From contig CAUJHF010000067.1 of the NCBI GenBank assembly GCA_963204745.1, forward strand, positions 94,340 to 158,339: DNA of 64,000 nucleotides, in the 5' to 3' direction. The position numbers and the translations under genes are program-made. Positions 1-64,000 of the stretch are shown one piece after another; within the stretch, counting starts at the first letter, position 1, and every line of letters starts with the position of its first letter. The notes beneath the pieces are model-generated. The model saw only the letters and a program-made list of their open reading frames with translations, was not told where the DNA came from and did no database searches. Source of the stretch: Pseudomonadota bacterium. Lineage in GTDB: Bacteria; Pseudomonadota; Gammaproteobacteria; Steroidobacterales; GCA-2729495.

Positions 1-583
1 TCTGGGCGGAAATCTCTTCAGTGGTCGGGAACAACAGCCGCCGTGGCCAGGGCAAACCGGTGTAGTCCGTCGCCGGTACCAGTCGCAATGCAGGCCGCGG
101 CAAGCGGTCGATCCGGCCGGTGACCATCCGCGGCTGGCTGGATACGTCGATGTTCGGCAACACCCTGCGGTCGCCGTCGGCCGGTACCCAGCCCCGGTTC
201 ACCAGCAGGCTGCCCCCGGCGGTGATGAACGGCGTGAGCACATGGTAGCCGGGTCGCCCCGCATGGCTCATGTTATCGAGCAGCAGTTGATGGTCGGCGT
301 CGAAATGCCCCTGTAGCCGGAGCAACTGGTAGCGTTGCTCCGTAGCATCGACTCCGCTCAGTCCCTCGCGCACTGTTTCAGTCGTGCCCTGTGCGTAAGC
401 AGCAAAGAGGGTGCGCTTTTCTTCAGCGCGTCCGAGCTGCCAGATGCCGAGACTGCTGAAAAGGGCGGTCGAAATCAGCGTGAGCAGGATTGCCCAAACC
501 GGTATGCTTCTGGCCCTGGACTTCTGCTGCCGACCCGGATCGATGATCAAAGCCCTCGTACTGTTGCTGCTCGCCGGGATCAT
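1..583 (-). CDS. SURF1 family cytochrome oxidase assembly protein (partial, C-terminus outside window)
   Basis: The reading frame stays open to the window edge, so the C-terminal part (including the second membrane helix expected of the family) is missing. Visible are an N-terminal helix (PVWAILLTLISTALFSSLGIW), the LGIWQLGRAEEK region, the FDADHQLLLDN segment, and the family signature LLVNRGWVPADGDRR. SURF1 proteins act in the inner membrane and help insert heme a into cytochrome oxidase subunit I. The coxBAC genes immediately downstream on the same strand fit this role. The start is uncertain: ATG at 583 overlaps the divergent small gene by 41 bases, and TTG at 550 is an alternative. Confidence 0.85.
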   Translation of the reverse strand, partial: MIPASSNSTRALIIDPGRQQKSRARSIPVWAILLTLISTALFSSLGIWQLGRAEEKRTLFAAYAQGTTETVREGLSGVDATEQRYQLLRLQGHFDADHQLLLDNMSHAGRPGYHVLTPFITAGGSLLVNRGWVPADGDRRVLPNIDVSSQPRMVTGRIDRLPRPALRLVPATDYTGLPWPRRLLFPTTEEISAQ

Positions 584-752
584 CCTGAGCCTTTTTTCGG
601 GCCTGTTTTTCCTCAATCAGGATCAGGGCGGTTCGCGCCGTATGGTACGGGCGCTGACGGTTCGCATCACCTTGTCGGTGATCCTGTTTCTGGTGCTGGC
701 CTATGCCTGGTTCAACGGGCTCATTCAGCCCCATGGACTGCCCGCGGGCTGA
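543..752 (+). CDS. DUF2909-type twin transmembrane protein
   Basis: This is a 69-residue protein with two predicted membrane helices (residues about 3-23 and 41-60) separated by a short polar loop with DQGGSRRMVRALTVR. It matches the small twin-transmembrane family that sits between coxC and surf1 in many gamma- and betaproteobacterial cytochrome oxidase clusters. Its function is not established. It is convergent with coxC (21 bases apart) and head-to-head with the SURF1 gene, overlapping that gene's presumed start. The start codon chosen is ATG at 543, which gives the compact two-helix form. Confidence 0.75.
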   Translation: MIKALVLLLLAGIILSLFSGLFFLNQDQGGSRRMVRALTVRITLSVILFLVLAYAWFNGLIQPHGLPAG

Positions 753-773
753 AGCCCTGCCGCCGGTCCCTGA

Positions 774-1637
774 CTACAGCCAATAAACGAAAATAAACAG
801 GCCGAGCCAGACCACATCCACGAAGTGCCAGTACCAGGCGGTCGCCTCGAAGGCGAAATGTCGCGTCGGCGTGAAGTGTCCGCGCAGCACGCGCAGCAGC
901 ATCACTGACAGCATGATGGCGCCGATCGTGACGTGCAAACCGTGAAATCCGGTCAACATGAAGAAGGTGCTGCCGTAAATGCCGCTGCTCAGCTTGAGGT
1001 TAAGTTCCGAATACGCGTGACTGTATTCGTATACCTGAAAGCCCAGAAAGGCGAAACCCAGCAGGACGGTGAGGGCAAGAAACACGGCGAGCAGGCCGCG
1101 GCGGCTGTCCTTCAGCGCGTGATGCGCAATGGTCAGCGTGACACCGCTGGTCAGCAGGATGGCGGTGTTCAGTGCGGGAATGCCCCAGGCGGGCATCGAC
1201 TCATATTCACCGCCGATATGTCCCGGCCCATTGGAGGGCCAGCTGGGCACGAATTCCGGCCACAGGAGGCTGTTGGTCAGCGGGTCAGAGCCGATACCAC
1301 CCAGCCACGGCAACGCCAGCTGGCGCGCGTACAGCAGCGCAGCAAAGAAACAGGCAAAAAACATGACTTCAGAAAGGATGAACCAGATCATGCCCATCCG
1401 GAACGAACGGTCCACCTGGGCACCATAGGCGCCAGCCTCGCTCTCATTGACCACGTCGGCAAACCAGCGGAATACCACCACCAGTACGATTGCGGTACCT
1501 GTCAGGATGACCGGCAGCGTCGAGCTTCCGTTCAGCAGCAGCGCGACGCCGACGAAAGTTACAGCCAGTCCCATTGATGCGAAGACCGGCCAGCGGGTGC
1601 CGTGGGGAACGTAGTACTTGTCCTGGGTGTGGGCCAT
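774..1637 (-). CDS. coxC: Cytochrome c oxidase subunit III
   Basis: The 287-residue protein has the seven-helix layout of aa3-oxidase subunit III. It begins MAHTQDKYYVPHGTRWP and ends with the conserved EATAWYWHFVDVVWLGLFIFVYWL region (about residues 260-287); the FHGLHVTIG motif lies before it. Subunit III stabilises subunits I and II in the inner membrane and supports proton uptake. The ATG at 1637 was chosen over an upstream in-frame ATG because it is preceded by GAGGAAG and restores the usual N-terminus. It is the last gene of the coxB-coxA-small ORF-ctaG-coxC operon; the ctaG 3' end lies 28 bases upstream of this start. Confidence 0.96.
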   Translation of the reverse strand: MAHTQDKYYVPHGTRWPVFASMGLAVTFVGVALLLNGSSTLPVILTGTAIVLVVVFRWFADVVNESEAGAYGAQVDRSFRMGMIWFILSEVMFFACFFAALLYARQLALPWLGGIGSDPLTNSLLWPEFVPSWPSNGPGHIGGEYESMPAWGIPALNTAILLTSGVTLTIAHHALKDSRRGLLAVFLALTVLLGFAFLGFQVYEYSHAYSELNLKLSSGIYGSTFFMLTGFHGLHVTIGAIMLSVMLLRVLRGHFTPTRHFAFEATAWYWHFVDVVWLGLFIFVYWL

Positions 1638-1665
1638 GGCGATAACTTCCTCGGGCGGTATCTGG

Positions 1666-2238
1666 TCAGGTTGTAGATGTGGCGGCGGCAGGCGAATCAA
1701 CCGGCTGCCGTTGTACAAAGAAAGTGTAGGAAAGAGTTATGCGATCGACATAATCAGGCAGATCCGGATCGATCATGAATTGCACGCCCATGTCCCGGCC
1801 CTCCTGGGCAAGAAACTTCTGGGACGTGAAACAAAAACACTGGGTCTTGTGAAAGTGCTTCGCGGCAGTGCCTGGCGCCACGCTGGGTACGGCCTGACCA
1901 ATCAGCTCGTGATCGGTCAGGTTGCGGGCATAGAAGCTCGTGTCGTAAAGCTGGCCGGGGTGGATCTGAATGGACGACACGGCAGGCCGGAACTCCCAGG
2001 GTGCCTGCTCATTCAGGATTGCGACGAACTCCACCGTGACCATGCGCCCGGTATCAACCTGGATTCCGGCCGGAATCACCGCCACGGTCTCATTGGTACG
2101 TCCGCCAATGCCGGTGATTTCGCACAGGAGGCTGTATATCGGCACCATCAGAAAGCCGAACCCGAACATGCATATCGCCATGATGACCAGGCGGGTGACG
2201 AGCCCCCTCTTGCTGACCATGCCTGCCTGCGCTGTCAC
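1666..2238 (-). CDS. ctaG: Cytochrome c oxidase assembly protein CtaG/Cox11
   Basis: The 190-residue protein has a single N-terminal membrane anchor (about residues 13-36) and a periplasmic beta-rich domain. The copper-binding CFCF motif is present (HKTQCFCFTSQ, Cys134 and Cys136). Cox11/CtaG delivers copper to the CuB site of subunit I. The gene sits between coxA and coxC, as in other aa3 operons. The start shown is a GTG just after the stop of the preceding small gene. The ATG at 2220 (MVSKRGLVTR) is an equally plausible start. Confidence 0.93.
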   Translation of the reverse strand: MTAQAGMVSKRGLVTRLVIMAICMFGFGFLMVPIYSLLCEITGIGGRTNETVAVIPAGIQVDTGRMVTVEFVAILNEQAPWEFRPAVSSIQIHPGQLYDTSFYARNLTDHELIGQAVPSVAPGTAAKHFHKTQCFCFTSQKFLAQEGRDMGVQFMIDPDLPDYVDRITLSYTFFVQRQPVDSPAAATSTT

Positions 2239-2241
2239 CGC

Positions 2242-2370
2242 TCAGGCCAGCAGTGCAGTAGCGATGATATAGGCGATAAAAACGGCAAGCGCGAAACCGC
2301 CCAGCAAAAGCGCGCTGTTGCGTATCTGCCGCTGCTGCGCCGGATCGCGCTTGTCGGTTGCGCCGTTCAC
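2242..2370 (-). CDS. Small single-pass membrane protein, cytochrome oxidase small assembly protein-like
   Basis: A 42-residue peptide runs from a GTG whose last two bases are the first two of the coxA stop codon (GTGA overlap). This arrangement indicates translational coupling. The N-terminal half is polar (VNGATDKRDPAQQRQIRNS). The C-terminal half is one hydrophobic helix (LLLGGFALAVFIAYIIATALLA). Tiny proteins of this shape are found between coxA and ctaG in other proteobacteria and are annotated as oxidase small assembly proteins, but the role is unproven. It ends only a few bases before ctaG. Confidence 0.65.
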   Translation of the reverse strand: MNGATDKRDPAQQRQIRNSALLLGGFALAVFIAYIIATALLA

Positions 2371-3959
2371 CTGACCAGCGGCGGCTCGTCGAAGGTGTGG
2401 TATGGCGCCGGTGACGGCACGGTCCACTCCAGGCCTTCCGGATTGTCCCAGACCTGGGCAGTTGCCTTCGCGCCGCCACGGACACACTTCACGACGATGT
2501 AAACGAACATCAGCTGTGAAAACCCGAACACGAAGGCACCGATGCTGGACACGGCGTTCCAGTCGGCAAACTGCGTGGCGTAATCTGGTATCCGGCGCGG
2601 CATGCCGGCAAGACCGAGAAAGTGCTGCGGGAAAAAGAGGATGTTCACGCTGACGGCTGACAGCCAGAAATGGATCTTGCCGAGTTTCTCGTCATACATG
2701 TGGCCGGTCCATTTCGGCAGCCAGAAATAGGCACCACCGATAGCGGCGAACAGCGCGCCGGGCACCAGTACGTAATGGAAGTGCGCGACGATGAAATAGG
2801 TGTCGTGGTACTGGAAGTCAACCGGCGCGATGGCCATCATCACCCCGGAGAAACCGCCGATTGCGAACAGGAACAAAAAAGCTACCGCGAACAGCATCGG
2901 CGTTTCGAAGCTCAGCGAACCGCGCCACATGGTGGCTGTCCAGTTGAAGACCTTTACCGCCGTGGGGATGGCGATCAGCATCGTCGACATCATGAAGAAC
3001 ATTTCGCCCGCGAGCGGCATGCCGACGGTAAACATGTGATGGGCCCAGACGATGCAGGACAGGAACGCGATGCCTGCCGTGGCATAGACCATCGACGAGT
3101 AACCAAACAGCGGCTTGCGTGAAAACGCCGGAATGATCTGCGAGATGATGCCGAAGGACGGCAGAATGATGATGTAGACCTCGGGGTGCCCGAAGAACCA
3201 GAAAATGTGCTGGAACAGCACCGGGTCGCCGCCGCCCGCCGCCTGGAAGAAGCTCGTACCAAAGAAGCGGTCGGTAAGCAGCATGGTCACGCCGCCGGCC
3301 AGTACCGGCATGACCAGAATCAGCAGATAGGCCGTGATCAGCCAGGTCCAGACAAACATCGGCATCTTGAGCAGGGTCATGCCTGGTGCGCGCATGTTCA
3401 TGACAGTCACGATGATGTTGATGGCGCCGAGGATCGATGACATGCCGAGCAGGTGTATGGCGAAAATCGCGAAGGCCAGTGAATTGCCCGACTGGAGGAC
3501 CAGCGGTGGATACATTGTCCAGCCGGCTGCAGGGCCGCCGCCTTCCATGAACAGCGTCGACAGAAGGATCGTTCCCGCAAAGGGCAGGATCCAGAACGAC
3601 CAGTTGTTGAGTCGCGGCAGTGCCATGTCCGGTGCACCGATCATCATCGGGATCATCCAGTTGGCGAAGCCGACGAAGGCCGGCATGATCATGCCGAAGA
3701 CCATGATCAGGGCATGCATCGAGGTCATCTGGTTGAAGAATTCCGGATTCACAAACTGAAGTCCGGGCTGGAACAACTCGGCGCGGATGATCAGCGCCAT
3801 CGCCCCGCCGATGAACAGCATCACCAGAGCGAACACCAGGTAGAGGGTGCCGATATCCTTGTGATTGGTGGTAAACAGCCAGCGGCTCAGGCCATGGCCC
3901 GGGCCATGACTGTCATGCGCATGGTCTTGGGCGGCGTGGCCCTGTGTGATGGTGGTCAT
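2367..3959 (-). CDS. coxA: Cytochrome c oxidase subunit I
   Basis: The 530-residue heme-copper oxidase catalytic subunit has about twelve membrane helices. It contains the expected ligands: TSMHALIMVF (low-spin heme a), the cross-linked Tyr and CuB His in FFGHPEVYIIILP, the CuB pair in VWAHHMFTVG, and YHDTYFIVAHFHYVL near the C-terminal hemes. It reduces oxygen to water and pumps protons. The A-type (aa3) family is inferred from the HPEVYIIILPSFG form and the operon partners ctaG, coxC and SURF1. It lies 26 bases downstream of coxB. Confidence 0.98.
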   Translation of the reverse strand: MTTITQGHAAQDHAHDSHGPGHGLSRWLFTTNHKDIGTLYLVFALVMLFIGGAMALIIRAELFQPGLQFVNPEFFNQMTSMHALIMVFGMIMPAFVGFANWMIPMMIGAPDMALPRLNNWSFWILPFAGTILLSTLFMEGGGPAAGWTMYPPLVLQSGNSLAFAIFAIHLLGMSSILGAINIIVTVMNMRAPGMTLLKMPMFVWTWLITAYLLILVMPVLAGGVTMLLTDRFFGTSFFQAAGGGDPVLFQHIFWFFGHPEVYIIILPSFGIISQIIPAFSRKPLFGYSSMVYATAGIAFLSCIVWAHHMFTVGMPLAGEMFFMMSTMLIAIPTAVKVFNWTATMWRGSLSFETPMLFAVAFLFLFAIGGFSGVMMAIAPVDFQYHDTYFIVAHFHYVLVPGALFAAIGGAYFWLPKWTGHMYDEKLGKIHFWLSAVSVNILFFPQHFLGLAGMPRRIPDYATQFADWNAVSSIGAFVFGFSQLMFVYIVVKCVRGGAKATAQVWDNPEGLEWTVPSPAPYHTFDEPPLVR

Positions 3960-3985
3960 TGCTGGTGCTCCGTATCAGTTCTTTT

Positions 3986-4804
3986 TCAGGTGGCCGGCGC
4001 CTGCTGGCTGGCCAGCCACGCATCGAATTCCGCTTTCGGCAGAGCTTCAACGACAATCGGCATGAACCCATGGTCCTTGCCGCACAGTTCGGCGCACTGC
4101 CCGCGGTAGGTGCCGGGCTTGTCAATCGTGAACCAGCCTTCGTTGATGTAGCCGGCGATCGCGTCGCGCTTGACCGAGAGATCGATGACCCACCAGGCAT
4201 GGTTGACGTCATTTGAAGTCAGTAAATAGCGGATCTTCGTGCCTACCGGCACAACCAGCGGCTTGTCTACCTCAAGCAGGTAGTTCTCGATCTGGTACGG
4301 ATCCTCGCCTGAGCCCAGCTGGCGTGCCGTGTTGCTGGTCTGCGCCAGCGTACTGAAGAAGGAGACGTTCTGGCCGACGTACTCGTATTGCCACTTCCAC
4401 TGATAGCCGGTGATCCGGATCGTCATCTCCGAGTTGCGGGTGTCCTCGATGCGAATCATGGCGGGTGCCGTTTCATACGCCAGGAAAACCAGTATCAGTG
4501 TCGGCAGGGTCGTCCAGATCACTTCCGCCATCGTGCTGTGCGTGAACTTTGCTGCGACCGCGCCTTTCGACTTGCGGAACATCACCATCGCGTAGATCAA
4601 TACCGCGAATACGAGGACGCCGATGACGGTACATATCCACAGCGCCAGCATGTGCAGGTCGTAGGCATCGCGGCTGGCCGGCGTGACACCGCGCGGCAGG
4701 TTGAGCTGGTTCCAGGCTGCGTGTGCCGGCAGTGCAGCGGTCAGCAGCAGGGCGGTGACTGCCTGGGCGCCCTTCCGGGCCAGCTTCTGGGTATTGAACG
4801 GCAT
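3986..4804 (-). CDS. coxB: Cytochrome c oxidase subunit II
   Basis: The 272-residue protein starts with a signal peptide (about residues 1-29). Two membrane helices follow (about 50-76 and 92-113), then a periplasmic cupredoxin domain. All CuA ligands are visible: His202 (NDVNHAWW), Cys237, Glu239, Cys241 (GQCAELCG), His245 and Met248. The aromatic patch YQWKWQYEY (134-142) for electron entry is present. There is no C-terminal cytochrome c domain, so an external cytochrome c donor is expected. It is the first gene of the operon, with a strong AAGGGAAG ribosome binding site. Confidence 0.97.
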   Translation of the reverse strand: MPFNTQKLARKGAQAVTALLLTAALPAHAAWNQLNLPRGVTPASRDAYDLHMLALWICTVIGVLVFAVLIYAMVMFRKSKGAVAAKFTHSTMAEVIWTTLPTLILVFLAYETAPAMIRIEDTRNSEMTIRITGYQWKWQYEYVGQNVSFFSTLAQTSNTARQLGSGEDPYQIENYLLEVDKPLVVPVGTKIRYLLTSNDVNHAWWVIDLSVKRDAIAGYINEGWFTIDKPGTYRGQCAELCGKDHGFMPIVVEALPKAEFDAWLASQQAPAT

Positions 4805-4939
4805 GCGATGCTTCCCTTGTTCGTGCGCGCCCGATCTGCGACCGCAAGGATCACCGGCAACAACCGGGTTTCTGTGCGTGCAGTCAGCGAGGGTTTATGC
4901 CGGTTTTCGAAGGCAAGCCGGCAAGTTGTTGTATCAATT

Positions 4940-5845
4940 CTAAATGCTACGTGATGATTTTTCATCACGCAATTGAGAAACCTTCCGGCCAGGGGGCTTT
5001 GCCCATACCGAGCCGAAGACTATTTCCAGCGTTACGGGCAGTGCGCCGTTGGCGTCGCGCTGCTTGCCATAAGCTGCCTCAAGCCGCTCCCAGGTCCGAC
5101 GCCCGGTGAGTCCCTGATTCCTGCTGCTGTTCGGGTTGGTGGTGCCGGTGCCGCGCAGGTCGCCGGTGAGCTGGCGCAGATCCGGATAGCAAATGGTCAG
5201 GGTTTCCACATCGACCACCGGCTCGGCGAGCCCTGCCTGGAGCAACCCGGTGCCCAGCGCCGCCATCTCCGGGAAGTGCATTACATGAGCGCCGTCATCG
5301 ACCGCCTGCCAGGCCTCGCGCAACTCACGGAAGGAGCCGGGTCCGAGCGTGGCGAAACTGAACACCCCCGGATAGCGCAGCACACGCCGGACTTCTGCGA
5401 ACAGGCTGTCCAGGGATGTACACCAGTGGATCATCAAGCTGGAAAACACCACGTCGACCGAAGCATCGGCCAGCGGCAGCCGGCTGGCATTACCGCAGAC
5501 GACCAGCGGCGATGCGCCTTCCCGCCGGGCGGCTACCCTGAGCATGTCTTCGGTCAGATCAAGCGCGATCAGCTCGGCGGCGGGAAAGTGCGCCGTCAGC
5601 GCCGGCAGTGCCTTGCCGGTGCCCGCGCCAAGGTCGAGCACGCGCTGTGGTTCCAGCCGCAGCCACTTCAGGCGATCCAACAGGCGGTTGCGGACTTCAG
5701 TCTGCAGGAAGTCAGCATCGTCGAAGCTGCCGGCGGCACGGGCAAAGGAGCGCTTGACCTTGTGCGGGTCGATGCCCGACGGCAGAAGCCTGATGCTGTT
5801 GCCCGGGCCTGGTGTGGCCGGACCTGATGTGGGAGGAACTGGCAT
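4940..5845 (-). CDS. bioC: Malonyl-[ACP] O-methyltransferase
   Basis: A class I SAM methyltransferase of 301 residues with motif I VLDLGAGTGKALPAL, acidic motif II LIALDLTEDML, and the BioC-type segments DPHKVKRSFARAAGSFD, SSLMIHWC and FATLGPGSFRELREAW. BioC methylates malonyl-ACP so that it can enter fatty acid synthesis as the pimelate precursor of biotin. It directly follows bioB on the same strand. The ATG at 5845 was chosen; a longer frame starting within bioB is possible but lacks family support. A perfect 8-bp hairpin (4950-4969) lies inside the last codons just before the stop and may assist transcription termination. Confidence 0.9.
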   Translation of the reverse strand: MPVPPTSGPATPGPGNSIRLLPSGIDPHKVKRSFARAAGSFDDADFLQTEVRNRLLDRLKWLRLEPQRVLDLGAGTGKALPALTAHFPAAELIALDLTEDMLRVAARREGASPLVVCGNASRLPLADASVDVVFSSLMIHWCTSLDSLFAEVRRVLRYPGVFSFATLGPGSFRELREAWQAVDDGAHVMHFPEMAALGTGLLQAGLAEPVVDVETLTICYPDLRQLTGDLRGTGTTNPNSSRNQGLTGRRTWERLEAAYGKQRDANGALPVTLEIVFGSVWAKPPGRKVSQLRDEKSSRSI

Positions 5846-5870
5846 GGGAGGAGTGCGCCTGTAACCGCTG

Positions 5871-6857
5871 TCAGCTTGCGTGCGCCTCCGGGCGCATGCC
5901 GAGACGGTCGAGCAGGCTGCGATCACGGTCGGTTGCGGGATTGGGCGTGGTCAGCAGACAGTCGCCGTAGAAGATCGAGTTGGCGCCGGCAAAAAAGCAC
6001 AGCGCCTGCAATTCGTCGGACATTTCCGTGCGGCCGGCCGAGAGCCGGACCCGCGATGCCGGCATCAGGATCCGCGCCACCGCGATGACCCGGACGAAGG
6101 CCAGCGAGTCAACGCTCTGGCTGGATGTCTGCAACGCTGCCGCGAGCGGAGTGCCCTCAACCTGTACGAGCTGATTGATGGGCACGCTGTCGGGATGTTG
6201 CGCGAGTGTGGCCAGTGTATGCAGGAGCTCGACCCGGTCCTGCTCGGCTTCGCCAAGTCCGATGATGCCGCCACAACAAACTTTCATGCCGGCATCGCGC
6301 ACCGTCTTTAACGTATCGAGCCGGTCCGCGTAGCTGCGCGTCGAAGTGATCTGCGGGTAATAAGCCGCGGAGGTATCGAGGTTATGGTTGTAATAGTCGA
6401 GCCCGGCCTCGCGCAGGGTTTCGGCCTGATCCGCGCTCAGCATGCCGAGCGTGGCGCAGGTTTCCATGCCGAGTTCGTGTACACCGCGGATCATCTCGGC
6501 GATCTTCCCGATCTGGCTGGGCTTGGGATTGCGGTAGGCGGCGCCCATGCAAAAGCGGGTGGCGCCCCGGTCGCGTGCCGCTCGTGCGGTGCGGATTACC
6601 TCCTCGACTGGCGCAAGCGCCGAGGCAGCGAGGCCGGTGCTGTGATGCACGCTCTGCGAGCAATAGCCGCAGTCTTCGGGGCAGCCGCCGGTCTTGATAC
6701 TCATCAAGGTGCTGACCTGGACCTCGGCCGGATCGAAGTGCCGCCGATGGACTGAATGCGCGCGAAACAGCAGCTCATGAAAGGGCAGCTGAAACAGTTC
6801 GGTGACTTCGGCGATGCTCCAGTCGTTACGGACAGTCGTCGGCGCTGAATCGCTCAT
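5871..6857 (-). CDS. bioB: Biotin synthase
   Basis: A 328-residue radical SAM enzyme that inserts sulfur into dethiobiotin. The iron-sulfur cluster motif is CPEDCGYC (Cys59, Cys63, Cys66). Other family blocks include [31 protein letters not shown] and [13 protein letters not shown], the last close to the [2Fe-2S] ligand Arg. The ATG at 6857 gives the normal length; a longer frame adds 15 unconserved residues. A TTGACA-type promoter overlapping a BirA-like operator lies upstream, so biotin repression is likely. Confidence 0.97.
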
Positions 6858-6922
6858 TTCCAGTCGAAGATCCCGGTAATGCCTGCGGCCGACCGGCTGC
6901 ATGGCGTGTTAATCAGGGCGGC

Positions 6923-6952
6923 AGTATCTGGACAGCTTGCGGGGTCTGTCAA
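6923..6952 (-). promoter_or_regulatory. Putative bioB promoter
   Basis: On the minus strand a perfect -35 TTGACA (6952-6947) is followed after 18 bases by GATACT (6928-6923), a fair -10. This puts the transcription start about 60 bases before the bioB ATG. The -35 box falls inside the left half of the inverted repeat described as a BirA operator. Read by eye only. Confidence 0.5.
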
Positions 6953-6978
6953 CTTATGGGCTGGGTCAAGGTTGACGA
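6946..6978. promoter_or_regulatory. Candidate BirA (biotin repressor) operator
   Basis: Two half-sites, CTGTCAACT (6946-6954) and GGTTGACGA (6970-6978), form an imperfect inverted repeat separated by exactly 15 bases. The known proteobacterial BirA consensus is TTGTAAACC, then 14-16 bases, then GGTTTACAA, with C/G variants at the central position. The site covers the bioB -35 box and also the comF start codon. It could therefore repress bioBC and perhaps affect comF. birA itself is not in the window. Confidence 0.5.
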
Positions 6979-7597
6979 AATTCTGGACGTGTTCCTGCCC
7001 CCGCACTGCGCCCTGTGCGGGCAGTCGATCGCACGCCGGCCGCTGTGCGCCGGATGTCTTGCCGATCTGCCCTGGTTGCCGCCACATCGGCTACCTGCCC
7101 TGCAGGGATTCGATCGGGTGCGGTCGGCGCTGGCCTACGAGTATCCGGTCGATCGCCTGATCGCCGAGGCCAAGTTCGGCAAGCAACTGGCCGCGGCGCG
7201 GGCCCTTGGTGAACTGCTGGCTATGCGTTTGCCGGCAATGTTCCGGCCCCCGGACCTGGTTGTGCCCGTACCGCTGCACTGGCGTCGCCAGGCGGAGCGC
7301 GGCTTCAATCAGGCTGAAGAAATCGCCCGCGGCCTGTGTCGGCAGATGGGCTGGCGGCTCGCTCCCGGCGTCTGCCAGCGGGTACGCGCCACGCCGGCGC
7401 AATCAACGCTCAGCGCAACCGCACGCCGTACGAATCTGCATGCCGCCTTCGTCGCTCGCCCGCTGTCGCAGGGTCTCCATGTTCTGGTGATCGACGATGT
7501 GCTGACTACCGGTTCGACTGCCGAAGCCGTGGCCGGTGCGCTGCGGCGGGCTGGTGCCGCGAGCCTGGAGCTCTGGACTGTCGCCCATGCTCTTTAA
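6956..7597 (+). CDS. comF: ComF family phosphoribosyltransferase-like protein
   Basis: The 213-residue protein has an N-terminal zinc-finger pair of CxxC motifs (PPHCALCGQ and PLCAGCLADLPWL, about residues 17-43). A C-terminal phosphoribosyltransferase-fold domain carries the PRPP-binding loop VLVIDDVLTTGSTAEA (about 180-195). ComF proteins support DNA uptake during natural transformation, and relatives (GntX) are linked to gluconate use. The type IV pilus genes elsewhere in the window are consistent with competence. The gene is divergent from bioB. The ATG at 6956 lies inside the putative BirA operator; a GTG at 6989 is an alternative start. Confidence 0.88.
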   Translation: MGWVKVDEILDVFLPPHCALCGQSIARRPLCAGCLADLPWLPPHRLPALQGFDRVRSALAYEYPVDRLIAEAKFGKQLAAARALGELLAMRLPAMFRPPDLVVPVPLHWRRQAERGFNQAEEIARGLCRQMGWRLAPGVCQRVRATPAQSTLSATARRTNLHAAFVARPLSQGLHVLVIDDVLTTGSTAEAVAGALRRAGAASLELWTVAHAL

Positions 7598-7643
7598 CCC
7601 CGGCGGCTGCGGAGAGTGCCGCTTGCAAAGCGGAGGAGGTGGC

Positions 7644-8555
7644 TCAGGCCGGCAGGCTGAAGGTGTAGTCGAGCACGATGCCGGCAAAGATGGTCGCGCC
7701 GAACATGTTGTTGGCACGAAAAGCCTTTATGCACGCAGCGGGATCGCGTTCACGGATCAGCCAGAGTTGCGTGATGAGCTGGATGGCGCCGGCAAGCACG
7801 CCGGCCTGGTACCAGATGCCCAGCCCGGCCTCACGCCCGGTGAGCAGCAAACCCGTGATCAGCACCAGCTGCAGCAGTCCGATGATGAACACGTCGGCGC
7901 TGCCGAACAGGATTGCCGTGGACTTCACGCCGATACGCAGATCGTCTTCCCTGTCGGCCATCGCATACATGGTGTCGTAGACCACCGCCCAGACCACCAC
8001 GCTCAGCCACAGCAGCCAGGCGAGGCGCGGCACCGCTTCGGTTGCGGCCGCAAAAGCCATCGGGATGCCCCAGCCAAAAGCCGCGCCGAGCACGAATTGC
8101 GGTGCGGCCAGCCAGCGTTTGCTGAAGGGATAAATGACGGTCAGTACGGCAGCCCCGAGTGCCAGCAGGCGCGCCAGCGGATTGAGCAACAGCAACAGCG
8201 CCAGCGCGATCAGCCCGAGCACGGCAAACAGTGCGAGTGCCTCGGCGGGTGCGACCTTGCCGGCGGCCAGTGGCCGGTCGCGGGTACGCTGCACCTTGCC
8301 GTCTATGTGCCGGTCGGCGAAGTCGTTGATCACGCAGCCCGCTGAACGCATCACGATCACGCCGGTCACGAAGACGATGAAGTCGCGTGCCTGTGGACGT
8401 CCGTTACCCGCGATCCAGAGGCCCCAGAGCGTCGGCCACAGCAAGAGCCAGGTACCGATCGGCCGGTCGAGGCGCATGAGCCGCGCATATTGCCGGGCCT
8501 GGTCGACAAGCCCCGCGCCCAGTCGGGCGATGCCGTGCAATGAATCAGAGGTCAT
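7644..8555 (-). CDS. ubiA: 4-hydroxybenzoate octaprenyltransferase
   Basis: A 303-residue multi-pass membrane prenyltransferase. It carries both Asp-rich motifs of UbiA: INDFADRHIDGKVQRTRDRP and YDTMYAMADREDDLRIGVKS. It attaches the polyprenyl tail to 4-hydroxybenzoate in ubiquinone synthesis, which fits the ubiquinone-linked aerobic chain implied by the cox genes. The ATG at 8555 has a GGGAG ribosome binding site. It is convergent with comF (46 bases apart), and no ubiC was seen next to it. Confidence 0.96.
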   Translation of the reverse strand: MTSDSLHGIARLGAGLVDQARQYARLMRLDRPIGTWLLLWPTLWGLWIAGNGRPQARDFIVFVTGVIVMRSAGCVINDFADRHIDGKVQRTRDRPLAAGKVAPAEALALFAVLGLIALALLLLLNPLARLLALGAAVLTVIYPFSKRWLAAPQFVLGAAFGWGIPMAFAAATEAVPRLAWLLWLSVVVWAVVYDTMYAMADREDDLRIGVKSTAILFGSADVFIIGLLQLVLITGLLLTGREAGLGIWYQAGVLAGAIQLITQLWLIRERDPAACIKAFRANNMFGATIFAGIVLDYTFSLPA

Positions 8556-8607
8556 AGGATCTCCCGGGCCAAGTCTAGCGGAGCCTGACTCGCTGCCGGC
8601 AAGGAAA

Positions 8608-10692
8608 TCAAACCGCACCGTAGCGGTCGCCCGCACCGATCCAGCGATGTCTCAGTTCTTCCACGGCCGGTGCTGCTGTTGCCAGCAGTTCACGCGCGAT
8701 CCGTTGTACCGCCGGCGCGAGGTCTGCATCGCGGACCAGATCGGCGACCCGCAACTGCATCAGCCCGGTCTGCCGCGTGCCAAGTACCTCACCGGGTCCG
8801 CGCAGCTCCAGATCGCGCTGCGCCACTTCGAAGCCGTCGTTGGTGGCGCGCAATACTTCCAGTCGGGCGCGCGCCATTTCGGCGAGCGGGCTCCTGTAAA
8901 GCAGGACGCAGGTACTGGAGTCGCGTCCGCGTCCGACCCGCCCGCGCAGTTGATGCAGCTGTGACAGACCGAGGCGCTCGGCGTTCTCGATGATCATCAG
9001 GCTGGCGCCGGCCACATCCACACCGACTTCAATGACGGTGGTTGCGACCAGAAGCTGCAGTTCGCCGGCAACAAAAGCCTTCATCACCCGCTCCTTCTCT
9101 GCGCTGTTCATCCGCCCGTGAATCAGGCCGATGCGGATTTCAGGCAGTGCTTCGGCGAGCGCCGCCGCGGTTGGCTCGGCGGCCTGCGATTCGAGATGCT
9201 CCGATTCCTCGATCAACGGACAAACCCAGTAGGCCTGTGCGCCGCCACGGCAGGCGTCGCGTACGCGAGTGACCACTTCAGCTCGCCGCTTGTCAGGCAG
9301 GGCGATGGTAGTGACGGGCTGCCGCCCGGGCGGCAGCTCGCGGATGACCGAGGTGTCGAGGTCGGCGTAGATGGTCATGGCCAGCGTGCGCGGAATCGGT
9401 GTTGCGGTCATCACCAGCTGGTGGGGGCGGGCCGCATCGCTCGCGCCCTTGTCCATCAGCTGCAGCCGCTGATGGACGCCGAAGCGGTGTTGCTCGTCGA
9501 CGATCACCAGTGCCAGGCTGCGATAGCTGAGCCCCGACTGAAACAGCGCATGCGTGCCGACAATCAGCTGTGCCGAGCCGTCGGCCGTTGCCGCATAGGC
9601 CTGGTCACGCGCCCGTTTGCGCAGGCTGCCCGACAGCCAGACCACAGTGATGCCCAGTGGCTCCAGCCAGCGCCGGAATGTATTGCGGTGTTGTTCGGCC
9701 AGCAGTTCGGTCGGCGCCATGACGGCAACCTGGTGGCCGTGTGCGATGGCAGTGAGCGCCGCCGCTGCCGCGACCACCGTCTTGCCGCAGCCCACGTCAC
9801 CCTGCAACAGGCGCATCATCGGGTGAGGCTGGGCGAGATCGGTATCGATATCTGCCAGTGCCGCCCGCTGTCCGCCGGTCAGCGTGAAACCGAGGCTGCG
9901 TGTAAAGCGCTCGCGCAGCCTGACGGCAGCCGGCGGTGTCGCCGGCAAGGCGATGCTACGGTCCGCGCGCGCGCGTTCGCGGATCTGCCGCAGGCTCAGG
10001 TGATGCGCCAGCATTTCTTCCAGTGCCAGCCGTCGCTGGCACGGATGCATACCAGCGCCCAGCAGCTGCAGATCGGCGCCCGGGGGTGGCCGATGGACGA
10101 ATTGCAGCGCATCGCGCAGTGCAGGCATCTTCAGGTCTGCAGTCTCCGCAGCCGGCAGCGCATCTGGCAGCGTATTGAGGTACCGGCTCAGCACCTGGTC
10201 GGTGAGGTCACGGATCCGGAACTGGGCCAGGCCCTCGACCGCGGGATATACGGGGGTCAGCCGGTCTTCAAGCGGGGCGGACTGACCGGGCTGCAGTACC
10301 CGGTACTCGGGATGCACCATTTCCGGGCCCAGTGGGCCGAACCGTACTTCGCCAAAACAAAGCAGACGCGTGCCGGTGACGAGACTGTTTTGTTGGGCGC
10401 GCGAAAAATGAAAAAACCTCAGCGTCAGCTGGCCGGTGCGGTCCGTGATGCGCACCAGCAGGCTGCGTCGTCCCCGAAAGACCACGTCGGCTACGGCGAT
10501 CACACCATCGACAACCGCGCGCTCGCCGGACCGGAGTGCGCCCAGAGGCGTCAGTCGCGTGCGGTCTTCATAGCGCTGCGGGAGCAGGAACAACAGGTCC
10601 AGCGGCCGGCTGATGCCCAGCCGGAGCAGACGTTCTTCCGCGGCTGGCCCGACTCCACGCAGCGAGCGGATTTCAGGGGACGAGGATTGCAT
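8608..10692 (-). CDS. recG: ATP-dependent DNA helicase RecG
   Basis: A 694-residue superfamily 2 helicase that remodels stalled forks and branched DNA. It has an N-terminal wedge/OB-fold domain (about residues 50-250), then helicase motifs: Walker [13 protein letters not shown], motif [10 protein letters not shown], motif [13 protein letters not shown], and the C-terminal [16 protein letters not shown] and QLRGRVGRG. The ATG at 10692 has GAGGCGG upstream and overlaps the end of ridA by 20 bases. Its position after spoT and a RidA gene matches the conserved gammaproteobacterial order. Confidence 0.96.
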
Positions 10693-11053
10693 CCGCCTCG
10701 ACAGCAGCGCCGCGCGGCAGGGAGGCGACACCGATGGCCGCACGGGCGGGGTATGGCTGCGTGAAGAACTCGGCCATCACTTCATTGACGATGCCAAAGT
10801 GCGCCAGATCGGTCAGGTAGACCGTGACCTTTACCGCGCTGTCCAGTGAAGTACAGGCTTCGGCGGCAACGGCCGCGAGATTGGTGAAGACCTGGCGGAC
10901 ATGTGCACGCATATCGCCTTCGACGAGCTGCCCGGTGGCAGGATCAAGGGGTAACTGACCTGAGAGATACACGGCGGCTCCGGCGCGGATCGCCTGCGAA
11001 TAGGTGCCGATCGCAGCAGGCGCATTCTGGCTGTTGATGGCTTGTCTCGACAT
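10673..11053 (-). CDS. RidA family reactive intermediate/imine deaminase
   Basis: The 126-residue protein has the RidA fold signatures [20 protein letters not shown], the central [10 protein letters not shown] helix, [17 protein letters not shown], and the C-terminal [20 protein letters not shown]. The Arg in PARAAIG corresponds to the substrate-binding Arg of active RidA enzymes. These proteins hydrolyse reactive enamines/imines released by PLP enzymes. It lies 24 bases downstream of spoT and is translationally overlapped with recG, so the three genes are probably one transcript. Confidence 0.92.
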
Positions 11054-11077
11054 GAAAGAAAAAACTCCGGAACAGGA

Positions 11078-13252
11078 TCAGGTACAGGTGCGACTCAGTT
11101 TCTTTACGACTTTCATGCGCCGTATGCTGCGGATGACCTGGGCCAGCTGCTTGCGGTCGCGGACCAGGATCGAAAACAGCATAGCCGCCGAATCATCGTG
11201 GCGCTCGTCTATCGACACCTGCTCGATGTTCGAGCCTGCATCCGCGATACGGCTGGCAACTTCGGCGAGTACACCGGGCCGGTTGTCCACATCGATGCGT
11301 ATCTCCGCAGAGAACTCCCGGTCTATGCCGGCCTGCCAGCTTACCGTGATCCACTTGTTCGGCTGCTTGCGGTATTCGCTGAGATTGCCGCAGACGTTGC
11401 GGTGTATCACCACGCCGCGGCCGGCGCTCAGATAGCCCATGATCGGGTCGCCCGGGATCGGGTGACAGCAGCGCGCATATGACACCACCAGCCCTTCGGT
11501 GCCGGCAATCGCAATCGGAGTCGGTGCTGAAGCCGGCTCTGAAGTCGCCCCGGCAGCGCTGCCCGCGACTGCGGCGGGTTGCAGGATGGTCTTGGCGACC
11601 AGCGGTGCCAGGCGCTCACCCAGTCCGAGTTGCCTGAACAGTTCGTCAGCGCTCTTCAGCTTGAGTTCGGTCAGCAGCGCCTGCATCCGCTCATTGCTGA
11701 TTTTCCGCAAGGGCGTCCCGGCGTCACGCATGGCCTGATCGAGCAGGCGGCGACCCAGATCCTGGGCTTCGTTCTGGCGCAGGTTCTTCAGATACTGGCG
11801 CACGGCCGCACGCGCTTTGGCGGTGACCACAAAATTGACCCAGCTCGGATTCGGTCGGGCTGTCTTGGCCGTGATGATCTCGACGGTCTGGCCATTCTCG
11901 ATCTGGGTGCGCAAAGGTACCAGTCGCCGGTCGATCTTGGCGGCGACGCACCGGTTGCCTACGTCCGTGTGCACCGCATAGGCAAAATCCACACAGGTTG
12001 CGCCGCGCGGCAGACGCATGATTTCGCCTTTGGGCGTGAAGATGTAGACGGCATCAGGAAACAGGTCGACCTTGACGTGTTCCATGAATTCCTCGGAGTT
12101 GGCCGAAGACTGCATTTCGTTGATGCTGGCCAGCCACTCGCGGGCACGTGCCTGCGGCGGTGGTACTTCCTGGTCGGTTTCCTTGTAATGCCAGTGGGCC
12201 GCGACACCGGTTTCGGCAACGCGCGCCATCTCGGTGGTACGTATCTGTACCTCGATCGGCGTACCGCCAGGGCCGAACAGGCTGGTGTGCAGGGACTGAT
12301 AACCGTTGATGCGCGGAATCGCGATGTAATCCTTGAACCGCCCGGGCATCGGCTTGTAGATCTGGTGCACAACGCCCAGCACGCGGTAGCACTCATCCAC
12401 TGAATCGACGATGACGCGAAAGCCGAAGACATCCGCGATGTCGGCCATCGAGCGCTTCTTGGTCTCCATCTTCCGGTAGATGCTGTAGAGATGCTTTTTG
12501 CGCCCGGTCACGGTCGCGTTCAGACCCGCCTCGCGCAGCGCCCGATTGAGCTTCTCGGAAATATTCTTGACGAACTGGCGCTGGTTGCCCTCGCCCCGGC
12601 GTACTGCCTTGTCGAGCACCCGGTACCGGAACGGGTGCGCATAACGGAAGCCGAGATCCTCCAGCTCCGTCTTGAGCGAGTTCATGCCGAGGCGGTTGGC
12701 AATCGGCGCATAGATTTCCAGGGTTTCGCGGGCGACACGGCTCTGCTTCTCCGGCGGCACCGAGTCCAGGGTCTGCATGTTATGCAGGCGGTCAGCGAGC
12801 TTGAGCAGGATTACCCGGATGTCCTGCACCATCGCGAGCATCATCTTGCGGAAGCTCTCGACCTGCATTTCGCTGCGGCTGTTGAAGTTCAGCTTCTCGA
12901 GTTTGCTGACGCCATCAACCAGCGAGGCGATCTCGGCGCCGAACTTCTGGGCGATTTCATCTTTGGCTGTCGGCGTGTCTTCGATTACATCGTGCAGAAG
13001 CGCGGCAGCAATGCTCGGGTAGTCCAGATGGAGGTCGGCGAGGATGCCGGCTACAGCGAGCGGATGCGTAATGTAAGCATCGCCGGAGTGTCGCTTCTGC
13101 CCTTCATGGCGGCTGGCGCTGAAGGCGTGTGCTTCGGTGATCAGCTTCAGCTGCTGGCGTGTCAGGTAGGAAGTCTTGGCCAGCAGCCCGGCCAGCCCGC
13201 TGGTGCGACGCGTCAGCGGCAAATGATTGAGAATGGTGGCAGCGTAGTCCAT
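11078..13252 (-). CDS. spoT: Bifunctional (p)ppGpp synthetase/hydrolase
   Basis: The 724-residue protein has the full Rel/SpoT architecture. The hydrolase HD domain holds GDAYITHPLAVA and LLHDVIEDT (about residues 57-97). The synthetase domain holds DVFGFRVIVDS, GRFKDYIAIP, NGYQSLHTSLFGP and EVQIRTTEM. A TGS domain follows (IYFTPKGE-like block with LPRGATCVDFAYAVHTDVG), and a C-terminal ACT domain (RPGVLAEVASRIADAGSNIEQV). The intact HD motif supports an active hydrolase, hence SpoT rather than RelA. It controls alarmone levels in stress. The gene lies in the gmk-rpoZ-spoT-ridA-recG order. Confidence 0.97.
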   Translation of the reverse strand: MDYAATILNHLPLTRRTSGLAGLLAKTSYLTRQQLKLITEAHAFSASRHEGQKRHSGDAYITHPLAVAGILADLHLDYPSIAAALLHDVIEDTPTAKDEIAQKFGAEIASLVDGVSKLEKLNFNSRSEMQVESFRKMMLAMVQDIRVILLKLADRLHNMQTLDSVPPEKQSRVARETLEIYAPIANRLGMNSLKTELEDLGFRYAHPFRYRVLDKAVRRGEGNQRQFVKNISEKLNRALREAGLNATVTGRKKHLYSIYRKMETKKRSMADIADVFGFRVIVDSVDECYRVLGVVHQIYKPMPGRFKDYIAIPRINGYQSLHTSLFGPGGTPIEVQIRTTEMARVAETGVAAHWHYKETDQEVPPPQARAREWLASINEMQSSANSEEFMEHVKVDLFPDAVYIFTPKGEIMRLPRGATCVDFAYAVHTDVGNRCVAAKIDRRLVPLRTQIENGQTVEIITAKTARPNPSWVNFVVTAKARAAVRQYLKNLRQNEAQDLGRRLLDQAMRDAGTPLRKISNERMQALLTELKLKSADELFRQLGLGERLAPLVAKTILQPAAVAGSAAGATSEPASAPTPIAIAGTEGLVVSYARCCHPIPGDPIMGYLSAGRGVVIHRNVCGNLSEYRKQPNKWITVSWQAGIDREFSAEIRIDVDNRPGVLAEVASRIADAGSNIEQVSIDERHDDSAAMLFSILVRDRKQLAQVIRSIRRMKVVKKLSRTCT

Positions 13253-13320
13253 GGCAGGGATTCTAGCGCCCTCCCTGCCGGCCGGCGTGGCCTCAACGGC
13301 AATTCCTGAAAATCACCGCA

Positions 13321-13620
13321 TCAGTCCGGCATATCATCATCCAGCTGGTCCAGCCGCAGCGGAACTTCGGCCAGCGCCATCTCGGCCTGCTCGATTGCCA
13401 TACGGTCTTCCGGCGTCTGGTCTGCTTCGGCGAGCAGATCCCGGGTTATGAGGCCTTCAGCGATTTCGCGCAGCGCGATGACGGTGGGTTTGTCGTTCTC
13501 CCGCTCGACCAGCGGCTCGGCGCCGTTTGCAATGCGGCGGGCACGCTTGGCAGCGACCAGCACCAGCTCAAACAGATTGGATACGTTTTGCAGACTGTCT
13601 TCGACGGTAATCCGGGCCAT
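13321..13620 (-). CDS. rpoZ: RNA polymerase omega subunit
   Basis: A 99-residue protein starting [20 protein letters not shown] with the omega core motif [11 protein letters not shown] and the [13 protein letters not shown] segment. Omega binds the C-terminal part of beta-prime, aids RNA polymerase assembly, and forms part of one ppGpp-binding site. It precedes spoT on the same strand by 68 bases, as in related genomes. Confidence 0.96.
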
Positions 13621-13730
13621 TGCGTATTCCTGGTTTGCGATGCGGGTAGCGGGAGCGGGACTCTAGCCGCCGCGCCAGCTGTGCTGCAATCACTTATGCC
13701 AAGTTGGTCTAAGTGCGTCGCCGAGATGGC

Positions 13731-14387
13731 TCAGCCGGCAATGATTGCCTTCACCGCCGCGGCGTGCTCGGCTGACGCCGCCGACAGATGTTGTCCACGG
13801 CCCTGAATAATGGCGCCGAGGTCATCGCAAGCCTGGCGCTGGTCGCTGTTGATCACGACGTACTCAAACTCGTGCCAGTGCGCCATATCGTCGAAGGCCT
13901 GGCTGAGGCGCTGCCGGATCACGTCTTCAGAATCTGTTGCCCGGCTGCGCAAGCGGCGTTCGAGTTCGGTTGCGCTGGGCGGCATGATGAAGATCGAACA
14001 GCAGTGCGGCGCATTCTTCCGGATCTGCCGCGCGCCCTGCCAGTCAATCTCGAGCAGCACGTTCCGCCCCTGGGCGAGTATCGCATCGACCTGCGTGCGG
14101 CTGGTGCCATAGAGGTTGCCGAACACGCGGGCATGTTCCAGAAACTCGCCGGCCGCGACCATCGCTTCAAAGCGTGCCTCGTCCACGAAGAAATAATCGC
14201 GTTCTGGCACTTCACCCGGCCGTGGTTTGCGCGTGGTGAAAGACACGGAGAAGCGGAGATCCGGATCGCGCGCCATCAACGCCTTGACCAGCGTGGTCTT
14301 CCCGGCGCCGGAGGGTGCCGAGAGCACGAACAGCGTGCCGGTCATCGGCCGGCTGCTCTCCGTTTGCGGCAAATCCGGGACAGACAT
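13731..14387 (-). CDS. gmk: Guanylate kinase
   Basis: A 218-residue nucleotide kinase that phosphorylates GMP to GDP. The P-loop is LSAPSGAGKTTLVKAL (about residues 22-37). The GMP-binding segments are VSFTTRKPRPGE and the DYFFV block, and NVLLEIDWQGARQIR is near the middle. ATG at 14387 is preceded by AAGG and lies a few bases after the yicC stop. An internal ATG (MTGTLFVLSAP) could be the start in a shorter version. Confidence 0.96.
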   Translation of the reverse strand: MSVPDLPQTESSRPMTGTLFVLSAPSGAGKTTLVKALMARDPDLRFSVSFTTRKPRPGEVPERDYFFVDEARFEAMVAAGEFLEHARVFGNLYGTSRTQVDAILAQGRNVLLEIDWQGARQIRKNAPHCCSIFIMPPSATELERRLRSRATDSEDVIRQRLSQAFDDMAHWHEFEYVVINSDQRQACDDLGAIIQGRGQHLSAASAEHAAAVKAIIAG

Positions 14388-14392
14388 CAGCC

Positions 14393-15259
14393 TTACTCGA
14401 CGTTCTGAACCTGTTCGCGAATCTGCTCGATCAGTACCTTGATGTCTACGGCCTGCCTGGTCGTATCTGCGTCGGCAGACTTGGAGGCCAAGGTATTGGC
14501 CTCACGGTTGAATTCCTGTACCAGGAAGTCGAGTCGCCGCCCGACCGGTATGCCGGAGCGCAGATTGCCGCGGAACTCCGCGATATGGGCGGTAAGTCTG
14601 TCCAGTTCTTCGCTGACATCGAGCTTTTGCGCGAGCAGGGCGATCTCCTGTTCCAGGCGCTCGCGGTCGGCCGGGATTCCCAGCGCCTCGATCCGTTCGG
14701 CCAGCCGTTCACGGATACGTGCCAGCACGACGGGCAGTCGAGCGACGACAGCTGCCACACCACTTTCGATGTCAGCCAGCCGTCTTTCGAACATTTCCTC
14801 GATGCGCGCGCCTTCCCGCCCGCGGGCATCGTCGAGGTCGGTCAACGCTGCGTCAAAGCCGGCGACGGCCATCGGCAACAGGGCGGAAAGATCCTGTTCT
14901 TCCTGCTCCAGGATCCCGGGCCAGCGCAACAGTTCGAGCGGGTTCAGCGCAGCTGTATTCCGGATCTCATCGGCCAGGGCACGCGCGTGGCCGATGATCT
15001 GCCGTGCCAGCGCGAGGTTGAGTTGACTGGCCGCCAGCTGCCCCTGGGGATTGCGCAGACTGAGGCTGGCTTCGATGCGGCCGCGTCCCAGCCGCGCAGC
15101 CGCCAGCTGCCGCACTTCATTCTCGATGGGCCTGAACAGCTCAGGCAGCCTGAGCTGGACTTCGAGGTAGCGGTTATTTACCGAGCGCAGTTCCCAGAGC
15201 AGAACACCCTGCGGGGTAGCGGTATCGGACTGTGCGAAACCCGTCATGCTGCGGATCAA
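14393..15259 (-). CDS. yicC: YicC family endoribonuclease
   Basis: The 288-residue protein begins MIRSMTGFAQSD and has the YicC hallmarks SVNNRYLEVQLRLPELFRP, an ALNPLELLRWPGIL segment and the C-terminal GRRLDFLVQEFNREANTLASK. YicC proteins are divalent-metal-dependent endoribonucleases affecting small RNA turnover. The gene directly precedes gmk with 5 bases between stop and start, an arrangement shared with many proteobacteria. Confidence 0.94.
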   Translation of the reverse strand: MIRSMTGFAQSDTATPQGVLLWELRSVNNRYLEVQLRLPELFRPIENEVRQLAAARLGRGRIEASLSLRNPQGQLAASQLNLALARQIIGHARALADEIRNTAALNPLELLRWPGILEQEEQDLSALLPMAVAGFDAALTDLDDARGREGARIEEMFERRLADIESGVAAVVARLPVVLARIRERLAERIEALGIPADRERLEQEIALLAQKLDVSEELDRLTAHIAEFRGNLRSGIPVGRRLDFLVQEFNREANTLASKSADADTTRQAVDIKVLIEQIREQVQNVE

Positions 15260-15439
15260 GTGCTGTACTCCGGCTGAAAGTGCCTGGCCCAGTATATGGG
15301 CTATGGCTGTACCTCTGCTTTATGGCAAAGATTGTGTGCATCGCTGTGGGGTGGCGCTTAGACTGTCCTGCGCGGCGGTACATTGTAGTTCCGCACCCCA
15401 GTTTTTTTATACACATGGGCTTTCCCGGGTGAGGTCGCC
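15260..15439. other. Divergent intergenic region between yicC and the PP2C gene
   Basis: This 180-base region should hold the promoters of both flanking genes. A run of seven T residues followed by ATACAC (around 15403-15414) lies just before the PP2C ribosome binding site. No clear paired -35/-10 boxes or palindromes were recognised, and the open frames crossing it lack family similarity. Confidence 0.4.
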
Positions 15440-16180
15440 TTGCGAGTCGAGTATGCAGATCTGAGCCTTATCGGTAATCGGGAAGAAAATCAGGACCGGG
15501 TCCTGGTTATCGCAGGAGAGAAGTCGGTATTGCTCATCGCCATTGACGGCATGGGTGGCCACTCCGACGGGGCCGGCGCAGCAAAGCTCGCCGCCGAAAC
15601 CATCCGGGATGCCTTCGGCCGTATCCAGCATCCGGTGTTTGATCCGATCGGCTTTCTGCATCTGGCCATCGGGCGGGCGCATGCCAATCTCGTGTTGCTG
15701 GGCGCGAGCTTGTCCATGGAGGCGCGTCCGCGTGCTACCTGTGCACTTTGCCTCGTGCAGGATGGCGCCGCATTTTTTGCCCACGTCGGTGACAGTCGCG
15801 TCTATCACCTCCGCGAGGGCAAGATTCTCGAGCGTACCCGGGATCACAGTCATGTGGAGCTCCTGCTCCAGGACGGTGTCATCACCGAAGCCGACATCGC
15901 GGCACATCCGATGCGCAACTACGTGGAGTGCTGTCTGGGCGGCGATACCTGGTTGCCGGGCATGACGATTACGCGCCAGAAGCGCCTTGACCGTGGCGAT
16001 ATTCTGCTCGCCTGTTCCGACGGGCTGTGGTCGGGTCTCGGCGATGAGCGGCTGGCCAGCCTGGGTACGGATGGCGAGGCGCTTGCTGCCGGTCTGCGCC
16101 GCATCGGCGAGCAGTCGGTGCGCATCAGCAGCCCGCACAGCGACAACACATCCGCGGTTGCGCTCCGCATTCTGGAATGA
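15440..16180 (+). CDS. PP2C-family serine/threonine protein phosphatase
   Basis: The 246-residue protein has all main PP2C motifs: NREENQDR (metal/phosphate site), [66 protein letters not shown] and the final [10 protein letters not shown]. The metal-binding Asp residues (DG, SDG, DN) are intact, so an active Mn/Mg-dependent phosphatase is expected. Translation seems to start at TTG 15440 with GAGGT just upstream. No Ser/Thr kinase or type VI secretion genes are adjacent, so its substrate is unknown. It is transcribed towards rph. Confidence 0.9.
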
Positions 16181-16217
16181 GCTGACGCCCGCAAGCGGCA
16201 CACGAGGACTGGATCAG

Positions 16218-16997
16218 ATGTCTGAGACTGATATTTCGCCGCGGCCGAGTCGCCGCCTGGTTGCCGAAATGCGCCCTGTGAACTTCAGCACCGGCTTTAC
16301 CCGCTACGCTGAGGGTTCCGTGCTGGCGAGCTTCGGCGAAACGCGCGTGCTCTGTACAGCCAGCGTCGAAACCGGTGTACCGGCCTTTCTGCGCAATTCG
16401 GGGCGCGGCTGGATTACTGCCGAATACGGCATGCTGCCGCGGTCGACACACAGCCGCATGCGTCGTGAATCGGCACAGGGCAAGCAGAGCGGCAGAACCC
16501 TCGAAATCCAGCGCCTTATCGGCCGCTCACTGCGTGCGGCAGCCAATCTCGAAGCGCTCGGCGAGCGGACGATCACCCTTGATTGCGATGTCTTGCAGGC
16601 CGATGGCGGTACGCGAACCGCGGCCATCTCGGGCAGTTTTCTGGCGCTGTCGATCGCGATCGAATCGCTGTTGCGCAGTCGCACTATCGCGACAAGTCCG
16701 CTGCACGGCCAGGTTGCCGCCGTATCGGTCGGAATCTTCCGCGGCCAGCCGGTTCTGGATCTCGACTACGCCGAAGATGCCGCTGCTGAAACCGATATGA
16801 ATGTTGTGATGAATGAAGCCGGAAGTTTCATCGAGGTGCAGGGTACCGCCGAGGGACATGCTTTCCGGCGCGATGAGCTCAACACGCTGCTCGACCTTGC
16901 AGCGACCGGTATCCGCGAGATCATGGCGGCGCAGACGGCGGCGATCGATGAATGGCGTGCCAGCCGGAAGGCCGGCAACCAGGGCCGGACTGGCTGA
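16218..16997 (+). CDS. rph: Ribonuclease PH
   Basis: A 259-residue phosphorolytic exoribonuclease that trims the 3' ends of tRNA precursors. Recognised blocks include [74 protein letters not shown] and [18 protein letters not shown]. These cover the phosphate- and metal-binding residues. The ATG at 16218 removes an upstream extension that overlaps the PP2C gene. It is followed 22 bases later by rdgB, a common pairing. Confidence 0.96.
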
Positions 16998-17019
16998 CGT
17001 CGAGTCCGGCGGACGAGTC

Positions 17020-17622
17020 ATGTCAGCGCCACGCAAGCTGGTACTGGCCAGTGGCAATCCCGGCAAGATCCGCGAGTTTCAGCAGCTGCTCGGTTCGGGC
17101 TGGCGGCTGATCGCGCAATCCGCGCTCGGTGTTCTTCCGATTGCGGAGACGGGCACGAGCTTCTGCGCAAACGCGTTGCTGAAGGCGCGGCATGCCTCCG
17201 CGGTCACGCGGCTGCCAGCTCTCGCCGACGATTCGGGTATTGAGGTCGATGCCCTGAACGGTGCGCCCGGCGTCTATTCTGCCAGGTACGCTGGTGCCGA
17301 TGTCCTCGATGCGGCCAACAATGAAAAGCTGCTTGCCGAACTGGCTGGCGTGCCGGCCGCACAGCGCACAGCGCGGTATCGCTGCTGCCTGGTTTTCGTG
17401 CGCGATGCCGAAGATGAATCACCCTTGTTTGCAGAAGGCGTCTGGGAGGGGAGAATTGCTGAAAGCTGTCGTGGTACGGAAGGCTTTGGTTACGACCCGG
17501 TTTTCATCGATATCGAGAGCGGGAAACACGCCGCCAGCATGGAACCGGCCGAAAAGAACCGGCGCAGCCATCGCCAGGCGGCGCTGCGGCGGCTGCAGGA
17601 GATGCTGTCGAAGCTGGACTGA
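17020..17622 (+). CDS. rdgB: dITP/XTP pyrophosphatase (RdgB/HAM1)
   Basis: The 200-residue protein removes non-canonical purine nucleoside triphosphates. It has LASGNPGKIREF, the metal-site AETG and ADDSGIEVDALNGAPGVYSARYAG, GFGYDPVF and the C-terminal SHRQAALRRL. One oddity is that the usual F-x-E-N-A signature reads FCANA, with Ala where most relatives have Glu. The catalytic Asp of DDSG is intact, so activity is still likely. The ATG at 17020 was chosen for its match to the family N-terminus. Confidence 0.95.
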   Translation: MSAPRKLVLASGNPGKIREFQQLLGSGWRLIAQSALGVLPIAETGTSFCANALLKARHASAVTRLPALADDSGIEVDALNGAPGVYSARYAGADVLDAANNEKLLAELAGVPAAQRTARYRCCLVFVRDAEDESPLFAEGVWEGRIAESCRGTEGFGYDPVFIDIESGKHAASMEPAEKNRRSHRQAALRRLQEMLSKLD

Positions 17623-17952
17623 GCCCACTGCCGCGGCAGCTCTTATGCACAAGGCAGTGGCAGGGGCCGAATATCATGGGGATAGAGTCGTGGTATTAAG
17701 TTCAACACCTATCAATGCACGTTAAGTCATTGTTTTAACGCAACTTGTTGTTTTGGCTATTTCTTCGCCAAAGCGACAGCTTCCCGCTGGTCGCATCAGG
17801 CGCAGCCGCATGAAAGCAATGTCTCCACAGAGTTATCCACAGCTTTTGTGGATAACATCCCGGCTTGCCATGCAGAGGTCTAATCGCTATTCTTCGGCGC
17901 CCTTTGGCCGTACCGGTCTTCGGGTGAATCCCTACCAGCGGTGCCAGCGATC
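17623..17952. other. Intergenic region between rdgB and rpmE
   Basis: About 330 bases without a convincing gene. An AT-richer section (17690-17765) contains a short inverted repeat CGTTAA (17720-17725) / TTAACG (17735-17740). Further on are two perfect DnaA boxes in inverted orientation (listed separately). The rpmE promoter must lie here. No terminator with a T-tract was identified for rdgB. Confidence 0.5.
17832..17856. promoter_or_regulatory. Inverted pair of perfect DnaA boxes / 10-bp palindromic stem
   Basis: The arms GTTATCCACA (17832-17841) and TGTGGATAAC (17847-17856) are exact reverse complements around a five-base spacer. Each contains the strict DnaA box TTATCCACA. A weaker box-like GTCTCCACA lies at 17821-17829. 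The element could bind DnaA, or could simply be an RNA hairpin in the rpmE leader. dnaA, dnaN and gyrB are not nearby, so there is no support for a replication origin here. Confidence 0.5.
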
Positions 17953-18156
17953 ATGAAAGCCGACATACATCCCGCCTACGCCGAAATCAAAGTAGCCTGC
18001 AGCTGCGGCAACGAATTCATTACCCGGTCCACGCTTGGACACGATCTGAGTGTCGAGGTTTGTTCTGCCTGTCATCCGTTCTATACCGGCAAGCAGAAAA
18101 TGCTGGATACTGCCGGACGGGTTGACAAGTTCCGCCGCAAATACGCTCGCGCCTGA
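17953..18156 (+). CDS. rpmE: 50S ribosomal protein L31 (zinc-binding type)
   Basis: The 67-residue protein begins [20 protein letters not shown] and carries the zinc-binding cysteines of the C+ form (CSCG near residue 16 and [13 protein letters not shown] near residue 37). L31 bridges the two ribosomal subunits and acts as a zinc reserve. The ATG at 17953 matches the family start. A run of seven T residues follows about 15 bases after the stop with only a weak hairpin before it. Confidence 0.96.
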
Positions 18157-18245
18157 TATCGGTCTCGCCGTTTTTTTCAGCACGCTCAATCGCTGACATC
18201 CCGCGATGACCTGCGCCGGCTCGTGCATGGTCCGGTCTCGTTCCC

Positions 18246-18251
18246 TATAAT
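18246..18251 (+). promoter_or_regulatory. Putative gltA -10 promoter element
   Basis: A perfect TATAAT lies 88 bases upstream of the gltA start in the 182-base rpmE-gltA gap. The expected -35 position (around 18223-18229) shows only GTGCAT-like sequence, so the promoter may rely on an activator or an extended element. Read by eye. Confidence 0.4.
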
Positions 18252-18338
18252 GTGGCGCTGTTTGGTCCCGGTGCTGTCTAGGCGGTACGGCGGCTGAACC
18301 TCGTCGTCGCATACAAACCTGGGAGCCGGATAGATCAA

Positions 18339-19646
<1,308 letters not shown>

Positions 19647-19656
19647 ACAGCGCCGC

Positions 19657-20298
19657 TCAGGCTGAGGTGGTCGATGCCCCCGGCTCCGCCGGCAGCTCCA
19701 GCAGCGCTGCCAGTTCGCGGATACTCGCGCGTCGCATCGGATGCCCGTCTACCGGGCTCAGCGGCGCGTGGCCGCGCAGCCGCACCGGGAACACCGTGCT
19801 GCTGAAATCGCAGCCATATGCGCTGAAGCGATAGCCGGGAAACTGTTCCACCTGGTCGTGTCTGAGCCGATGACGCCGGGCGATGATCCGGTAGCCGAGT
19901 CCCAATGATTCCAGGCTTGTACCGACTGCTTCGGTGGTGTCGCTGAACAGATGCAGATCGATGCCGGTATGAATCGTGGCGTTGCCACTCAGTACATCGC
20001 CCACGAGTCGCGGCCGGTAACTGTCGAGATCGCGCATCAGTTCAAAGGCCGCGTGGCGCAATGTCGAGAGCAATTCCGGAAGTGTTTCGCCGTGAAAGAT
20101 CCGGTTACGCTCGGCAAGTGCGGCCTCTATCTCGGTGTTGTTCGGCAGCTGGGCCCGTCGGCCCAGCCCGAGGCGCGCCGCAGCCTTGGCCTTGGCGCTG
20201 CGAAAATCTAGCAGGCCTTCTTCCTGGATTATCCGCGCCGCTTCAACGGCGAGTGCCAGGCGCTGATGATCCGGACGGTCACGGTCAGAAGATCTCAT
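19657..20298 (-). CDS. Conserved hypothetical protein, possibly nucleotidyltransferase-like
   Basis: The 213-residue protein has an N-terminal helical part (DHQRLALAVEAARIIQEEGL, then DFRSAKAKAAARLGL). A second part contains LVGDVLSGNATIHTGIDLHL and the C-terminal APLSPVDGHPMRRASI. It resembles a family of unknown function from Xanthomonadales-type genomes that is sometimes mislabelled as a ligase. The LSG-x(9)-LHLF pattern recalls the G-S/LHLF core of nucleotidyltransferase folds, but catalytic Asp residues are not evident. It overlaps the 3' end of mrcA by 14 bases, so the two are likely co-transcribed. No function is assigned. Confidence 0.7.
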   Translation of the reverse strand: MRSSDRDRPDHQRLALAVEAARIIQEEGLLDFRSAKAKAAARLGLGRRAQLPNNTEIEAALAERNRIFHGETLPELLSTLRHAAFELMRDLDSYRPRLVGDVLSGNATIHTGIDLHLFSDTTEAVGTSLESLGLGYRIIARRHRLRHDQVEQFPGYRFSAYGCDFSSTVFPVRLRGHAPLSPVDGHPMRRASIRELAALLELPAEPGASTTSA

Positions 20299-22825
20299 TC
20301 TCGTTTCCCGCTGGCGCTGCCTGCTGCCCGCGGCCTGTCGCCAGGCTGCTGGCACCGTTCAGTATTTCGAGGTCTGATTCGCGGAACAGTTCAAACATGC
20401 TGCCGGGCTCGCCTGAGGATGCCGGCATTCCGGTTTCGGCTGAAATGCGTGCGGTCACGATGCCTGGCGGTCGCTGAAGCGGGGTCTCCGGCACGCCCTG
20501 CAGCGCGTCAGCCATGAAGTACAACCACATGGGCAGTGCGGTCCGGCCGCCTTCCTCGCGAGGTCCAAGGCTCCGCTCCTGATCAAAGCCCACCCAGGCT
20601 GTGGTGACCAGCTGGCCGTTGAAGCCGCTGAACCACGCATCGCGACGGTCATTGGAGGTTCCGGTCTTGCCCGCAATATCCTCACGGCCAAGCGCCCGCG
20701 CCCGCACGCCCGTGCCCCGCCGGATCACGTCGCGCATCATGTCGTAGACGAGATAGGCATTCTCGGCAGTGATGATCCGCGGTGCCCGGCGCGCTGCCGA
20801 CATGAAGTCCGGCGCTTCGATGGCCGTGGGGCGCCAGGTCCCGGCATGCGCAATCATCTCCTCCGCGTCCAGGTAGGCGGGGATTTCCGGGCCCGTCCTG
20901 GTCGCTGCAGGTATTGCGTCACCACCAGGTTCAAGCTGCGGCTCGTTCGGGCCGAACCAGCGTGGCGCACAGCTTGCGCAGACCACCCGGGTGGGGGCCT
21001 GGAAAATCACCGTCCCGTAGGCATCTTCAATCCGTTCGACAAGATATGGCTCGACGCGATAGCCGCCATTGGCGAATACCGCAAAGCCTGCTGCCATGTC
21101 CCGTGGTGTGGCCTCGCCGCTGCCGAGTGCCATGGTCGGGTTTGGCGGCATGGCGCTGTCCGGCAGGCCGAATGGCCTGATGTAGTTGATTGCCCTGGCA
21201 ACGCCGACACTCAGCAGAACGCGGATGGTGACCAGATTCAGTGATTTGACCAGGCCTTCGCGCAGCCGGGTGGGGCCGTAAAACTGCCCTGAATTGTTCT
21301 GCGGCCGCCATTCGTCGGCGTCGGTGCCGGTGTTTTCAAACACAACCGGCGCATCGTTGACGATCGTCGCCGGGGTGAAACCGCTCTCCAGCGCAGCCGA
21401 GTAAACAAATGGTTTGAATGATGAGCCCGGCTGGCGTTTTGCCTGTACTGCGCGGTTGAACTTGCTGGCAAAAAAATCGTAGCCGCCAGCCAATGCCACG
21501 GTCGCGCCATCCAGCGGGTCGAGCGCTACCAGTGCACCCTGCACCTCCGGCAGTTGCGCGAGCAGCCAGCCACGGCTGATCGTGCGCAGCAGGTAGACGA
21601 TGTCGCCGGCCGAAACAATTTCGCCAACGGACTGCCCGGCCGGGCCGACGTTTGCGTCATCCACGTAGCGTCGCCACTTCAGGCTGGTCCACGGAATGGT
21701 GACCAGGCCCATATCGTGTATGTACAGTGTTGCCGAGTTGTCCGACTGCAGGCGCGTCACCAGGGCCGGGTAAAGATCCGGATGCATCGGGTATGCGTCC
21801 AGCAGCTGTTGTCGCCCCGCATCGTCTGTCGGCAGGGCCCCGTCCACATGAGCAATGGCACCGCGGTACCCGTGCCGCCGGTCATACTCCAGCAAGGCGG
21901 TGCGCAGTGCGCGGTCCGCGCTGTTCTGCAGACGGCTGTCGATGGTCGTGGTTACCCGGTACCCCCGGCTGGTGATGTCCGGGCCAAAACGGGTCACCAT
22001 TTCAGCGCGCACCATCTCCGCAATATAGGGCGCATCGAGTTCGGCTGCGGGTACGTGCAACTGCGACTCGACCGGCGTGGCGAGCGCCTGCCGGTATGCA
22101 ACCTCGTCGATGAACTCAAGCTCCAGCATCCGGCGCAACACATAGGCGCGGCGCTCCCCTGCACGTACCGGGTCAGAAACCGGGTTCAGCAACGAGGGTG
22201 CCTTGGGTATGCCGGCTATGGTTGCAGCTTCTGCGACAGACAACTGATCGAGCGACTTGCCGAAATAGACTTCAGCCGCCGCTGCGATACCGTAAGCGCG
22301 CTGGCCGAAGAATATCTTGTTGAGGTAAAGGGCGAGAATCTCTTCCTTGCTGAAGGCCTGCTCAATCTTCAGTGCCAGCAGGAGTTCTTTGGCCTTGCGT
22401 ACGAAGGTGCGTTCGGGGCTTAAAAAATAGGCCCGCGCGAGCTGCTGGGTGATGGTGCTGCCGCCCTGGGTCCGGCTGCCGGTCAATATGAGGTGGCTGC
22501 CCGCACGCATCAGGCCTTCGTAGTCAAAGCCGGGGTGTTCAAAGAACCGGTCGTCCTCTGCCGCGAGTACGGCCTGCACGACCACCGCCGGAATCTCGCT
22601 GTACCGGACCGGGATGCGGCGGTACTCCCCGAGCTGCGCAATGAGACGTGCGTCACGGGAATAGATACGCAGCGGTACCTGCAGCGGAACGTCCTGCATG
22701 TGCTCGACAGAAGGCAGGCCCGGTGAAAGAAAATACCAGGCTGTACCGGCGGTTACACCACCAGCGATGGCACCGGTAAGTACGATGCCGAGCAGTGCCA
22801 GCAGGACTCTGATCAGAAATTTCAT
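20285..22825 (-). CDS. mrcA: Penicillin-binding protein 1A (bifunctional transglycosylase/transpeptidase)
   Basis: The 846-residue inner-membrane protein polymerises and cross-links peptidoglycan. It has one N-terminal membrane helix (about residues 5-33). The transglycosylase domain holds LAAEDDRFFEHPGFDYEGL, GGSTITQQLAR and KEEILALYLNKIFFGQRAYG. An OB-like insert follows, then a transpeptidase domain with GSSFKP (active Ser), KSLNLVTIR and KTGTSNDRRDAWF. Position divergent from pilM is conserved in gammaproteobacteria. Confidence 0.96.
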   Translation of the reverse strand: MKFLIRVLLALLGIVLTGAIAGGVTAGTAWYFLSPGLPSVEHMQDVPLQVPLRIYSRDARLIAQLGEYRRIPVRYSEIPAVVVQAVLAAEDDRFFEHPGFDYEGLMRAGSHLILTGSRTQGGSTITQQLARAYFLSPERTFVRKAKELLLALKIEQAFSKEEILALYLNKIFFGQRAYGIAAAAEVYFGKSLDQLSVAEAATIAGIPKAPSLLNPVSDPVRAGERRAYVLRRMLELEFIDEVAYRQALATPVESQLHVPAAELDAPYIAEMVRAEMVTRFGPDITSRGYRVTTTIDSRLQNSADRALRTALLEYDRRHGYRGAIAHVDGALPTDDAGRQQLLDAYPMHPDLYPALVTRLQSDNSATLYIHDMGLVTIPWTSLKWRRYVDDANVGPAGQSVGEIVSAGDIVYLLRTISRGWLLAQLPEVQGALVALDPLDGATVALAGGYDFFASKFNRAVQAKRQPGSSFKPFVYSAALESGFTPATIVNDAPVVFENTGTDADEWRPQNNSGQFYGPTRLREGLVKSLNLVTIRVLLSVGVARAINYIRPFGLPDSAMPPNPTMALGSGEATPRDMAAGFAVFANGGYRVEPYLVERIEDAYGTVIFQAPTRVVCASCAPRWFGPNEPQLEPGGDAIPAATRTGPEIPAYLDAEEMIAHAGTWRPTAIEAPDFMSAARRAPRIITAENAYLVYDMMRDVIRRGTGVRARALGREDIAGKTGTSNDRRDAWFSGFNGQLVTTAWVGFDQERSLGPREEGGRTALPMWLYFMADALQGVPETPLQRPPGIVTARISAETGMPASSGEPGSMFELFRESDLEILNGASSLATGRGQQAAPAGNENEIF

Positions 22826-22845
22826 TGAGAAGCGGGAAAGGTACC

Positions 22846-22874
22846 TTGCGCGGCCCGTAACGATTATGCATATT
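22846..22874 (+). promoter_or_regulatory. Putative promoter of the riboswitch-pilM transcript
   Basis: TTGCGC (22846-22851), a 17-base spacer and CATATT (22869-22874) form a moderate sigma-70-like promoter just before the riboswitch fold. It lies in the mrcA-pilM divergent gap. Low certainty. Confidence 0.3.
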
Positions 22875-22877
22875 GGC

Positions 22878-23015
22878 CGCGGTTTTTGGGCAAACCTACT
22901 GAAAGGTGGGGACGCAAAGCTACCGGTCTACGGGACTGCTTGAGGAATTGCGCCATGTGTCGGCGCCGCCGCAAGCGCAGGATCCTACGACAGCGGGGCC
23001 GCCAGGTTACGGATT
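22878..23015 (+). ncRNA. Cyclic di-GMP-I (GEMM-I) riboswitch
   Basis: The conserved core is present in order. GGGCAAACC (22888-22896) leads into a six-pair stem capped by a GAAA tetraloop (5' arm CCTACT, 3' arm GGTGGG). GGGACGCAAAGC (22909-22920) comes next, and AGCGGGG (22992-22998) is on the 3' side before the closing strand. These match the GEMM-I consensus, where the GAAA loop docks into its receptor and flanking G and C residues bind c-di-GMP. The second stem-loop is longer than in the Vibrio Vc2 example, so the 3' boundary is approximate. It lies in the leader of pilM, about 300 bases upstream of the start codon, on the same strand. Confidence 0.85.
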
Positions 23016-23317
23016 TTCTGCTGTATCCGTCATCTGTACCCTCTGCGTACGATGCTTCTGTGCTTGCCGCTTTCGGGTTCGATCCAGATCGTGACCCGCG
23101 GCCAGGGCGCTCTGTTCCCCATGCATTGTCTTCCGCTGACCGGGCTTCTGGATCAGAAGCGCTGAAGTCTGCCTTCACGGGTTGATGGCAGTGGTGTTTC
23201 TGAACAGGTGACGGTCGTCACATCGCGTTTCTATCGCCCGTGATATATGGTTAAATGCAATTCGTGACGTGCCGAAGACTTTGTTCGCGCAACTTCCGGG
23301 TTTAGAAGGGAAAAGCT
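23016..23317 (+). other. Long leader between the riboswitch and pilM
   Basis: About 300 bases with no supported gene. A perfect hairpin GCTTCTG-GAT-CAGAAGC (23144-23160) is present but has no following T-tract, so it is not a standard intrinsic terminator. The pilM ribosome binding site AGAAGGG is at the end. The expression platform of the riboswitch could be here or at the riboswitch 3' edge, but no clear mutually exclusive terminator/antiterminator pair was identified. Confidence 0.4.
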
Positions 23318-24379
23318 GTGCTTTTCGGTCCACGTTCCAGGCCTCTGATTGGCCTTGACATAACAACCTCATCGATCAAGCTCGTTGAGTTGTCTCAGAG
23401 CGGCAAGACTTTCCGTGCGGAGAGCTATGCTGCGGAGCCAACGCCACCCAACTCGATCAACGAGAAAACGATCGTCGATGCACCGGCCGTAGGCGAAGCC
23501 ATTCGCCGTGCCGTCAAGCGTGCGGGCACCAGCTCGAAAGACGCAGCCATCGCGATCGGCGGCGATGCCGCCATTACCAAGATCATCCAGATGCCACGGC
23601 GCTTCACCGCGCGCGAGCTCGAAGGCCAGGTTGAGATCCAGGCCGATCAGTACATTCCCTTTCCGATGGAAGAGGTCAGTTTTGATTTCGAGGTGATGGG
23701 GCCATCTGCGACTGATCCCGAAATGCTCGACATCCTGCTGGTTGCAACCCGTACCGAGAACGTCGATCAGCGGAAGGCTGCGGTCGAAGCAGCGGGTCTC
23801 GTAGCCCGCGTCGTCGATGTCGAGCCATTCGCACTTGAGAATGCCTGTCACCTGCTCATGCACCAGATGCCCGACGGAGGCATGCAGCATCAGATAGCTA
23901 TCGTCGATTTCGGTGCCAGCAATACCACTTTCAGCGTTTTGCGGGACATGCGGGTCATATACACGCGCGACTTCTCCTTCGGCGGGCAGCAGCTCACCGA
24001 GGAAATCATGCGCACCTACGGCCTCAGCCTCGAAGACGCAGGGCGCGCCAAGAAAGAAGGCGGACTGCCGGGCAACTACCAGCCGGAAGTGCTCGACCCG
24101 TTCATGGATGACATGACCCAGCAGGTCAGTCGTTCGCTGCAGTTCTTCCTCGCATCCGGCGGTGGCCGCGAGCAGCCTGACCAGATTCTGGTCTGCGGTG
24201 GTTGCGCAAACATTCCGGGTGTTGCAGACGTCATTTCAAGCAAGGTCGGCATACCTACCGAGATCGGTGATCCACTCGGCCAGATGAAGATCTCCAGCCG
24301 GGCCAAATCACAGGGTATCCGCAAGGACTCCACTGCACTGCTGACCGCATGTGGGCTCGCGCTTCGGAGTTTCGACTGA
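23318..24379 (+). CDS. pilM: Type IV pilus assembly protein PilM
   Basis: The 353-residue cytoplasmic actin-like protein binds the N-terminal tail of PilN and links the pilus motor to the inner-membrane alignment complex. Actin-fold motifs are GLDITTSSIKLVELS (about residues 9-23) and IVDFGASNTTFSVL (about 194-207), with VCGGCANIPGVADVI near the end. The gene starts at GTG 23318 with an AGAAGGGAAAA ribosome binding site. It is first in pilMNOPQ and follows the c-di-GMP riboswitch. Confidence 0.96.
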   Translation: MLFGPRSRPLIGLDITTSSIKLVELSQSGKTFRAESYAAEPTPPNSINEKTIVDAPAVGEAIRRAVKRAGTSSKDAAIAIGGDAAITKIIQMPRRFTARELEGQVEIQADQYIPFPMEEVSFDFEVMGPSATDPEMLDILLVATRTENVDQRKAAVEAAGLVARVVDVEPFALENACHLLMHQMPDGGMQHQIAIVDFGASNTTFSVLRDMRVIYTRDFSFGGQQLTEEIMRTYGLSLEDAGRAKKEGGLPGNYQPEVLDPFMDDMTQQVSRSLQFFLASGGGREQPDQILVCGGCANIPGVADVISSKVGIPTEIGDPLGQMKISSRAKSQGIRKDSTALLTACGLALRSFD

Positions 24380-24380
24380 T

Positions 24381-24989
24381 ATGCCACGCATAAATCTACT
24401 GCCCTGGCGCGATGAACTGCGCACCAAGCGGCGCAACCAGTTCTTTATCGGGTTGGGTGCGGCTGTCGCCGCCGCCGGCCTGGTGATTCTCGTTTCAAAC
24501 CTCGTCATGGACGGGGTTGTCAGCAGCCAGCTGGCCCGCAACAAGCTGCTTGAAGACGAGATCAAATTGCTTGATGAGCGCATAGCCGAGATCCTCGATC
24601 TTGAAGCCAAGAAAGAACGGCTGCTGGCGCGCATGGAAATCATCGAGCAGCTCCAGCGCAGCCGGCCGGAAATCGTGCATGTCTTTGAGGAACTGGTGAG
24701 GACGCTGCCGGACGGTGTGCGTCTGACTTCGGTGACGCAGTCCGGCAAGCGCGTGGAAATCCGCGGTGACGCTGAATCGAATACCCGTGTATCCGCCTTC
24801 ATGCGCAATCTCGACAAGTCACCATGGTTCACGCAGCCCGACCTTGAGGTCGTTGAGGTGCGCGAAGCAGGAGCGAAAGGCAAGAAGGGCGTGCCGCAGG
24901 AGACCGGCGAGTTTGCCGGCCGCTCATCACAGTTTGTGGTAACTGCCAGCCAGGTATCCCGGGCGGATGATGAGGAGGCTGCAAAATGA
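24381..24989 (+). CDS. pilN: Type IV pilus assembly protein PilN
   Basis: The 202-residue inner-membrane protein starts with the PilM-binding motif INLLPWRDELR, followed by a membrane helix (about residues 22-43). A coiled coil comes next (about 48-95, rich in E, K and L), then a periplasmic ferredoxin-like domain containing VFEELVRTLPDGVRLTSV. It forms the PilN-PilO heterodimer. The ATG at 24381 follows the pilM stop after one base. Confidence 0.95.
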   Translation: MPRINLLPWRDELRTKRRNQFFIGLGAAVAAAGLVILVSNLVMDGVVSSQLARNKLLEDEIKLLDERIAEILDLEAKKERLLARMEIIEQLQRSRPEIVHVFEELVRTLPDGVRLTSVTQSGKRVEIRGDAESNTRVSAFMRNLDKSPWFTQPDLEVVEVREAGAKGKKGVPQETGEFAGRSSQFVVTASQVSRADDEEAAK

Positions 24990-25705
24990 ACTTCCTCGAC
25001 GATCTCCGTAACCTGGACATCAACGATATCGGCCGCTGGCCGTTCCCGATCCAGGCATTCTTCATCACGCTGCTGTTCGTCGTTGCCGGTGCCGGTGGTT
25101 TCTGGACCTTTGTCTGGCAAAACCAGATGCCGAAACTCGAGAAAGCGCAGGCAGTAGAACGCGAATTGCGCAGCACCTTCGAGAGCAAGCAACGCAAGGC
25201 GGCGAATTTCACGGCGTACAAGGCGCAGCTTGCCGAAATCGAGCGTTCCTTCGGCACGATGCTCCGGCAGTTGCCCGGTAAAACCGAAATACCCAATCTG
25301 CTGGTGGACATTTCCCAGACCGGCCGCGGCGCCGGCCTGCAGGAAGAGCTGTTCCAGCCGGCCGAAGAAGTACGCAAGGATTTCTACGCGGAAAAGCCCA
25401 TCAAGATCCGCCTGTCCGGCTCATATCATGAGTTTGGCCGATTCGTGAGCGACATTGCGGCGCTGCCCCGTATCGTGACGCTGCACGATATCGAGATCGC
25501 GCCCAAGGGGAAGAATCCCGGCTTTGATGAGCTGGTCCTTAACGTCACCGCAAAAACCTATCGCTACCTGGATGAGGATGAGTTGCAGGCCGCGGCAGAT
25601 GCCGAAGCTGCAACCAACGGGCCGCGCGGCAAGAAATCCAGAACGACCCGCGAGAACAGCAAGGGCGTGAAGCCGGCCAAAGCGAAGTCGGGGAAGAAGG
25701 GCTAG
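24986..25705 (+). CDS. pilO: Type IV pilus assembly protein PilO
   Basis: The 239-residue protein has a membrane helix (about residues 27-45), a coiled coil (about 50-85) and a periplasmic domain (GSYHEFGRFVSDIAALPRIV typical of PilO). It pairs with PilN and contacts PilP. ATG overlaps the pilN stop (ATGA). The C-terminal tail beyond residue 205 is Lys/Arg-rich and low-complexity, longer than in many homologues. Confidence 0.95.
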   Translation: MNFLDDLRNLDINDIGRWPFPIQAFFITLLFVVAGAGGFWTFVWQNQMPKLEKAQAVERELRSTFESKQRKAANFTAYKAQLAEIERSFGTMLRQLPGKTEIPNLLVDISQTGRGAGLQEELFQPAEEVRKDFYAEKPIKIRLSGSYHEFGRFVSDIAALPRIVTLHDIEIAPKGKNPGFDELVLNVTAKTYRYLDEDELQAAADAEAATNGPRGKKSRTTRENSKGVKPAKAKSGKKG

Positions 25706-26245
25706 ATGATCGGGGTTCTATCCATGCTGTACAGATTCCGTCTCCGGCAGGCCGGTGCCGGGATCCTGCTTGCATCCGCGCTGCTGACCGGCTGTGGTGG
25801 CAGCAAGTCGGATCTCGAAAAGTACATCGACACCGTCAAGGCGCGGCCGGGTGGCCGCATCGAAGCCTTGCCGCAGGTCAAGCCGTACGAGACCTTCAGC
25901 TACGCGGCCGAGTCGCTGCGTTCGCCTTTCGTCCCGGGCCAGTCGCAGGGTCGCGCAGGCATAACGGGTCCGCGTCCGGATTCGGCCCGCCCCAAGGAGT
26001 ATCTGGAGCAGTTCCCGCTCGATACGCTTTCGATGGCAGGCACGCTGAGTCAGGGCAAGGCGACCTATGGGTTGGTGCAGACCGGCGACGGTTTGCTGCA
26101 CAAGGTTCTGCCCGGTAACTATATCGGCCAGTACGACGGCCGCGTCGTTGCCGTAACGCAGGCAGACATCCAGGTTGAGGAATTGGTGCCGGATGGCATG
26201 GGTGGCTTCTACAAACGGTCGGCCTCTATCGCGCTTGGAAATTGA
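25706..26245 (+). CDS. pilP: Type IV pilus assembly lipoprotein PilP
   Basis: The 179-residue lipoprotein has a lipobox LLTGC (Cys30, or Cys24 if the ATG at 25724 is used). A flexible linker follows, then the beta-sandwich PilP domain (LDTLSMAGTLSQGKATYGLV, VLPGNYIGQYDGRVV). PilP joins the PilNO dimer in the inner membrane to the N0 domain of PilQ. The start directly abuts the pilO stop. Confidence 0.94.
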   Translation: MIGVLSMLYRFRLRQAGAGILLASALLTGCGGSKSDLEKYIDTVKARPGGRIEALPQVKPYETFSYAAESLRSPFVPGQSQGRAGITGPRPDSARPKEYLEQFPLDTLSMAGTLSQGKATYGLVQTGDGLLHKVLPGNYIGQYDGRVVAVTQADIQVEELVPDGMGGFYKRSASIALGN

Positions 26246-26320
26246 GGCGGGGTTTCCGTGGCCGCGCAGCGGGACACGGAATTTGAGTTGCCGACGCAAG
26301 AATATGGTTGGGAGTACGGG

Positions 26321-28534
26321 ATGATGAGCACGACCAGGGGCAGTGAGATGGCAGGACCAACCGGCAGGCGGCATACCGTCAGCCGCGTCCTTGCGGCATG
26401 GATCAGCGCGCTGGCAATCGCGTTGACCGGGGTGTCTGTCGCGCTGGCCCAGGCTGCGCCGGCGGCAAACCAGCTGAAGGATATCGAAGTCCAGTCGCTG
26501 TCAGGCAATCGCCTCGAACTGCGCCTGCTGACATCCGGCGCCGCATCCGAGCCACTGGCTTTCACCATCGACAACCCTGCCCGCATCTCTCTCGACCTGC
26601 AGAACACGACGCTTGGACTCGACAAGCGTCGCAAGGACGTCAACATCGGTCCGCTGTCCACGATTCTTGCAGCTGAGGCTGGCGGCAAGACCCGCGTCGT
26701 TCTGAATCTCGACAAAATGGTGCCTTACCAGACCCGCGTCGATGGCAACGCCATCGTGGTGACGCTCGGTGCGCCGGAAGCTGCCGCCGCGGGGACTTCG
26801 TTCCCTGAGACCAGCTCCGCACCCGCCGCAGCGGCTTCCGTCGCCAAAGCCGGCCGCAGCGTCAGCGGCGTGGATTTCCGTCGCGGTGACAATGGTGCCG
26901 GGCGCGTCGTGATCACCCTGTCCGATCCCTCAACGCCGGTCGATGTCCGCAAGGAAGGCGATCGGGTGGTGCTTTCGTTCAACGGTGCAACGCTTCCGGC
27001 CAACTTGCAGAAGCGTCTCGATGTCACCGATTTCGCAACGCCCGTGAACTCGATTGAATCGGCGGGCACGTCCACCGGTACGCGCGTCAGCATCGCCGCC
27101 AAACTGCCGTTCCAGGAACTCGCCTACCAGTCCGACAACGTATTCACCGTCGAGATCGCGCCGGTAGTTGCCGCAGAAAAGAACACGAAGCCTACCCTGT
27201 TCAGCCCGGATCGCGAGTACACGGGCGAGCGGCTCACGCTTTCTTTCCAGGATATCGAGACCCGGGCCGTCCTGCAGCTGCTGGCTGATGTCAGCGGGCG
27301 GAACATCATCGTCTCCGACAGCGTGGCCGGCAATGTCACCCTGCGCCTGCAAAACGTACCCTGGGATCAGGCGCTCGACATCGTCCTGGCCACCAAGGGA
27401 CTGGACATGCGTGAGAACGGTGGCGTGATCATCGTTGCGCCGGCTGACGAGATCGCCTCGCGCGAAAAGGCCGACCTCGAAGCCCGCAAGGACATACGTG
27501 AACTTGAACCGCTGTTGTCCGAGTTCCTGCAGGTCAACTATGCCAAGGCCGCCGATCTCGCCGATCTGATGAAGAGCAAGGGAGGCAAGGGCAATGCGCT
27601 GCTTTCCGAGCGTGGCAGCGTGGCAATAGACGAGCGTACCAACACGCTGCTGGTACAGGACGTCAGCGAGAACATCAGGGAGATCCGCCGGCTAGTCAGC
27701 ACGCTGGATATTCCGGTGCGCCAGGTGCTGATCGAGTCGCGTATCGTGATCGTGAACGATGATTTCAGTCGCGACCTCGGCATGCGGTGGGGCGTGACCG
27801 GCGTTCACGATACCAGCGACGGACTCGTCGCGGTGTCCGGTTCTGCCACCGGCACGAGCACCATCGTCAACTCCGCACTGACCAACCAGCAGTCCACGGG
27901 CTCCGAATATCCGGTACAGCTGCCTGCGCTGGCAGATCGCTACAACGTGAACCTGCCAGTGGCGAATCCCGCCGGCCGTCTCGGCCTTGCTTTGCTCGGC
28001 GAAGACTATCTGGTTGATCTGGAACTCTCCGCATTGCAGGCGGAAGGCCGAGGTGAGGTGATTTCTTCGCCGCGTGTCATTACCGCCAACCAGAAGGAGG
28101 CCTCGATCCGTCAGGGTGTCGAGATTCCCTACCAGGAGTCATCTTCCAGCGGCGCTACCACGACCCAGTTCAAGGAGGCTGTCCTCAGCCTTACGGTAAC
28201 GCCGCAGATCACGCCTGATGACCGGATCATTCTCGACCTCAAGGTGACCAAGGACAGCGTTGGCGCAGTCATTTCCAATGAACGCGGCGGCTCGGTACCG
28301 AGCATCGATACGCGTGCCGTCGATACACAGGTGCTGGTCAACAGCGGCCAGACCGTGGTGCTCGGCGGCGTCTACGAGACGGAAGAAGGCGAGCAGGTCA
28401 GCAAGGTGCCGTTCCTCGGTGACATCCCCGGTGTCGGCGTGCTGTTCCGCTCGACCCGCAAGGTGTCAAACAAATCCGAACTGCTGATCTTTGTGACGCC
28501 AAAGATTCTCAAGGAAGGCTCGAACATTTATTGA
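26321..28534 (+). CDS. pilQ: Type IV pilus secretin PilQ
   Basis: The protein has about 737 residues and forms the outer-membrane pore for the pilus. It has a signal peptide, two AMIN domains (about residues 50-130 and 160-260) for peptidoglycan binding, and an STN/N0 domain (LSFQDIETRAVLQLLADVSG). One N1-type domain follows, then the C-terminal secretin core (GRGEVISSPRVITANQKEAS, VVLGGVYETEEGEQVSKVPF, KSELLIFVTPKIL). ATG 26321 was preferred because GGGAG precedes it. An in-frame GTG at 26258 would add 21 residues before the signal peptide. Confidence 0.95.
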   Translation: MMSTTRGSEMAGPTGRRHTVSRVLAAWISALAIALTGVSVALAQAAPAANQLKDIEVQSLSGNRLELRLLTSGAASEPLAFTIDNPARISLDLQNTTLGLDKRRKDVNIGPLSTILAAEAGGKTRVVLNLDKMVPYQTRVDGNAIVVTLGAPEAAAAGTSFPETSSAPAAAASVAKAGRSVSGVDFRRGDNGAGRVVITLSDPSTPVDVRKEGDRVVLSFNGATLPANLQKRLDVTDFATPVNSIESAGTSTGTRVSIAAKLPFQELAYQSDNVFTVEIAPVVAAEKNTKPTLFSPDREYTGERLTLSFQDIETRAVLQLLADVSGRNIIVSDSVAGNVTLRLQNVPWDQALDIVLATKGLDMRENGGVIIVAPADEIASREKADLEARKDIRELEPLLSEFLQVNYAKAADLADLMKSKGGKGNALLSERGSVAIDERTNTLLVQDVSENIREIRRLVSTLDIPVRQVLIESRIVIVNDDFSRDLGMRWGVTGVHDTSDGLVAVSGSATGTSTIVNSALTNQQSTGSEYPVQLPALADRYNVNLPVANPAGRLGLALLGEDYLVDLELSALQAEGRGEVISSPRVITANQKEASIRQGVEIPYQESSSSGATTTQFKEAVLSLTVTPQITPDDRIILDLKVTKDSVGAVISNERGGSVPSIDTRAVDTQVLVNSGQTVVLGGVYETEEGEQVSKVPFLGDIPGVGVLFRSTRKVSNKSELLIFVTPKILKEGSNIY

Positions 28535-28589
28535 ACGGAATCATCCACAGCGAAGCCAGAGATCGCTGGGTGTGTGAGAGGGAATTGTT

Positions 28590-30512
28590 GTGTTGAAGAA
28601 ATTGCTTTCTTTGGGTGCGGTACTGCTGTCGGCAGCGCTGGCGTCCTGTGGCGGTGGTGGTGACGGCACCATCAGTGGTTCGGGTGGTGGTGCGGCCACG
28701 GCAGCAATCATTACGGTACTTGCGTCGTCGCCACAGCTGCAGTCCGATCAGGGCGGTGCCAATACGGTTTCGATCACGGCCCAGGTCAAGGATGCTAGTA
28801 ACGCAGTCCTTGAGGGGGTTACGGTGCAGTTCGGCGCCAGTTCCGGCTCGCTCGCCGTTACCCAGGCCGCTACGGATGCTTCAGGTATCGCCTATGCACA
28901 GTTGTCAAACGGCACCAATGCCCAGAACCGCGCTATTACGGTTACGGCTACGGCAGGCCAGGCGTCAGGTAGCGTCATCGTCAACGTGGTCGGCACCACC
29001 ATCACCATTACGGGTCCTGATGCACTTGCCCTGAACGATACAGGTGCCTATGTCGCCGTCGCAAAGGACTCCAAGGCTGCTGGTATCCAGGGCGCGATCC
29101 TGACGCTCACCTCGGCCAATGGCAATACGATTTCCGCACCGGTGACAACTACCGACTCCAGCGGCAATGTCCCGTTCAATGTCACAGCGACGGCCGCCGG
29201 CGCCGACACCCTGACGGTCAGTGGCCTGGGTTTGAATGCGACCAAGACGCTTACGGTATCCGGCGATGTATTCGCCTTCAGTGCCCCAGCCGCCGGCGCC
29301 GAGGTCAACTTGGGTGCTGCGCAGCCGGTTACTGTGCGCTGGACAAAGAACGGAGTTCCCCAGGTTGGAGCGACCATCAATTTCTCGACCACGCGGGGTA
29401 CCCTCTCGGCGAGCACTGCCCTGACCGATGCTTCCGGTGATGCGTCGATAACCATCAGTGCCACCATCGCAGGCTCGGCGGTATTGACGGCGACCAATCC
29501 GGAAGCGACGAGCACGAACCGCTCGCTGGAGTTTGTGGCTACCACGCCCGCTACAGTCGATCTGCAGGCCTCGCCATTGACGGTCGGTGTCGCGGAGCAG
29601 AGCCAGCTGACAGCAGTGGTCCGGGATGCAAGCAACAACCCGGTCAAGAACCGGACCGTACAGTTCGCACTTGAATCGACGGGTGGCTCGCTGTCGGTCG
29701 GGCAGGATATTACCGACAGCCAGGGGCATGCCCAGTCGGTCTACACGGCTGGTGCTGATGCCAGCGCCGTAAATGGTGTCGTAATTCGTGCCACCGTACA
29801 GGGCACGGGCATCGACGACACTGTGGCATTGACCGTTGCCCGGCAGGAACTTGCCCTGACCCTGGGAACAGGCAATACGCTGTTTGAGATCGGTACGGCC
29901 ACCTATGCCAAGGAATGGGTCATCCTGGTGACTGACGTTGACGGCAATGCAGTTGCCAACAAGTCAGTGCAGGCCAGTATCCGCTCCCGTCAGTACATCA
30001 AAGGGCAACTGGGGTGGGCGGACCCGCCCGGTGTCTGGTCTTACGCGGGCAATTCACCGGTTTTCTGTCCGGATGAGGACGCCAACAAGAACGGCATTCT
30101 GGATGCCAGCCTGGGTGAGGATGTCTCTGGTCTCGGCAATAACAATGGCATCCTTGAAGCCGGTAACATTGCGCTGGTTGCCGCCGTTCCGGAAACGGCC
30201 TCGCTGAGCGCACCCTGTGCGACGGCCGGGGCCCAGGGTACCGCTGCCAATGTCGTAACCAACAGCCAGGGTCGTGCACGCATCTGCGTGTTCTACCCGC
30301 AGAACTACGCTGAGTGGCTTGAGGCCACGCTGACTGCGAAAGCGAGCGTTACCGGCAGTGAGTTCAGCAAGTCCAGCGTATTTACACTGCAGGTGCTGGC
30401 ATCCGACGTCGATAGCGAGACCGATGCCCCGCCGAACCAGTTCAGTCCTTTCGGTGTCGATGTGCCCACCGGAACCACTACGGATTGCACGATTCCACCG
30501 CCGACACCCTGA
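28590..30512 (+). CDS. Ig-like (Big_1/invasin-type) repeat lipoprotein
   Basis: The 640-residue protein starts at GTG 28590 with a GAGAGGGAA ribosome binding site. It has a lipobox ALASC (Cys20) followed by a Gly-rich spacer. At least four tandem Ig-like units follow, each with the pattern V-x-D-A-S-N-x-V, then G-V/T-V-Q-F, then T-D-A/S-x-G (starts near residues 40, 140, 235 and 330). The C-terminal third contains Asp/Asn-rich segments DEDANKNGILD and GNNNGILEAG that look like calcium-binding loops, and four Cys. It is probably a surface-exposed outer-membrane protein. It follows pilQ by 55 bases without a terminator and is followed by one, so it probably belongs to the pil transcript. Its function is unknown. 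Confidence 0.8.
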   Translation: MLKKLLSLGAVLLSAALASCGGGGDGTISGSGGGAATAAIITVLASSPQLQSDQGGANTVSITAQVKDASNAVLEGVTVQFGASSGSLAVTQAATDASGIAYAQLSNGTNAQNRAITVTATAGQASGSVIVNVVGTTITITGPDALALNDTGAYVAVAKDSKAAGIQGAILTLTSANGNTISAPVTTTDSSGNVPFNVTATAAGADTLTVSGLGLNATKTLTVSGDVFAFSAPAAGAEVNLGAAQPVTVRWTKNGVPQVGATINFSTTRGTLSASTALTDASGDASITISATIAGSAVLTATNPEATSTNRSLEFVATTPATVDLQASPLTVGVAEQSQLTAVVRDASNNPVKNRTVQFALESTGGSLSVGQDITDSQGHAQSVYTAGADASAVNGVVIRATVQGTGIDDTVALTVARQELALTLGTGNTLFEIGTATYAKEWVILVTDVDGNAVANKSVQASIRSRQYIKGQLGWADPPGVWSYAGNSPVFCPDEDANKNGILDASLGEDVSGLGNNNGILEAGNIALVAAVPETASLSAPCATAGAQGTAANVVTNSQGRARICVFYPQNYAEWLEATLTAKASVTGSEFSKSSVFTLQVLASDVDSETDAPPNQFSPFGVDVPTGTTTDCTIPPPTP

Positions 30513-30538
30513 GCCAGGCGTCGGGTCACAAGACATTG

Positions 30539-30571
30539 AACAGGCCGGCGCAAGCCGGCCTGTTCTTTTCT
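30539..30571 (+). terminator. Rho-independent terminator after the pil/Ig-lipoprotein operon
   Basis: A perfect 11-bp GC-rich stem (30539-30549 with 30554-30564) closed by a GCAA tetraloop is followed by CTTTTCT. It lies 26 bases after the lipoprotein stop and 55 bases before aroK. Confidence 0.8.
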
Positions 30572-30626
30572 GCACCGCCTCCGTCTGCCAGTTGACGGCC
30601 CTGCGCCGATCGCAAACACTGCTTCA

Positions 30627-31154
30627 ATGCAGCCTGAAACCAGCATCTTTCTCGTCGGCCCGATGGGCTCCGGCAAGTCGGCCGTCGGCAAGCGCCTGGC
30701 GCGCGACCTGGGCCGCGAGTTCATCGACAGCGATCAGCTCATCGAAATGCGCAGCGGCGTGGATATTCCCTTTATCTTCGAGCGCGAAGGTGAGGCGGGG
30801 TTTCGCGAGCGCGAGTGCCGTGTGATCGATGAAGTGACGCAGCGGCCGGGTATCGTGCTGGCCACTGGTGGCGGGTCTGCGCAGAATCCGGACAGCCGGG
30901 CGAGACTGCATGGGCGTGGCCTGGTTGTCTATCTGCATACCGGTGTCGACCAGCAGCTCAAGCGTACCGGCGGCGGCCGCGGCCGCCCCTTGCTGAAAAA
31001 CGGTAATCCGCGTGAAATCCTCAGCCGGCTGATGGCGGAGCGTGAACCGCAGTTCCGGGAAATCGCACATTTCGTCGTCGACACGGATAACCGCAAGGTG
31101 GCATCGGTCGTCCATGAGATTCGCCAGTATCTCGCCGCCCGGTCCCCGGCTTGA
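30627..31154 (+). CDS. aroK: Shikimate kinase
   Basis: A 175-residue kinase of the aromatic amino acid pathway that phosphorylates shikimate. Walker A is GPMGSGKSAVG (11-21). Shikimate contacts are in FIDSDQLIE and the FREREC region, with VLATGGGSAQ after. The lid contains the GRGRPLLK arginines. It precedes aroB by 13 bases, a conserved pair downstream of pilQ in gammaproteobacteria. Confidence 0.95.
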   Translation: MQPETSIFLVGPMGSGKSAVGKRLARDLGREFIDSDQLIEMRSGVDIPFIFEREGEAGFRERECRVIDEVTQRPGIVLATGGGSAQNPDSRARLHGRGLVVYLHTGVDQQLKRTGGGRGRPLLKNGNPREILSRLMAEREPQFREIAHFVVDTDNRKVASVVHEIRQYLAARSPA

Positions 31155-31167
31155 GTACCATGCGCAG

Positions 31168-32262
31168 ATGTCACAGACGATGCTGATTACCCTGTCGGTC
31201 GACCTGGGTCTGCGCAGTTACCCGGTTCTTATCGGCAGTGGCCTGCTGTCGCAGCCGGCCATTCTTGAGCCGTACCTGAAGCATCGCGACGTGCTGGTCG
31301 TGACCAATGACACCGTAGGTCCGATCTATCTTGGTCCGCTGCGCGGCCTCTTGAGCGGCTGCCGGGTAAACAGCTTCAGCCTGCCCGACGGCGAGCGCCA
31401 CAAGACCATGGCCACGGTGAGCGCAGTACTCGATGCGCTCGTCTCCGGCCGCTACGGACGCGATGCGGTGGTCGTGGCGCTGGGCGGTGGCGTGGTCGGC
31501 GACATCGCCGGATTTGCCGCGGCGATCTATCAGCGCGGCGTGGATTTCCTGCAGGTGCCGACCACCCTGCTGGCTCAGGTGGACTCGGCCGTCGGCGGCA
31601 AAACCGGCGTCAATCACGCGGGTGGCAAGAACCTCATTGGCGCCTTTCACCAGCCGCTGTGTGTGCTGGCTGATACCGATACCCTGCAGACCCTGCCCGA
31701 CCGCGAACTCTCCGCCGGTCTGGCTGAAGTGGTGAAGTACGGGCTGATCGGCGATGCGGCGTTTTTCGACTGGATAGAAGCCCATACCCAGAGCCTGCTG
31801 CAGCGTGATCCGGCCGCCCTTCGCCACGTGATACGCCGGTCATGCGAACTCAAGGCCGAAATCGTTGCCCAGGACGAACTCGAGCATGGCCGCCGCGCAT
31901 TGCTCAATCTCGGTCATACCTTCGGTCATGCGATCGAATTGCATGCCGGCTATGGCGAGTGGCTGCACGGTGAGGCGGTGGCCGCGGGCACCTGCATGGC
32001 CGCTGCGTTTGCAGAGCGGCTGGGCACCGTCGACCGAGCCGCCGTCGAGCGCATCCGCCGGCTCTACAGCCAGCTGAATCTGCCGATTGATCCGCCGCCC
32101 GTTGATCCGGGGAAATTCCTCGCTGCGATGGGCATGGACAAGAAGGTGATGGCCGGGCATATCCGCCTGGTACTGCTCGACCGTATCGGTGCCGGCCGAA
32201 TTACCGCTGATTACGCGCCACACGAGCTCGCCGACTTCCTGCGCGAGCAGTTTGTGCGGTGA
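31168..32262 (+). CDS. aroB: 3-dehydroquinate synthase
   Basis: The 364-residue enzyme makes 3-dehydroquinate from DAHP using NAD and zinc. Conserved blocks are ALGGGVVGDIAGFAAAIYQR, VPTTLLAQVDSAVGGKTGVN, the zinc-ligand region LAEVVKYGLI and LLNLGHTFGHAIE, and HGEAVAAGTC. The ATG at 31168 matches the family start. The stop overlaps the GTG start of the next gene. Confidence 0.96.
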   Translation: MSQTMLITLSVDLGLRSYPVLIGSGLLSQPAILEPYLKHRDVLVVTNDTVGPIYLGPLRGLLSGCRVNSFSLPDGERHKTMATVSAVLDALVSGRYGRDAVVVALGGGVVGDIAGFAAAIYQRGVDFLQVPTTLLAQVDSAVGGKTGVNHAGGKNLIGAFHQPLCVLADTDTLQTLPDRELSAGLAEVVKYGLIGDAAFFDWIEAHTQSLLQRDPAALRHVIRRSCELKAEIVAQDELEHGRRALLNLGHTFGHAIELHAGYGEWLHGEAVAAGTCMAAAFAERLGTVDRAAVERIRRLYSQLNLPIDPPPVDPGKFLAAMGMDKKVMAGHIRLVLLDRIGAGRITADYAPHELADFLREQFVR

Positions 32263-33470
32263 AGAAAGTCCGGCCGCGCAGCCGCCCGACCGGCCCGGGC
32301 ACCGGGTCCGGCAACAGGCTGGCGCCCTTTGCAGCGCGCGCAGAGTCGGGTCGCGGCCGGCAGCATGCAGAGCCGTCGCATGCATACCGCAGTGAGTTCC
32401 AGCGCGATCGCGACCGGGTGATCCATTCCGGTGGCTTCCGCCGTCTGGTCTACAAGACCCAGGTCTTCATCAATCACGAGGGCGACCTGTACCGTACCCG
32501 CCTGACGCACTCGATCGAAGTCGCGCAGATCGCCCGCACCGTGGCCCGTGCCCTGCATCTGAACGAAGAGCTGATCGAGGCAATTGCACTGGCGCATGAT
32601 CTGGGCCACCCGCCCTTCGGTCACGCGGGTGAGGATGCGCTGGACGCATGCATGAAACCGTGGGGTGGTTTCGAACACAATCTGCAGTCCCTGCGGGTGG
32701 TGGATGAACTCGAAGACCGTTACCTTGCGTTTCCCGGACTGAACCTGTGCTTTGAAACCCGCGAAGGGATACTCAAGCACTGCTCAAAACGGAATGCGCG
32801 ACGGCTCGGCGTGGTCGGCGAGCGGTTTCTGTTGCGACAGCAGCCGGGACTGGAAGCACAGGTGGTCAATCTGGCGGACGAAATTGCCTACAACAATCAC
32901 GATGTGGATGACGGATTGCGCTCCGGGCTGCTGACCGAGGAAGCGCTGTGCGCGGTGCCCCTGTTCCGGCGTCATCATGTCCCGTTGCTGGAGGCCAATC
33001 CGCGGGCATCGCGCCGTGCGCTGATCCACGAAACAATCCGCGGGATGATCAACGAAGTGGTCAGCGACCTGGTCGAGACGACCGGCAACAACATCGCCGC
33101 CCGTGGGCCGGAATCAATCGATGAGGTGCGTGCGCTGAAACACCCGCTGGTGGCGCTGAGCCCGGCAGTGAGCAAGGCGCATCTTGGCCTGAAGCGCTTT
33201 CTGCACCGGCAGCTGTACCGGCATGAGCGCGTGCTCGCGGTGACCTCGCGCGCGCAGAACATGCTGAAGGAACTGTTCGCCTGTTACATGAACAGCCCCG
33301 CAGCGATGCCGGCCGAACATGCGACGCGGGCGTTTCAATGGGAGGCTGAGCGTGGCGAGCCGGGCCGGGCTCTGGCGATTGCCGACTACGTGGCCGGCAT
33401 GACAGACCGCTACGCCTATGCCGAGTACCGGCGCCTCATAGATGCCAAAGCAAAGACTCAGGGACTGTAG
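32259..33470 (+). CDS. Deoxyguanosinetriphosphate triphosphohydrolase-like protein
   Basis: A 403-residue HD-domain enzyme of the dGTPase type-2 group that releases triphosphate from dNTPs. The metal-binding motif is intact: RLTHSIEVAQIAR, then AHDLGHPPFGHAGEDAL, and later DEIAYNNHDVDDGL. The N-terminal 35 residues are basic and low-complexity. The GTG start overlaps the aroB stop (GTGA), so translation is probably coupled. Confidence 0.92.
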   Translation: MKKVRPRSRPTGPGTGSGNRLAPFAARAESGRGRQHAEPSHAYRSEFQRDRDRVIHSGGFRRLVYKTQVFINHEGDLYRTRLTHSIEVAQIARTVARALHLNEELIEAIALAHDLGHPPFGHAGEDALDACMKPWGGFEHNLQSLRVVDELEDRYLAFPGLNLCFETREGILKHCSKRNARRLGVVGERFLLRQQPGLEAQVVNLADEIAYNNHDVDDGLRSGLLTEEALCAVPLFRRHHVPLLEANPRASRRALIHETIRGMINEVVSDLVETTGNNIAARGPESIDEVRALKHPLVALSPAVSKAHLGLKRFLHRQLYRHERVLAVTSRAQNMLKELFACYMNSPAAMPAEHATRAFQWEAERGEPGRALAIADYVAGMTDRYAYAEYRRLIDAKAKTQGL

Positions 33471-33476
33471 AGATAC

Positions 33477-34856
33477 ATGAAACCACCGGCTGGAAAGCGC
33501 GCAAGACTTACCGAAGGCCCGGTCAGCAAGGCAATCCTGTCGCTGATGCTGCCGATGATGCTCGGCATGGTTGCGATCGTCACCAATAACCTGGCCGGGG
33601 CCTACTTCGTCGCACAGGTCAGTACCGAGCAGCTTGCGGCTATCACGTTTACCTTTCCGGTCAGCTTCATCGTCGGTGCGATGGCCATGTCGCTGGGTGT
33701 CGGGACCTCCTCGGTGGTGTCCAGGCTGTTTGGCGCCGAAGACCGCGAGCAGGTCAGGCGCATCACCACGCATGCCATGTTGCTTGGCGTGCTGTGCGCT
33801 GTGGTGATCCTTGTCGTTGGCCTGCTGACTATCGATCCGGTATTCCGCCTGCTCGGCGCGGACGAGCGCATCCTGCCGCACATCCATCGCTACATGCGCA
33901 TTTTTTACTGGGGCGGCATCTTTGTCGTGGCACCGATGGTCGCCAACTCGGTACTGCGCGCTTCCGGCGATGCCAAGCGGCCAGCGATGATCATGTCTAC
34001 GGCGGCGATACTGAACATCTGCATCGATCCGGTACTCATCTTCGGCCTGTTCGGTTTCCCGCGCATGGAGATTGCGGGTGCCGCGCTCGGCGCTGTGATA
34101 GCAAACATCCTGACCATGTTCGCCTCGATATTTTTCGTGATGTATCGCGAGCATCTGGTAAATATCAGGACGCTGGACCGGCACCTCATCATGGATTCAT
34201 GGCGGCGCATCCTGCATGTAGGTTTGCCGTCCTTGACCAGCAACCTTGTATCGCCGGTCACGACGGCTTTTATCACCTATCAAATCGCAAAATTCGGCCA
34301 GGCATCGGTGGCTGGTTTTGGCATCGCTTCGCGCATCGAGGCACTGTCGCTGCTGGCGATGATGGCGCTGTCGGCAGGTATGACACCGTTTGTCGGCCAG
34401 AACTTTGGCGCCCGGCGCCTGGACCGTGTCGGCGACGGTATCCGCTTCGCTTATCGTTTCTCGCTGTTCTACGGATTGGCCATCGGCGCATTTCTGCTGC
34501 TCTTCGGCGGACATGTCGTCGACCTGTTCGGTCTGGAGGGTGCAGCCCGGGACACGGCACTGCTGCAGATGCGTGTGGTACCGATCAGCTACATCGCGCT
34601 TGGCTGTGCGATGACCGTAAACGGCTCGCTGAATGCGATGGGCAAGCCGATAGCGGCGATGTGGATTTCGATGTCACGCACCATTGCGGTCTATGCACCG
34701 CTGGCCTGGCTGCTGTCGCAGTTCTTTGGCCTGGTCGGTATCTTCATTGCGGCGGCTTCCGCCAACGCGATCGCTGGCGGGATCGGTGTGTTCTGGTTAC
34801 GCCTGGTCTACCGTGAGGCGGTAGCCGACCGGCCGCTCAGGTCTCGTCCTGCGTAG
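33477..34856 (+). CDS. MATE family efflux transporter
   Basis: The 459-residue protein has about 12 membrane helices in two related halves, each with a MatE domain (starting near residues 17 and 240). Segments such as GPVSKAILSLMLPMMLGM, TFPVSFIVGAMAMSLGVG, VGLPSLTSNLVSPVTTAF and SRTIAVYAPLAWLLSQ are typical of cation-coupled multidrug exporters. The substrate cannot be told from sequence. It starts six bases after the dGTPase gene. Confidence 0.92.
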   Translation: MKPPAGKRARLTEGPVSKAILSLMLPMMLGMVAIVTNNLAGAYFVAQVSTEQLAAITFTFPVSFIVGAMAMSLGVGTSSVVSRLFGAEDREQVRRITTHAMLLGVLCAVVILVVGLLTIDPVFRLLGADERILPHIHRYMRIFYWGGIFVVAPMVANSVLRASGDAKRPAMIMSTAAILNICIDPVLIFGLFGFPRMEIAGAALGAVIANILTMFASIFFVMYREHLVNIRTLDRHLIMDSWRRILHVGLPSLTSNLVSPVTTAFITYQIAKFGQASVAGFGIASRIEALSLLAMMALSAGMTPFVGQNFGARRLDRVGDGIRFAYRFSLFYGLAIGAFLLLFGGHVVDLFGLEGAARDTALLQMRVVPISYIALGCAMTVNGSLNAMGKPIAAMWISMSRTIAVYAPLAWLLSQFFGLVGIFIAAASANAIAGGIGVFWLRLVYREAVADRPLRSRPA

Positions 34857-35133
34857 CGGCTTTCTTCTTGCGCCCCGGGCTCAGGTGTACCCGGCCGGTC
34901 TTGCCGCGGCGCCTTTCGTTGAGGCGCTCGATGATTTCCTTTACGGAACGCTCGATGCTGGCGTGACTGCCCTGCAGATGGCCAACGATGGTGTTGTGCC
35001 CCTGTGTAATGACGTAACGATGCCAGTTGCTGGTGTCCACACCGGAAGGCGGTTCGGCCTTGGTGATCGACTGCAGGGCAAAAGGATCAGCGTCCAGCGG
35101 CGAAGGCTGGTGAAGGGAGTTCGAAGCGGCCAT
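34837..35133 (-). CDS. Conserved hypothetical protein
   Basis: A small 98-residue protein with a central conserved-looking segment (NWHRYVITQGHNTIVGHLQG) and an amphipathic helix (VKEIIERLNERRRG). The tail is strongly basic (GRKKKAA). No domain with a known function was recognised. Its 3' end overlaps the MATE gene by 20 bases in convergent orientation. The basic tail suggests nucleic-acid or membrane contact, which is only a guess. Confidence 0.65.
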   Translation of the reverse strand: MAASNSLHQPSPLDADPFALQSITKAEPPSGVDTSNWHRYVITQGHNTIVGHLQGSHASIERSVKEIIERLNERRRGKTGRVHLSPGRKKKAATQDET

Positions 35134-35184
35134 ACGGCAGGATACGCTAGACCGGTCTGCGCTGGCAATTTAACCTATTGAACC

Positions 35185-35871
35185 ATGGAAAACCGGCGCA
35201 ACTACTACCGCATCCTGCACGTTCAGCCCGATGCGCCGACGGAAATCATCAGATCCAGCTACCGGACCCTGATGCAGAAGCTGCGTATGCACCCGGATCT
35301 GGGCGGCGACCAGTGGAATGCCACGCTGATCAATGAGGCCTATCAAACCCTCATGGATGCCGCCAGGCGGGCCGAATATGACCGGCAGGGGGCCCCCGAA
35401 CCTGCCGCCACGGCCGATACATCGATCACGGCGGCCATGCGCCAGCCGGCCTGCATTTATTGCTGCACAGCACATGGCTATACCGAACAGATTCCGCGCG
35501 ATGCCATGTGCGCGGCCTGCGGCAGCCCGCTGCGGCAGGTATCACGGCAGCGCATGGAAACGACCGGCAAACGCGCCATGAGCCGCCTGGCCCGGCGCCA
35601 TGCGCTGAGTTTCTTTCACGGTTGGCCGCTGCAGGGGCCATTCAGCGGTGAAACGCGCGATATCTCGCCGGGCGGCCTGCAGTTTGTCACCGTCGGTGCG
35701 GTGGTTCCCTCCCAGCTGCTCAAGCTCAGCTGTGATCCGCTCAGTGCGGTGGTGCGCGTGGTTGCCTGTGCCGCCTCTGATGAGCCGGACTTCCGCTGGC
35801 TGGTGCGCGCCGAGTACCTGACGGTGTGCTTTCGCCGCTCACGCGGCGCGTTCCTGTCGGCAAAGGCCTGA
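35185..35871 (+). CDS. J-domain / zinc-ribbon / PilZ-like protein
   Basis: The 228-residue protein has three parts. Residues 5-67 are a J-domain with the HPD motif (36-38), needed to stimulate DnaK. Residues 88-115 hold two CxxC pairs (Cys90/Cys93 and Cys109/Cys112) that look like a zinc ribbon. Residues 130-222 resemble a PilZ domain: an Arg-rich stretch (KRAMSRLARRHALSF) is followed by GETRDISPGGLQF, where DISPGG fits the DxSxxG c-di-GMP motif. Whether the RxxxR part is functional is uncertain. A link between DnaK chaperoning and c-di-GMP is inference. The gene stands alone. Confidence 0.75.
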   Translation: MENRRNYYRILHVQPDAPTEIIRSSYRTLMQKLRMHPDLGGDQWNATLINEAYQTLMDAARRAEYDRQGAPEPAATADTSITAAMRQPACIYCCTAHGYTEQIPRDAMCAACGSPLRQVSRQRMETTGKRAMSRLARRHALSFFHGWPLQGPFSGETRDISPGGLQFVTVGAVVPSQLLKLSCDPLSAVVRVVACAASDEPDFRWLVRAEYLTVCFRRSRGAFLSAKA

Positions 35872-35890
35872 GGCGTTTTCCCCGGGGTGC

Positions 35891-36652
35891 TCAGCGTCCT
35901 GACGCGGCTATCGCCTGCAGCGCATTCAGCATGGCCGTAACCACGATGTCCTGCTGCGTTTCGCGAGAGATCTTCGGCGTCCACTGTTCCTTGTAGCCGC
36001 CGCCGTCGAAAGATCCGAAGTACATGTGAATCCCGCCAGGCACCGGCACCCAGATGCTGGAAACCGGAAAGAGCTTGCGCATCCCCTCGAATTTTTCCGG
36101 TGCTGCGCCGGCGAGCGTTGCCCGGTGGATATGCCAGACCGGCAGATCCGAGTCGGCAAGACTGTCCTGTTCGGGTGGATAGGAATCCCAGATGATCAGT
36201 CCGGCCAGGTCTTTCTGGTGATGAAAAGCGTAATAACCGGCCATCGCGCCGCCCATCGAATGACCGGCGATCACCCAACGCCTGATATTCGGCCAGGCCG
36301 CGCGCACATCGTCGGCGCGGTCCGGTGCAAAAATCGCAAAATTCCGCGGCATCTGCACATCCACCACCAGATAGCCGCGGCTTGCCAGACGGCGGAACAC
36401 GGGTGCATAGCCGCGGATGTCGCAGTTCGCACCGGGATAAAAGATGACGCCCAGGGCGGGCTCGCCCGTCGCAGGCCTGAAGCTCAGGTACTTGCCGTCC
36501 TCGACAGTGACTTGATCGTCGGATTGCATGGCAGCCAGTGCCGCAGCCGTTGGCCTGGCCAGTGACATCTCGCCCCAGACATAAAATCCACCGGTCAGCA
36601 GTACCAGCAGCATCGCCAATCCGCCCAGGCCGTACTTCAGAAACCTCTTCAT
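35891..36652 (-). CDS. Alpha/beta hydrolase, membrane-anchored or exported
   Basis: The 253-residue protein has an N-terminal hydrophobic segment (about residues 7-27) acting as anchor or signal. An alpha/beta-hydrolase domain follows, with the nucleophile elbow AGHSMGGAMAG (Ser near 131), an oxyanion-type YPGANCDIRGYAPVF, and a C-terminal PGGIHMYFGSF containing the likely catalytic His. The substrate is unknown. It resembles the dienelactone-hydrolase/ABHD-like group of lipoprotein-type hydrolases. It is convergent with the J-domain gene. Confidence 0.8.
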   Translation of the reverse strand: MKRFLKYGLGGLAMLLVLLTGGFYVWGEMSLARPTAAALAAMQSDDQVTVEDGKYLSFRPATGEPALGVIFYPGANCDIRGYAPVFRRLASRGYLVVDVQMPRNFAIFAPDRADDVRAAWPNIRRWVIAGHSMGGAMAGYYAFHHQKDLAGLIIWDSYPPEQDSLADSDLPVWHIHRATLAGAAPEKFEGMRKLFPVSSIWVPVPGGIHMYFGSFDGGGYKEQWTPKISRETQQDIVVTAMLNALQAIAASGR

Positions 36653-36865
36653 CGCTGCGCGCTCCCTCCGGGTTCTGCGACATTCAAGACTAGCACTGCG
36701 GCTTTCATGCAGACGGATTTTGTCAGGTGCAGCGCTTACCGGTGTCTTTCACTGCATTTGCATCGCCAGTCCACAAACCGGACGAAGGCTGCGCTTATCG
36801 ACGTCGCTGCGAGTGGTGTGCGGCTGTTCACATAGGCCTCCGTCAGTTATTGGCCGGAGACAGAC

Positions 36866-39800
36866 ATGCCGTACATCGCCGCGAGCTTCTGCCCCGCAGG
36901 TCAGCGCACCGCGTTGATCCGGACATCAATTGCATCGGGACTGCTGGTTGCCGCTCTGCTGAGCCAGATGGCCTCTCAGGTGGCAAGTGCCGCAGCGGTC
37001 GGCCGGATCGCAGCTGAATTCGGTGTCGACCCGGCCGGGGCAGCAACCTGGTCGGTACCGATCAGCGTAACTGCAGGTCGCGGCGGACTGCGGCCCTCGG
37101 TCAGTCTGCGTTACAACAGTCACGGTGCTGATGGCCTGGCCGGTGTCGGTCTGACACTCGCCGGGCTGTCGAAGATCAGCCGTTGTGCACAGACCATCGC
37201 CGTCGATGGCCGGATGCAGGGTGTGCGCTTCGGCAACGGCGACCGCTACTGCCTCGACGGCCAGCCTTTGGTGTTGTTGTCCGGTGTCTATGGCGCTGAA
37301 GGCGCCGAGTATCGTACGGAGATCAACAACCTGCAGCGCGTGGTGTCCCATGGCCAGCAAGGCAGCGGTCCCGCCTGGTTCGAGGTGCAGCATCCAGACG
37401 GGCTGACCTGGCGCTACGGCAACGATGCGGATTCGCGCATCGAGGCAGCGGGGTTGAGCAGTGAAGTCCGTGAGTGGGCCATCACCCAGGTCAGTGACAA
37501 GTTCGGCAACCAGATGCTGTATAGCTGGAACGACGATCAGGCGACCGGCGAAGCGCTGCCTGCCGCGATTCGCTGGACCGCTGATTCAAGCGGTGCCGGC
37601 GCAAGATTCCGTCTTGTTTTCCTGTATGAGTCGCGCCCCGCCATGCAGCAGCGTGCGGGCTACACCTGGGGCTCGCGCTGGCAGCGCTCGAAGCGGCTGC
37701 AGGCCATCCGCTATGAGTTCGATGCCGGCACTGGCTTCGCCCTCGTGCACAGCTGGACACTGAACTATGCGGCGCCGACTGGCAGCCAGCCCGGTCAGCT
37801 GATCAGCCTCCGTCAGTGCGGTCCGACAGAGTGCCTGCCGGACACGGTTCTGGGCTGGCAGAACAGCCAACTGAGCTACCAGCCGGATGCGGCGGGCGCT
37901 ACGGATCCGCTGGCCGGCGAGGCACTGTTTGCCGACCATGACGGCGACGGTGACATGGATCTCCATGTGCCCGTGGTGGTCGGCAGCAGTCGCCTGTGGC
38001 GTGTGCGGCTGGCCAGCGGCGCAGTTAACAACCCCTATGTCGGTACACCGATCGATACGGCGGTGCCCGCCGACGGTCCAACCTATCTGCTTGAATACGA
38101 CGGCGATGGCCGGCGCGACCTGGTTACGGCCGGGCCTTCGGGCTCACCTTACTGGTTTGTCTATCGCTCGACAGGGGCTGGCTTTGCAGCCGGCGGCAAC
38201 ACCGGCTTGTCTACAGCCGTGGCGCCCACGCTGCTGGTGCTGGACATTGATGGCGACGGGCTCAACGAACTGGGCTATTTCAAGGACAACGCACTCTACT
38301 ACCGGCCGAACACCGGGTCCGGCTTTGCGTCGGAGCGAGCGACCGGCGTGGTCCAGTCTTCCGGATCCGGGCTGGCGCCGCTCAGTACCGCAAACGTTGA
38401 TGCGAATGTCGATTTCGACGGCGATGGCCGGCACGATCTGCTGGTCACCCGCAAGCCGCTATCGCGGTTGATGAACGGCGTTGTGCAGGTTTATCTTTCC
38501 AGCGGTGCTGATTTTCAGTGGATGGGATCTGACTTCGAGCGGCCCATTTCAAGCACCGAAGAATGTTTTGCGCTCGACCTGAATGGCGATGGCCTCACGG
38601 ACAATGCATGTCGTGATGCCTGGCAGCGCTGGCGACTCCAACTCAGCAAGGGCAATGCATGGTCTGAGCGAGAGTTGGTCGACGTGTCGTCGATTGCCAA
38701 TGGCGGCATACGCATTGCCGACATCGACGGGGATGGTCGTGATGACCTCATCTGTCAGCTGGACGCAACGACCTGGCGTGCGCATCTGGCCAATGGCGGT
38801 CCAGCGGCGCCATCGCTCAGCAACAGCGATCCGGCCCGTTTCATCGATCTTGATTCCGGTATCACCAACTCATCAAATCCGGTCCAGCTTGTGCTTGCAG
38901 ATGCAGACGCTGACGGGCAGACAGATCTGGTGTTCAGTGAGGCCAATGGCCGCTGGCATGTGCGCAAAAAAGCAGGTCCGCGATCCGGGCTGCTGGTTTC
39001 GGTTACCGATGGTCTGGGCAACACATGGCGACCGGAGTATGCCCCGCTGACAGGATTTGCCGGCTATAGCTACAGCGGTACCGATCAGCCTGGCCAGCAT
39101 CTGATGCGCGGTGGCGCGCTGCATGTGGTCAGTAAATACACGGCCAATGACGGCGCCGGCGGCGAGTACACGATGAGTTACGCCTACGTTAACGGTCGGC
39201 TCGATCACCTCGGCCGGGGGTTCCTCGGTTTTGCAAAAGGTCGTGCAACCGATTCACGCTATACGGCCTTGCACGGCGTCGCCGTGTATACGGAAACGGT
39301 GTATCGCCAGGACTTTCCGTACATCGGCTTGCCGGACCTGGTGACGACCATGCGCAGCGACGGGCGCAAGATCAGTGTCCTCGATCCGGGCTGGGCGGTG
39401 AACACGCGTGCCGCAGCGGCCAGCGATGCGGCCGCTGATTACCATCTGGTCCTCATGGCAACGGAGGTCGGTGAAGACTACGAGACCGATCCGGATGGCG
39501 GGACACTCGGTCAGTTGCTGCGGACCCGAACGACGATCCGGACCTTCAACACCAACCACGGTGTGCCGGTGACGGAAACGGTAATGGTCAGCTCGCCGGC
39601 AAGCCAGGCGCTGCTGACCACGATAACCGCCACGACACTCGACGATTCTCTGCGCACCAGTCAGTACTGTCTGGGCCTGCCGAGCGTGGTGCGTGTGACC
39701 AGGGACAACTCACAGACAGCTGCCCTGAGGCGCACCACGCGCTATATCTGGTCGGCAGACACCTGCCGCAAGGAGATGGAAGCCTCCGGTGAACCCGCGC

Positions 39801-42800
39801 CGATGGCAGAGCGACTGCTGACCATGCAGATCTGGAACGAAAGAGGTCAGCTCGCCGAAGTCACCCGTACCGCGGCGGATTTCTCGCTGCCTGAGCGCAA
39901 GACGCTCTACACCTACGACGCCTGGGGCGATCGCCCGGTGACTGAAACCGCAGTGATCAACGGCCAGGCGAATCCGGTAATCAGCCGGGTCTGGCGTTAT
40001 GGCCTCGATCTGCTGTCCAGCGAAACCAGCCCGCGGGGGTTGGTCACGAGCTGGCTATGGGATGATTTCGGTCGCATGAAACAGGAGACCCGTGCCGACG
40101 GCCCGGGGATCACGGTGCAGTATCTGCCCTGTGCCGGAGCCTGTTTTGCATCCCGTGGCGCGTACCAGGTCCGCTCGACCCGCGGTGACGGCTTCTGGTC
40201 TGCCAGCATCAACGATGTCTGGGGCCGCGCGGTGGGCAGTGAATTCCCGCTCACCGGTGGCCAGACCAGCCGTCAGCTCACCGAATACGATGCACTCGGC
40301 CGGGTACGGCAGCAGACCGTGCCCTATATCAACGGCGAGTCCCAATACCAGGTGGACTACCGCTACGACATCGCCGGCCGCAAGAAAAGCGAAGACCGGC
40401 CGGTGGATGAGTCCGGCAGCGCTGTCGCCAGCACACGCTGGACCTACAGTCTGCTGACACAGACGGTGCGCGATGCTGAAAACCGGGTCACCGCGCAGAC
40501 TTATGATGCCGAAGGCCGGTTGATCGCAATCACTTCGCCTGCCGGCGGCACCACTTCCTATGCCTATACGCCGTTCGGCGAGATCAGCACGCTCAGCGAT
40601 GCCAACGGCAATGTCACGACGCTGAACTACGACGAGCGTGGCCTGCAGACCAGCGTGGAGTCAGCTGACACCGGTCGACGCCGCTCGACCTGGAATGCCT
40701 TCGGCGAACTCGTCAGTCAGACCGATGCGCTCTCGCCGGCCAATACCATCAGCTTCAGCTACGATCAGCTCGGCCGGTTGATCAGACGCAACGATCCCGA
40801 TCAGGGGCCGACCACCTGGACTTTCAATACGGTGAACGGGCCCTTGCTCGGCCTTCCGCAGCGGGTGACAGCACCGCTCGGAAACACCGCTGCCGGTTTT
40901 GTCGAGCAGTATGGCTACGATGCGATCGGGCGCCGGACGTCGGTATCGACGACCATCGACGGTACCAGCTATGTAACCGGCTATGGCTGGGATGCACTCT
41001 CCCGGGTGGCCAGCATGAGCTATCCGCAAACTGTCGACGGTGCGCAGGTGTCTCTGGCCTATCACTACGACAGCACCGGCAATCTCGATGTGGTCGAACA
41101 GGATATCGGTGGTGGCGGTTCGTTCTGGATGCGCGTCTATGATCTGCAGGCGATGGATGCGGTCGGTCGCCGGCGGCATGTCAGGCTCGGCAGCTACAGC
41201 CAGATTGACGAACAGCATGTCTATGACCGGGCGAGTACCCGCCTGCGCGAGATCAGGACCGGTCCTGGACTCGGCGCTGAACGGCAGAACTACAGCTATG
41301 CCTGGGACAAGGTGGGCAATCTGCTGCAACGTCAGGATCTGCGCCAGGGCATCAGCGAAGAGTTCAGCTACGACGAGCAGAACCGTCTGACCAGCGCACG
41401 GCGCAACGGCGTGCAGAGCCTGGCGCTCGGCTACGATCCGGCCGGCCGCATCCACAGCAAGTCTGATGCCGGCACCTACAGCTATGCCGCCGCCCACCCC
41501 GGTGGCGTGGTCGCGGTTTCCGGCGGGCCCGCCGGCAGTCTCAGCTTCGGCTACGACGCCAACGGCAACATGACGAGCCGCAACGGCAAGATGCTCAGCT
41601 GGACGGCCGCGCAGCTGCCGAAGCGCATCAGCTATGGAGCTTCCGACTATGCCGAGTTCGATTACGGGCCCGACCGTCAGCGTATCCGGCAGGTTGCCCG
41701 TACCGGAGGCTCGACCGTGACGACGTGGTACATCGGGCCGCACTTCGAGGTGCAGGCGAGCGGTGGAAACCGCCGTTACCAGTCCAATATCCTGGTGAAT
41801 GGCGAAGCAATCCTGTCCCAGGTGGAGCAGTCGAATCCGCTGACCTTCGATGCCTACTTCATTCACCGCGATCATCAGGGCAGCGTGGATGCACTGAGCC
41901 GCTTCGTCGGCACCGGCCCGCAGCAGATCGCGCCGCGCTTCGATGTGTTCGGCAAGCGGCGCAATGCCGACTGGACGGCTGATCCGGCCGGCGCGCGCTA
42001 TGCGGACGCCCAGTTCACCCGCCGCGGCTATACCGGGCACGAACACCTGGACAACGTCCGGCTGATCCACATGAACGGGCGTCTGCAGGATCCGCTGCTC
42101 GGTGTGATGCTCACTCCCGACCCGGTACTCGGCGTGCTCAGCAATCCACAAACCCTGAGCCGTTACGCCTATGTGACCAATAACCCTGCATCCCTCAGTG
42201 ATCCGGGCGGATTCCTGTTCGGACGCATCGGCAAGTTCTTCAAGCGGGCGATCCGCGGCTTCGGCAGTCTGATGCGACGTACGGTGCGCAACTACGGGCG
42301 GGAGATCGTTGCGGCCGTAGCTGCGTACTACACGGCGGGTGCGGTCAGCGAAGCCTATCTGGCCGCAACACCCACCGCGAGCCTGGCTGCGGGCGATACA
42401 CTTGGCGCAGTGGCTGGCGGGGCAGTGGCCGGAGGCGTGTCCACAGGCGATGTGCGTGGCGTGGTCGTGGGTGCTGCCGGTGGCGCAGCCTTTGGCGCAA
42501 TGGGTGCCGCCTGGGGCGAAACCTGGAATGCCGAACGCGTACTTCTTTCTGGCACGGCGGGTGGTGTGCTGGCTGAAGCGGGTGGCGGCGAGTTCCGCCA
42601 GGGTTTCATGTTTGCCGGCGGTGCTGCGACATTTTCCTGGGGCTATCAGGAGATCGTCAACTATGGTGTGACCTGGGACTCGGGTGGCGCGGCGCAGATA
42701 AAGAATCGCTATACGATGCCGCGCTCAGGGGTAAATAACTTCGGTGGAGCAGCTCGTGTCATTGATCCAAATTCGTTCTGGAATGAAGGCGGCTCTCTCA

Positions 42801-43012
42801 GTCGCCTGATGAACCGGATCCCCGGCATGAATGCCATCGCCGGAATGCATGATGTCTTCCAGGTACGGCTCGATCAGTTCGGCGGCAACCACTTTGGTCC
42901 GATTTTGCGCACTGGCCTGAACATCCCCGGCATGCCGGTTGCGGCGGCACTCACCTACCCGGCGCTGCTGCAGGGCGTGCCTGCTGTGATGATGGCCACG
43001 GATGAGGATTGA
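36866..43012 (+). CDS. Secreted SpvB/VCBS/RHS-repeat protein (polymorphic toxin-like)
   Basis: The 2048-residue protein starts with a long signal peptide (about 1-43). An SpvB/TcB-type N-terminus follows (WSVPISVTAGRGGLRPSVSL). Next come at least seven VCBS/FG-GAP calcium loops (e.g. DHDGDGDMDL, DIDGDGLNEL, DIDGDGRDDL; about 350-680) and a TcdB-middle-like section. Many YD repeats follow (about 1010-1690) and an RHS core end (RLQDPLLGVMLTPDP, SRYAYVTNNPASLSDPGG, about 1735-1780). The last about 270 residues form a tip with a Gly/Ala-rich hydrophobic stretch and GMHDVF. RHS shells encapsulate C-terminal toxins in TcB/C and Rhs systems; toxicity here is inferred. No vgrG, PAAR or TcA gene is adjacent. 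Confidence 0.9.
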   Translation: MPYIAASFCPAGQRTALIRTSIASGLLVAALLSQMASQVASAAAVGRIAAEFGVDPAGAATWSVPISVTAGRGGLRPSVSLRYNSHGADGLAGVGLTLAGLSKISRCAQTIAVDGRMQGVRFGNGDRYCLDGQPLVLLSGVYGAEGAEYRTEINNLQRVVSHGQQGSGPAWFEVQHPDGLTWRYGNDADSRIEAAGLSSEVREWAITQVSDKFGNQMLYSWNDDQATGEALPAAIRWTADSSGAGARFRLVFLYESRPAMQQRAGYTWGSRWQRSKRLQAIRYEFDAGTGFALVHSWTLNYAAPTGSQPGQLISLRQCGPTECLPDTVLGWQNSQLSYQPDAAGATDPLAGEALFADHDGDGDMDLHVPVVVGSSRLWRVRLASGAVNNPYVGTPIDTAVPADGPTYLLEYDGDGRRDLVTAGPSGSPYWFVYRSTGAGFAAGGNTGLSTAVAPTLLVLDIDGDGLNELGYFKDNALYYRPNTGSGFASERATGVVQSSGSGLAPLSTANVDANVDFDGDGRHDLLVTRKPLSRLMNGVVQVYLSSGADFQWMGSDFERPISSTEECFALDLNGDGLTDNACRDAWQRWRLQLSKGNAWSERELVDVSSIANGGIRIADIDGDGRDDLICQLDATTWRAHLANGGPAAPSLSNSDPARFIDLDSGITNSSNPVQLVLADADADGQTDLVFSEANGRWHVRKKAGPRSGLLVSVTDGLGNTWRPEYAPLTGFAGYSYSGTDQPGQHLMRGGALHVVSKYTANDGAGGEYTMSYAYVNGRLDHLGRGFLGFAKGRATDSRYTALHGVAVYTETVYRQDFPYIGLPDLVTTMRSDGRKISVLDPGWAVNTRAAAASDAAADYHLVLMATEVGEDYETDPDGGTLGQLLRTRTTIRTFNTNHGVPVTETVMVSSPASQALLTTITATTLDDSLRTSQYCLGLPSVVRVTRDNSQTAALRRTTRYIWSADTCRKEMEASGEPAPMAERLLTMQIWNERGQLAEVTRTAADFSLPERKTLYTYDAWGDRPVTETAVINGQANPVISRVWRYGLDLLSSETSPRGLVTSWLWDDFGRMKQETRADGPGITVQYLPCAGACFASRGAYQVRSTRGDGFWSASINDVWGRAVGSEFPLTGGQTSRQLTEYDALGRVRQQTVPYINGESQYQVDYRYDIAGRKKSEDRPVDESGSAVASTRWTYSLLTQTVRDAENRVTAQTYDAEGRLIAITSPAGGTTSYAYTPFGEISTLSDANGNVTTLNYDERGLQTSVESADTGRRRSTWNAFGELVSQTDALSPANTISFSYDQLGRLIRRNDPDQGPTTWTFNTVNGPLLGLPQRVTAPLGNTAAGFVEQYGYDAIGRRTSVSTTIDGTSYVTGYGWDALSRVASMSYPQTVDGAQVSLAYHYDSTGNLDVVEQDIGGGGSFWMRVYDLQAMDAVGRRRHVRLGSYSQIDEQHVYDRASTRLREIRTGPGLGAERQNYSYAWDKVGNLLQRQDLRQGISEEFSYDEQNRLTSARRNGVQSLALGYDPAGRIHSKSDAGTYSYAAAHPGGVVAVSGGPAGSLSFGYDANGNMTSRNGKMLSWTAAQLPKRISYGASDYAEFDYGPDRQRIRQVARTGGSTVTTWYIGPHFEVQASGGNRRYQSNILVNGEAILSQVEQSNPLTFDAYFIHRDHQGSVDALSRFVGTGPQQIAPRFDVFGKRRNADWTADPAGARYADAQFTRRGYTGHEHLDNVRLIHMNGRLQDPLLGVMLTPDPVLGVLSNPQTLSRYAYVTNNPASLSDPGGFLFGRIGKFFKRAIRGFGSLMRRTVRNYGREIVAAVAAYYTAGAVSEAYLAATPTASLAAGDTLGAVAGGAVAGGVSTGDVRGVVVGAAGGAAFGAMGAAWGETWNAERVLLSGTAGGVLAEAGGGEFRQGFMFAGGAATFSWGYQEIVNYGVTWDSGGAAQIKNRYTMPRSGVNNFGGAARVIDPNSFWNEGGSLSRLMNRIPGMNAIAGMHDVFQVRLDQFGGNHFGPILRTGLNIPGMPVAAALTYPALLQGVPAVMMATDED

Positions 43013-43025
43013 GGGAGGCTTGCGC

Positions 43026-43343
43026 ATGTGCAAACTGAAGTTGCTTGTGCTGCCGGCATTGCTGTGCGCCCTGATGGCCGGCTGCAATTCACAGATTCCC
43101 CGGCTGCGTGAGTGGGCCGACCAGGGAATCGGCCGGCCGGTTGCGGAGCAGGAGCGCCTGGATAGCGAACCGCAAAGCTACGGTTCCCGGGTCGGGTGGA
43201 AGAGCAAAACCTATGATCTGCCCAACGGCAACTGGGTCTATGTGAGTCCTGACCGGAAAGACTGCGAGGTGCATTTCGAAGTCGACAAGGGCGGCATCAT
43301 CGTCGGCTACCAACTGGTCGGCGAAGGCTGCCGCTACCAGTAA
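43026..43343 (+). CDS. Small lipoprotein downstream of the RHS gene
   Basis: The 105-residue protein has a lipobox ALMAGC (Cys20) and a short, compact domain ending in a beta-rich section (NWVYVSPDRKDCEVHFEVDKGG, with VGYQLVGEGC). Two C-terminal Cys may form a disulfide. The ATG at 43026 has a GGGAGG ribosome binding site 13 bases after the RHS stop, indicating co-transcription. It could be an immunity or export partner of the RHS protein, but this rests on position only. No family was recognised. Confidence 0.75.
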   Translation: MCKLKLLVLPALLCALMAGCNSQIPRLREWADQGIGRPVAEQERLDSEPQSYGSRVGWKSKTYDLPNGNWVYVSPDRKDCEVHFEVDKGGIIVGYQLVGEGCRYQ

Positions 43344-43409
43344 GCCCATGCGCCGCCCCTCCGCCAGCTTCCGGCTGCGGCCTGCGGTTTCCGCCGGTAC
43401 ACTGGGAGT

Positions 43410-44867
43410 ATGGAAGCTTCAACCCTCACTGCAATACTGCTGGCGCTGCCGGCCCTCGTGCTGGGCGGGCTGGCCGGTGCATGGCTTGTCAGCCGGTCGG
43501 CAAAGCGCCGGCTCGATGATGTGCAGGCCCTCACCGCTTCGCAGATCGAAGCTGCCCGGGCCGCGCCCGAGGAGAAAGTCCGCGGTCTGGAAGCGCAGCT
43601 TGCCGAGTTGCGCAGCCAGCAGGCACAGGCGCTGGAAACCGCCCGTGAACTGGCTCAGGCGGACAGCGAGAAAGCTGTACGGATCGGCGAACTGCAGACG
43701 CGGCTGACGGATGCCGCCCGGGCGCAGGCCGAGAACGAGGCGCGTCTCAAGGCGCTCGTTGAAGAGACCGAGAAACGCTTCACGGCCGCCTTCGAAGCAC
43801 TGGCCGGCAAGATCCTCGACGAGAAAACCACCAAGTTCACCGAGACCAACCACAGCAAGCTGGACGAACTGCTGAAGCCTTTCCGCGAACGACTCAAGGA
43901 ATTCCAGGACAAGATCGAGGCTACGCACATCACCGAGGTGGGCGAGCGCCGTTCGCTCAAGGATGAGCTGAAGCGGCTCATGGACCTCAACCAGCAGGTC
44001 AGCCAGGACACAAAGAACCTGACCACTGCACTCAAGGGCGAGGCCAAGACCCAGGGGGCCTGGGGCGAGTTCATCCTGGAGCGTGCGCTGGAGCTGTCTG
44101 GCCTCGTCAAAGGTCGCGAATACGAGGTACAGGACAGCCGCCGGAATGAAGCCGGCGACCGGCAGCAGCCGGACGTGGTGATCCGCCTGCCGGAAGACCG
44201 GCGCATTGTCGTGGACTCGAAAGTGTCGCTGGTCGGCTTCGAGCGCTATGCCAGCGCGGACAACGATGCTGATCGCGCGGCCGCGCTGGACAGCCATCTG
44301 CTCTCGGTGCGCACGCACATCAAGACCCTGAGCGAGAAGAACTACCCGGCGCTTTACGGTTTCGAGTCGCTGGACTTCACCCTGCTGTTCATTCCGGTGG
44401 AGCCGGCATTTCTCGTTGCGGTGCAGGCCGATCAGGATCTGTATGCGATGGCCTGGAAGAAGAACATCGTGCTGGTCAGCCCGACCACGCTGCTGGCGAC
44501 GCTGCGGGTGGTCGAAAGTGTCTGGCGCATAGAGCGCCAGAACCGCAACGTCATGAAGATTGCCGACCAGGCCGGCCGGATGTATGACACTTTCGTGGCC
44601 TTTGTCGGCGAACTGGAGAAAGTCAGCAGCAACCTGCAGACCGCCGGCACCATGCTGGATAAAGCCATCAAGAGGCTGCACACAGGCAAGGGCAACCTCG
44701 TCAAGCGGGCGCTCGACATCAAGACCCTCGGTGCGAAAACCAGCAAAGAACTGCCGGTTGCGCTCGTCGAGCTGACGGATGATGAAGACGACGAACCGGT
44801 CGGGCTGCCGGATACCGGGTTTGCCGACGCACCCGATGACTTGCCCGAACACCTCCCAGACGCCTGA
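43410..44867 (+). CDS. rmuC: DNA recombination protein RmuC
   Basis: The 485-residue protein has an N-terminal membrane helix (about residues 5-25) and a long coiled coil (about 35-120). The RmuC domain follows, with TQGAWGEFILERALELSGL, PDVVIRLPEDRRIVVDSKVS and AFLVAVQADQDLYAMAWKKN. Part of the domain resembles a restriction-endonuclease-like fold (DSK). RmuC limits inversions at short repeats. The acidic C-terminal tail is low-complexity. Confidence 0.93.
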   Translation: MEASTLTAILLALPALVLGGLAGAWLVSRSAKRRLDDVQALTASQIEAARAAPEEKVRGLEAQLAELRSQQAQALETARELAQADSEKAVRIGELQTRLTDAARAQAENEARLKALVEETEKRFTAAFEALAGKILDEKTTKFTETNHSKLDELLKPFRERLKEFQDKIEATHITEVGERRSLKDELKRLMDLNQQVSQDTKNLTTALKGEAKTQGAWGEFILERALELSGLVKGREYEVQDSRRNEAGDRQQPDVVIRLPEDRRIVVDSKVSLVGFERYASADNDADRAAALDSHLLSVRTHIKTLSEKNYPALYGFESLDFTLLFIPVEPAFLVAVQADQDLYAMAWKKNIVLVSPTTLLATLRVVESVWRIERQNRNVMKIADQAGRMYDTFVAFVGELEKVSSNLQTAGTMLDKAIKRLHTGKGNLVKRALDIKTLGAKTSKELPVALVELTDDEDDEPVGLPDTGFADAPDDLPEHLPDA

Positions 44868-44873
44868 TTCCCG

Positions 44874-45557
44874 ATGGCCGACCTTGCGCTAGCCGTCAGC
44901 CAGCTTTCCCGGCGCTACGACAACCGGCAGATTCTCGATGGCCTTGATCTGTCAGTCGCGCCGGGCGAGCTCGTCGCCATCGTCGGCGAGTCGGGATCCG
45001 GCAAGTCCACGCTGCTCAACCTGATTGCCGGACTCGACCAGCCTGACGCGGGGCGGGTCATGATCGGCGGGCAGGACCTGGCCACGCTCGATGACGATGC
45101 TTGCACGCGCCTGCGTCGTGCGCGGCTCGGTTTCGTGTTCCAGTCCTTTCATATCCTGCCGCATCTGCGTATCGGCCAGAACATCGAGCTGCCGCTGGTC
45201 CTGCTTGGCGTAGCCGCCGGCGAGCGCCAGCAGCGCGTCGCTGAACTGCTCGGTGCAGTGGGCCTGGCCGATCGCGCCGGCAGCCTGCCGCGCGAACTCT
45301 CCGGCGGCGAGCTGCAGCGCGTGGCGGTAGCCCGCGCACTCGTACACCGGCCGCTGCTGATTCTGGCTGACGAGCCCACCGGCAATCTCGACGCTGAAAC
45401 CGCGGCGACGCTGATGACGCTGCTGGCCACGCAGATCCGCGAGCGCGGCGCGGCCGGCGTGCTCGTCACGCACTCGGCGGCGGCCGCGGCGCTTGCTGAC
45501 CGCGTGCTGCTGCTCAGTCAGGGCCGCCTGCATCCGCAAAGCCCGGCCGCTCACTGA
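44874..45557 (+). CDS. ABC transporter ATP-binding protein (LolD/MacB type)
   Basis: The 227-residue ATPase has Walker [13 protein letters not shown], the Q-loop [11 protein letters not shown], the signature [15 protein letters not shown], Walker [14 protein letters not shown] and the H-loop LVTHS. It belongs to the type VII ABC (FtsX-linked) class. It is followed one base after its stop by the large permease gene, and they surely form one transporter. It lies six bases after rmuC. Confidence 0.93.
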
Positions 45558-45558
45558 C

Positions 45559-48111
45559 ATGTTGTGGATCTGGTGGCAGCTGATCATCAGATACGCCTGG
45601 ACTTACCGGCTGCGCACCGCTGTGCAGGTGCTGGCAATCGCTGTCGGTGTCGCGCTCGGCTATGCCGTGAGTCTGATCAACAGTTCGGCGCTGAATGAGT
45701 TCAGCGCGGCGCTCCGGCAGATCAACGGCGAAGCCGATGCGGTCATCGAGGGTTCGCGCACGGGATTTGATGAACAGCTGTTTGCGCGCGTGGCCAGGGA
45801 GCCCGGCGTGCAGCTGGCCAGCCCTGTGCTCGCCACCGATGTGCTCGTGCCCGGCAAAGCTGACGACCATCCGCCGCGCCTTACCGTGCTCGGCATCGAC
45901 GTGCTGCGCGCCGCACCGCTCTCGCCAACCCTCATAGGGGACGCTTCTCTTGCTGAAAAAGGCGCAGCGTCCCGCTTTGCTCTCTTTGCAGACGGAATCT
46001 TTCTGTCGCCGTCGGCGCTGGCGCGTTTCAAGGTGCAGGTCGGCGACACCCTCAGGGTGCAGGCCGGATCCGGCATGGTGGGACTGGAGGTGCGCGGTAC
46101 GCTGCCAGGCACAAGGCCCGGCGTCCTGCTCGGCGTGATGGACCTGGGTTTTGCACAGTGGCGGCTCGGCGGCCTCGGCAGGCTGACGCGTATCGATCTG
46201 CGTCTCGCCGATGGCGCCAGCCTGGACGCGCTGCGCACCCGGCTCGATCTGCCGCCCGGTGTGAACCTTGCTGGGCCGGATGCGGCCAGCGCACGTCTTG
46301 CCAATCTGTCCCGCGCCTATCGCGTCAACCTCAATGTGCTGGCGCTTGTCGCCCTGTTTACCGGCGGCTTCCTGGTGTTCTCGTTGCAGGCTCAGGCCAC
46401 GCTGGCCCGACGCTCGCAGTTTGCCTGGCTGCGCGCCGCCGGCATTGAGCGTGGCCAGCTCAAGCGACTGCTGATCGCCGAGGCCGTCACTATCGGCACC
46501 GCGGGCAGCCTGCTCGGATTGTTTGCCGGGGCAGCCATCGCCCGTGCGGCGCTTGCCGCCCTGGGCGGCGACCTCGGTGGCGGCTACTTCAATACGGCCG
46601 AGCCGGTACTCGGCTTTCCGCCGCTGACCGCAGCCGGATTCGGCGGGCTCGGCATAGTCGCGGCAGTCGCCGGCAGCTATCTGCCCGCCCACGAAGCGGC
46701 GCATACGCCGCCCGCGGCAGCGCTCCACGCCGGTGCAGAAGAGGACGTGCTTCGTCCGCTCGGCCGCGTCTGGCCGGGCATGGCCTTGCTGTGTGCCGGC
46801 GCAGTGCTGATCAGTCTTCCGCCGCTGGCCGACATACCCTTGCCTGCCTATCTGTCCATCGGCGCCATATTGATCGGCGCGATCGCACTGCAGCCGCGCA
46901 TCGCGCAACTCGTCTCCCGTCCGCTCGCCGACTGGTTGCAGACGGCGCATGCCGGTACGCGCATGCCGATGCTGTTGCTGGCCGCGAACCGGATGGTGCA
47001 GGCCCCCGGTGGTGCAGCGATCGCGATGGCCGGCATCGTTGCCAGTTTCGGTCTGATGGTGGCGATGGGCACCATGGTGTCGAGCTTTCGCGGCACGCTC
47101 GACGACTGGCTGACCCAGGTATTGCCGGCCGACCTCTATGCGCGGGTCGGGCAGTCCATGACAGACGTGTACCTGCCGCCGGCTGACCTGCAGCTCATAC
47201 GCACACACCCCGGCGTACTGCGCGTCGAGTTCTCACGCTCCGTGCCGCTGCAACTCGCAGCGGACCGCGCCCCGGTGGTTATCGTCGCACGCCACATCGA
47301 CGCGGCAGATCCCGGCGCTTCCCTGCCGCTGGTCGGCCGCGCGCACGCATGGCAGCCGGACATGCCGCCGCCGGTCTGGGTGTCCGAGGCGATGGAGGAT
47401 CTCTATGGCGCACGCCCCGGAGAAATACTCGAACTCCCGCTGGCAGGCAGCCTGCAGCGCTTCTCCGTGATGGGCGTCTGGCGCGACTATGCGCGGCAAT
47501 TCGGTTCGGTGGCCATGCGCGCGGAGGATTACCAGCGCATCACCGGCGATGAAACGCGCACGGATGCCGCGATCTGGCTGCGCCCCGGCGTGAAGGCAGC
47601 GGATGTGAGTCGCGAGCTGCTGGCCACGCTGGAATCCGCCGATGTGATCGAACTGCGTGCGCCGGCCGAGATCCGCGCGCTGAGCCTGCGCATCTTCGAC
47701 CGCAGCTTTGCCGTCACCTATGTGCTGGAAGCGGCAGCGATACTGATCGGCATGATCGGCGTGGCGGCCACATTTTCCTCGCAGGCGATGGCCCGCACCC
47801 GGGAGTTCGGCATGCTCCGGCACATCGGCGTGACGCGCGGGCAGATCCTGCGCGTGCTGGCGCTCGAAGGCACGCTGGCAACCCTCAACGCGATCCTGGT
47901 TGGCCTGCTGGCGGGGCTGGTGATCGCCCTGGTACTGATCCGCGTGATCAACCCGCAGTCCTTTCACTGGTCGATGCAGCTGATCGTGCCCTTCGGCCTG
48001 ATCGCCGGGTTGATCACGGCGCTGCTCGTCTGCGCCACCGGTACCGCTGCCATCGCCGGCCGGCGCGCCATCGGCAGCAGTCCGCTCCGCGCCGTGCACG
48101 AGGACTGGTGA
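45559..48111 (+). CDS. ABC transporter permease, FtsX family (large, two FtsX domains)
   Basis: The 850-residue permease has an N-terminal helix (about residues 18-40) and a periplasmic domain. A first FtsX domain (about 250-390) is followed by extra helices in the middle, a second periplasmic domain, and a second FtsX domain (about 715-840, with AATFSSQAMARTREFGMLRHIG). The type VII ABC class moves substrates or transmits force across the envelope rather than importing solutes. The ATG at 45559 was chosen because it removes overlap with the ATPase gene. It works with the neighbouring ATPase and probably with the exported CrtC-like protein. Confidence 0.9.
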   Translation: MLWIWWQLIIRYAWTYRLRTAVQVLAIAVGVALGYAVSLINSSALNEFSAALRQINGEADAVIEGSRTGFDEQLFARVAREPGVQLASPVLATDVLVPGKADDHPPRLTVLGIDVLRAAPLSPTLIGDASLAEKGAASRFALFADGIFLSPSALARFKVQVGDTLRVQAGSGMVGLEVRGTLPGTRPGVLLGVMDLGFAQWRLGGLGRLTRIDLRLADGASLDALRTRLDLPPGVNLAGPDAASARLANLSRAYRVNLNVLALVALFTGGFLVFSLQAQATLARRSQFAWLRAAGIERGQLKRLLIAEAVTIGTAGSLLGLFAGAAIARAALAALGGDLGGGYFNTAEPVLGFPPLTAAGFGGLGIVAAVAGSYLPAHEAAHTPPAAALHAGAEEDVLRPLGRVWPGMALLCAGAVLISLPPLADIPLPAYLSIGAILIGAIALQPRIAQLVSRPLADWLQTAHAGTRMPMLLLAANRMVQAPGGAAIAMAGIVASFGLMVAMGTMVSSFRGTLDDWLTQVLPADLYARVGQSMTDVYLPPADLQLIRTHPGVLRVEFSRSVPLQLAADRAPVVIVARHIDAADPGASLPLVGRAHAWQPDMPPPVWVSEAMEDLYGARPGEILELPLAGSLQRFSVMGVWRDYARQFGSVAMRAEDYQRITGDETRTDAAIWLRPGVKAADVSRELLATLESADVIELRAPAEIRALSLRIFDRSFAVTYVLEAAAILIGMIGVAATFSSQAMARTREFGMLRHIGVTRGQILRVLALEGTLATLNAILVGLLAGLVIALVLIRVINPQSFHWSMQLIVPFGLIAGLITALLVCATGTAAIAGRRAIGSSPLRAVHEDW

Positions 48112-49187
48112 TGCTGAGCCGTCGTCGCCTGCTGCTGACACTTGCCGCCCTGGCCGCGCCGGCGAGTCGTGCCGCGTTCAGCTACCCGCCGGTGGTACCG
48201 CGGGCGCTGGTCTTCCCGCGGGACTTCGGCGCGCATGCCGAGTTTCGTACCGAGTGGTGGTATCTCACCGGCTGGCTCGGTGACATGGCGAAGCCGCTCG
48301 GCTTTCAGCTGACCTTCTTCCGTACGCGGACTGACGTGGATCCTGCCAACCCGAGTGCATTTGCAGCTCACCAGCTGGTGATCGCACATGCCGCGATCGC
48401 CGATCCCGCGCGTGGCTCGCTGTTGCTCGATGAACGCGTCGCCCGCTCGGGTTTCGGGCTCGCCGAAGCGGCGAGCGGTGATACCAATGTGCAGCTGTCC
48501 GGCTGGTACCTGCGCCGCGATCCGGTTACGGACACCTACCACGCAAATATTGCCGCGCGCGATTTCACGCTTGGTTTCACGGCTGTTGCCGACACGCCGC
48601 CCTGGCTGCAGGGCGAGCAGGGCTTGTCGCGCAAAGGTCCGGATCCGCTGCAGGCGAGTTACTACTACTCGCGGCCACAACTTGCGGTGCAGGCACAACT
48701 CCGCCGGGGCGGCATGGTGCAGGAACTCGCCGGCATCGCCTGGCTCGATCACGAGTGGTCGAGTGCGGCGCTTGCGCCGGATGCGGTTGGCTGGGACTGG
48801 ATCGGCATGAACCTCGACGACGGCAGTGCGCTGGTGGCGTTTCAGATCCGCACACAGCAGGCAGGCCAGCCGCCGGTGCAGACCTACGCTGCGATTCGCG
48901 ATGGTTCCGGTCGCGTGCAGCTCGTTCCGCCTGGCGAAGTCAGTTTCACACCACTCCGCTACTGGAACTCATCCCGCTACCGCACCGCCTGGCCGGTTGC
49001 CCAGCGCATCACGATCGGCCGGCGGGTGCTTGAAACCCGGCCGATCATGGACGACCAGGAACTCGATTCCAGCCTCACAACCGGCGCTGTCTACTGGGAG
49101 GGTGCGAGCGAACTGCTGGAAGTCGGCCGGCCAGTCGGTCGCGGCTACCTGGAGATGACCGGCTACGTAGCGCCGCTGAACCTCTAA
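48111..49187 (+). CDS. CrtC/AttH-type lipocalin-like exported protein
   Basis: The protein has about 358 residues and a Tat-like signal peptide (SRRRLLLTLAALAAPASRA). A carotenoid-1,2-hydratase/AttH-type lipocalin fold follows, with FRTEWWYLTGWL (about 45-56), YYYSRPQLAVQAQL and WLDHEWSSAALAPDAVGWDW. Such proteins commonly end operons with an FtsX-type ABC transporter, so it is probably the periplasmic partner rather than a carotenoid enzyme; no other carotenoid gene is in the window. Its ATG overlaps the permease stop by one base. Confidence 0.85.
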   Translation: MLSRRRLLLTLAALAAPASRAAFSYPPVVPRALVFPRDFGAHAEFRTEWWYLTGWLGDMAKPLGFQLTFFRTRTDVDPANPSAFAAHQLVIAHAAIADPARGSLLLDERVARSGFGLAEAASGDTNVQLSGWYLRRDPVTDTYHANIAARDFTLGFTAVADTPPWLQGEQGLSRKGPDPLQASYYYSRPQLAVQAQLRRGGMVQELAGIAWLDHEWSSAALAPDAVGWDWIGMNLDDGSALVAFQIRTQQAGQPPVQTYAAIRDGSGRVQLVPPGEVSFTPLRYWNSSRYRTAWPVAQRITIGRRVLETRPIMDDQELDSSLTTGAVYWEGASELLEVGRPVGRGYLEMTGYVAPLNL

Positions 49188-49247
49188 AAGGTGCCGGAAA
49201 AGGTGCCGGATTTATTTGCGTGATCAAGAATAAATCCGGCACCTTTT
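49186..49247. repeat. 19-bp perfect inverted repeat with an extra direct copy (REP-like or bidirectional terminator)
   Basis: Arms at 49198-49216 and 49229-49247 are exact reverse complements separated by 12 bases. The outer ends are A4 and T4, so the hairpin can act as an intrinsic terminator in both directions between convergent genes. The first 12 bases of the left arm are also repeated directly at 49186-49197, starting in the stop codon of the preceding gene. The GGTGCCGG core resembles repetitive extragenic palindromes. Confidence 0.75.
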
Positions 49248-49271
49248 CCCGCCTTTCTCCCGTTTCCCTCG

Positions 49272-50201
49272 TCAGGCCGCTTGCTGTTGAAGGATGCTGG
49301 CTAGCCAGGTGGCATATAGCACCAATAGCAAAATACCCCGGCGCCTTTCGATGAAGCCGGTGCGATTCGGGTATATGAATACCACCACCACAAAACCAAA
49401 GACCAACGCCACAGCGACCTCGCGCCATGCAACCGTTATGGGGTGAATGATGGCCGCTACGGCAACGACAAGTATGCCGTTGAAAATATTGCTTCCAAGA
49501 ATTGTCCCCAGGCCTACCTCGTCGTGCCCCCGAAGCTTGGCGATAACGGCTGTGGCAAGTTCGGGCGCAGATGTGCCGACTGCCACGATGGTTGCGCCGG
49601 TTATGAATTCATCTATACCAAACGATCTGGCAATGCCTTTTGCACCCGCCACGATGAGACTTCCGGCCGCTACCAGGAAGGCAAGACCGAAAATGCAGGA
49701 GAGGACTATCAGCATCCTTCGATGTTCGGCAAGAAGTGTGCCCGCAGCACTTTTTTGTCTTCGCGCTTCGACTATGGCGGCAATGAGCCAAACGGCAAAC
49801 GCAGCCAGCATCAGCAAGCCGTCAAGTCTGGAAAGTTCGCCATCCAGGAACAGCACGCCGGTAATGACGGGGGTCAACAATGCCACCGGAAAATCCCGCT
49901 TTACGCTGTCGTGCGGGCATTGAATTCCCGAGATCACCAACGCCAGAGCCAGGATCAGCGCAACATTCACGACGTTGCTGCCGAGGGCGTCGCCCAACGC
50001 GATCTGCGGGGTTCCTGCCAGGGCCGAACTGATGGCAACAGACAATTCCGGGCTTGATGTCGCGAATGCGGCAACGGTGGCCCCGATGATGCCCGGAGAG
50101 ATCCTGGCCCAACGACCAAGACCAACCGCGCCACGAACGAAAAGCTCGCCGCCCACGCCGGCACACACGATACCCAGGAACAAAACAGAAAATCCGTTCA
50201 T
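49272..50201 (-). CDS. Calcium/sodium antiporter (CaCA family, YrbG-like)
   Basis: The 309-residue inner-membrane protein has two inverted alpha repeats: ATVAAFATSSPELSVAISSA with GDALGSNVVN in the first half, and ATIVAVGTSAPELATAVIAK with GTILGSNIFN in the second. These carry the ion-binding acidic residues of Na+/Ca2+ exchangers. About ten helices are expected. It is convergent with the CrtC-like gene across the inverted repeat and downstream of the MarC gene. Confidence 0.92.
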   Translation of the reverse strand: MNGFSVLFLGIVCAGVGGELFVRGAVGLGRWARISPGIIGATVAAFATSSPELSVAISSALAGTPQIALGDALGSNVVNVALILALALVISGIQCPHDSVKRDFPVALLTPVITGVLFLDGELSRLDGLLMLAAFAVWLIAAIVEARRQKSAAGTLLAEHRRMLIVLSCIFGLAFLVAAGSLIVAGAKGIARSFGIDEFITGATIVAVGTSAPELATAVIAKLRGHDEVGLGTILGSNIFNGILVVAVAAIIHPITVAWREVAVALVFGFVVVVFIYPNRTGFIERRRGILLLVLYATWLASILQQQAA

Positions 50202-50259
50202 TGAGTCCCCGGTTCAGCGGCTTCGGCCAGCAGATCGGGCTGTTCGGTGCAGTGAGCAG

Positions 50260-50874
50260 CTATGGCGCTGGCCCGATCCATTGCTCCGCTCCAAGCGCGT
50301 TCATGATGAGTTCCACAGAAAGCGCCGCGAGGATCATCCCCATAACCCTGGTCAGGATCGACGCGCCGCTGATACCGATGATGCTGATGATCCGGCTTGA
50401 GAACAAAAGAAGAATGAGCGTGATGCCGAGGATGCCCAAAGCGATGAGGGAGGTTCCGATCTGTACGGATATCGGGTGAACGTGATTGTCAGTGAGCAGA
50501 ATGACGGCAAGTATTGCACCTGGCGTTGCAGTCGCGGGAATGGCAAGCGGAAAGACCGCGATTTCGTGCTCGGGCTCCGCCCGAGATGACTGGGGCCCGG
50601 AGCCGAAAATCATCTGCAGACCGAAAAGAAACAGGATGACACCTCCGGCAAGCTGGAATGAAACCAGCCGGATTCCCATGGCTCCAAGAATCACCTGGCC
50701 AATCACGATCGACCCCAACAGGACCGCACCAGCATAGATGATGGCCTTGAATGCAGTGCGCCGGCGCTCCTCTGCAGAGAGGTGCGCTGTGAGGGCGGCG
50801 AACAGCGCCATCGTTCCGATCGGGTCGATGGTTGCCCAAATGATGAGGGCGTCCTGAATGAACTTCTCTAACAT
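50260..50874 (-). CDS. MarC family integral membrane protein
   Basis: The 204-residue protein has six predicted helices and starts MLEKFIQDALIIWATIDPIG. It contains the MarC-type segments TIDPIGTMALFAALTAHLS, IPATATPGAILAVILLTDN and GASILTRVMGMILAALSVELIMNAL. MarC proteins have no proven substrate; an older link to multidrug resistance was not confirmed. It is transcribed ahead of the CaCA antiporter with a 58-base gap, possibly in one operon. Confidence 0.92.
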   Translation of the reverse strand: MLEKFIQDALIIWATIDPIGTMALFAALTAHLSAEERRRTAFKAIIYAGAVLLGSIVIGQVILGAMGIRLVSFQLAGGVILFLFGLQMIFGSGPQSSRAEPEHEIAVFPLAIPATATPGAILAVILLTDNHVHPISVQIGTSLIALGILGITLILLLFSSRIISIIGISGASILTRVMGMILAALSVELIMNALGAEQWIGPAP

Positions 50875-51193
50875 GGTGAGTTGATCCCCGGAGCGCCAAA
50901 ACGCCTGAGTTCACTGGTGCCAACGGCCGGCGACCGAAGTGCCCGGATATATCCGGACAAAAGTGCCGGACAAGCTGCACGGGCCGACAACAATCCGCTG
51001 ATTTCACTCACCGCTACGTTATCCCGATGCCAGCTGATCCGCTGAGGTGACAGGGAGCATGCGACAGAACATCATGGGCAGCAATGCCCGGAAACGTACC
51101 GGATCGATTGGCTGACGTTGGTGCGCCGGCCGGTTTACTCTCGCGATGCGCGGTCATAGTCTTTGGCCACGCCAGTCAGAACAGGATTGCACA
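50875..51193. other. Intergenic region between MarC and gloA
   Basis: About 320 bases between divergent genes with no supported gene. A 14-bp perfect palindrome CCGGATATATCCGG is at 50943-50956, a possible regulator site. No clear promoter pair or terminator was recognised. Confidence 0.4.
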
Positions 51194-51592
51194 ATGAGGC
51201 TCCTCCACACCATGCTTCGCGTGGGCAACATGCAACGCTCGATCGACTTCTATACGCAGGTGCTCGGCATGAAGCTGCTGCGCACGACCAAGCGGCCGGC
51301 GCAGAAGTACGATCTGGCCTTCCTCGGTTATGGCAGCAATCCGGAGCACGCAGAGATCGAGCTGACCTGGAACTATGGGGTCGAGCGTTATGATCAGGGT
51401 ACCGCTTTTGGCCACATCGCGATCGGCGTGCGGGATGTGGCGGCCACTTGTGCTGCCGTGCGTGAAAAGGCTGCCGCGCTGGGCGGTGCGGTCACACGCG
51501 AGGCGGGTCCTGTACAAGGCGGCACCACAGTGATTGCATTCATTACTGACCCGGATGGCTACAAGATCGAGTTGATCGAGCGCGATGATTGA
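51194..51592 (+). CDS. gloA: Lactoylglutathione lyase (glyoxalase I)
   Basis: The 132-residue enzyme converts the glutathione hemithioacetal of methylglyoxal to S-lactoylglutathione. Metal ligands in the two VOC repeats are visible: His near residue 5 (RLLHTMLRV), Glu in HAEIELTWN, His in AFGHIAIGV and Glu in YKIELIER. The short length without insertions fits the bacterial nickel-activated class. The ATG at 51194 was chosen by family match. Confidence 0.95.
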
Positions 51593-51644
51593 CCGTGCGC
51601 ACCACCGGTAATTGGCAGAAACACGCTAACCAGAGGTTATTCGC

Positions 51645-52766
51645 ATGAGCACAACTGTTTCGCGACGGGCGGTTATCGGCGCATCACGTGCACTTCTCGC
51701 GGGTGTGGCGCTTGGCGCCCTGCCTCGTTCCGGTGCCGCACAGCGCCCACCGTCCCCGGCCTTTGCCTCGCGGGGTATCCGTCTTGCCGGCAATGAGAAT
51801 CCCTATGGGCCCGGACCGGCGGCAAGAGCTGCGATCGAAGCCGCGGTGCCGGACAGCTGGAAATACCCGATCTTCGAGGAAATGGCGCTTAAAGCCCTGA
51901 TCGCGGAACGCGAAGGACTCACGCCGCGACATGTGCTGATCGGTGACGGTTCATCCGAGATCCTGCATATCGCCGCCTTGCTGGCCGGATCCGGTGGCGG
52001 CGAGCTGGTCACGCCGACGCCGACCTTCTCCATCGTCGCCGACCATGTCCGCGCCATTGGCGGCAGCGTGCGTGAGGTCCCGCTGGATGCCGGGATGCGC
52101 CACGACCTCAAGGCCATGCGCGCCGCAGTGTCGCCGGCTACCAGGCTGGTTTACGTATGCAATCCCAACAATCCCACAGGTACCCTGGTGTCCGGCACTG
52201 AACTCCGCGAGTTCATCGCAGCCCTGCCCGGCAATATCAGTGTCCTGGTGGACGAGGCCTATCTGGAGCTGGCTTCGGACATGAGCGAGCATTCCATGGT
52301 CGACCGGGTTCGGGCGGGAGACAACATTATCGTGGCGCGCACTTTTTCCAAGCTGCACGGGCTCGCCGGTCTGCGTATCGGCTATGCACTGGCGCGGCCC
52401 GATCTGATCGAGCGCATGGCAAAACTAAAGCTGGTGGCGGCGAGCAGCCTGGGGCTTGCGGCTGCCTCCGCCAGCTATACGGACCTGCAGTTCCAGGCCA
52501 TGAGCCGAAAGAACCTGGCGGCGGGTGTGGCGATCACCACGGCTGCGCTGGATGAGCTGATGCTCCCCTATGCGCCGACTCGCGCGAACTTCGTATTCTT
52601 CGATACCCGCCAGCCTGCTGCCGCATTCATGGCGGCCATGCGCGAGCGCGGTTTCGCCCTGGGCCGGCCTTATCCGCAGTACCCGAGCTGGTGCCGGGTG
52701 AGCATGGGCACGGTCGAGCAGATGCGACTGTTTGCTGACGCACTGCGGGCGCACTACGCTGCCTAG
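51645..52766 (+). CDS. PLP-dependent aminotransferase (HisC-like) with Tat-type signal
   Basis: A 373-residue fold-type I aminotransferase similar to histidinol-phosphate aminotransferase. It has LAGNENPYGP, VCNPNNPTGT, VDEAYLE and the PLP-lysine motif FSKLHGLAGLRIGY. The N-terminus carries a twin-arginine signal (SRRAVIGASRALLAGVALGALP, ending near GAAQ at about residue 33), so export to the periplasm as a folded, cofactor-loaded enzyme is predicted. It is not in a his operon. The substrate is unknown; a role in histidine synthesis is unlikely for an exported enzyme. Confidence 0.85.
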   Translation: MSTTVSRRAVIGASRALLAGVALGALPRSGAAQRPPSPAFASRGIRLAGNENPYGPGPAARAAIEAAVPDSWKYPIFEEMALKALIAEREGLTPRHVLIGDGSSEILHIAALLAGSGGGELVTPTPTFSIVADHVRAIGGSVREVPLDAGMRHDLKAMRAAVSPATRLVYVCNPNNPTGTLVSGTELREFIAALPGNISVLVDEAYLELASDMSEHSMVDRVRAGDNIIVARTFSKLHGLAGLRIGYALARPDLIERMAKLKLVAASSLGLAAASASYTDLQFQAMSRKNLAAGVAITTAALDELMLPYAPTRANFVFFDTRQPAAAFMAAMRERGFALGRPYPQYPSWCRVSMGTVEQMRLFADALRAHYAA

Positions 52767-52856
52767 CGGAACACCGGGCGAAGACCTGATTTCTCTATAC
52801 TGGCAAAACCGGAGAGAATCCGTTTTGGACAAACTGTCGCCGGGGAGGCTGCTGCC

Positions 52857-53399
52857 ATGAAAGAGCGCTTTGGATCGCCGACCATCTTCCTGCACTGGTT
52901 CATGCTGCTGCTGGCGGCCGTGTATACCTGCATCGAATTGCGCACATTCTGGCCAAAGGGCAGCGATCTGCGTGAACTGCTGAAGACCTGGCACTTCATG
53001 CTCGGCCTGTCGGTGTTTGCACTGGTCTGGATCCGCCTCTATGCGCGTGTCCGCGGCGGCACGCCGCCGATCGTGCCGGCGCCACCCGGCTGGCAGATGA
53101 AGTCGGGTCATGCCATGCACCTGGCGCTGTATCTGTTGATGATCTGCATGCCGGTTGCCGGCTGGCTGATCCTGAGCGCCGAAGGCAAACCCGTCCCGTT
53201 CTATGGCCTTGAGCTGCCGCCACTCATTGCTGCCGACAAGCCCTTGGCCAAGCAGATCCAGGAGATTCATGAGACAGTCGGAACCATCGGCTACTGGCTG
53301 ATCGGCCTGCACGCCGCAGCGTCGCTGTTCCACCACTATGTGCAACGTGACAATACCCTCGCCCGCATGTGGATGCGGCGCAACACTTCTGGAGGATGA
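52857..53399 (+). CDS. Cytochrome b561 family protein
   Basis: The 180-residue protein has four membrane helices and heme-ligand histidines in each relevant helix: TIFLHWFMLLL (His13), KTWHFMLGLS, GHAMHLALYLL and LHAAASLFHHYV. Bacterial members (CybB, YodB, YceJ) transfer electrons from the quinone pool to periplasmic partners or superoxide. It lies two bases before the exported methyltransferase-like gene, so they form one transcript. Confidence 0.9.
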   Translation: MKERFGSPTIFLHWFMLLLAAVYTCIELRTFWPKGSDLRELLKTWHFMLGLSVFALVWIRLYARVRGGTPPIVPAPPGWQMKSGHAMHLALYLLMICMPVAGWLILSAEGKPVPFYGLELPPLIAADKPLAKQIQEIHETVGTIGYWLIGLHAAASLFHHYVQRDNTLARMWMRRNTSGG

Positions 53400-53401
53400 C
53401 C

Positions 53402-54175
53402 ATGCGCAAGATTCTGATTGCTACGCTTCTGCTGACGTGCGGCAGCCTTGCCCACGCCCAGTTCATGCCGGAAAAGCTCACGCCGATCGGCGAAAAGATC
53501 GAAGCGGCGATGAAGAGCGATATCCGTACGGCGGAGGAGAAAGCGCGCGATGGTGAGCGCAAGCCGCGCCAGACGCTGGAGTTTTTTGGGCTGCGTGACG
53601 ATATGCGTGTGCTTGAGCTCATCCCTTCCGGCGGCTGGTACACGAAGATTCTGGCGCCTGTACTGGCTGAAAAAGGCGAGCTCCATGTCGCAATCGGTAC
53701 CGCACGCGCTATCGAACCGATGATCAAGACGGTGCCTGCGCTGGCCAAGGTGAAAGTCGCGCCGACGGATGCAAAGTTCGCCGCGGCCGCCGGCGGCCAG
53801 ATGGGCAAGTTCGACCTGGCTGACTTCACGCTGGGCGTGAAGAATCTCGATCTCGTGCTGACTTTCCGCAATTATCACAACCTGACGCCGACAGCGCGTG
53901 CCAGCCTCAACCGTGCGGTCTTTGCGGCGCTGAAATCCGGCGGTGTTTACGGCATCGTCGATCACACCCGGCGGCACAATGAGCCCGAAACCGCCGAGAA
54001 CTGGCGGCGCATGGACCCGGTGCTGGTGATCAAGGAAGTGCAGGCGGCGGGCTTCGTGTTCGACGACTCTTCGAACCTGCACTACATACCGGATGATGAA
54101 CTGCGTTACGAAGTCGGCCGGCGGACCGTGACCGGGAATACGGACCGCTTCGCGCTGCGTTTCAAAAAGCCCTGA
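53402..54175 (+). CDS. Exported class I methyltransferase-like protein
   Basis: The 257-residue protein has a clear signal peptide (MRKILIATLLLTCGSLAHAQ). A Rossmann-type methyltransferase domain follows, with MRVLELIPSGGWYTKILAPV as the motif I region and GVYGIVDHTRR later. Similar predicted methyltransferases with signal peptides exist as a family of unknown function. SAM is not expected in the periplasm, so the ligand may differ or the enzyme may act before export. Start 53402 has GGAGGATGACC upstream. It is co-transcribed with cytochrome b561. Confidence 0.82.
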   Translation: MRKILIATLLLTCGSLAHAQFMPEKLTPIGEKIEAAMKSDIRTAEEKARDGERKPRQTLEFFGLRDDMRVLELIPSGGWYTKILAPVLAEKGELHVAIGTARAIEPMIKTVPALAKVKVAPTDAKFAAAAGGQMGKFDLADFTLGVKNLDLVLTFRNYHNLTPTARASLNRAVFAALKSGGVYGIVDHTRRHNEPETAENWRRMDPVLVIKEVQAAGFVFDDSSNLHYIPDDELRYEVGRRTVTGNTDRFALRFKKP

Positions 54176-54192
54176 GGCTTCTCGCGCCCGGA

Positions 54193-54227
54193 ACTGGCAG
54201 CCGTCCGCAAGCAGGGCGGTTGCCAGT
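54193..54227. terminator. Hairpin between convergent genes (possible bidirectional terminator)
   Basis: A 14-pair stem with two G-T wobbles (54193-54206 with 54214-54227) encloses a seven-base loop. It lies between the ends of the methyltransferase-like and propeller-like genes. There is no T-tract on either side, so strength is doubtful. Confidence 0.45.
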
Positions 54228-54242
54228 GTCCGGCTCAGCTGA

Positions 54243-55235
54243 TCAGCTCGCCGGCAGATACCGGGCGATGCCCGCCATGCACTTTTCGGCAACCATCGTC
54301 CGCGCGACGATCCCGCCGCTCTCCAGGTCGAGTTTCAGGATTTCGCCGCTGAACCAGTTGCCCACATAGGCATGGTCGCTGCCGCGCGCATCGATGATCG
54401 ACCAGCCAAAACCCGGCAGCGGGTAGCTGCGCAGCCAGACGCCGTCCTGGGTCAGGGCATCGATACGGTTGCCCATGCAGACCATCAGCACGCCGTCCGG
54501 TGTCATCGACAGGTCAAAGTGCATCATGGTCCGGTCGCCTTCGGTGCCGCTGCGCAGATCAGGCAGCTGGCAGCCGTTGGCCAGATCAAACTGCATCAGT
54601 CGCGGCCCGGTCTCGGACACATAGAACAGCCGGCTCTGGTCTGGTGACAGTACCGAGTGCGTGACTGCCATGCTGCCGCTCATGCCGCCATGGACTTCCG
54701 GCTCGAGCATCTCGATCAGTTCGCCGTCCGGCGTGTAGCGCCACAGATCGCCATCGCCGAGATGCGTGCGATGGCCGGGCAGCGGCCGGTGGCGTGTGGT
54801 CAGCGGCTCGGGCTGGTGGTCGCCATTGAGCATTTCAGTGAACAACAGCGTGCCATCTGCGATGAAGTGCACTTTCGAGAACGCGCGGTGGTCGAACTGC
54901 AGGTTGAGCAGCTGCTGGCCCTCCGGGCTGACACGCACCGTGGTCCACGCCCAGGGGTCCTGCGCCCACAGGATGCCATCGGGCGCAAAGCTGAGACCGT
55001 ATATCAGGTGCGTGGTGCCGGTGAGCCACAGCACGCCTTTTTCGTTCAGGTCAGCATCGAACTGGATGATTCGTCCGTGCCCGGCGTGATCGTCCTGCGG
55101 ATTATTGAGCAGAGTGGCGCCGACCAGGACATCGCCGGGCGCAAAGGGTTTGAGTGTCGATGCAGGCCGCTGATCGTGACGGGCGCGCAGGGCCGTCGGA
55201 TCGACAGGAAAACCATTGTCCTCGGCGCTGGTCAT
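54243..55235 (-). CDS. Hypothetical protein, probable beta-propeller (SMP-30/NHL-like)
   Basis: The 330-residue protein lacks a signal peptide. It shows repeated units of about 45 residues with D-G-x-L-W/x patterns (FAPDGILWAQD, FIADGTLLFTE, YTPDGELIEM, MTPDGVLMVC), a typical beta-propeller spacing, plus LSPDQSRLFYVSETG. The family was not recognised with certainty, and no catalytic residues can be named. Its start overlaps the stop of the GFA gene (ATGA), which indicates a two-gene operon. Confidence 0.7.
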   Translation of the reverse strand: MTSAEDNGFPVDPTALRARHDQRPASTLKPFAPGDVLVGATLLNNPQDDHAGHGRIIQFDADLNEKGVLWLTGTTHLIYGLSFAPDGILWAQDPWAWTTVRVSPEGQQLLNLQFDHRAFSKVHFIADGTLLFTEMLNGDHQPEPLTTRHRPLPGHRTHLGDGDLWRYTPDGELIEMLEPEVHGGMSGSMAVTHSVLSPDQSRLFYVSETGPRLMQFDLANGCQLPDLRSGTEGDRTMMHFDLSMTPDGVLMVCMGNRIDALTQDGVWLRSYPLPGFGWSIIDARGSDHAYVGNWFSGEILKLDLESGGIVARTMVAEKCMAGIARYLPAS

Positions 55236-55768
55236 ACGGGCCCGCTCACTGGCGTCCAGCTGCGCGCGCGCCGCAAGCGGCGCTCTTCGGCCGATTCACC
55301 ATTGTGCTGCACGGGCTTGCCGGTCGGCAGGCGCTTCGGTACCTCGCGCAGGCTGTTGACGTTGATCATCGAGTGGGCGCCCCTTCTGGACAGGAGTACG
55401 GCAGCGACCAGCGTGCCGCATTCCCTGCAGGTCAAAAAGTCCACGGTGCGCAGGCCAAAGCGGTAGCGGCGCAGGAGCTCGGGCTGAACGAAGCGAAACT
55501 GCATCTCGCCCGCCGGATCGGCGGTAGTGCAGGCGCCGTGCCCGCGGCAGAAACTGCACTGGCAGCATTGCACGACCCATTTGTGTACCGGCAGGGCTGT
55601 TGCATAGCTGTATTCGATCGCGCCGCAGTGGCAGCTGCCCTCATAGACAGTCCGCTGCAAAACCTTGGTGCCACGCGTTTTCTTGCCGGCCAGACGCCGC
55701 ACCGGCGCTTTCTTGCGGCTGACCGGCCTCGCTGATGCCTTGCGGACTTTGCTCGTCTTGGTCTTCAC
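55232..55768 (-). CDS. GFA family (CENP-V/GFA domain) zinc protein
   Basis: The 178-residue protein has zinc-binding cysteines of the GFA fold: GSCHCGAIEYSY, CQCSFCRGHG and TCRECGTLVAA. The family is named after glutathione-dependent formaldehyde-activating enzyme, but most members have no proven activity. The N-terminal 38 residues are very Lys/Arg-rich (KTKTSKVRKASARPVSRKK), unusual for the family and resembling a nucleic-acid-binding tail. It is followed by the propeller-like gene with overlapping stop and start. Confidence 0.82.
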   Translation of the reverse strand: MKTKTSKVRKASARPVSRKKAPVRRLAGKKTRGTKVLQRTVYEGSCHCGAIEYSYATALPVHKWVVQCCQCSFCRGHGACTTADPAGEMQFRFVQPELLRRYRFGLRTVDFLTCRECGTLVAAVLLSRRGAHSMINVNSLREVPKRLPTGKPVQHNGESAEERRLRRARSWTPVSGPV

Positions 55769-55779
55769 AGCGCCTCCGC

Positions 55780-56565
55780 TCAGGGCACGATCATGCAGGC
55801 TTGACCCTGTTCTTTGAAGGCAGCGCAGCTGCTGCGTGCCTGCGCTTCACTCATCGGTGCCGATCGCAGCCGGTATAGCTGATCCGTGCTGCCGCTCACC
55901 GGAGAGTCAATCGTCACGGCACCGGGCAGCATGTGGCCGAACTTCGACGTCAGCAGTTTGCGTTGCGCAAGTGCCCGCTCGCGTGTCGAGAAGGCGCCGA
56001 ACTGTACGCGGGCGTTCCCCGCACTGGCTTTTGGTGCGGCAACAGGCTGGCGGCCAGGTGTCTTGCCGCGGCCGGGTTCAGCTCTGGCAGCAACTGACCT
56101 GGCCGGTGCAGGTCTGGCCGACACCGCCGGGGTCAGTGCCGCAATCCGCTCACGCGCCTCCGCAGCCTCTGGCGCATCGGGATACTGGAGCAGAAAGTTC
56201 TCGAAGGCTTCCCGGGTTGCAGTCCGCATGGCCGTCTGCCAGACAAACCGGCGTTCCAGGTCCAGTAATTGCTCCAGCGCGGCATCGGCATTCGGCCCCA
56301 TCGGATGAGCCTGCAGGTAGGCGCGCAGCGCGTCGGGACTCTGTGCCTGTTGCGCTTTGTCCCAGTCCTGCTGTTCGCGCAGATCGTCGAGGCGCAGACG
56401 TGCTTGCCCGGCCAGTGCGCTATCCGGATGCTGGTTGAGGAACTCACGCCAGGCAGCCTCGGTATTGGCTTGTTCGGCGGCGCGGAAATCGTCCTCCGGG
56501 TTGCTGCAGGCACCGAGTACAGCGGCGACAACTATCAGGCTGGCGTAACGTGAAAGCACTTTCAC
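55780..56565 (-). CDS. SPOR-domain lipoprotein with helical repeats
   Basis: The 261-residue protein starts at GTG 56565 with an AGAAGGAC ribosome binding site. It has a lipobox VLGAC (Cys20). A helical middle follows with recurring 'x-F-L-x-Q-(H/Y)-P-D-(S/A)' units (FLNQHPDSALAGQAR, YLQAHPMGPNADAA, FLLQYPDAPEAAEAR), TPR/Sel1-like. An Ala/Pro/Arg linker leads to a C-terminal SPOR domain (VQFGAFSTRERALAQRKLL). SPOR domains bind denuded septal peptidoglycan, so a cell-division or envelope role is likely. It lies downstream of hslU on the same strand. Confidence 0.82.
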   Translation of the reverse strand: MKVLSRYASLIVVAAVLGACSNPEDDFRAAEQANTEAAWREFLNQHPDSALAGQARLRLDDLREQQDWDKAQQAQSPDALRAYLQAHPMGPNADAALEQLLDLERRFVWQTAMRTATREAFENFLLQYPDAPEAAEARERIAALTPAVSARPAPARSVAARAEPGRGKTPGRQPVAAPKASAGNARVQFGAFSTRERALAQRKLLTSKFGHMLPGAVTIDSPVSGSTDQLYRLRSAPMSEAQARSSCAAFKEQGQACMIVP

Positions 56566-56701
56566 CGGGCGATGTCCTTCTGTCGTGGCATTCCGCTGCT
56601 CGCTGCCGGGACCGTCAGGCGCGAATGATCTCGCCGGCGGGCCGGACTGTCCACACGGGTACTGCATCATGCATCAACCCGGCACCGGGTTGCGCATGAC
56701 T

Positions 56702-58030
56702 TCAGAGGATATATCGGCTGAGATCCTGGTTTTTCACGAGTTCACCGAGGTGCCGGTTCACGTAGTCGAGATCGACGCTGATCCGTTCGCCATTCCGGTC
56801 AGCGGCCTCGAATGAAATCGTTTCCAGCAGGCGTTCCATTACCGTGTGCAGGCGGCGTGCGCCGATATTTTCCTGCTCGCTGTTCACGTGGAAGGCGATC
56901 TCGGCCAGACGCTGCACACCGCTGTCTGCAAAGCTGACCTCTACGCCCTCGGTGGCGAGCAACGCGGTGTACTGCAGCGTGAGCGAGGCATCGGGCTCGG
57001 TCAGGATACGCACAAAATCACCGGTGGACAGCGCCGCCAGCTCGACCCGGATAGGGAAGCGTCCCTGCAACTCCGGAATCAGGTCTGATGGTTTTGAAGC
57101 GTGGAAGGCCCCCGAAGCGATGAACAGGATGTGATCGGTCTTCACCATGCCGAACTTGGTGCTGACCGTGCAACCCTCGACCAGCGGCAGCAGGTCGCGC
57201 TGTACGCCCTCGCGGGACACGTCCACCCCTTGCGATTCGCCGCGCCGCGTGACCTTGTCGATCTCGTCAATGAAGACGATGCCGTTTTGCTCGACGTTCT
57301 GCAGAGCCGCTGTTTTCAGATCATCTTCATTGATCAGGTGGCCTGCTTCTTCGTCGATGAGCAGCCGGAATGCCTCGCGCACCCTGAGTTTGCGCGACCG
57401 GCGCCGGTTGCCGCCGAGATTCTGGAAGAGTCCCTGCAGCTGGTTGCTCATTTCTTCCATGCCGGGCGGCGCCATGATCTGTACGCCCATCGGAATGGCG
57501 GCGACCTCGATCTCGATTTCCTTGTCGTCGAGCTTGCCTTCACGGAGCATCTTGCGGAATTTCTGCCGGGTGTCGGAGTCGCGGCTCTCGCCAGCGACCG
57601 CCTGTCCGGGCGGGCCGGGCGGCAGCAGCGCATCGAGTACTTTTTCCTCGGCGGCATCCTCGGCGCGGTGCCGGACCTTCTGCATCTCCCGCTCACGGGT
57701 CAGCTTGACTGCCGCATCCATCAGGTCGCGGATGATGCTGTCGACTTCGCGACCCACATAGCCGACCTCGGTGAACTTCGTGGCTTCGACCTTGATGAAG
57801 GGCGCTTCGGCCAGACGCGCCAGGCGGCGCGCAATCTCGGTTTTGCCCACCCCGGTGGGTCCGATCATCAGGATGTTCTTTGGCGCGATCTCCTCGCGCA
57901 GCGGTTCGGCCACCTGCATGCGCCGCCAGCGGTTGCGCAGCGCGATCGCGACAGCGCGCTTTGCCGGATCCTGGCCGATGATGTACTTGTCCAGTTCCTG
58001 GACGATTTCCCGTGGCGTCATCTGTGACAT
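56702..58030 (-). CDS. hslU: ATP-dependent protease ATPase subunit HslU
   Basis: The 442-residue AAA+ unfoldase pairs with HslV. It has [15 protein letters not shown], Walker A GPTGVGKT (57-64), the pore GYVG loop in [10 protein letters not shown] and an I-domain (about 110-240). Walker B is IVFIDEIDK, and the C-terminal HslV-docking tail ends DLSRYIL. It unfolds substrates for the HslV peptidase under heat or other stress. It follows hslV by 30 bases. Confidence 0.97.
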
Positions 58031-58060
58031 GTCTGGTGATCCCGTGCCGGCCCCGCTGAA

Positions 58061-58597
58061 TCAGGGGGTCAGGGTTTCGATGGTGATGTTCTGGTTGGTG
58101 TAAATGCAGATCCGGCCGGCGATCTCGAGGCTCTTGCGCACGATTTCGGCGGCACCAAGTTCCGAGTTCTCCAGCAGCGCGCGGGCGGCAGCCTGGGCGA
58201 AGGCCCCCCCGGAGCCAATCGCCATCAGGTCGTCTTCGGGTTCGATCACGTCGCCGTTGCCGGAAACGATCAGCGAGCGCTCAAGGTCGGCGACGCATAA
58301 CAGGGCCTCGAGGCGGCGGAGGCGCCGGTCGGTCCGCCAGTCCTTGGCGAGTTCGATGGCCGCCCGGCTGAGGTTGCCGTACTGCTCGAGTTTGCCTTCG
58401 AAGAGTTCAAACAGGGTAAACGCGTCTGCGGTACCGCCGGCAAAGCCGGCCAGCACCCTGCCCTCAGCCAGCCGGCGGACCTTGCGTGCGTTGCCTTTAA
58501 CGATGGTGTTGCCGAGTGTCACCTGGCCGTCGCCGCCGACCGTGACCGAACCATTTCTGCGCACCGATACGATCGTGGTGCCGTCAAACTGCTGCAT
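58061..58597 (-). CDS. hslV: ATP-dependent protease peptidase subunit HslV
   Basis: A 178-residue proteasome-beta-like peptidase. The propeptide MQQFDG is expected to be removed to expose the catalytic threonine of [10 protein letters not shown]. Other family blocks are [33 protein letters not shown] and [17 protein letters not shown]. It is encoded before hslU in an operon with a sigma-32-like promoter upstream. Confidence 0.97.
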
Positions 58598-58634
58598 CGC
58601 GGCGCTGCCCCGGAAAGCTGCTGGACCCTCCTAC

Positions 58635-58660
58635 ATGAGGGCGCGTGTGGCAAATACAAG
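58635..58660 (-). promoter_or_regulatory. Candidate heat-shock (sigma-32) promoter of hslVU
   Basis: On the minus strand CTTGTA (58660-58655) is followed after 14 bases by CCTCAT (58640-58635). The sigma-32 consensus is CTTGAA and CCCCAT with about 13-15 bases between, so each box has one mismatch. It would start transcription roughly 30 bases before the hslV ATG. Confidence 0.5.
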
Positions 58661-58716
58661 TAGGAGCGCCTTCAGGCGCGATGCCGTGCCGGGATTCGCG
58701 CCTGAAGGCGCTCCTG
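58661..58716. repeat. REP-like palindrome pair
   Basis: Two 20-base arms (58662-58681 and 58696-58715) are perfect reverse complements separated by 14 bases. Each arm itself contains a GCGCC-TTCA-GGCGC mini-hairpin. The pattern matches repetitive extragenic palindromes common in Pseudomonas and Xanthomonadales. It sits between the hslV promoter and the 3' end of the CX6C-repeat gene, where it may terminate or stabilise transcripts. No REP-associated transposase gene is present in the window. Confidence 0.8.
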
Positions 58717-58733
58717 CGGAAGGCGTTGCCGGC

Positions 58734-59147
58734 TCAGTCGGAGCTATCCTCCGCGGCACCATTCATTCCCTCGCGCCTGTCGCGCATTTTCTGCTTCATT
58801 TCATCGCATTTGGCGGGGTCGGCCTGGCACATCGCCTTTATCTCGTCGCGGCGCTGACGCATGTCCTGTTTCATCTCCTCGCACTTGTCCGGGTCCGCAT
58901 CGCACTTCGCCTTCATCTCGGCCCGGCGGGCTTTCATTTTCCCCCGCTGCTCCTTGCACTTGTCCGGGTTCGCGGCACAAAACTCCCTGCGTTTCGCGCG
59001 GGCTTCGTCGCACCTGTCCGGATTTTCCTTGCAAAACTCCTTCCCCGGCCTGGCCTGAGCTGGCGACTCGTCAGCCTGCAAAGTCGTGGCGCCGAGGAAC
59101 AGGCTGGCGGTGGCTGCAACGACAAGTAAAGCGCGGTACAGACGCAT
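58734..59147 (-). CDS. Periplasmic CX6C-repeat protein, charged helical
   Basis: The 137-residue protein has a signal peptide (about 1-25, ending LQADES). Four repeats follow, each with a C-x6-C pair (Cys39/46, 57/64, 82/89, 107/114) of the form C-x-x-(D/N)-P-(D/A)-(K/R)-C. They are linked by Lys/Arg/Glu-rich helices (EARAKRRE, EMKQDMRQRRDEIKA). Spacing between the last three pairs is exactly 25 residues. It could be a disulfide-stapled helical protein or a metal binder in the periplasm. No known family was recognised. It lies between xerC and hslV but is separated from hslV by a REP element. Confidence 0.75.
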   Translation of the reverse strand: MRLYRALLVVAATASLFLGATTLQADESPAQARPGKEFCKENPDRCDEARAKRREFCAANPDKCKEQRGKMKARRAEMKAKCDADPDKCEEMKQDMRQRRDEIKAMCQADPAKCDEMKQKMRDRREGMNGAAEDSSD

Positions 59148-59249
59148 GATCGGACTCCTTGATCTGTTGGGTTCAGTAGGGCTGTTTCCGGCATTAACGC
59201 CGGCAGACGCCGACGGTTGACAGCCGCCAGGGGCAAGCTGCAGCAGTGC

Positions 59250-60155
59250 TCAGGTCTTTTTCAGTCTGGCCCGCGGGTGGGCCTTGTCGTAAACCTGCGC
59301 CAGATGCTGGAAGTTCAGGTGGGTGTAGATCTGCGTGGTGCTGATATCCGCATGACCGAGCATTTCCTGCACGCTGCGCAGATCGCTGCTGGATTCCAGC
59401 AGGTGCGTCGCAAAGCTGTGGCGAAACAAATGCGGGTAGACGCGCTGGGAGAGTCCGGCCCGCTGCGCCCAGTAACGGACCCGGTTCTGTACGGTTCGGG
59501 GGCTGATGCGCGTGCCGCGATTGCTGACAAACAAAGCCGTCTCGCCTGCATCGGCAGATTCGCTGCGGATCGCAAGCCAGGCACTTGTCGACTCGCGTGC
59601 AAAGCGCCCGACCGGCACGATGCGCATCTTGCTGCCTTTGCCGGTGACGCGGACGGTGCCGTCGGCAAGATCAACATCGCCGAGATCCAGCCCGGTCAGT
59701 TCGGCAAGCCGCAGTCCCGACGAATAGAAAAGTTCCAGCATTGCCCGGTCGCGCACCGCTTCGGGCTCGTTGCCTTCAATCTGCAGCAGTCTCGCCATCT
59801 GGTCGGCATCGAGGGTTCCCGGCAGCCGGCGCGCGACCTGCGGTGCCGCCACATCGGCCCCGGGGTTGCTCTTCATGGCACCTTCCCGAATCAGGTACTT
59901 CATGAAGCTGCGCGCGCCCGACAGTCGACGCTGGATGCTTCGCGGTGCCAGCCCGCCGGCATGGCTCAGGGCGGCGAAACGCCGCAACTGATGTGATTTC
60001 AGTTCGGTGAAGCTGCTGATCTCGTGTTTGTCGCAGAATTCTGCCAGACAGGCCAGATCGCGACGATAACTGCGGGCTGTATGGTCTGACAGTCGCCGTT
60101 CGAGCTTCAGATGCTCAAGATAGCGTTCAACCGTCTGCCACTGCGCCGGATCCAT
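59250..60155 (-). CDS. xerC: Tyrosine recombinase XerC
   Basis: The 301-residue recombinase resolves chromosome dimers at dif with XerD. An N-terminal SAM-like core-binding domain (about residues 7-90) precedes the catalytic domain. The latter has Arg149 (SSGLRLAELTGL), Lys173 (GKGSKMR), His242/Arg245 (HLFRHSFATHLL), His268 (LGHADISTTQ) and Tyr277 (IYTHL). The order dapF-DUF484-xerC supports XerC rather than XerD. Confidence 0.95.
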   Translation of the reverse strand: MDPAQWQTVERYLEHLKLERRLSDHTARSYRRDLACLAEFCDKHEISSFTELKSHQLRRFAALSHAGGLAPRSIQRRLSGARSFMKYLIREGAMKSNPGADVAAPQVARRLPGTLDADQMARLLQIEGNEPEAVRDRAMLELFYSSGLRLAELTGLDLGDVDLADGTVRVTGKGSKMRIVPVGRFARESTSAWLAIRSESADAGETALFVSNRGTRISPRTVQNRVRYWAQRAGLSQRVYPHLFRHSFATHLLESSSDLRSVQEMLGHADISTTQIYTHLNFQHLAQVYDKAHPRARLKKT

Positions 60156-60177
60156 AGGCGGCGGGCTCCATCGCTGT

Positions 60178-60879
60178 TCAACGTATCCTGAGAGCGCAGC
60201 TCACCAGTTCACCGAGGCGGGTCAGGAAATCAATGCTCATGCCGGGGTGAAAGTGTCCGGCGTCGCGGCTGCCGATCGCCAGGAAGCCCATTTCGGAGCT
60301 CACCCCGAGCGGCACAAGTGCGGCCGAGCCGATTTCGATGTTGTCCGGACCAAACAGGAAATCCCGCTGCGCATCACGGATCTGCCCGCAGCGCGGCGCA
60401 TTCGATTGCAGAAAGGTCCTGAACGGCGCGACTTGCGGATCTTCGCGACCGACGACGCGCAAGAAACGGCCTGCCGCGGCTGCATCGGCCGGTGCATCGA
60501 AGACGACCAGGATGGACCGGTCGGCATTGAAAGACACTCGCAACTGCTCTTCAAGTACCCGGATCACACCGGCCTGGTCCGGTGCCGCGAGCATCAGCAT
60601 CGCCAGCGAGTGTATGCGGGCGGCCAGCGTATCGTTGCTGCGCGCGATATCCACGAGATCCTTGAGCTTGCGTTCGAGCTTCAGGTTTTTCTGCCGCAAA
60701 ACCAGGATTTGCCGCTCGACGAGTGAAACGGCTGCACCGCCTGCACTGTGCGGCAAACGCAGGCTGTTCAGCAACATGCTGTGTCGTTCGAAGAATTCGG
60801 GATTGGCCTGCAGGTAGTCAGCGATGGCCTCTTCGGTGATTTCCGGGCTTGCGGCATGCTGCTGCTTGAGTGTGTTCAT
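60178..60879 (-). CDS. DUF484 family protein (GAF-like)
   Basis: The 233-residue protein has an N-terminal helix pair (EEAIADYLQANPEFFERH) and a coiled coil (about residues 45-75, VERQILVLRQKNLKLERKLK). A GAF-like domain with ALVPLGVSSEMGFLAIGSRD follows. The family is always found between dapF and xerC in gammaproteobacteria and has no defined function. The ATG at 60879 overlaps the dapF stop (ATGA). Confidence 0.92.
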   Translation of the reverse strand: MNTLKQQHAASPEITEEAIADYLQANPEFFERHSMLLNSLRLPHSAGGAAVSLVERQILVLRQKNLKLERKLKDLVDIARSNDTLAARIHSLAMLMLAAPDQAGVIRVLEEQLRVSFNADRSILVVFDAPADAAAAGRFLRVVGREDPQVAPFRTFLQSNAPRCGQIRDAQRDFLFGPDNIEIGSAALVPLGVSSEMGFLAIGSRDAGHFHPGMSIDFLTRLGELVSCALRIR

Positions 60880-61694
60880 AACTCTGTCGATCCCTCGAAA
60901 GCCGTCACCGCCTCGCCGGTCATCCATACGGGCTGACCCGGTCCATCCCATCGAATCTGCAGCATCCCCCCGGGGAGTTCAACGCTCACTTCGGGACCGA
61001 GCAGATTCCACGATCGCCCTACAACCACAGCTGCACAGGCGCCGGTTCCGCAGGCCAGGGTCTCACCGACACCGCGCTCGAACACCCGCAAGCGGATGTG
61101 GTTAGCGGCCACCACCTGCATGAATCCGATGTTAGCACGGTTGGGAAAACGCTCATGTCGCTCGAGCGGCGCACCCAGTTCCGCGACGCGAGCCGTTGTT
61201 ACATCGTCGGTGCGCAACACGGCATGCGGATTGCCCATCGAGACCACGCCGATCTGCACGGATTCGCCGGCCACATCGATTGCATATTCTTGCTGCTGCC
61301 GCTCGGACACAAAGGGCACGTTCGCAGGGCGGAATTCAGGTACCGCCATTTCGACGGTAACGCGGTTGTCCGCATCGATGCGTGCACGCACGCTGCCGCT
61401 CGCATGACCGAGCCTCAGTTCGCGTTGACTGTTGCCGCCGACCAGCCGGGCGATGCACCGCGCACCATTGCCACACTGCTCGGCTTCGCTGCCATCGGTA
61501 TTGAATATCCGGTAATACACATCATCGTCGGCCTTGCGCGGTGCTTCGAGCCACAGCAGCTGGTCGAAACCGATGCCGCGCCGCCGGTCAGCGAGTTTGC
61601 GGATGCGGTCGGCTGACGGCAGGGTGATGCCATCGCCGCGGATCAGGACGAAATCGTTACCGAGTCCGTGCATTTTTGTGAACGGAACGCGCAT
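60876..61694 (-). CDS. dapF: Diaminopimelate epimerase
   Basis: The 272-residue enzyme converts LL- to meso-diaminopimelate for lysine and peptidoglycan. Both catalytic cysteines are present: Cys74 in EAEQCGNGARC and Cys215 in ETLACGTGACAA. The N-terminus MRVPFTKMHGLGNDFV is typical. It is the first gene of dapF-DUF484-xerC; lysA is not adjacent upstream, where a divergent ParA gene lies instead. Confidence 0.97.
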   Translation of the reverse strand: MRVPFTKMHGLGNDFVLIRGDGITLPSADRIRKLADRRRGIGFDQLLWLEAPRKADDDVYYRIFNTDGSEAEQCGNGARCIARLVGGNSQRELRLGHASGSVRARIDADNRVTVEMAVPEFRPANVPFVSERQQQEYAIDVAGESVQIGVVSMGNPHAVLRTDDVTTARVAELGAPLERHERFPNRANIGFMQVVAANHIRLRVFERGVGETLACGTGACAAVVVGRSWNLLGPEVSVELPGGMLQIRWDGPGQPVWMTGEAVTAFEGSTEL

Positions 61695-61842
61695 GGCGTG
61701 ATCGATCCGGGACGTGAATAAACAGAGCGGAGTATAGCGGGCAGGGGCCGCCGTAGACTTTTGTTAAATCGGCCGTTAAGGTAAGCCGGCGTTTGTCCGG
61801 CAGAGGACAAGAAAAACCAACAAAAACAAGGAAAGCCGAATC

Positions 61843-62481
61843 ATGCGTCACATCATGGTCCTGAATTCCAAGGGCGGCAGTGGCAAGAGCACCATCGCCA
61901 CCAGCCTGGCTGCCTGGTACGCGGGCCGCGGAGAGCACGTTGCCCTTGTGGACTATGACCGTCAGGGCTCAAGCCTGGACTGGATTGCAAGACGGCCCGA
62001 GAATCGCCCGCCGATCACCGGGGTCGCCGGCTTCGAGGATGGTTTCCGGCACGTGCCGCGCAATGCAGACGTTGCGATCATCGACGCGCCAGCCGGCTGC
62101 TATGACAAACAGCTTACCGAGCTGGTCCGGCATGCCGAGACGGTGGTGGTGCCGGTGTTGCCCTCGACCATCGATATTCTCGCCACCAGCAAGTTCATCG
62201 ATGCCCTGCTCGAAGTCGGCAAGGTCGAGCGCAAGGAAGTGAAGCTGGCTGTGGTGGGCAACCGGGTCCGCGATAACACGCTGATTTCACAGGATCTCGA
62301 TGATTATCTCGGCGCCTTGAAGATGCCCTACGTCACCAATCTGCGTGAAGCGCAAAACTACGTACGAGCCTATACGCGTGGCCTCGGCATCCATGAGTTG
62401 CCCGAGTACCTGGCCTGGCCAGACTGGGAGCAGTGGAAGCCGCTGATTTCCTGGCTCAACAGCAAGCGCAGCCAGCCCTGA
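61843..62481 (+). CDS. Orphan ParA family ATPase
   Basis: A 212-residue deviant Walker-type ATPase with KGGSGKST (residues 10-17), LVDYDRQGSSLDW (switch I) and VAIIDAPAG (Walker B). The last block LREAQNYVRAYTRGLGIHEL is typical of the ParA family. No ParB or centromere-like gene is next to it, so it is not the main chromosome segregation ParA. Such orphans often position large protein complexes in the cell. The start is preceded by AAGGAAAG. Confidence 0.88.
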   Translation: MRHIMVLNSKGGSGKSTIATSLAAWYAGRGEHVALVDYDRQGSSLDWIARRPENRPPITGVAGFEDGFRHVPRNADVAIIDAPAGCYDKQLTELVRHAETVVVPVLPSTIDILATSKFIDALLEVGKVERKEVKLAVVGNRVRDNTLISQDLDDYLGALKMPYVTNLREAQNYVRAYTRGLGIHELPEYLAWPDWEQWKPLISWLNSKRSQP

Positions 62482-62494
62482 GAAAGCGGCCTCG

Positions 62495-62524
62495 GCTGCC
62501 GCCTGCGCTCGAGCCGGCGGCAGC
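62495..62524. terminator. GC hairpin between parA and gabD (possible terminator)
   Basis: A nine-bp stem GCTGCCGCC / GGCGGCAGC (62495-62503 with 62516-62524) with a 12-base loop lies in the 42-base gap between convergent genes. It has no T-tract, so function is uncertain. Confidence 0.35.
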
Positions 62525-63987
62525 TACGCCGGGTCGACGCCGGCGATACACAGATATTTCGTCTCCAGGTAGTCGTCCAGACCATAGCGTGAGCCTTCGC
62601 GGCCCATGCCCGACTCCTTGATACCGCCAAATGGTGCGACTTCGGTAGAGATGAGTCCGGTGTTGAGCCCGACCATGCCATATTCCAGCGCCTCCGGCAC
62701 CCGCCAGCTCCGGCCCAGATCCCGCGTATAAACGTAAGCGGCGAGGCCAAACTCGGTGTCGTTGGCCATGCCGATTGCCTCTGCTTCCGTGGCAAAGCTG
62801 AACAGCGGCGCCACCGGGCCGAAAGTCTCTTCGCGCGCGACCTGCATGTCTGTGGTCACGCCGCCGAGTACCGTGGGCTCGAAGAAAGTACCGCCCAGCG
62901 CATGGGCTTTGCCCCCCGTCAGTATCCGCGCACCTTTGGCAACCGCATCGGCGATGTGCTCGCTGACTTTCCTTAGGGCTTTCGCATCGATGAGCGGCCC
63001 CTGGTCGGTGTCGCCCGCAAGCCCGTCGCCGACCCGCAGCTTGCCGACGGCTGCGGCAAGCTTTGCTGCGAACTCGCCGTAAACGCCCTTCTGCACCAGG
63101 AAGCGGTTGGCGCAGACACAGGTCTGTCCGGTATTCCGGTACTTGCTGACGATGGCGCCGGCCACCGCTGCATCGAGGTCTGCATCGTCGAAGACGATGA
63201 AGGGCGCGTTGCCGCCCAGCTCCATCGAGACCTTCTTGACGGTTGCGGCGCACTGTTCCAGCAATATTTTCCCGACCGCGGTAGAGCCGGTGAAGGTCAG
63301 CTTGCGCACCAGCGGGTTGGCGGTGAGTTCAGCGCCTATGGCGCGTGCCGAACCGGTCAGCACGTTGATGACGCCGGCGGGAATGCCGGCCCGCTGGCTC
63401 AGTTCAGCGAGTGCCAGTGCGGAGAATGGCGTCTGGTGTGCGGGTTTGCAGACGATGGTGCAGCCAGCAGCCAGTGCTGGCGCCAGCTTGCGGGCCAGCA
63501 TCGCGGAGGGAAAATTCCACGGCGTGATCGCAGCCACGACGCCGACCGGTTGTTTGATGACGACGATGCGCCGGTCCTTCGCATGTCCGGGGATCACGTC
63601 GCCGTAAACGCGCCGTGCTTCCTCGGCAAACCATTCGATGAAGGCTGCGGCATAGGCGATTTCGCCGCGTGCCTCGGCAAGCGGCTTGCCCTGCTCGGCG
63701 GTCATCAGGATGGCCAGATCCTCCTGGTTGGCGAGGATCAGCGCATGCAGGCGGCGCAGCAGCGCGGCGCGTTCAGCTGCCGTGCGCGCGCGCCAGGCGG
63801 GCAGTGCCACTGCCGCCGCTTCGATTGCCAGGCGGGTTTCAGCGCCGCCACAGTCGGGTACGCTGCCCAGCCGTTCACCGTTGGCCGGGTTATGCACCTC
63901 CAGCGTGCCGCCGCCCTGTGCGGCGATCCATGCGCCGTTCACATACGCGTCGGTACGCAGCAATCTGGTATCGGCAAGCCGGATCAT
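62524..63987 (-). CDS. gabD: NAD(P)-dependent succinate-semialdehyde dehydrogenase
   Basis: A 487-residue aldehyde dehydrogenase of the GabD group. Key residues are Asn158 (ITPWNFP), Glu256 (MELGGNAPF) and the catalytic Cys290 in NTGQTCVCANR, with a second Cys292 as seen in SSADHs. The N-terminal AYVNGAW and C-terminal GGIKESGMGREGSRYG blocks fit the family. It oxidises succinate semialdehyde to succinate. No gabT is in the window, and the promoter would lie beyond the right edge. Confidence 0.9.
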   Translation of the reverse strand: MIRLADTRLLRTDAYVNGAWIAAQGGGTLEVHNPANGERLGSVPDCGGAETRLAIEAAAVALPAWRARTAAERAALLRRLHALILANQEDLAILMTAEQGKPLAEARGEIAYAAAFIEWFAEEARRVYGDVIPGHAKDRRIVVIKQPVGVVAAITPWNFPSAMLARKLAPALAAGCTIVCKPAHQTPFSALALAELSQRAGIPAGVINVLTGSARAIGAELTANPLVRKLTFTGSTAVGKILLEQCAATVKKVSMELGGNAPFIVFDDADLDAAVAGAIVSKYRNTGQTCVCANRFLVQKGVYGEFAAKLAAAVGKLRVGDGLAGDTDQGPLIDAKALRKVSEHIADAVAKGARILTGGKAHALGGTFFEPTVLGGVTTDMQVAREETFGPVAPLFSFATEAEAIGMANDTEFGLAAYVYTRDLGRSWRVPEALEYGMVGLNTGLISTEVAPFGGIKESGMGREGSRYGLDDYLETKYLCIAGVDPA

Positions 63988-64000
63988 GTGCAGACCCCGG

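Follow-up and report, generated by a model that had tools for sequence, protein, structure and literature searches.

A conserved c-di-GMP-I riboswitch upstream of pilMNOPQ, with a predicted CRP-type promoter between it and pilM

The window analysed here is a whole stretch of 64,000 nt, and all coordinates count from its position 1. It belongs to a genome of 2.69 Mb in 69 contigs that is 88% complete. The pilus assembly operon pilMNOPQ lies on the plus strand, and a penicillin-binding protein gene points away from it. The genes and the features between them are as follows.

20285..22825, minus strand: divergent gene for a class A penicillin-binding protein of the ponA/mrcA type (PF00912, PF00905, PF17092)
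22846..22874, plus strand: predicted promoter P1, from motif conservation (-35 TTGCGC at 22846-22851, 17 nt, -10 CATATT at 22869-22874; start expected near 22881)
22863..22868, minus strand: CATAAT, a possible -10 element for divergent ponA; it overlaps P1
22879..23006, plus strand: c-di-GMP-I riboswitch aptamer (RF01051, 58.9 bits; model R1, 67.2 bits)
22936..22982, plus strand: P3 hairpin extension of 47 nt, an insert in the cmscan alignment
23031..23080, plus strand: possible Rho loading site, 25-75 nt beyond the aptamer, in which C outnumbers G in most leaders (weakly so in the window, +2)
23208..23221, plus strand: CRP-like box GTGA-N6-TCAC of the predicted promoter P2, conserved with at most one mismatch in most leaders
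23242..23256, plus strand: conserved block GATATATGGTTAAAT of predicted P2, from the alignment (-10 TATATG at 23244-23249; start expected near 23256)
23305..23310, plus strand: likely pilM ribosome-binding site GAAGGG, from the sequence and conserved in the alignment
23318..24379, plus strand: pilM (PF11104, 412.6 bits)
24351..24989, plus strand: pilN (PF05137)
24986..25705, plus strand: pilO (PF04350)
25706..26245, plus strand: pilP (PF04351)
26258..28534, plus strand: pilQ, the secretin gene (PF00263, PF11741, PF03958, PF07660)

The preliminary description had recognised a GEMM-I core in the pilM orientation and proposed a covariance-model search as a check. In a cmscan of the whole window RF01051 matched the plus strand at 22879-23006 significantly (58.9 bits, E 5.9e-9, cut-off 35), and this was the only match in the 64 kb to reach a gathering score. 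The quoted core letters are present: GGGCAAACC, a GAAA loop, GGGACGCAAAGC and AGCGGGG. The recognition of the element was thus borne out. The span given for it, 22878..23317, was correct, but the relevant features start earlier, at about 22846 with the -35 element of predicted P1.

The ligand-contact letters are G20, A47 and C92 in Vc2 numbering, which we take to be positions 11, 38 and 83 of the RF01051 model. In the alignment the window carries G, A and C at these places. Among the pilM-leader aptamers, G and A are found in 37/37 and C in all 36 leaders that could be scored. An A in place of G at position 20 marks the cGAMP type (GEMM-Ib), while G marks the c-di-GMP type. We therefore rejected cGAMP specificity, as position 20 is G in the window and in 37/37 leaders. 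The contact letters fit c-di-GMP as the probable ligand.

The aptamer departs from the class elsewhere. The model consensus has a conserved A8A9, for which the window has UU. A8A9 is kept in only three of the 37 pilM-leader aptamers and replaced by UU in 23 of them. It is present in 23/23 aptamers away from pilM, which were chosen by score, and score favours the consensus. By "away from pilM" we mean not at the PilM match of the genome; no such match was found in G016, G030 or G039. The absence of A8A9 is a deviation inside the c-di-GMP-I class and outside the contact letters. Three leaders, the window's and those of its two closest relatives, have a C at model position 81 and with it an A-C mismatch; their aptamers also lack A8A9. 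Of the 21 named Rfam-positive loci, 19 have aptamers of 122-131 nt, L056 one of 108 nt and L115 one of 85 nt. Elsewhere the length is 104 nt in L164, 155 nt in L189 and 84-100 nt in the ten leaders inspected from other families.

The genome holds four further c-di-GMP-I matches besides that in the pilM leader, 12 GGDEF matches and a Rho gene. The four matches (L001, L002, L003 and L005) are followed by genes that look, respectively, thioredoxin-like, like a secreted repeat-type protein, like a sugar-transferase-like membrane protein and like a protein with a PEP-CTERM-like tail; these open reading frames were judged by eye and not by family search. No promoter motif common to the five riboswitches of the genome was seen by eye. 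Relatives can carry many more matches per genome, with 21 in G045, 17 in G091 and 15 in G048.

A comparison of this leader across relatives had also been proposed, and the riboswitch was found to be kept at pilM in two collections. The PilM scan covered the best 80 named loci of 190, titled gammaproteobacterial, Chromatiales, Nevskiales, Woeseiaceae or unplaced and nearly all from MAGs. An Rfam riboswitch stood ahead of pilM in 21 of these 80 (20 RF01051 and one RF03167). The latter, L043 at 2627-2748, was assigned to c-di-GMP-I-GGC, and in it AAA precedes the core, unlike in most of its kin. Model R1, for which we combined 23 aptamers lying away from pilM with a single pilM leader, found 22/80, the additional one being the decayed L084 (45.2 bits). 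Among 99 whole genomes, own included, 83 had a PilM match. There were 84 matches in all, and leaving out three fragments (two in G041, one in G077) gave 81 leaders. In 39 of these a match of at least 45 bits lay in the same place, and three more had weak matches of 20-34 bits. By family handle the carriers were 29/36 in f1, 5/5 in f10, 2/5 in f6, 1/4 in f4, 1/5 in f11 and 1/4 in f12; no carrier was among the 22 leaders of f2, f5, f7, f8, f9, f15 and f16. The decayed aptamers at pilM are L084 (2682-2806, altered core GGACAAAAAG), L171 (34.1 bits), L186 (21.5) and L158 (20.5), and L145 also scored 45.2 bits. In L081, pilM translated from the start used for the match meets a stop at residue 49, owing either to an assembly error or to a broken gene.

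For leader-wide counts we used a set of 39 leaders, namely 23 from the R1 scan, among them the window, and 16 of the 39 genome matches. The other 23 genome matches were dropped because equal or matching bit scores pointed to genomes already represented. L115, a near copy of L150, and the decayed L084 are included wherever 39 leaders are counted and left out where the total is 37. On a PilM tree with 76 rows, which omits five of the 80 loci, the trait needs 3 changes compared with 20.1 when labels are shuffled. One supported clade (99/94) of 24 rows contains 22 carriers out of 23, with L084 counted as a carrier; its two rows without the riboswitch, L054 and L061, have probably lost it.

Mean pairwise identity among 27 family leaders is 90% in the aptamer core, 73% in the preceding 36 nt and 40% in the P3 insert; most of them fold this extension into a long hairpin, with no conserved sequence. 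The spacer after the aptamer is 24% identical, compared with 18% when shuffled, and the block before pilM 58%. The hardly conserved spacer thus contains two conserved islands. The leaders are related, so that the counts are not independent. The recurrence in 21/80 and 39/81 loci and the contrast between core and spacer mean that the riboswitch is not at pilM by chance.

Could it nevertheless be a relic in which switching has been lost? The weak or decayed copies (L084, L145, L171, L186 and L158) and the two probable losses are what such a relic would leave behind, and the copy in the window, with its A-C mismatch, is the lowest-scoring intact one in the R1 scan. A core this well kept beside so variable a spacer, and its retention by 22 of the 24 clade members (L084 counted), argue against this reading, and we consider it improbable.

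Directly 5' of the aptamer, all 39 riboswitch leaders have TTGNNN-N16/17-CATNNT, with a spacing of 17 nt (16 in one). P1 agrees with the consensus at just 7 of its 12 letters, and no sigma-70-consensus promoter, P1 included, was picked up when 22700-23500 was scanned for the consensus. The motif ATTATGCAT also occurs in 14 riboswitch-less loci, and on the minus strand its CATAAT may be the -10 element of ponA. The P1 elements are present in just two of the 14 motif-bearing riboswitch-less leaders, and these two are L054 and L061. In the leaders inspected from families f6, f11 and f12 the minus-strand side is gone and the forward P1 elements are retained, which favours a forward promoter that belongs to the riboswitch. 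We predict that P1 is this promoter and that its RNA starts at the edge of the aptamer. The expected P1 transcript would begin with GGUUUUUGGGC (22881-22890 in the window), with a U run that is interrupted in some leaders. Starts in a U run recall the UTP-sensitive slippage starts, e.g. those of codBA and upp.

The GTG start of pilM (23318) lies 311 nt from the 3' end of the aptamer. An unusual distance of about 300 nt had been pointed out before; it stands, but it had not been foreseen that the gap holds a second conserved block, the predicted P2. When one mismatch is tolerated, its CRP-like box occurs in 30/36 riboswitch leaders and 67/92 others (0.9% and 1.8% in shuffles), in a count that omits four leaders with less than 140 nt upstream; the remaining six of the 36 have degenerate boxes with 2-4 mismatches. 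We placed the P2 start by assumption 7 nt 3' of the TATATR hexamer. The window box is centred at 23214.5, with the start expected at 23256. In riboswitch-less leaders the box centre is at -41.5 in 48/48 measurable cases (55 examined, five without a box, two without a -10), although these sets may repeat genomes, as they come from two collections. Of the 14 riboswitch leaders that could be measured (23 examined, eight without a box, one without a -10), 11 have the box at -40.5 to -42.5, and the other three have it at -53.5, -53.5 and -60.5. Three leaders shorter than 150 nt were omitted from the spacing count. Class II CRP promoters have a CRP palindrome centred near -41.5. A CRP/Vfr-type protein is encoded: full-length alignments of the L198 open reading frame score 255.5 bits with E. 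coli CRP and 253.7 bits with Vfr. In L041 the region of the box, about -130 to -95 before pilM, contains a short tandem repeat with three copies of GCGTCACA.

From the position and conservation of these elements, P2 is predicted to be a CRP-dependent class II promoter between the riboswitch and pilM. Because the P2 block is present in most riboswitch-less leaders too, P2 is probably the older, basic pilM promoter, upstream of which the riboswitch sits. This older promoter in between would explain the distance of about 300 nt. It also means that the riboswitch could act on pilMNOPQ solely via transcripts from upstream starts. The expectation that pilMNOPQ is under riboswitch control is partly supported: the riboswitch is conserved at pilM, but it is probably not the sole control. 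Fifty aligned riboswitch-less leaders, from pilM loci among L052-L114, have blocks of their own upstream of P2, at about -300 to -120 (TGTGGC, GATGATAG, CTGCAAT and ACCAGTTCACGGAA). They yielded no convincing consensus fold, only conserved sequence blocks, which are perhaps another regulatory element in the place of the riboswitch.

How would the aptamer act on transcripts from P1? A consensus scan of 22700-23500 found no intrinsic terminator on the plus strand and one on the minus strand, and terminator-like sites occur in 3/39 leaders where 2.15 are expected. An intrinsic terminator switch was therefore rejected, in agreement with the earlier remark that no classic one is obvious. Structure after the aptamer is not consistent, with mean z values of -0.49 to +0.03 over five segments. 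Pairing of the spacer with the 3' end of the aptamer has a mean z of -0.60 (11/37 below -1) and with its 5' part one of +0.16. The unconstrained fold of the 471-nt leader is slightly more stable than that of shuffled sequences, with a z of -2.25 (2/100 shuffles); its lowest-energy form breaks the aptamer, and we draw nothing from it. The unseen small gene that had been suggested was not borne out either: among six near leaders no start with a ribosome-binding site is common to more than two, and the spacer is hardly conserved.

With no terminator found, the long P1 transcript might be controlled in its translation or stability, with no early termination, as in Vc2/tfoY, for which the available passages of PMC7371385 offer a precedent. 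The pilM ribosome-binding site is, however, about 300 nt away, across a spacer scarcely more identical than shuffled sequence, with no consistent structure or aptamer pairing, and transcripts from P2 would be without the switch. We regard this reading as unlikely.

What the leaders have in common after the aptamer is a base composition. At 25-75 nt after the aptamer, C minus G is positive in 37/39 leaders (mean +6.0), compared with -0.3 (sd 4.4) in 50-nt bins of the window and with -3.0 at 100-200 nt in the same leaders (18/78 positive). YC dimers number 16.7 versus 11.1 per 80 nt in the 39 leaders. In 32/37 leaders the C-over-G value of this stretch is higher than the average over that leader's windows; per 100 nt, the value is +3.3 in riboswitch leaders (n=27) versus -3.0 in riboswitch-less ones (n=48). 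The window itself is a weak case, with 57 C and 56 G in its spacer and a C-over-G value of just +2. Aptamers away from pilM are also followed by more C than G (mean +2.9, 25/34), so the excess is not special to the pilM leader. The excess of C over G and of YC dimers after the aptamer fits Rho loading. Rho access is the best remaining of the mechanisms proposed earlier, and Rho gating is the single mechanism that we favour as most likely, though it is unproven.

Taken together, the explanation we prefer is that c-di-GMP gates only the read-through from P1, probably in a Rho-dependent manner, and that P2 supplies pilM separately under cAMP-CRP. We hold it tentatively, at close to an even chance. 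Here we infer that both blocks are promoters and that CRP binds at the second. P1 would start RNA at the aptamer edge, upstream of pilMNOPQ, and binding of c-di-GMP to the aptamer would set whether these transcripts run on toward pilM. Those that do not would end in the spacer by Rho-dependent and not intrinsic termination, while P2 would feed pilM independently of the riboswitch. As to direction, we lean modestly to ON with ligand, by analogy with the Geobacter pilM riboswitch.

The same two predicted promoters could be read with the opposite sign. Polymerases reading through from P1 might disturb P2, so that c-di-GMP sets how free P2 is. P1 and P2 do stand in line on one strand, with P2 the more widely conserved block and no other conserved content in the spacer between them. 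Such interference relies on the same predicted promoters, however, and no sequence feature prefers it to simple read-through; we give it a low probability. It is less probable still that P1 RNA stops before P2 and acts elsewhere, as a separate small RNA or a ligand-dependent regulator, and not on pilM. A complete promoter-aptamer unit that ends well ahead of the basic pilM promoter would suit this, but its occurrence at pilM in several families suggests a cis role, and the conserved sequence that a trans-acting RNA would be expected to have beyond the aptamer is not seen.

P1 read-through gated by c-di-GMP, next to a separate P2, may also characterise a wider group. The pilM leaders of this gammaproteobacterial order might be a distinct c-di-GMP-I sub-type, with control by Rho access before an older cAMP-CRP promoter. 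Its joint marks would be a replaced A8A9, a start at the aptamer edge, no switch helix of its own and, in one family, the long P3 extension. We put this forward as a possibility on the doubtful side.

The timing of bacterial attachment and pilus making is decided with the help of both c-di-GMP and cAMP. If the preferred explanation is true, both messengers feed the pilus operon, as a two-messenger gate in one intergenic region. Relatives with and without the riboswitch before the same kind of promoter would be natural pairs for assessing its contribution. A long distance between riboswitch and gene can signal an intervening promoter, which riboswitch target lists would miss.

This is a real, conserved riboswitch, and its class (c-di-GMP-I) and target (pilM) are already known kinds; the arrangement is unusual. 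What appears new, judged by sequence, is the predicted P1, the predicted CRP-type P2 bypass, the missing A8A9 and a leader in which no switch helix is visible. The bypass arrangement, the lost A8A9 and the absent helix make it a variant worth testing. No c-di-GMP-I riboswitch in a gammaproteobacterial pilM leader was among the literature matches listed, subscription papers being mostly outside their scope.

The following comparisons draw on the available passages of the cited papers. In Geobacter, a GEMM-Ib riboswitch at pilM is a cGAMP ON-switch acting on transcription (PMC9262584), and pilMNOP genes fall 2-3 fold on deletion of the cGAMP synthase (PMC6456294). The same RNA fold class thus lies upstream of pilM and a pilus assembly operon in both cases. 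The Geobacter ligand is cGAMP and a terminator fold there excludes the aptamer, whereas the leader studied here has G20 and no terminator was found. The Geobacter passages make no mention of a downstream CRP-type promoter, unlike the predicted P2. The c-di-GMP-I riboswitch Bc1 of Bacillus thuringiensis (PMC11218506) shares the long leader, but its long expression platform has two intrinsic terminators, and none was found here. Riboswitches that act through Rho are mentioned in PMC7446863 (see also PMC12810186 and PMC5234074). Leader control without an intrinsic terminator would be common to them and to the present case, in which dependence on Rho is inferred. Apparently Rho-independent mechanisms are described in C. 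difficile. A likeness in promoter layout is offered by Vc2/tfoY of Vibrio cholerae, with promoters upstream of, within and downstream of the riboswitch and some transcripts that are without the switch (PMC7371385). There the bypass is VpsR-dependent and the control is of translation and of a different gene, while the predicted bypass here has a CRP-like box. The tfoY riboswitch gives the two-promoter arrangement predicted here a precedent.
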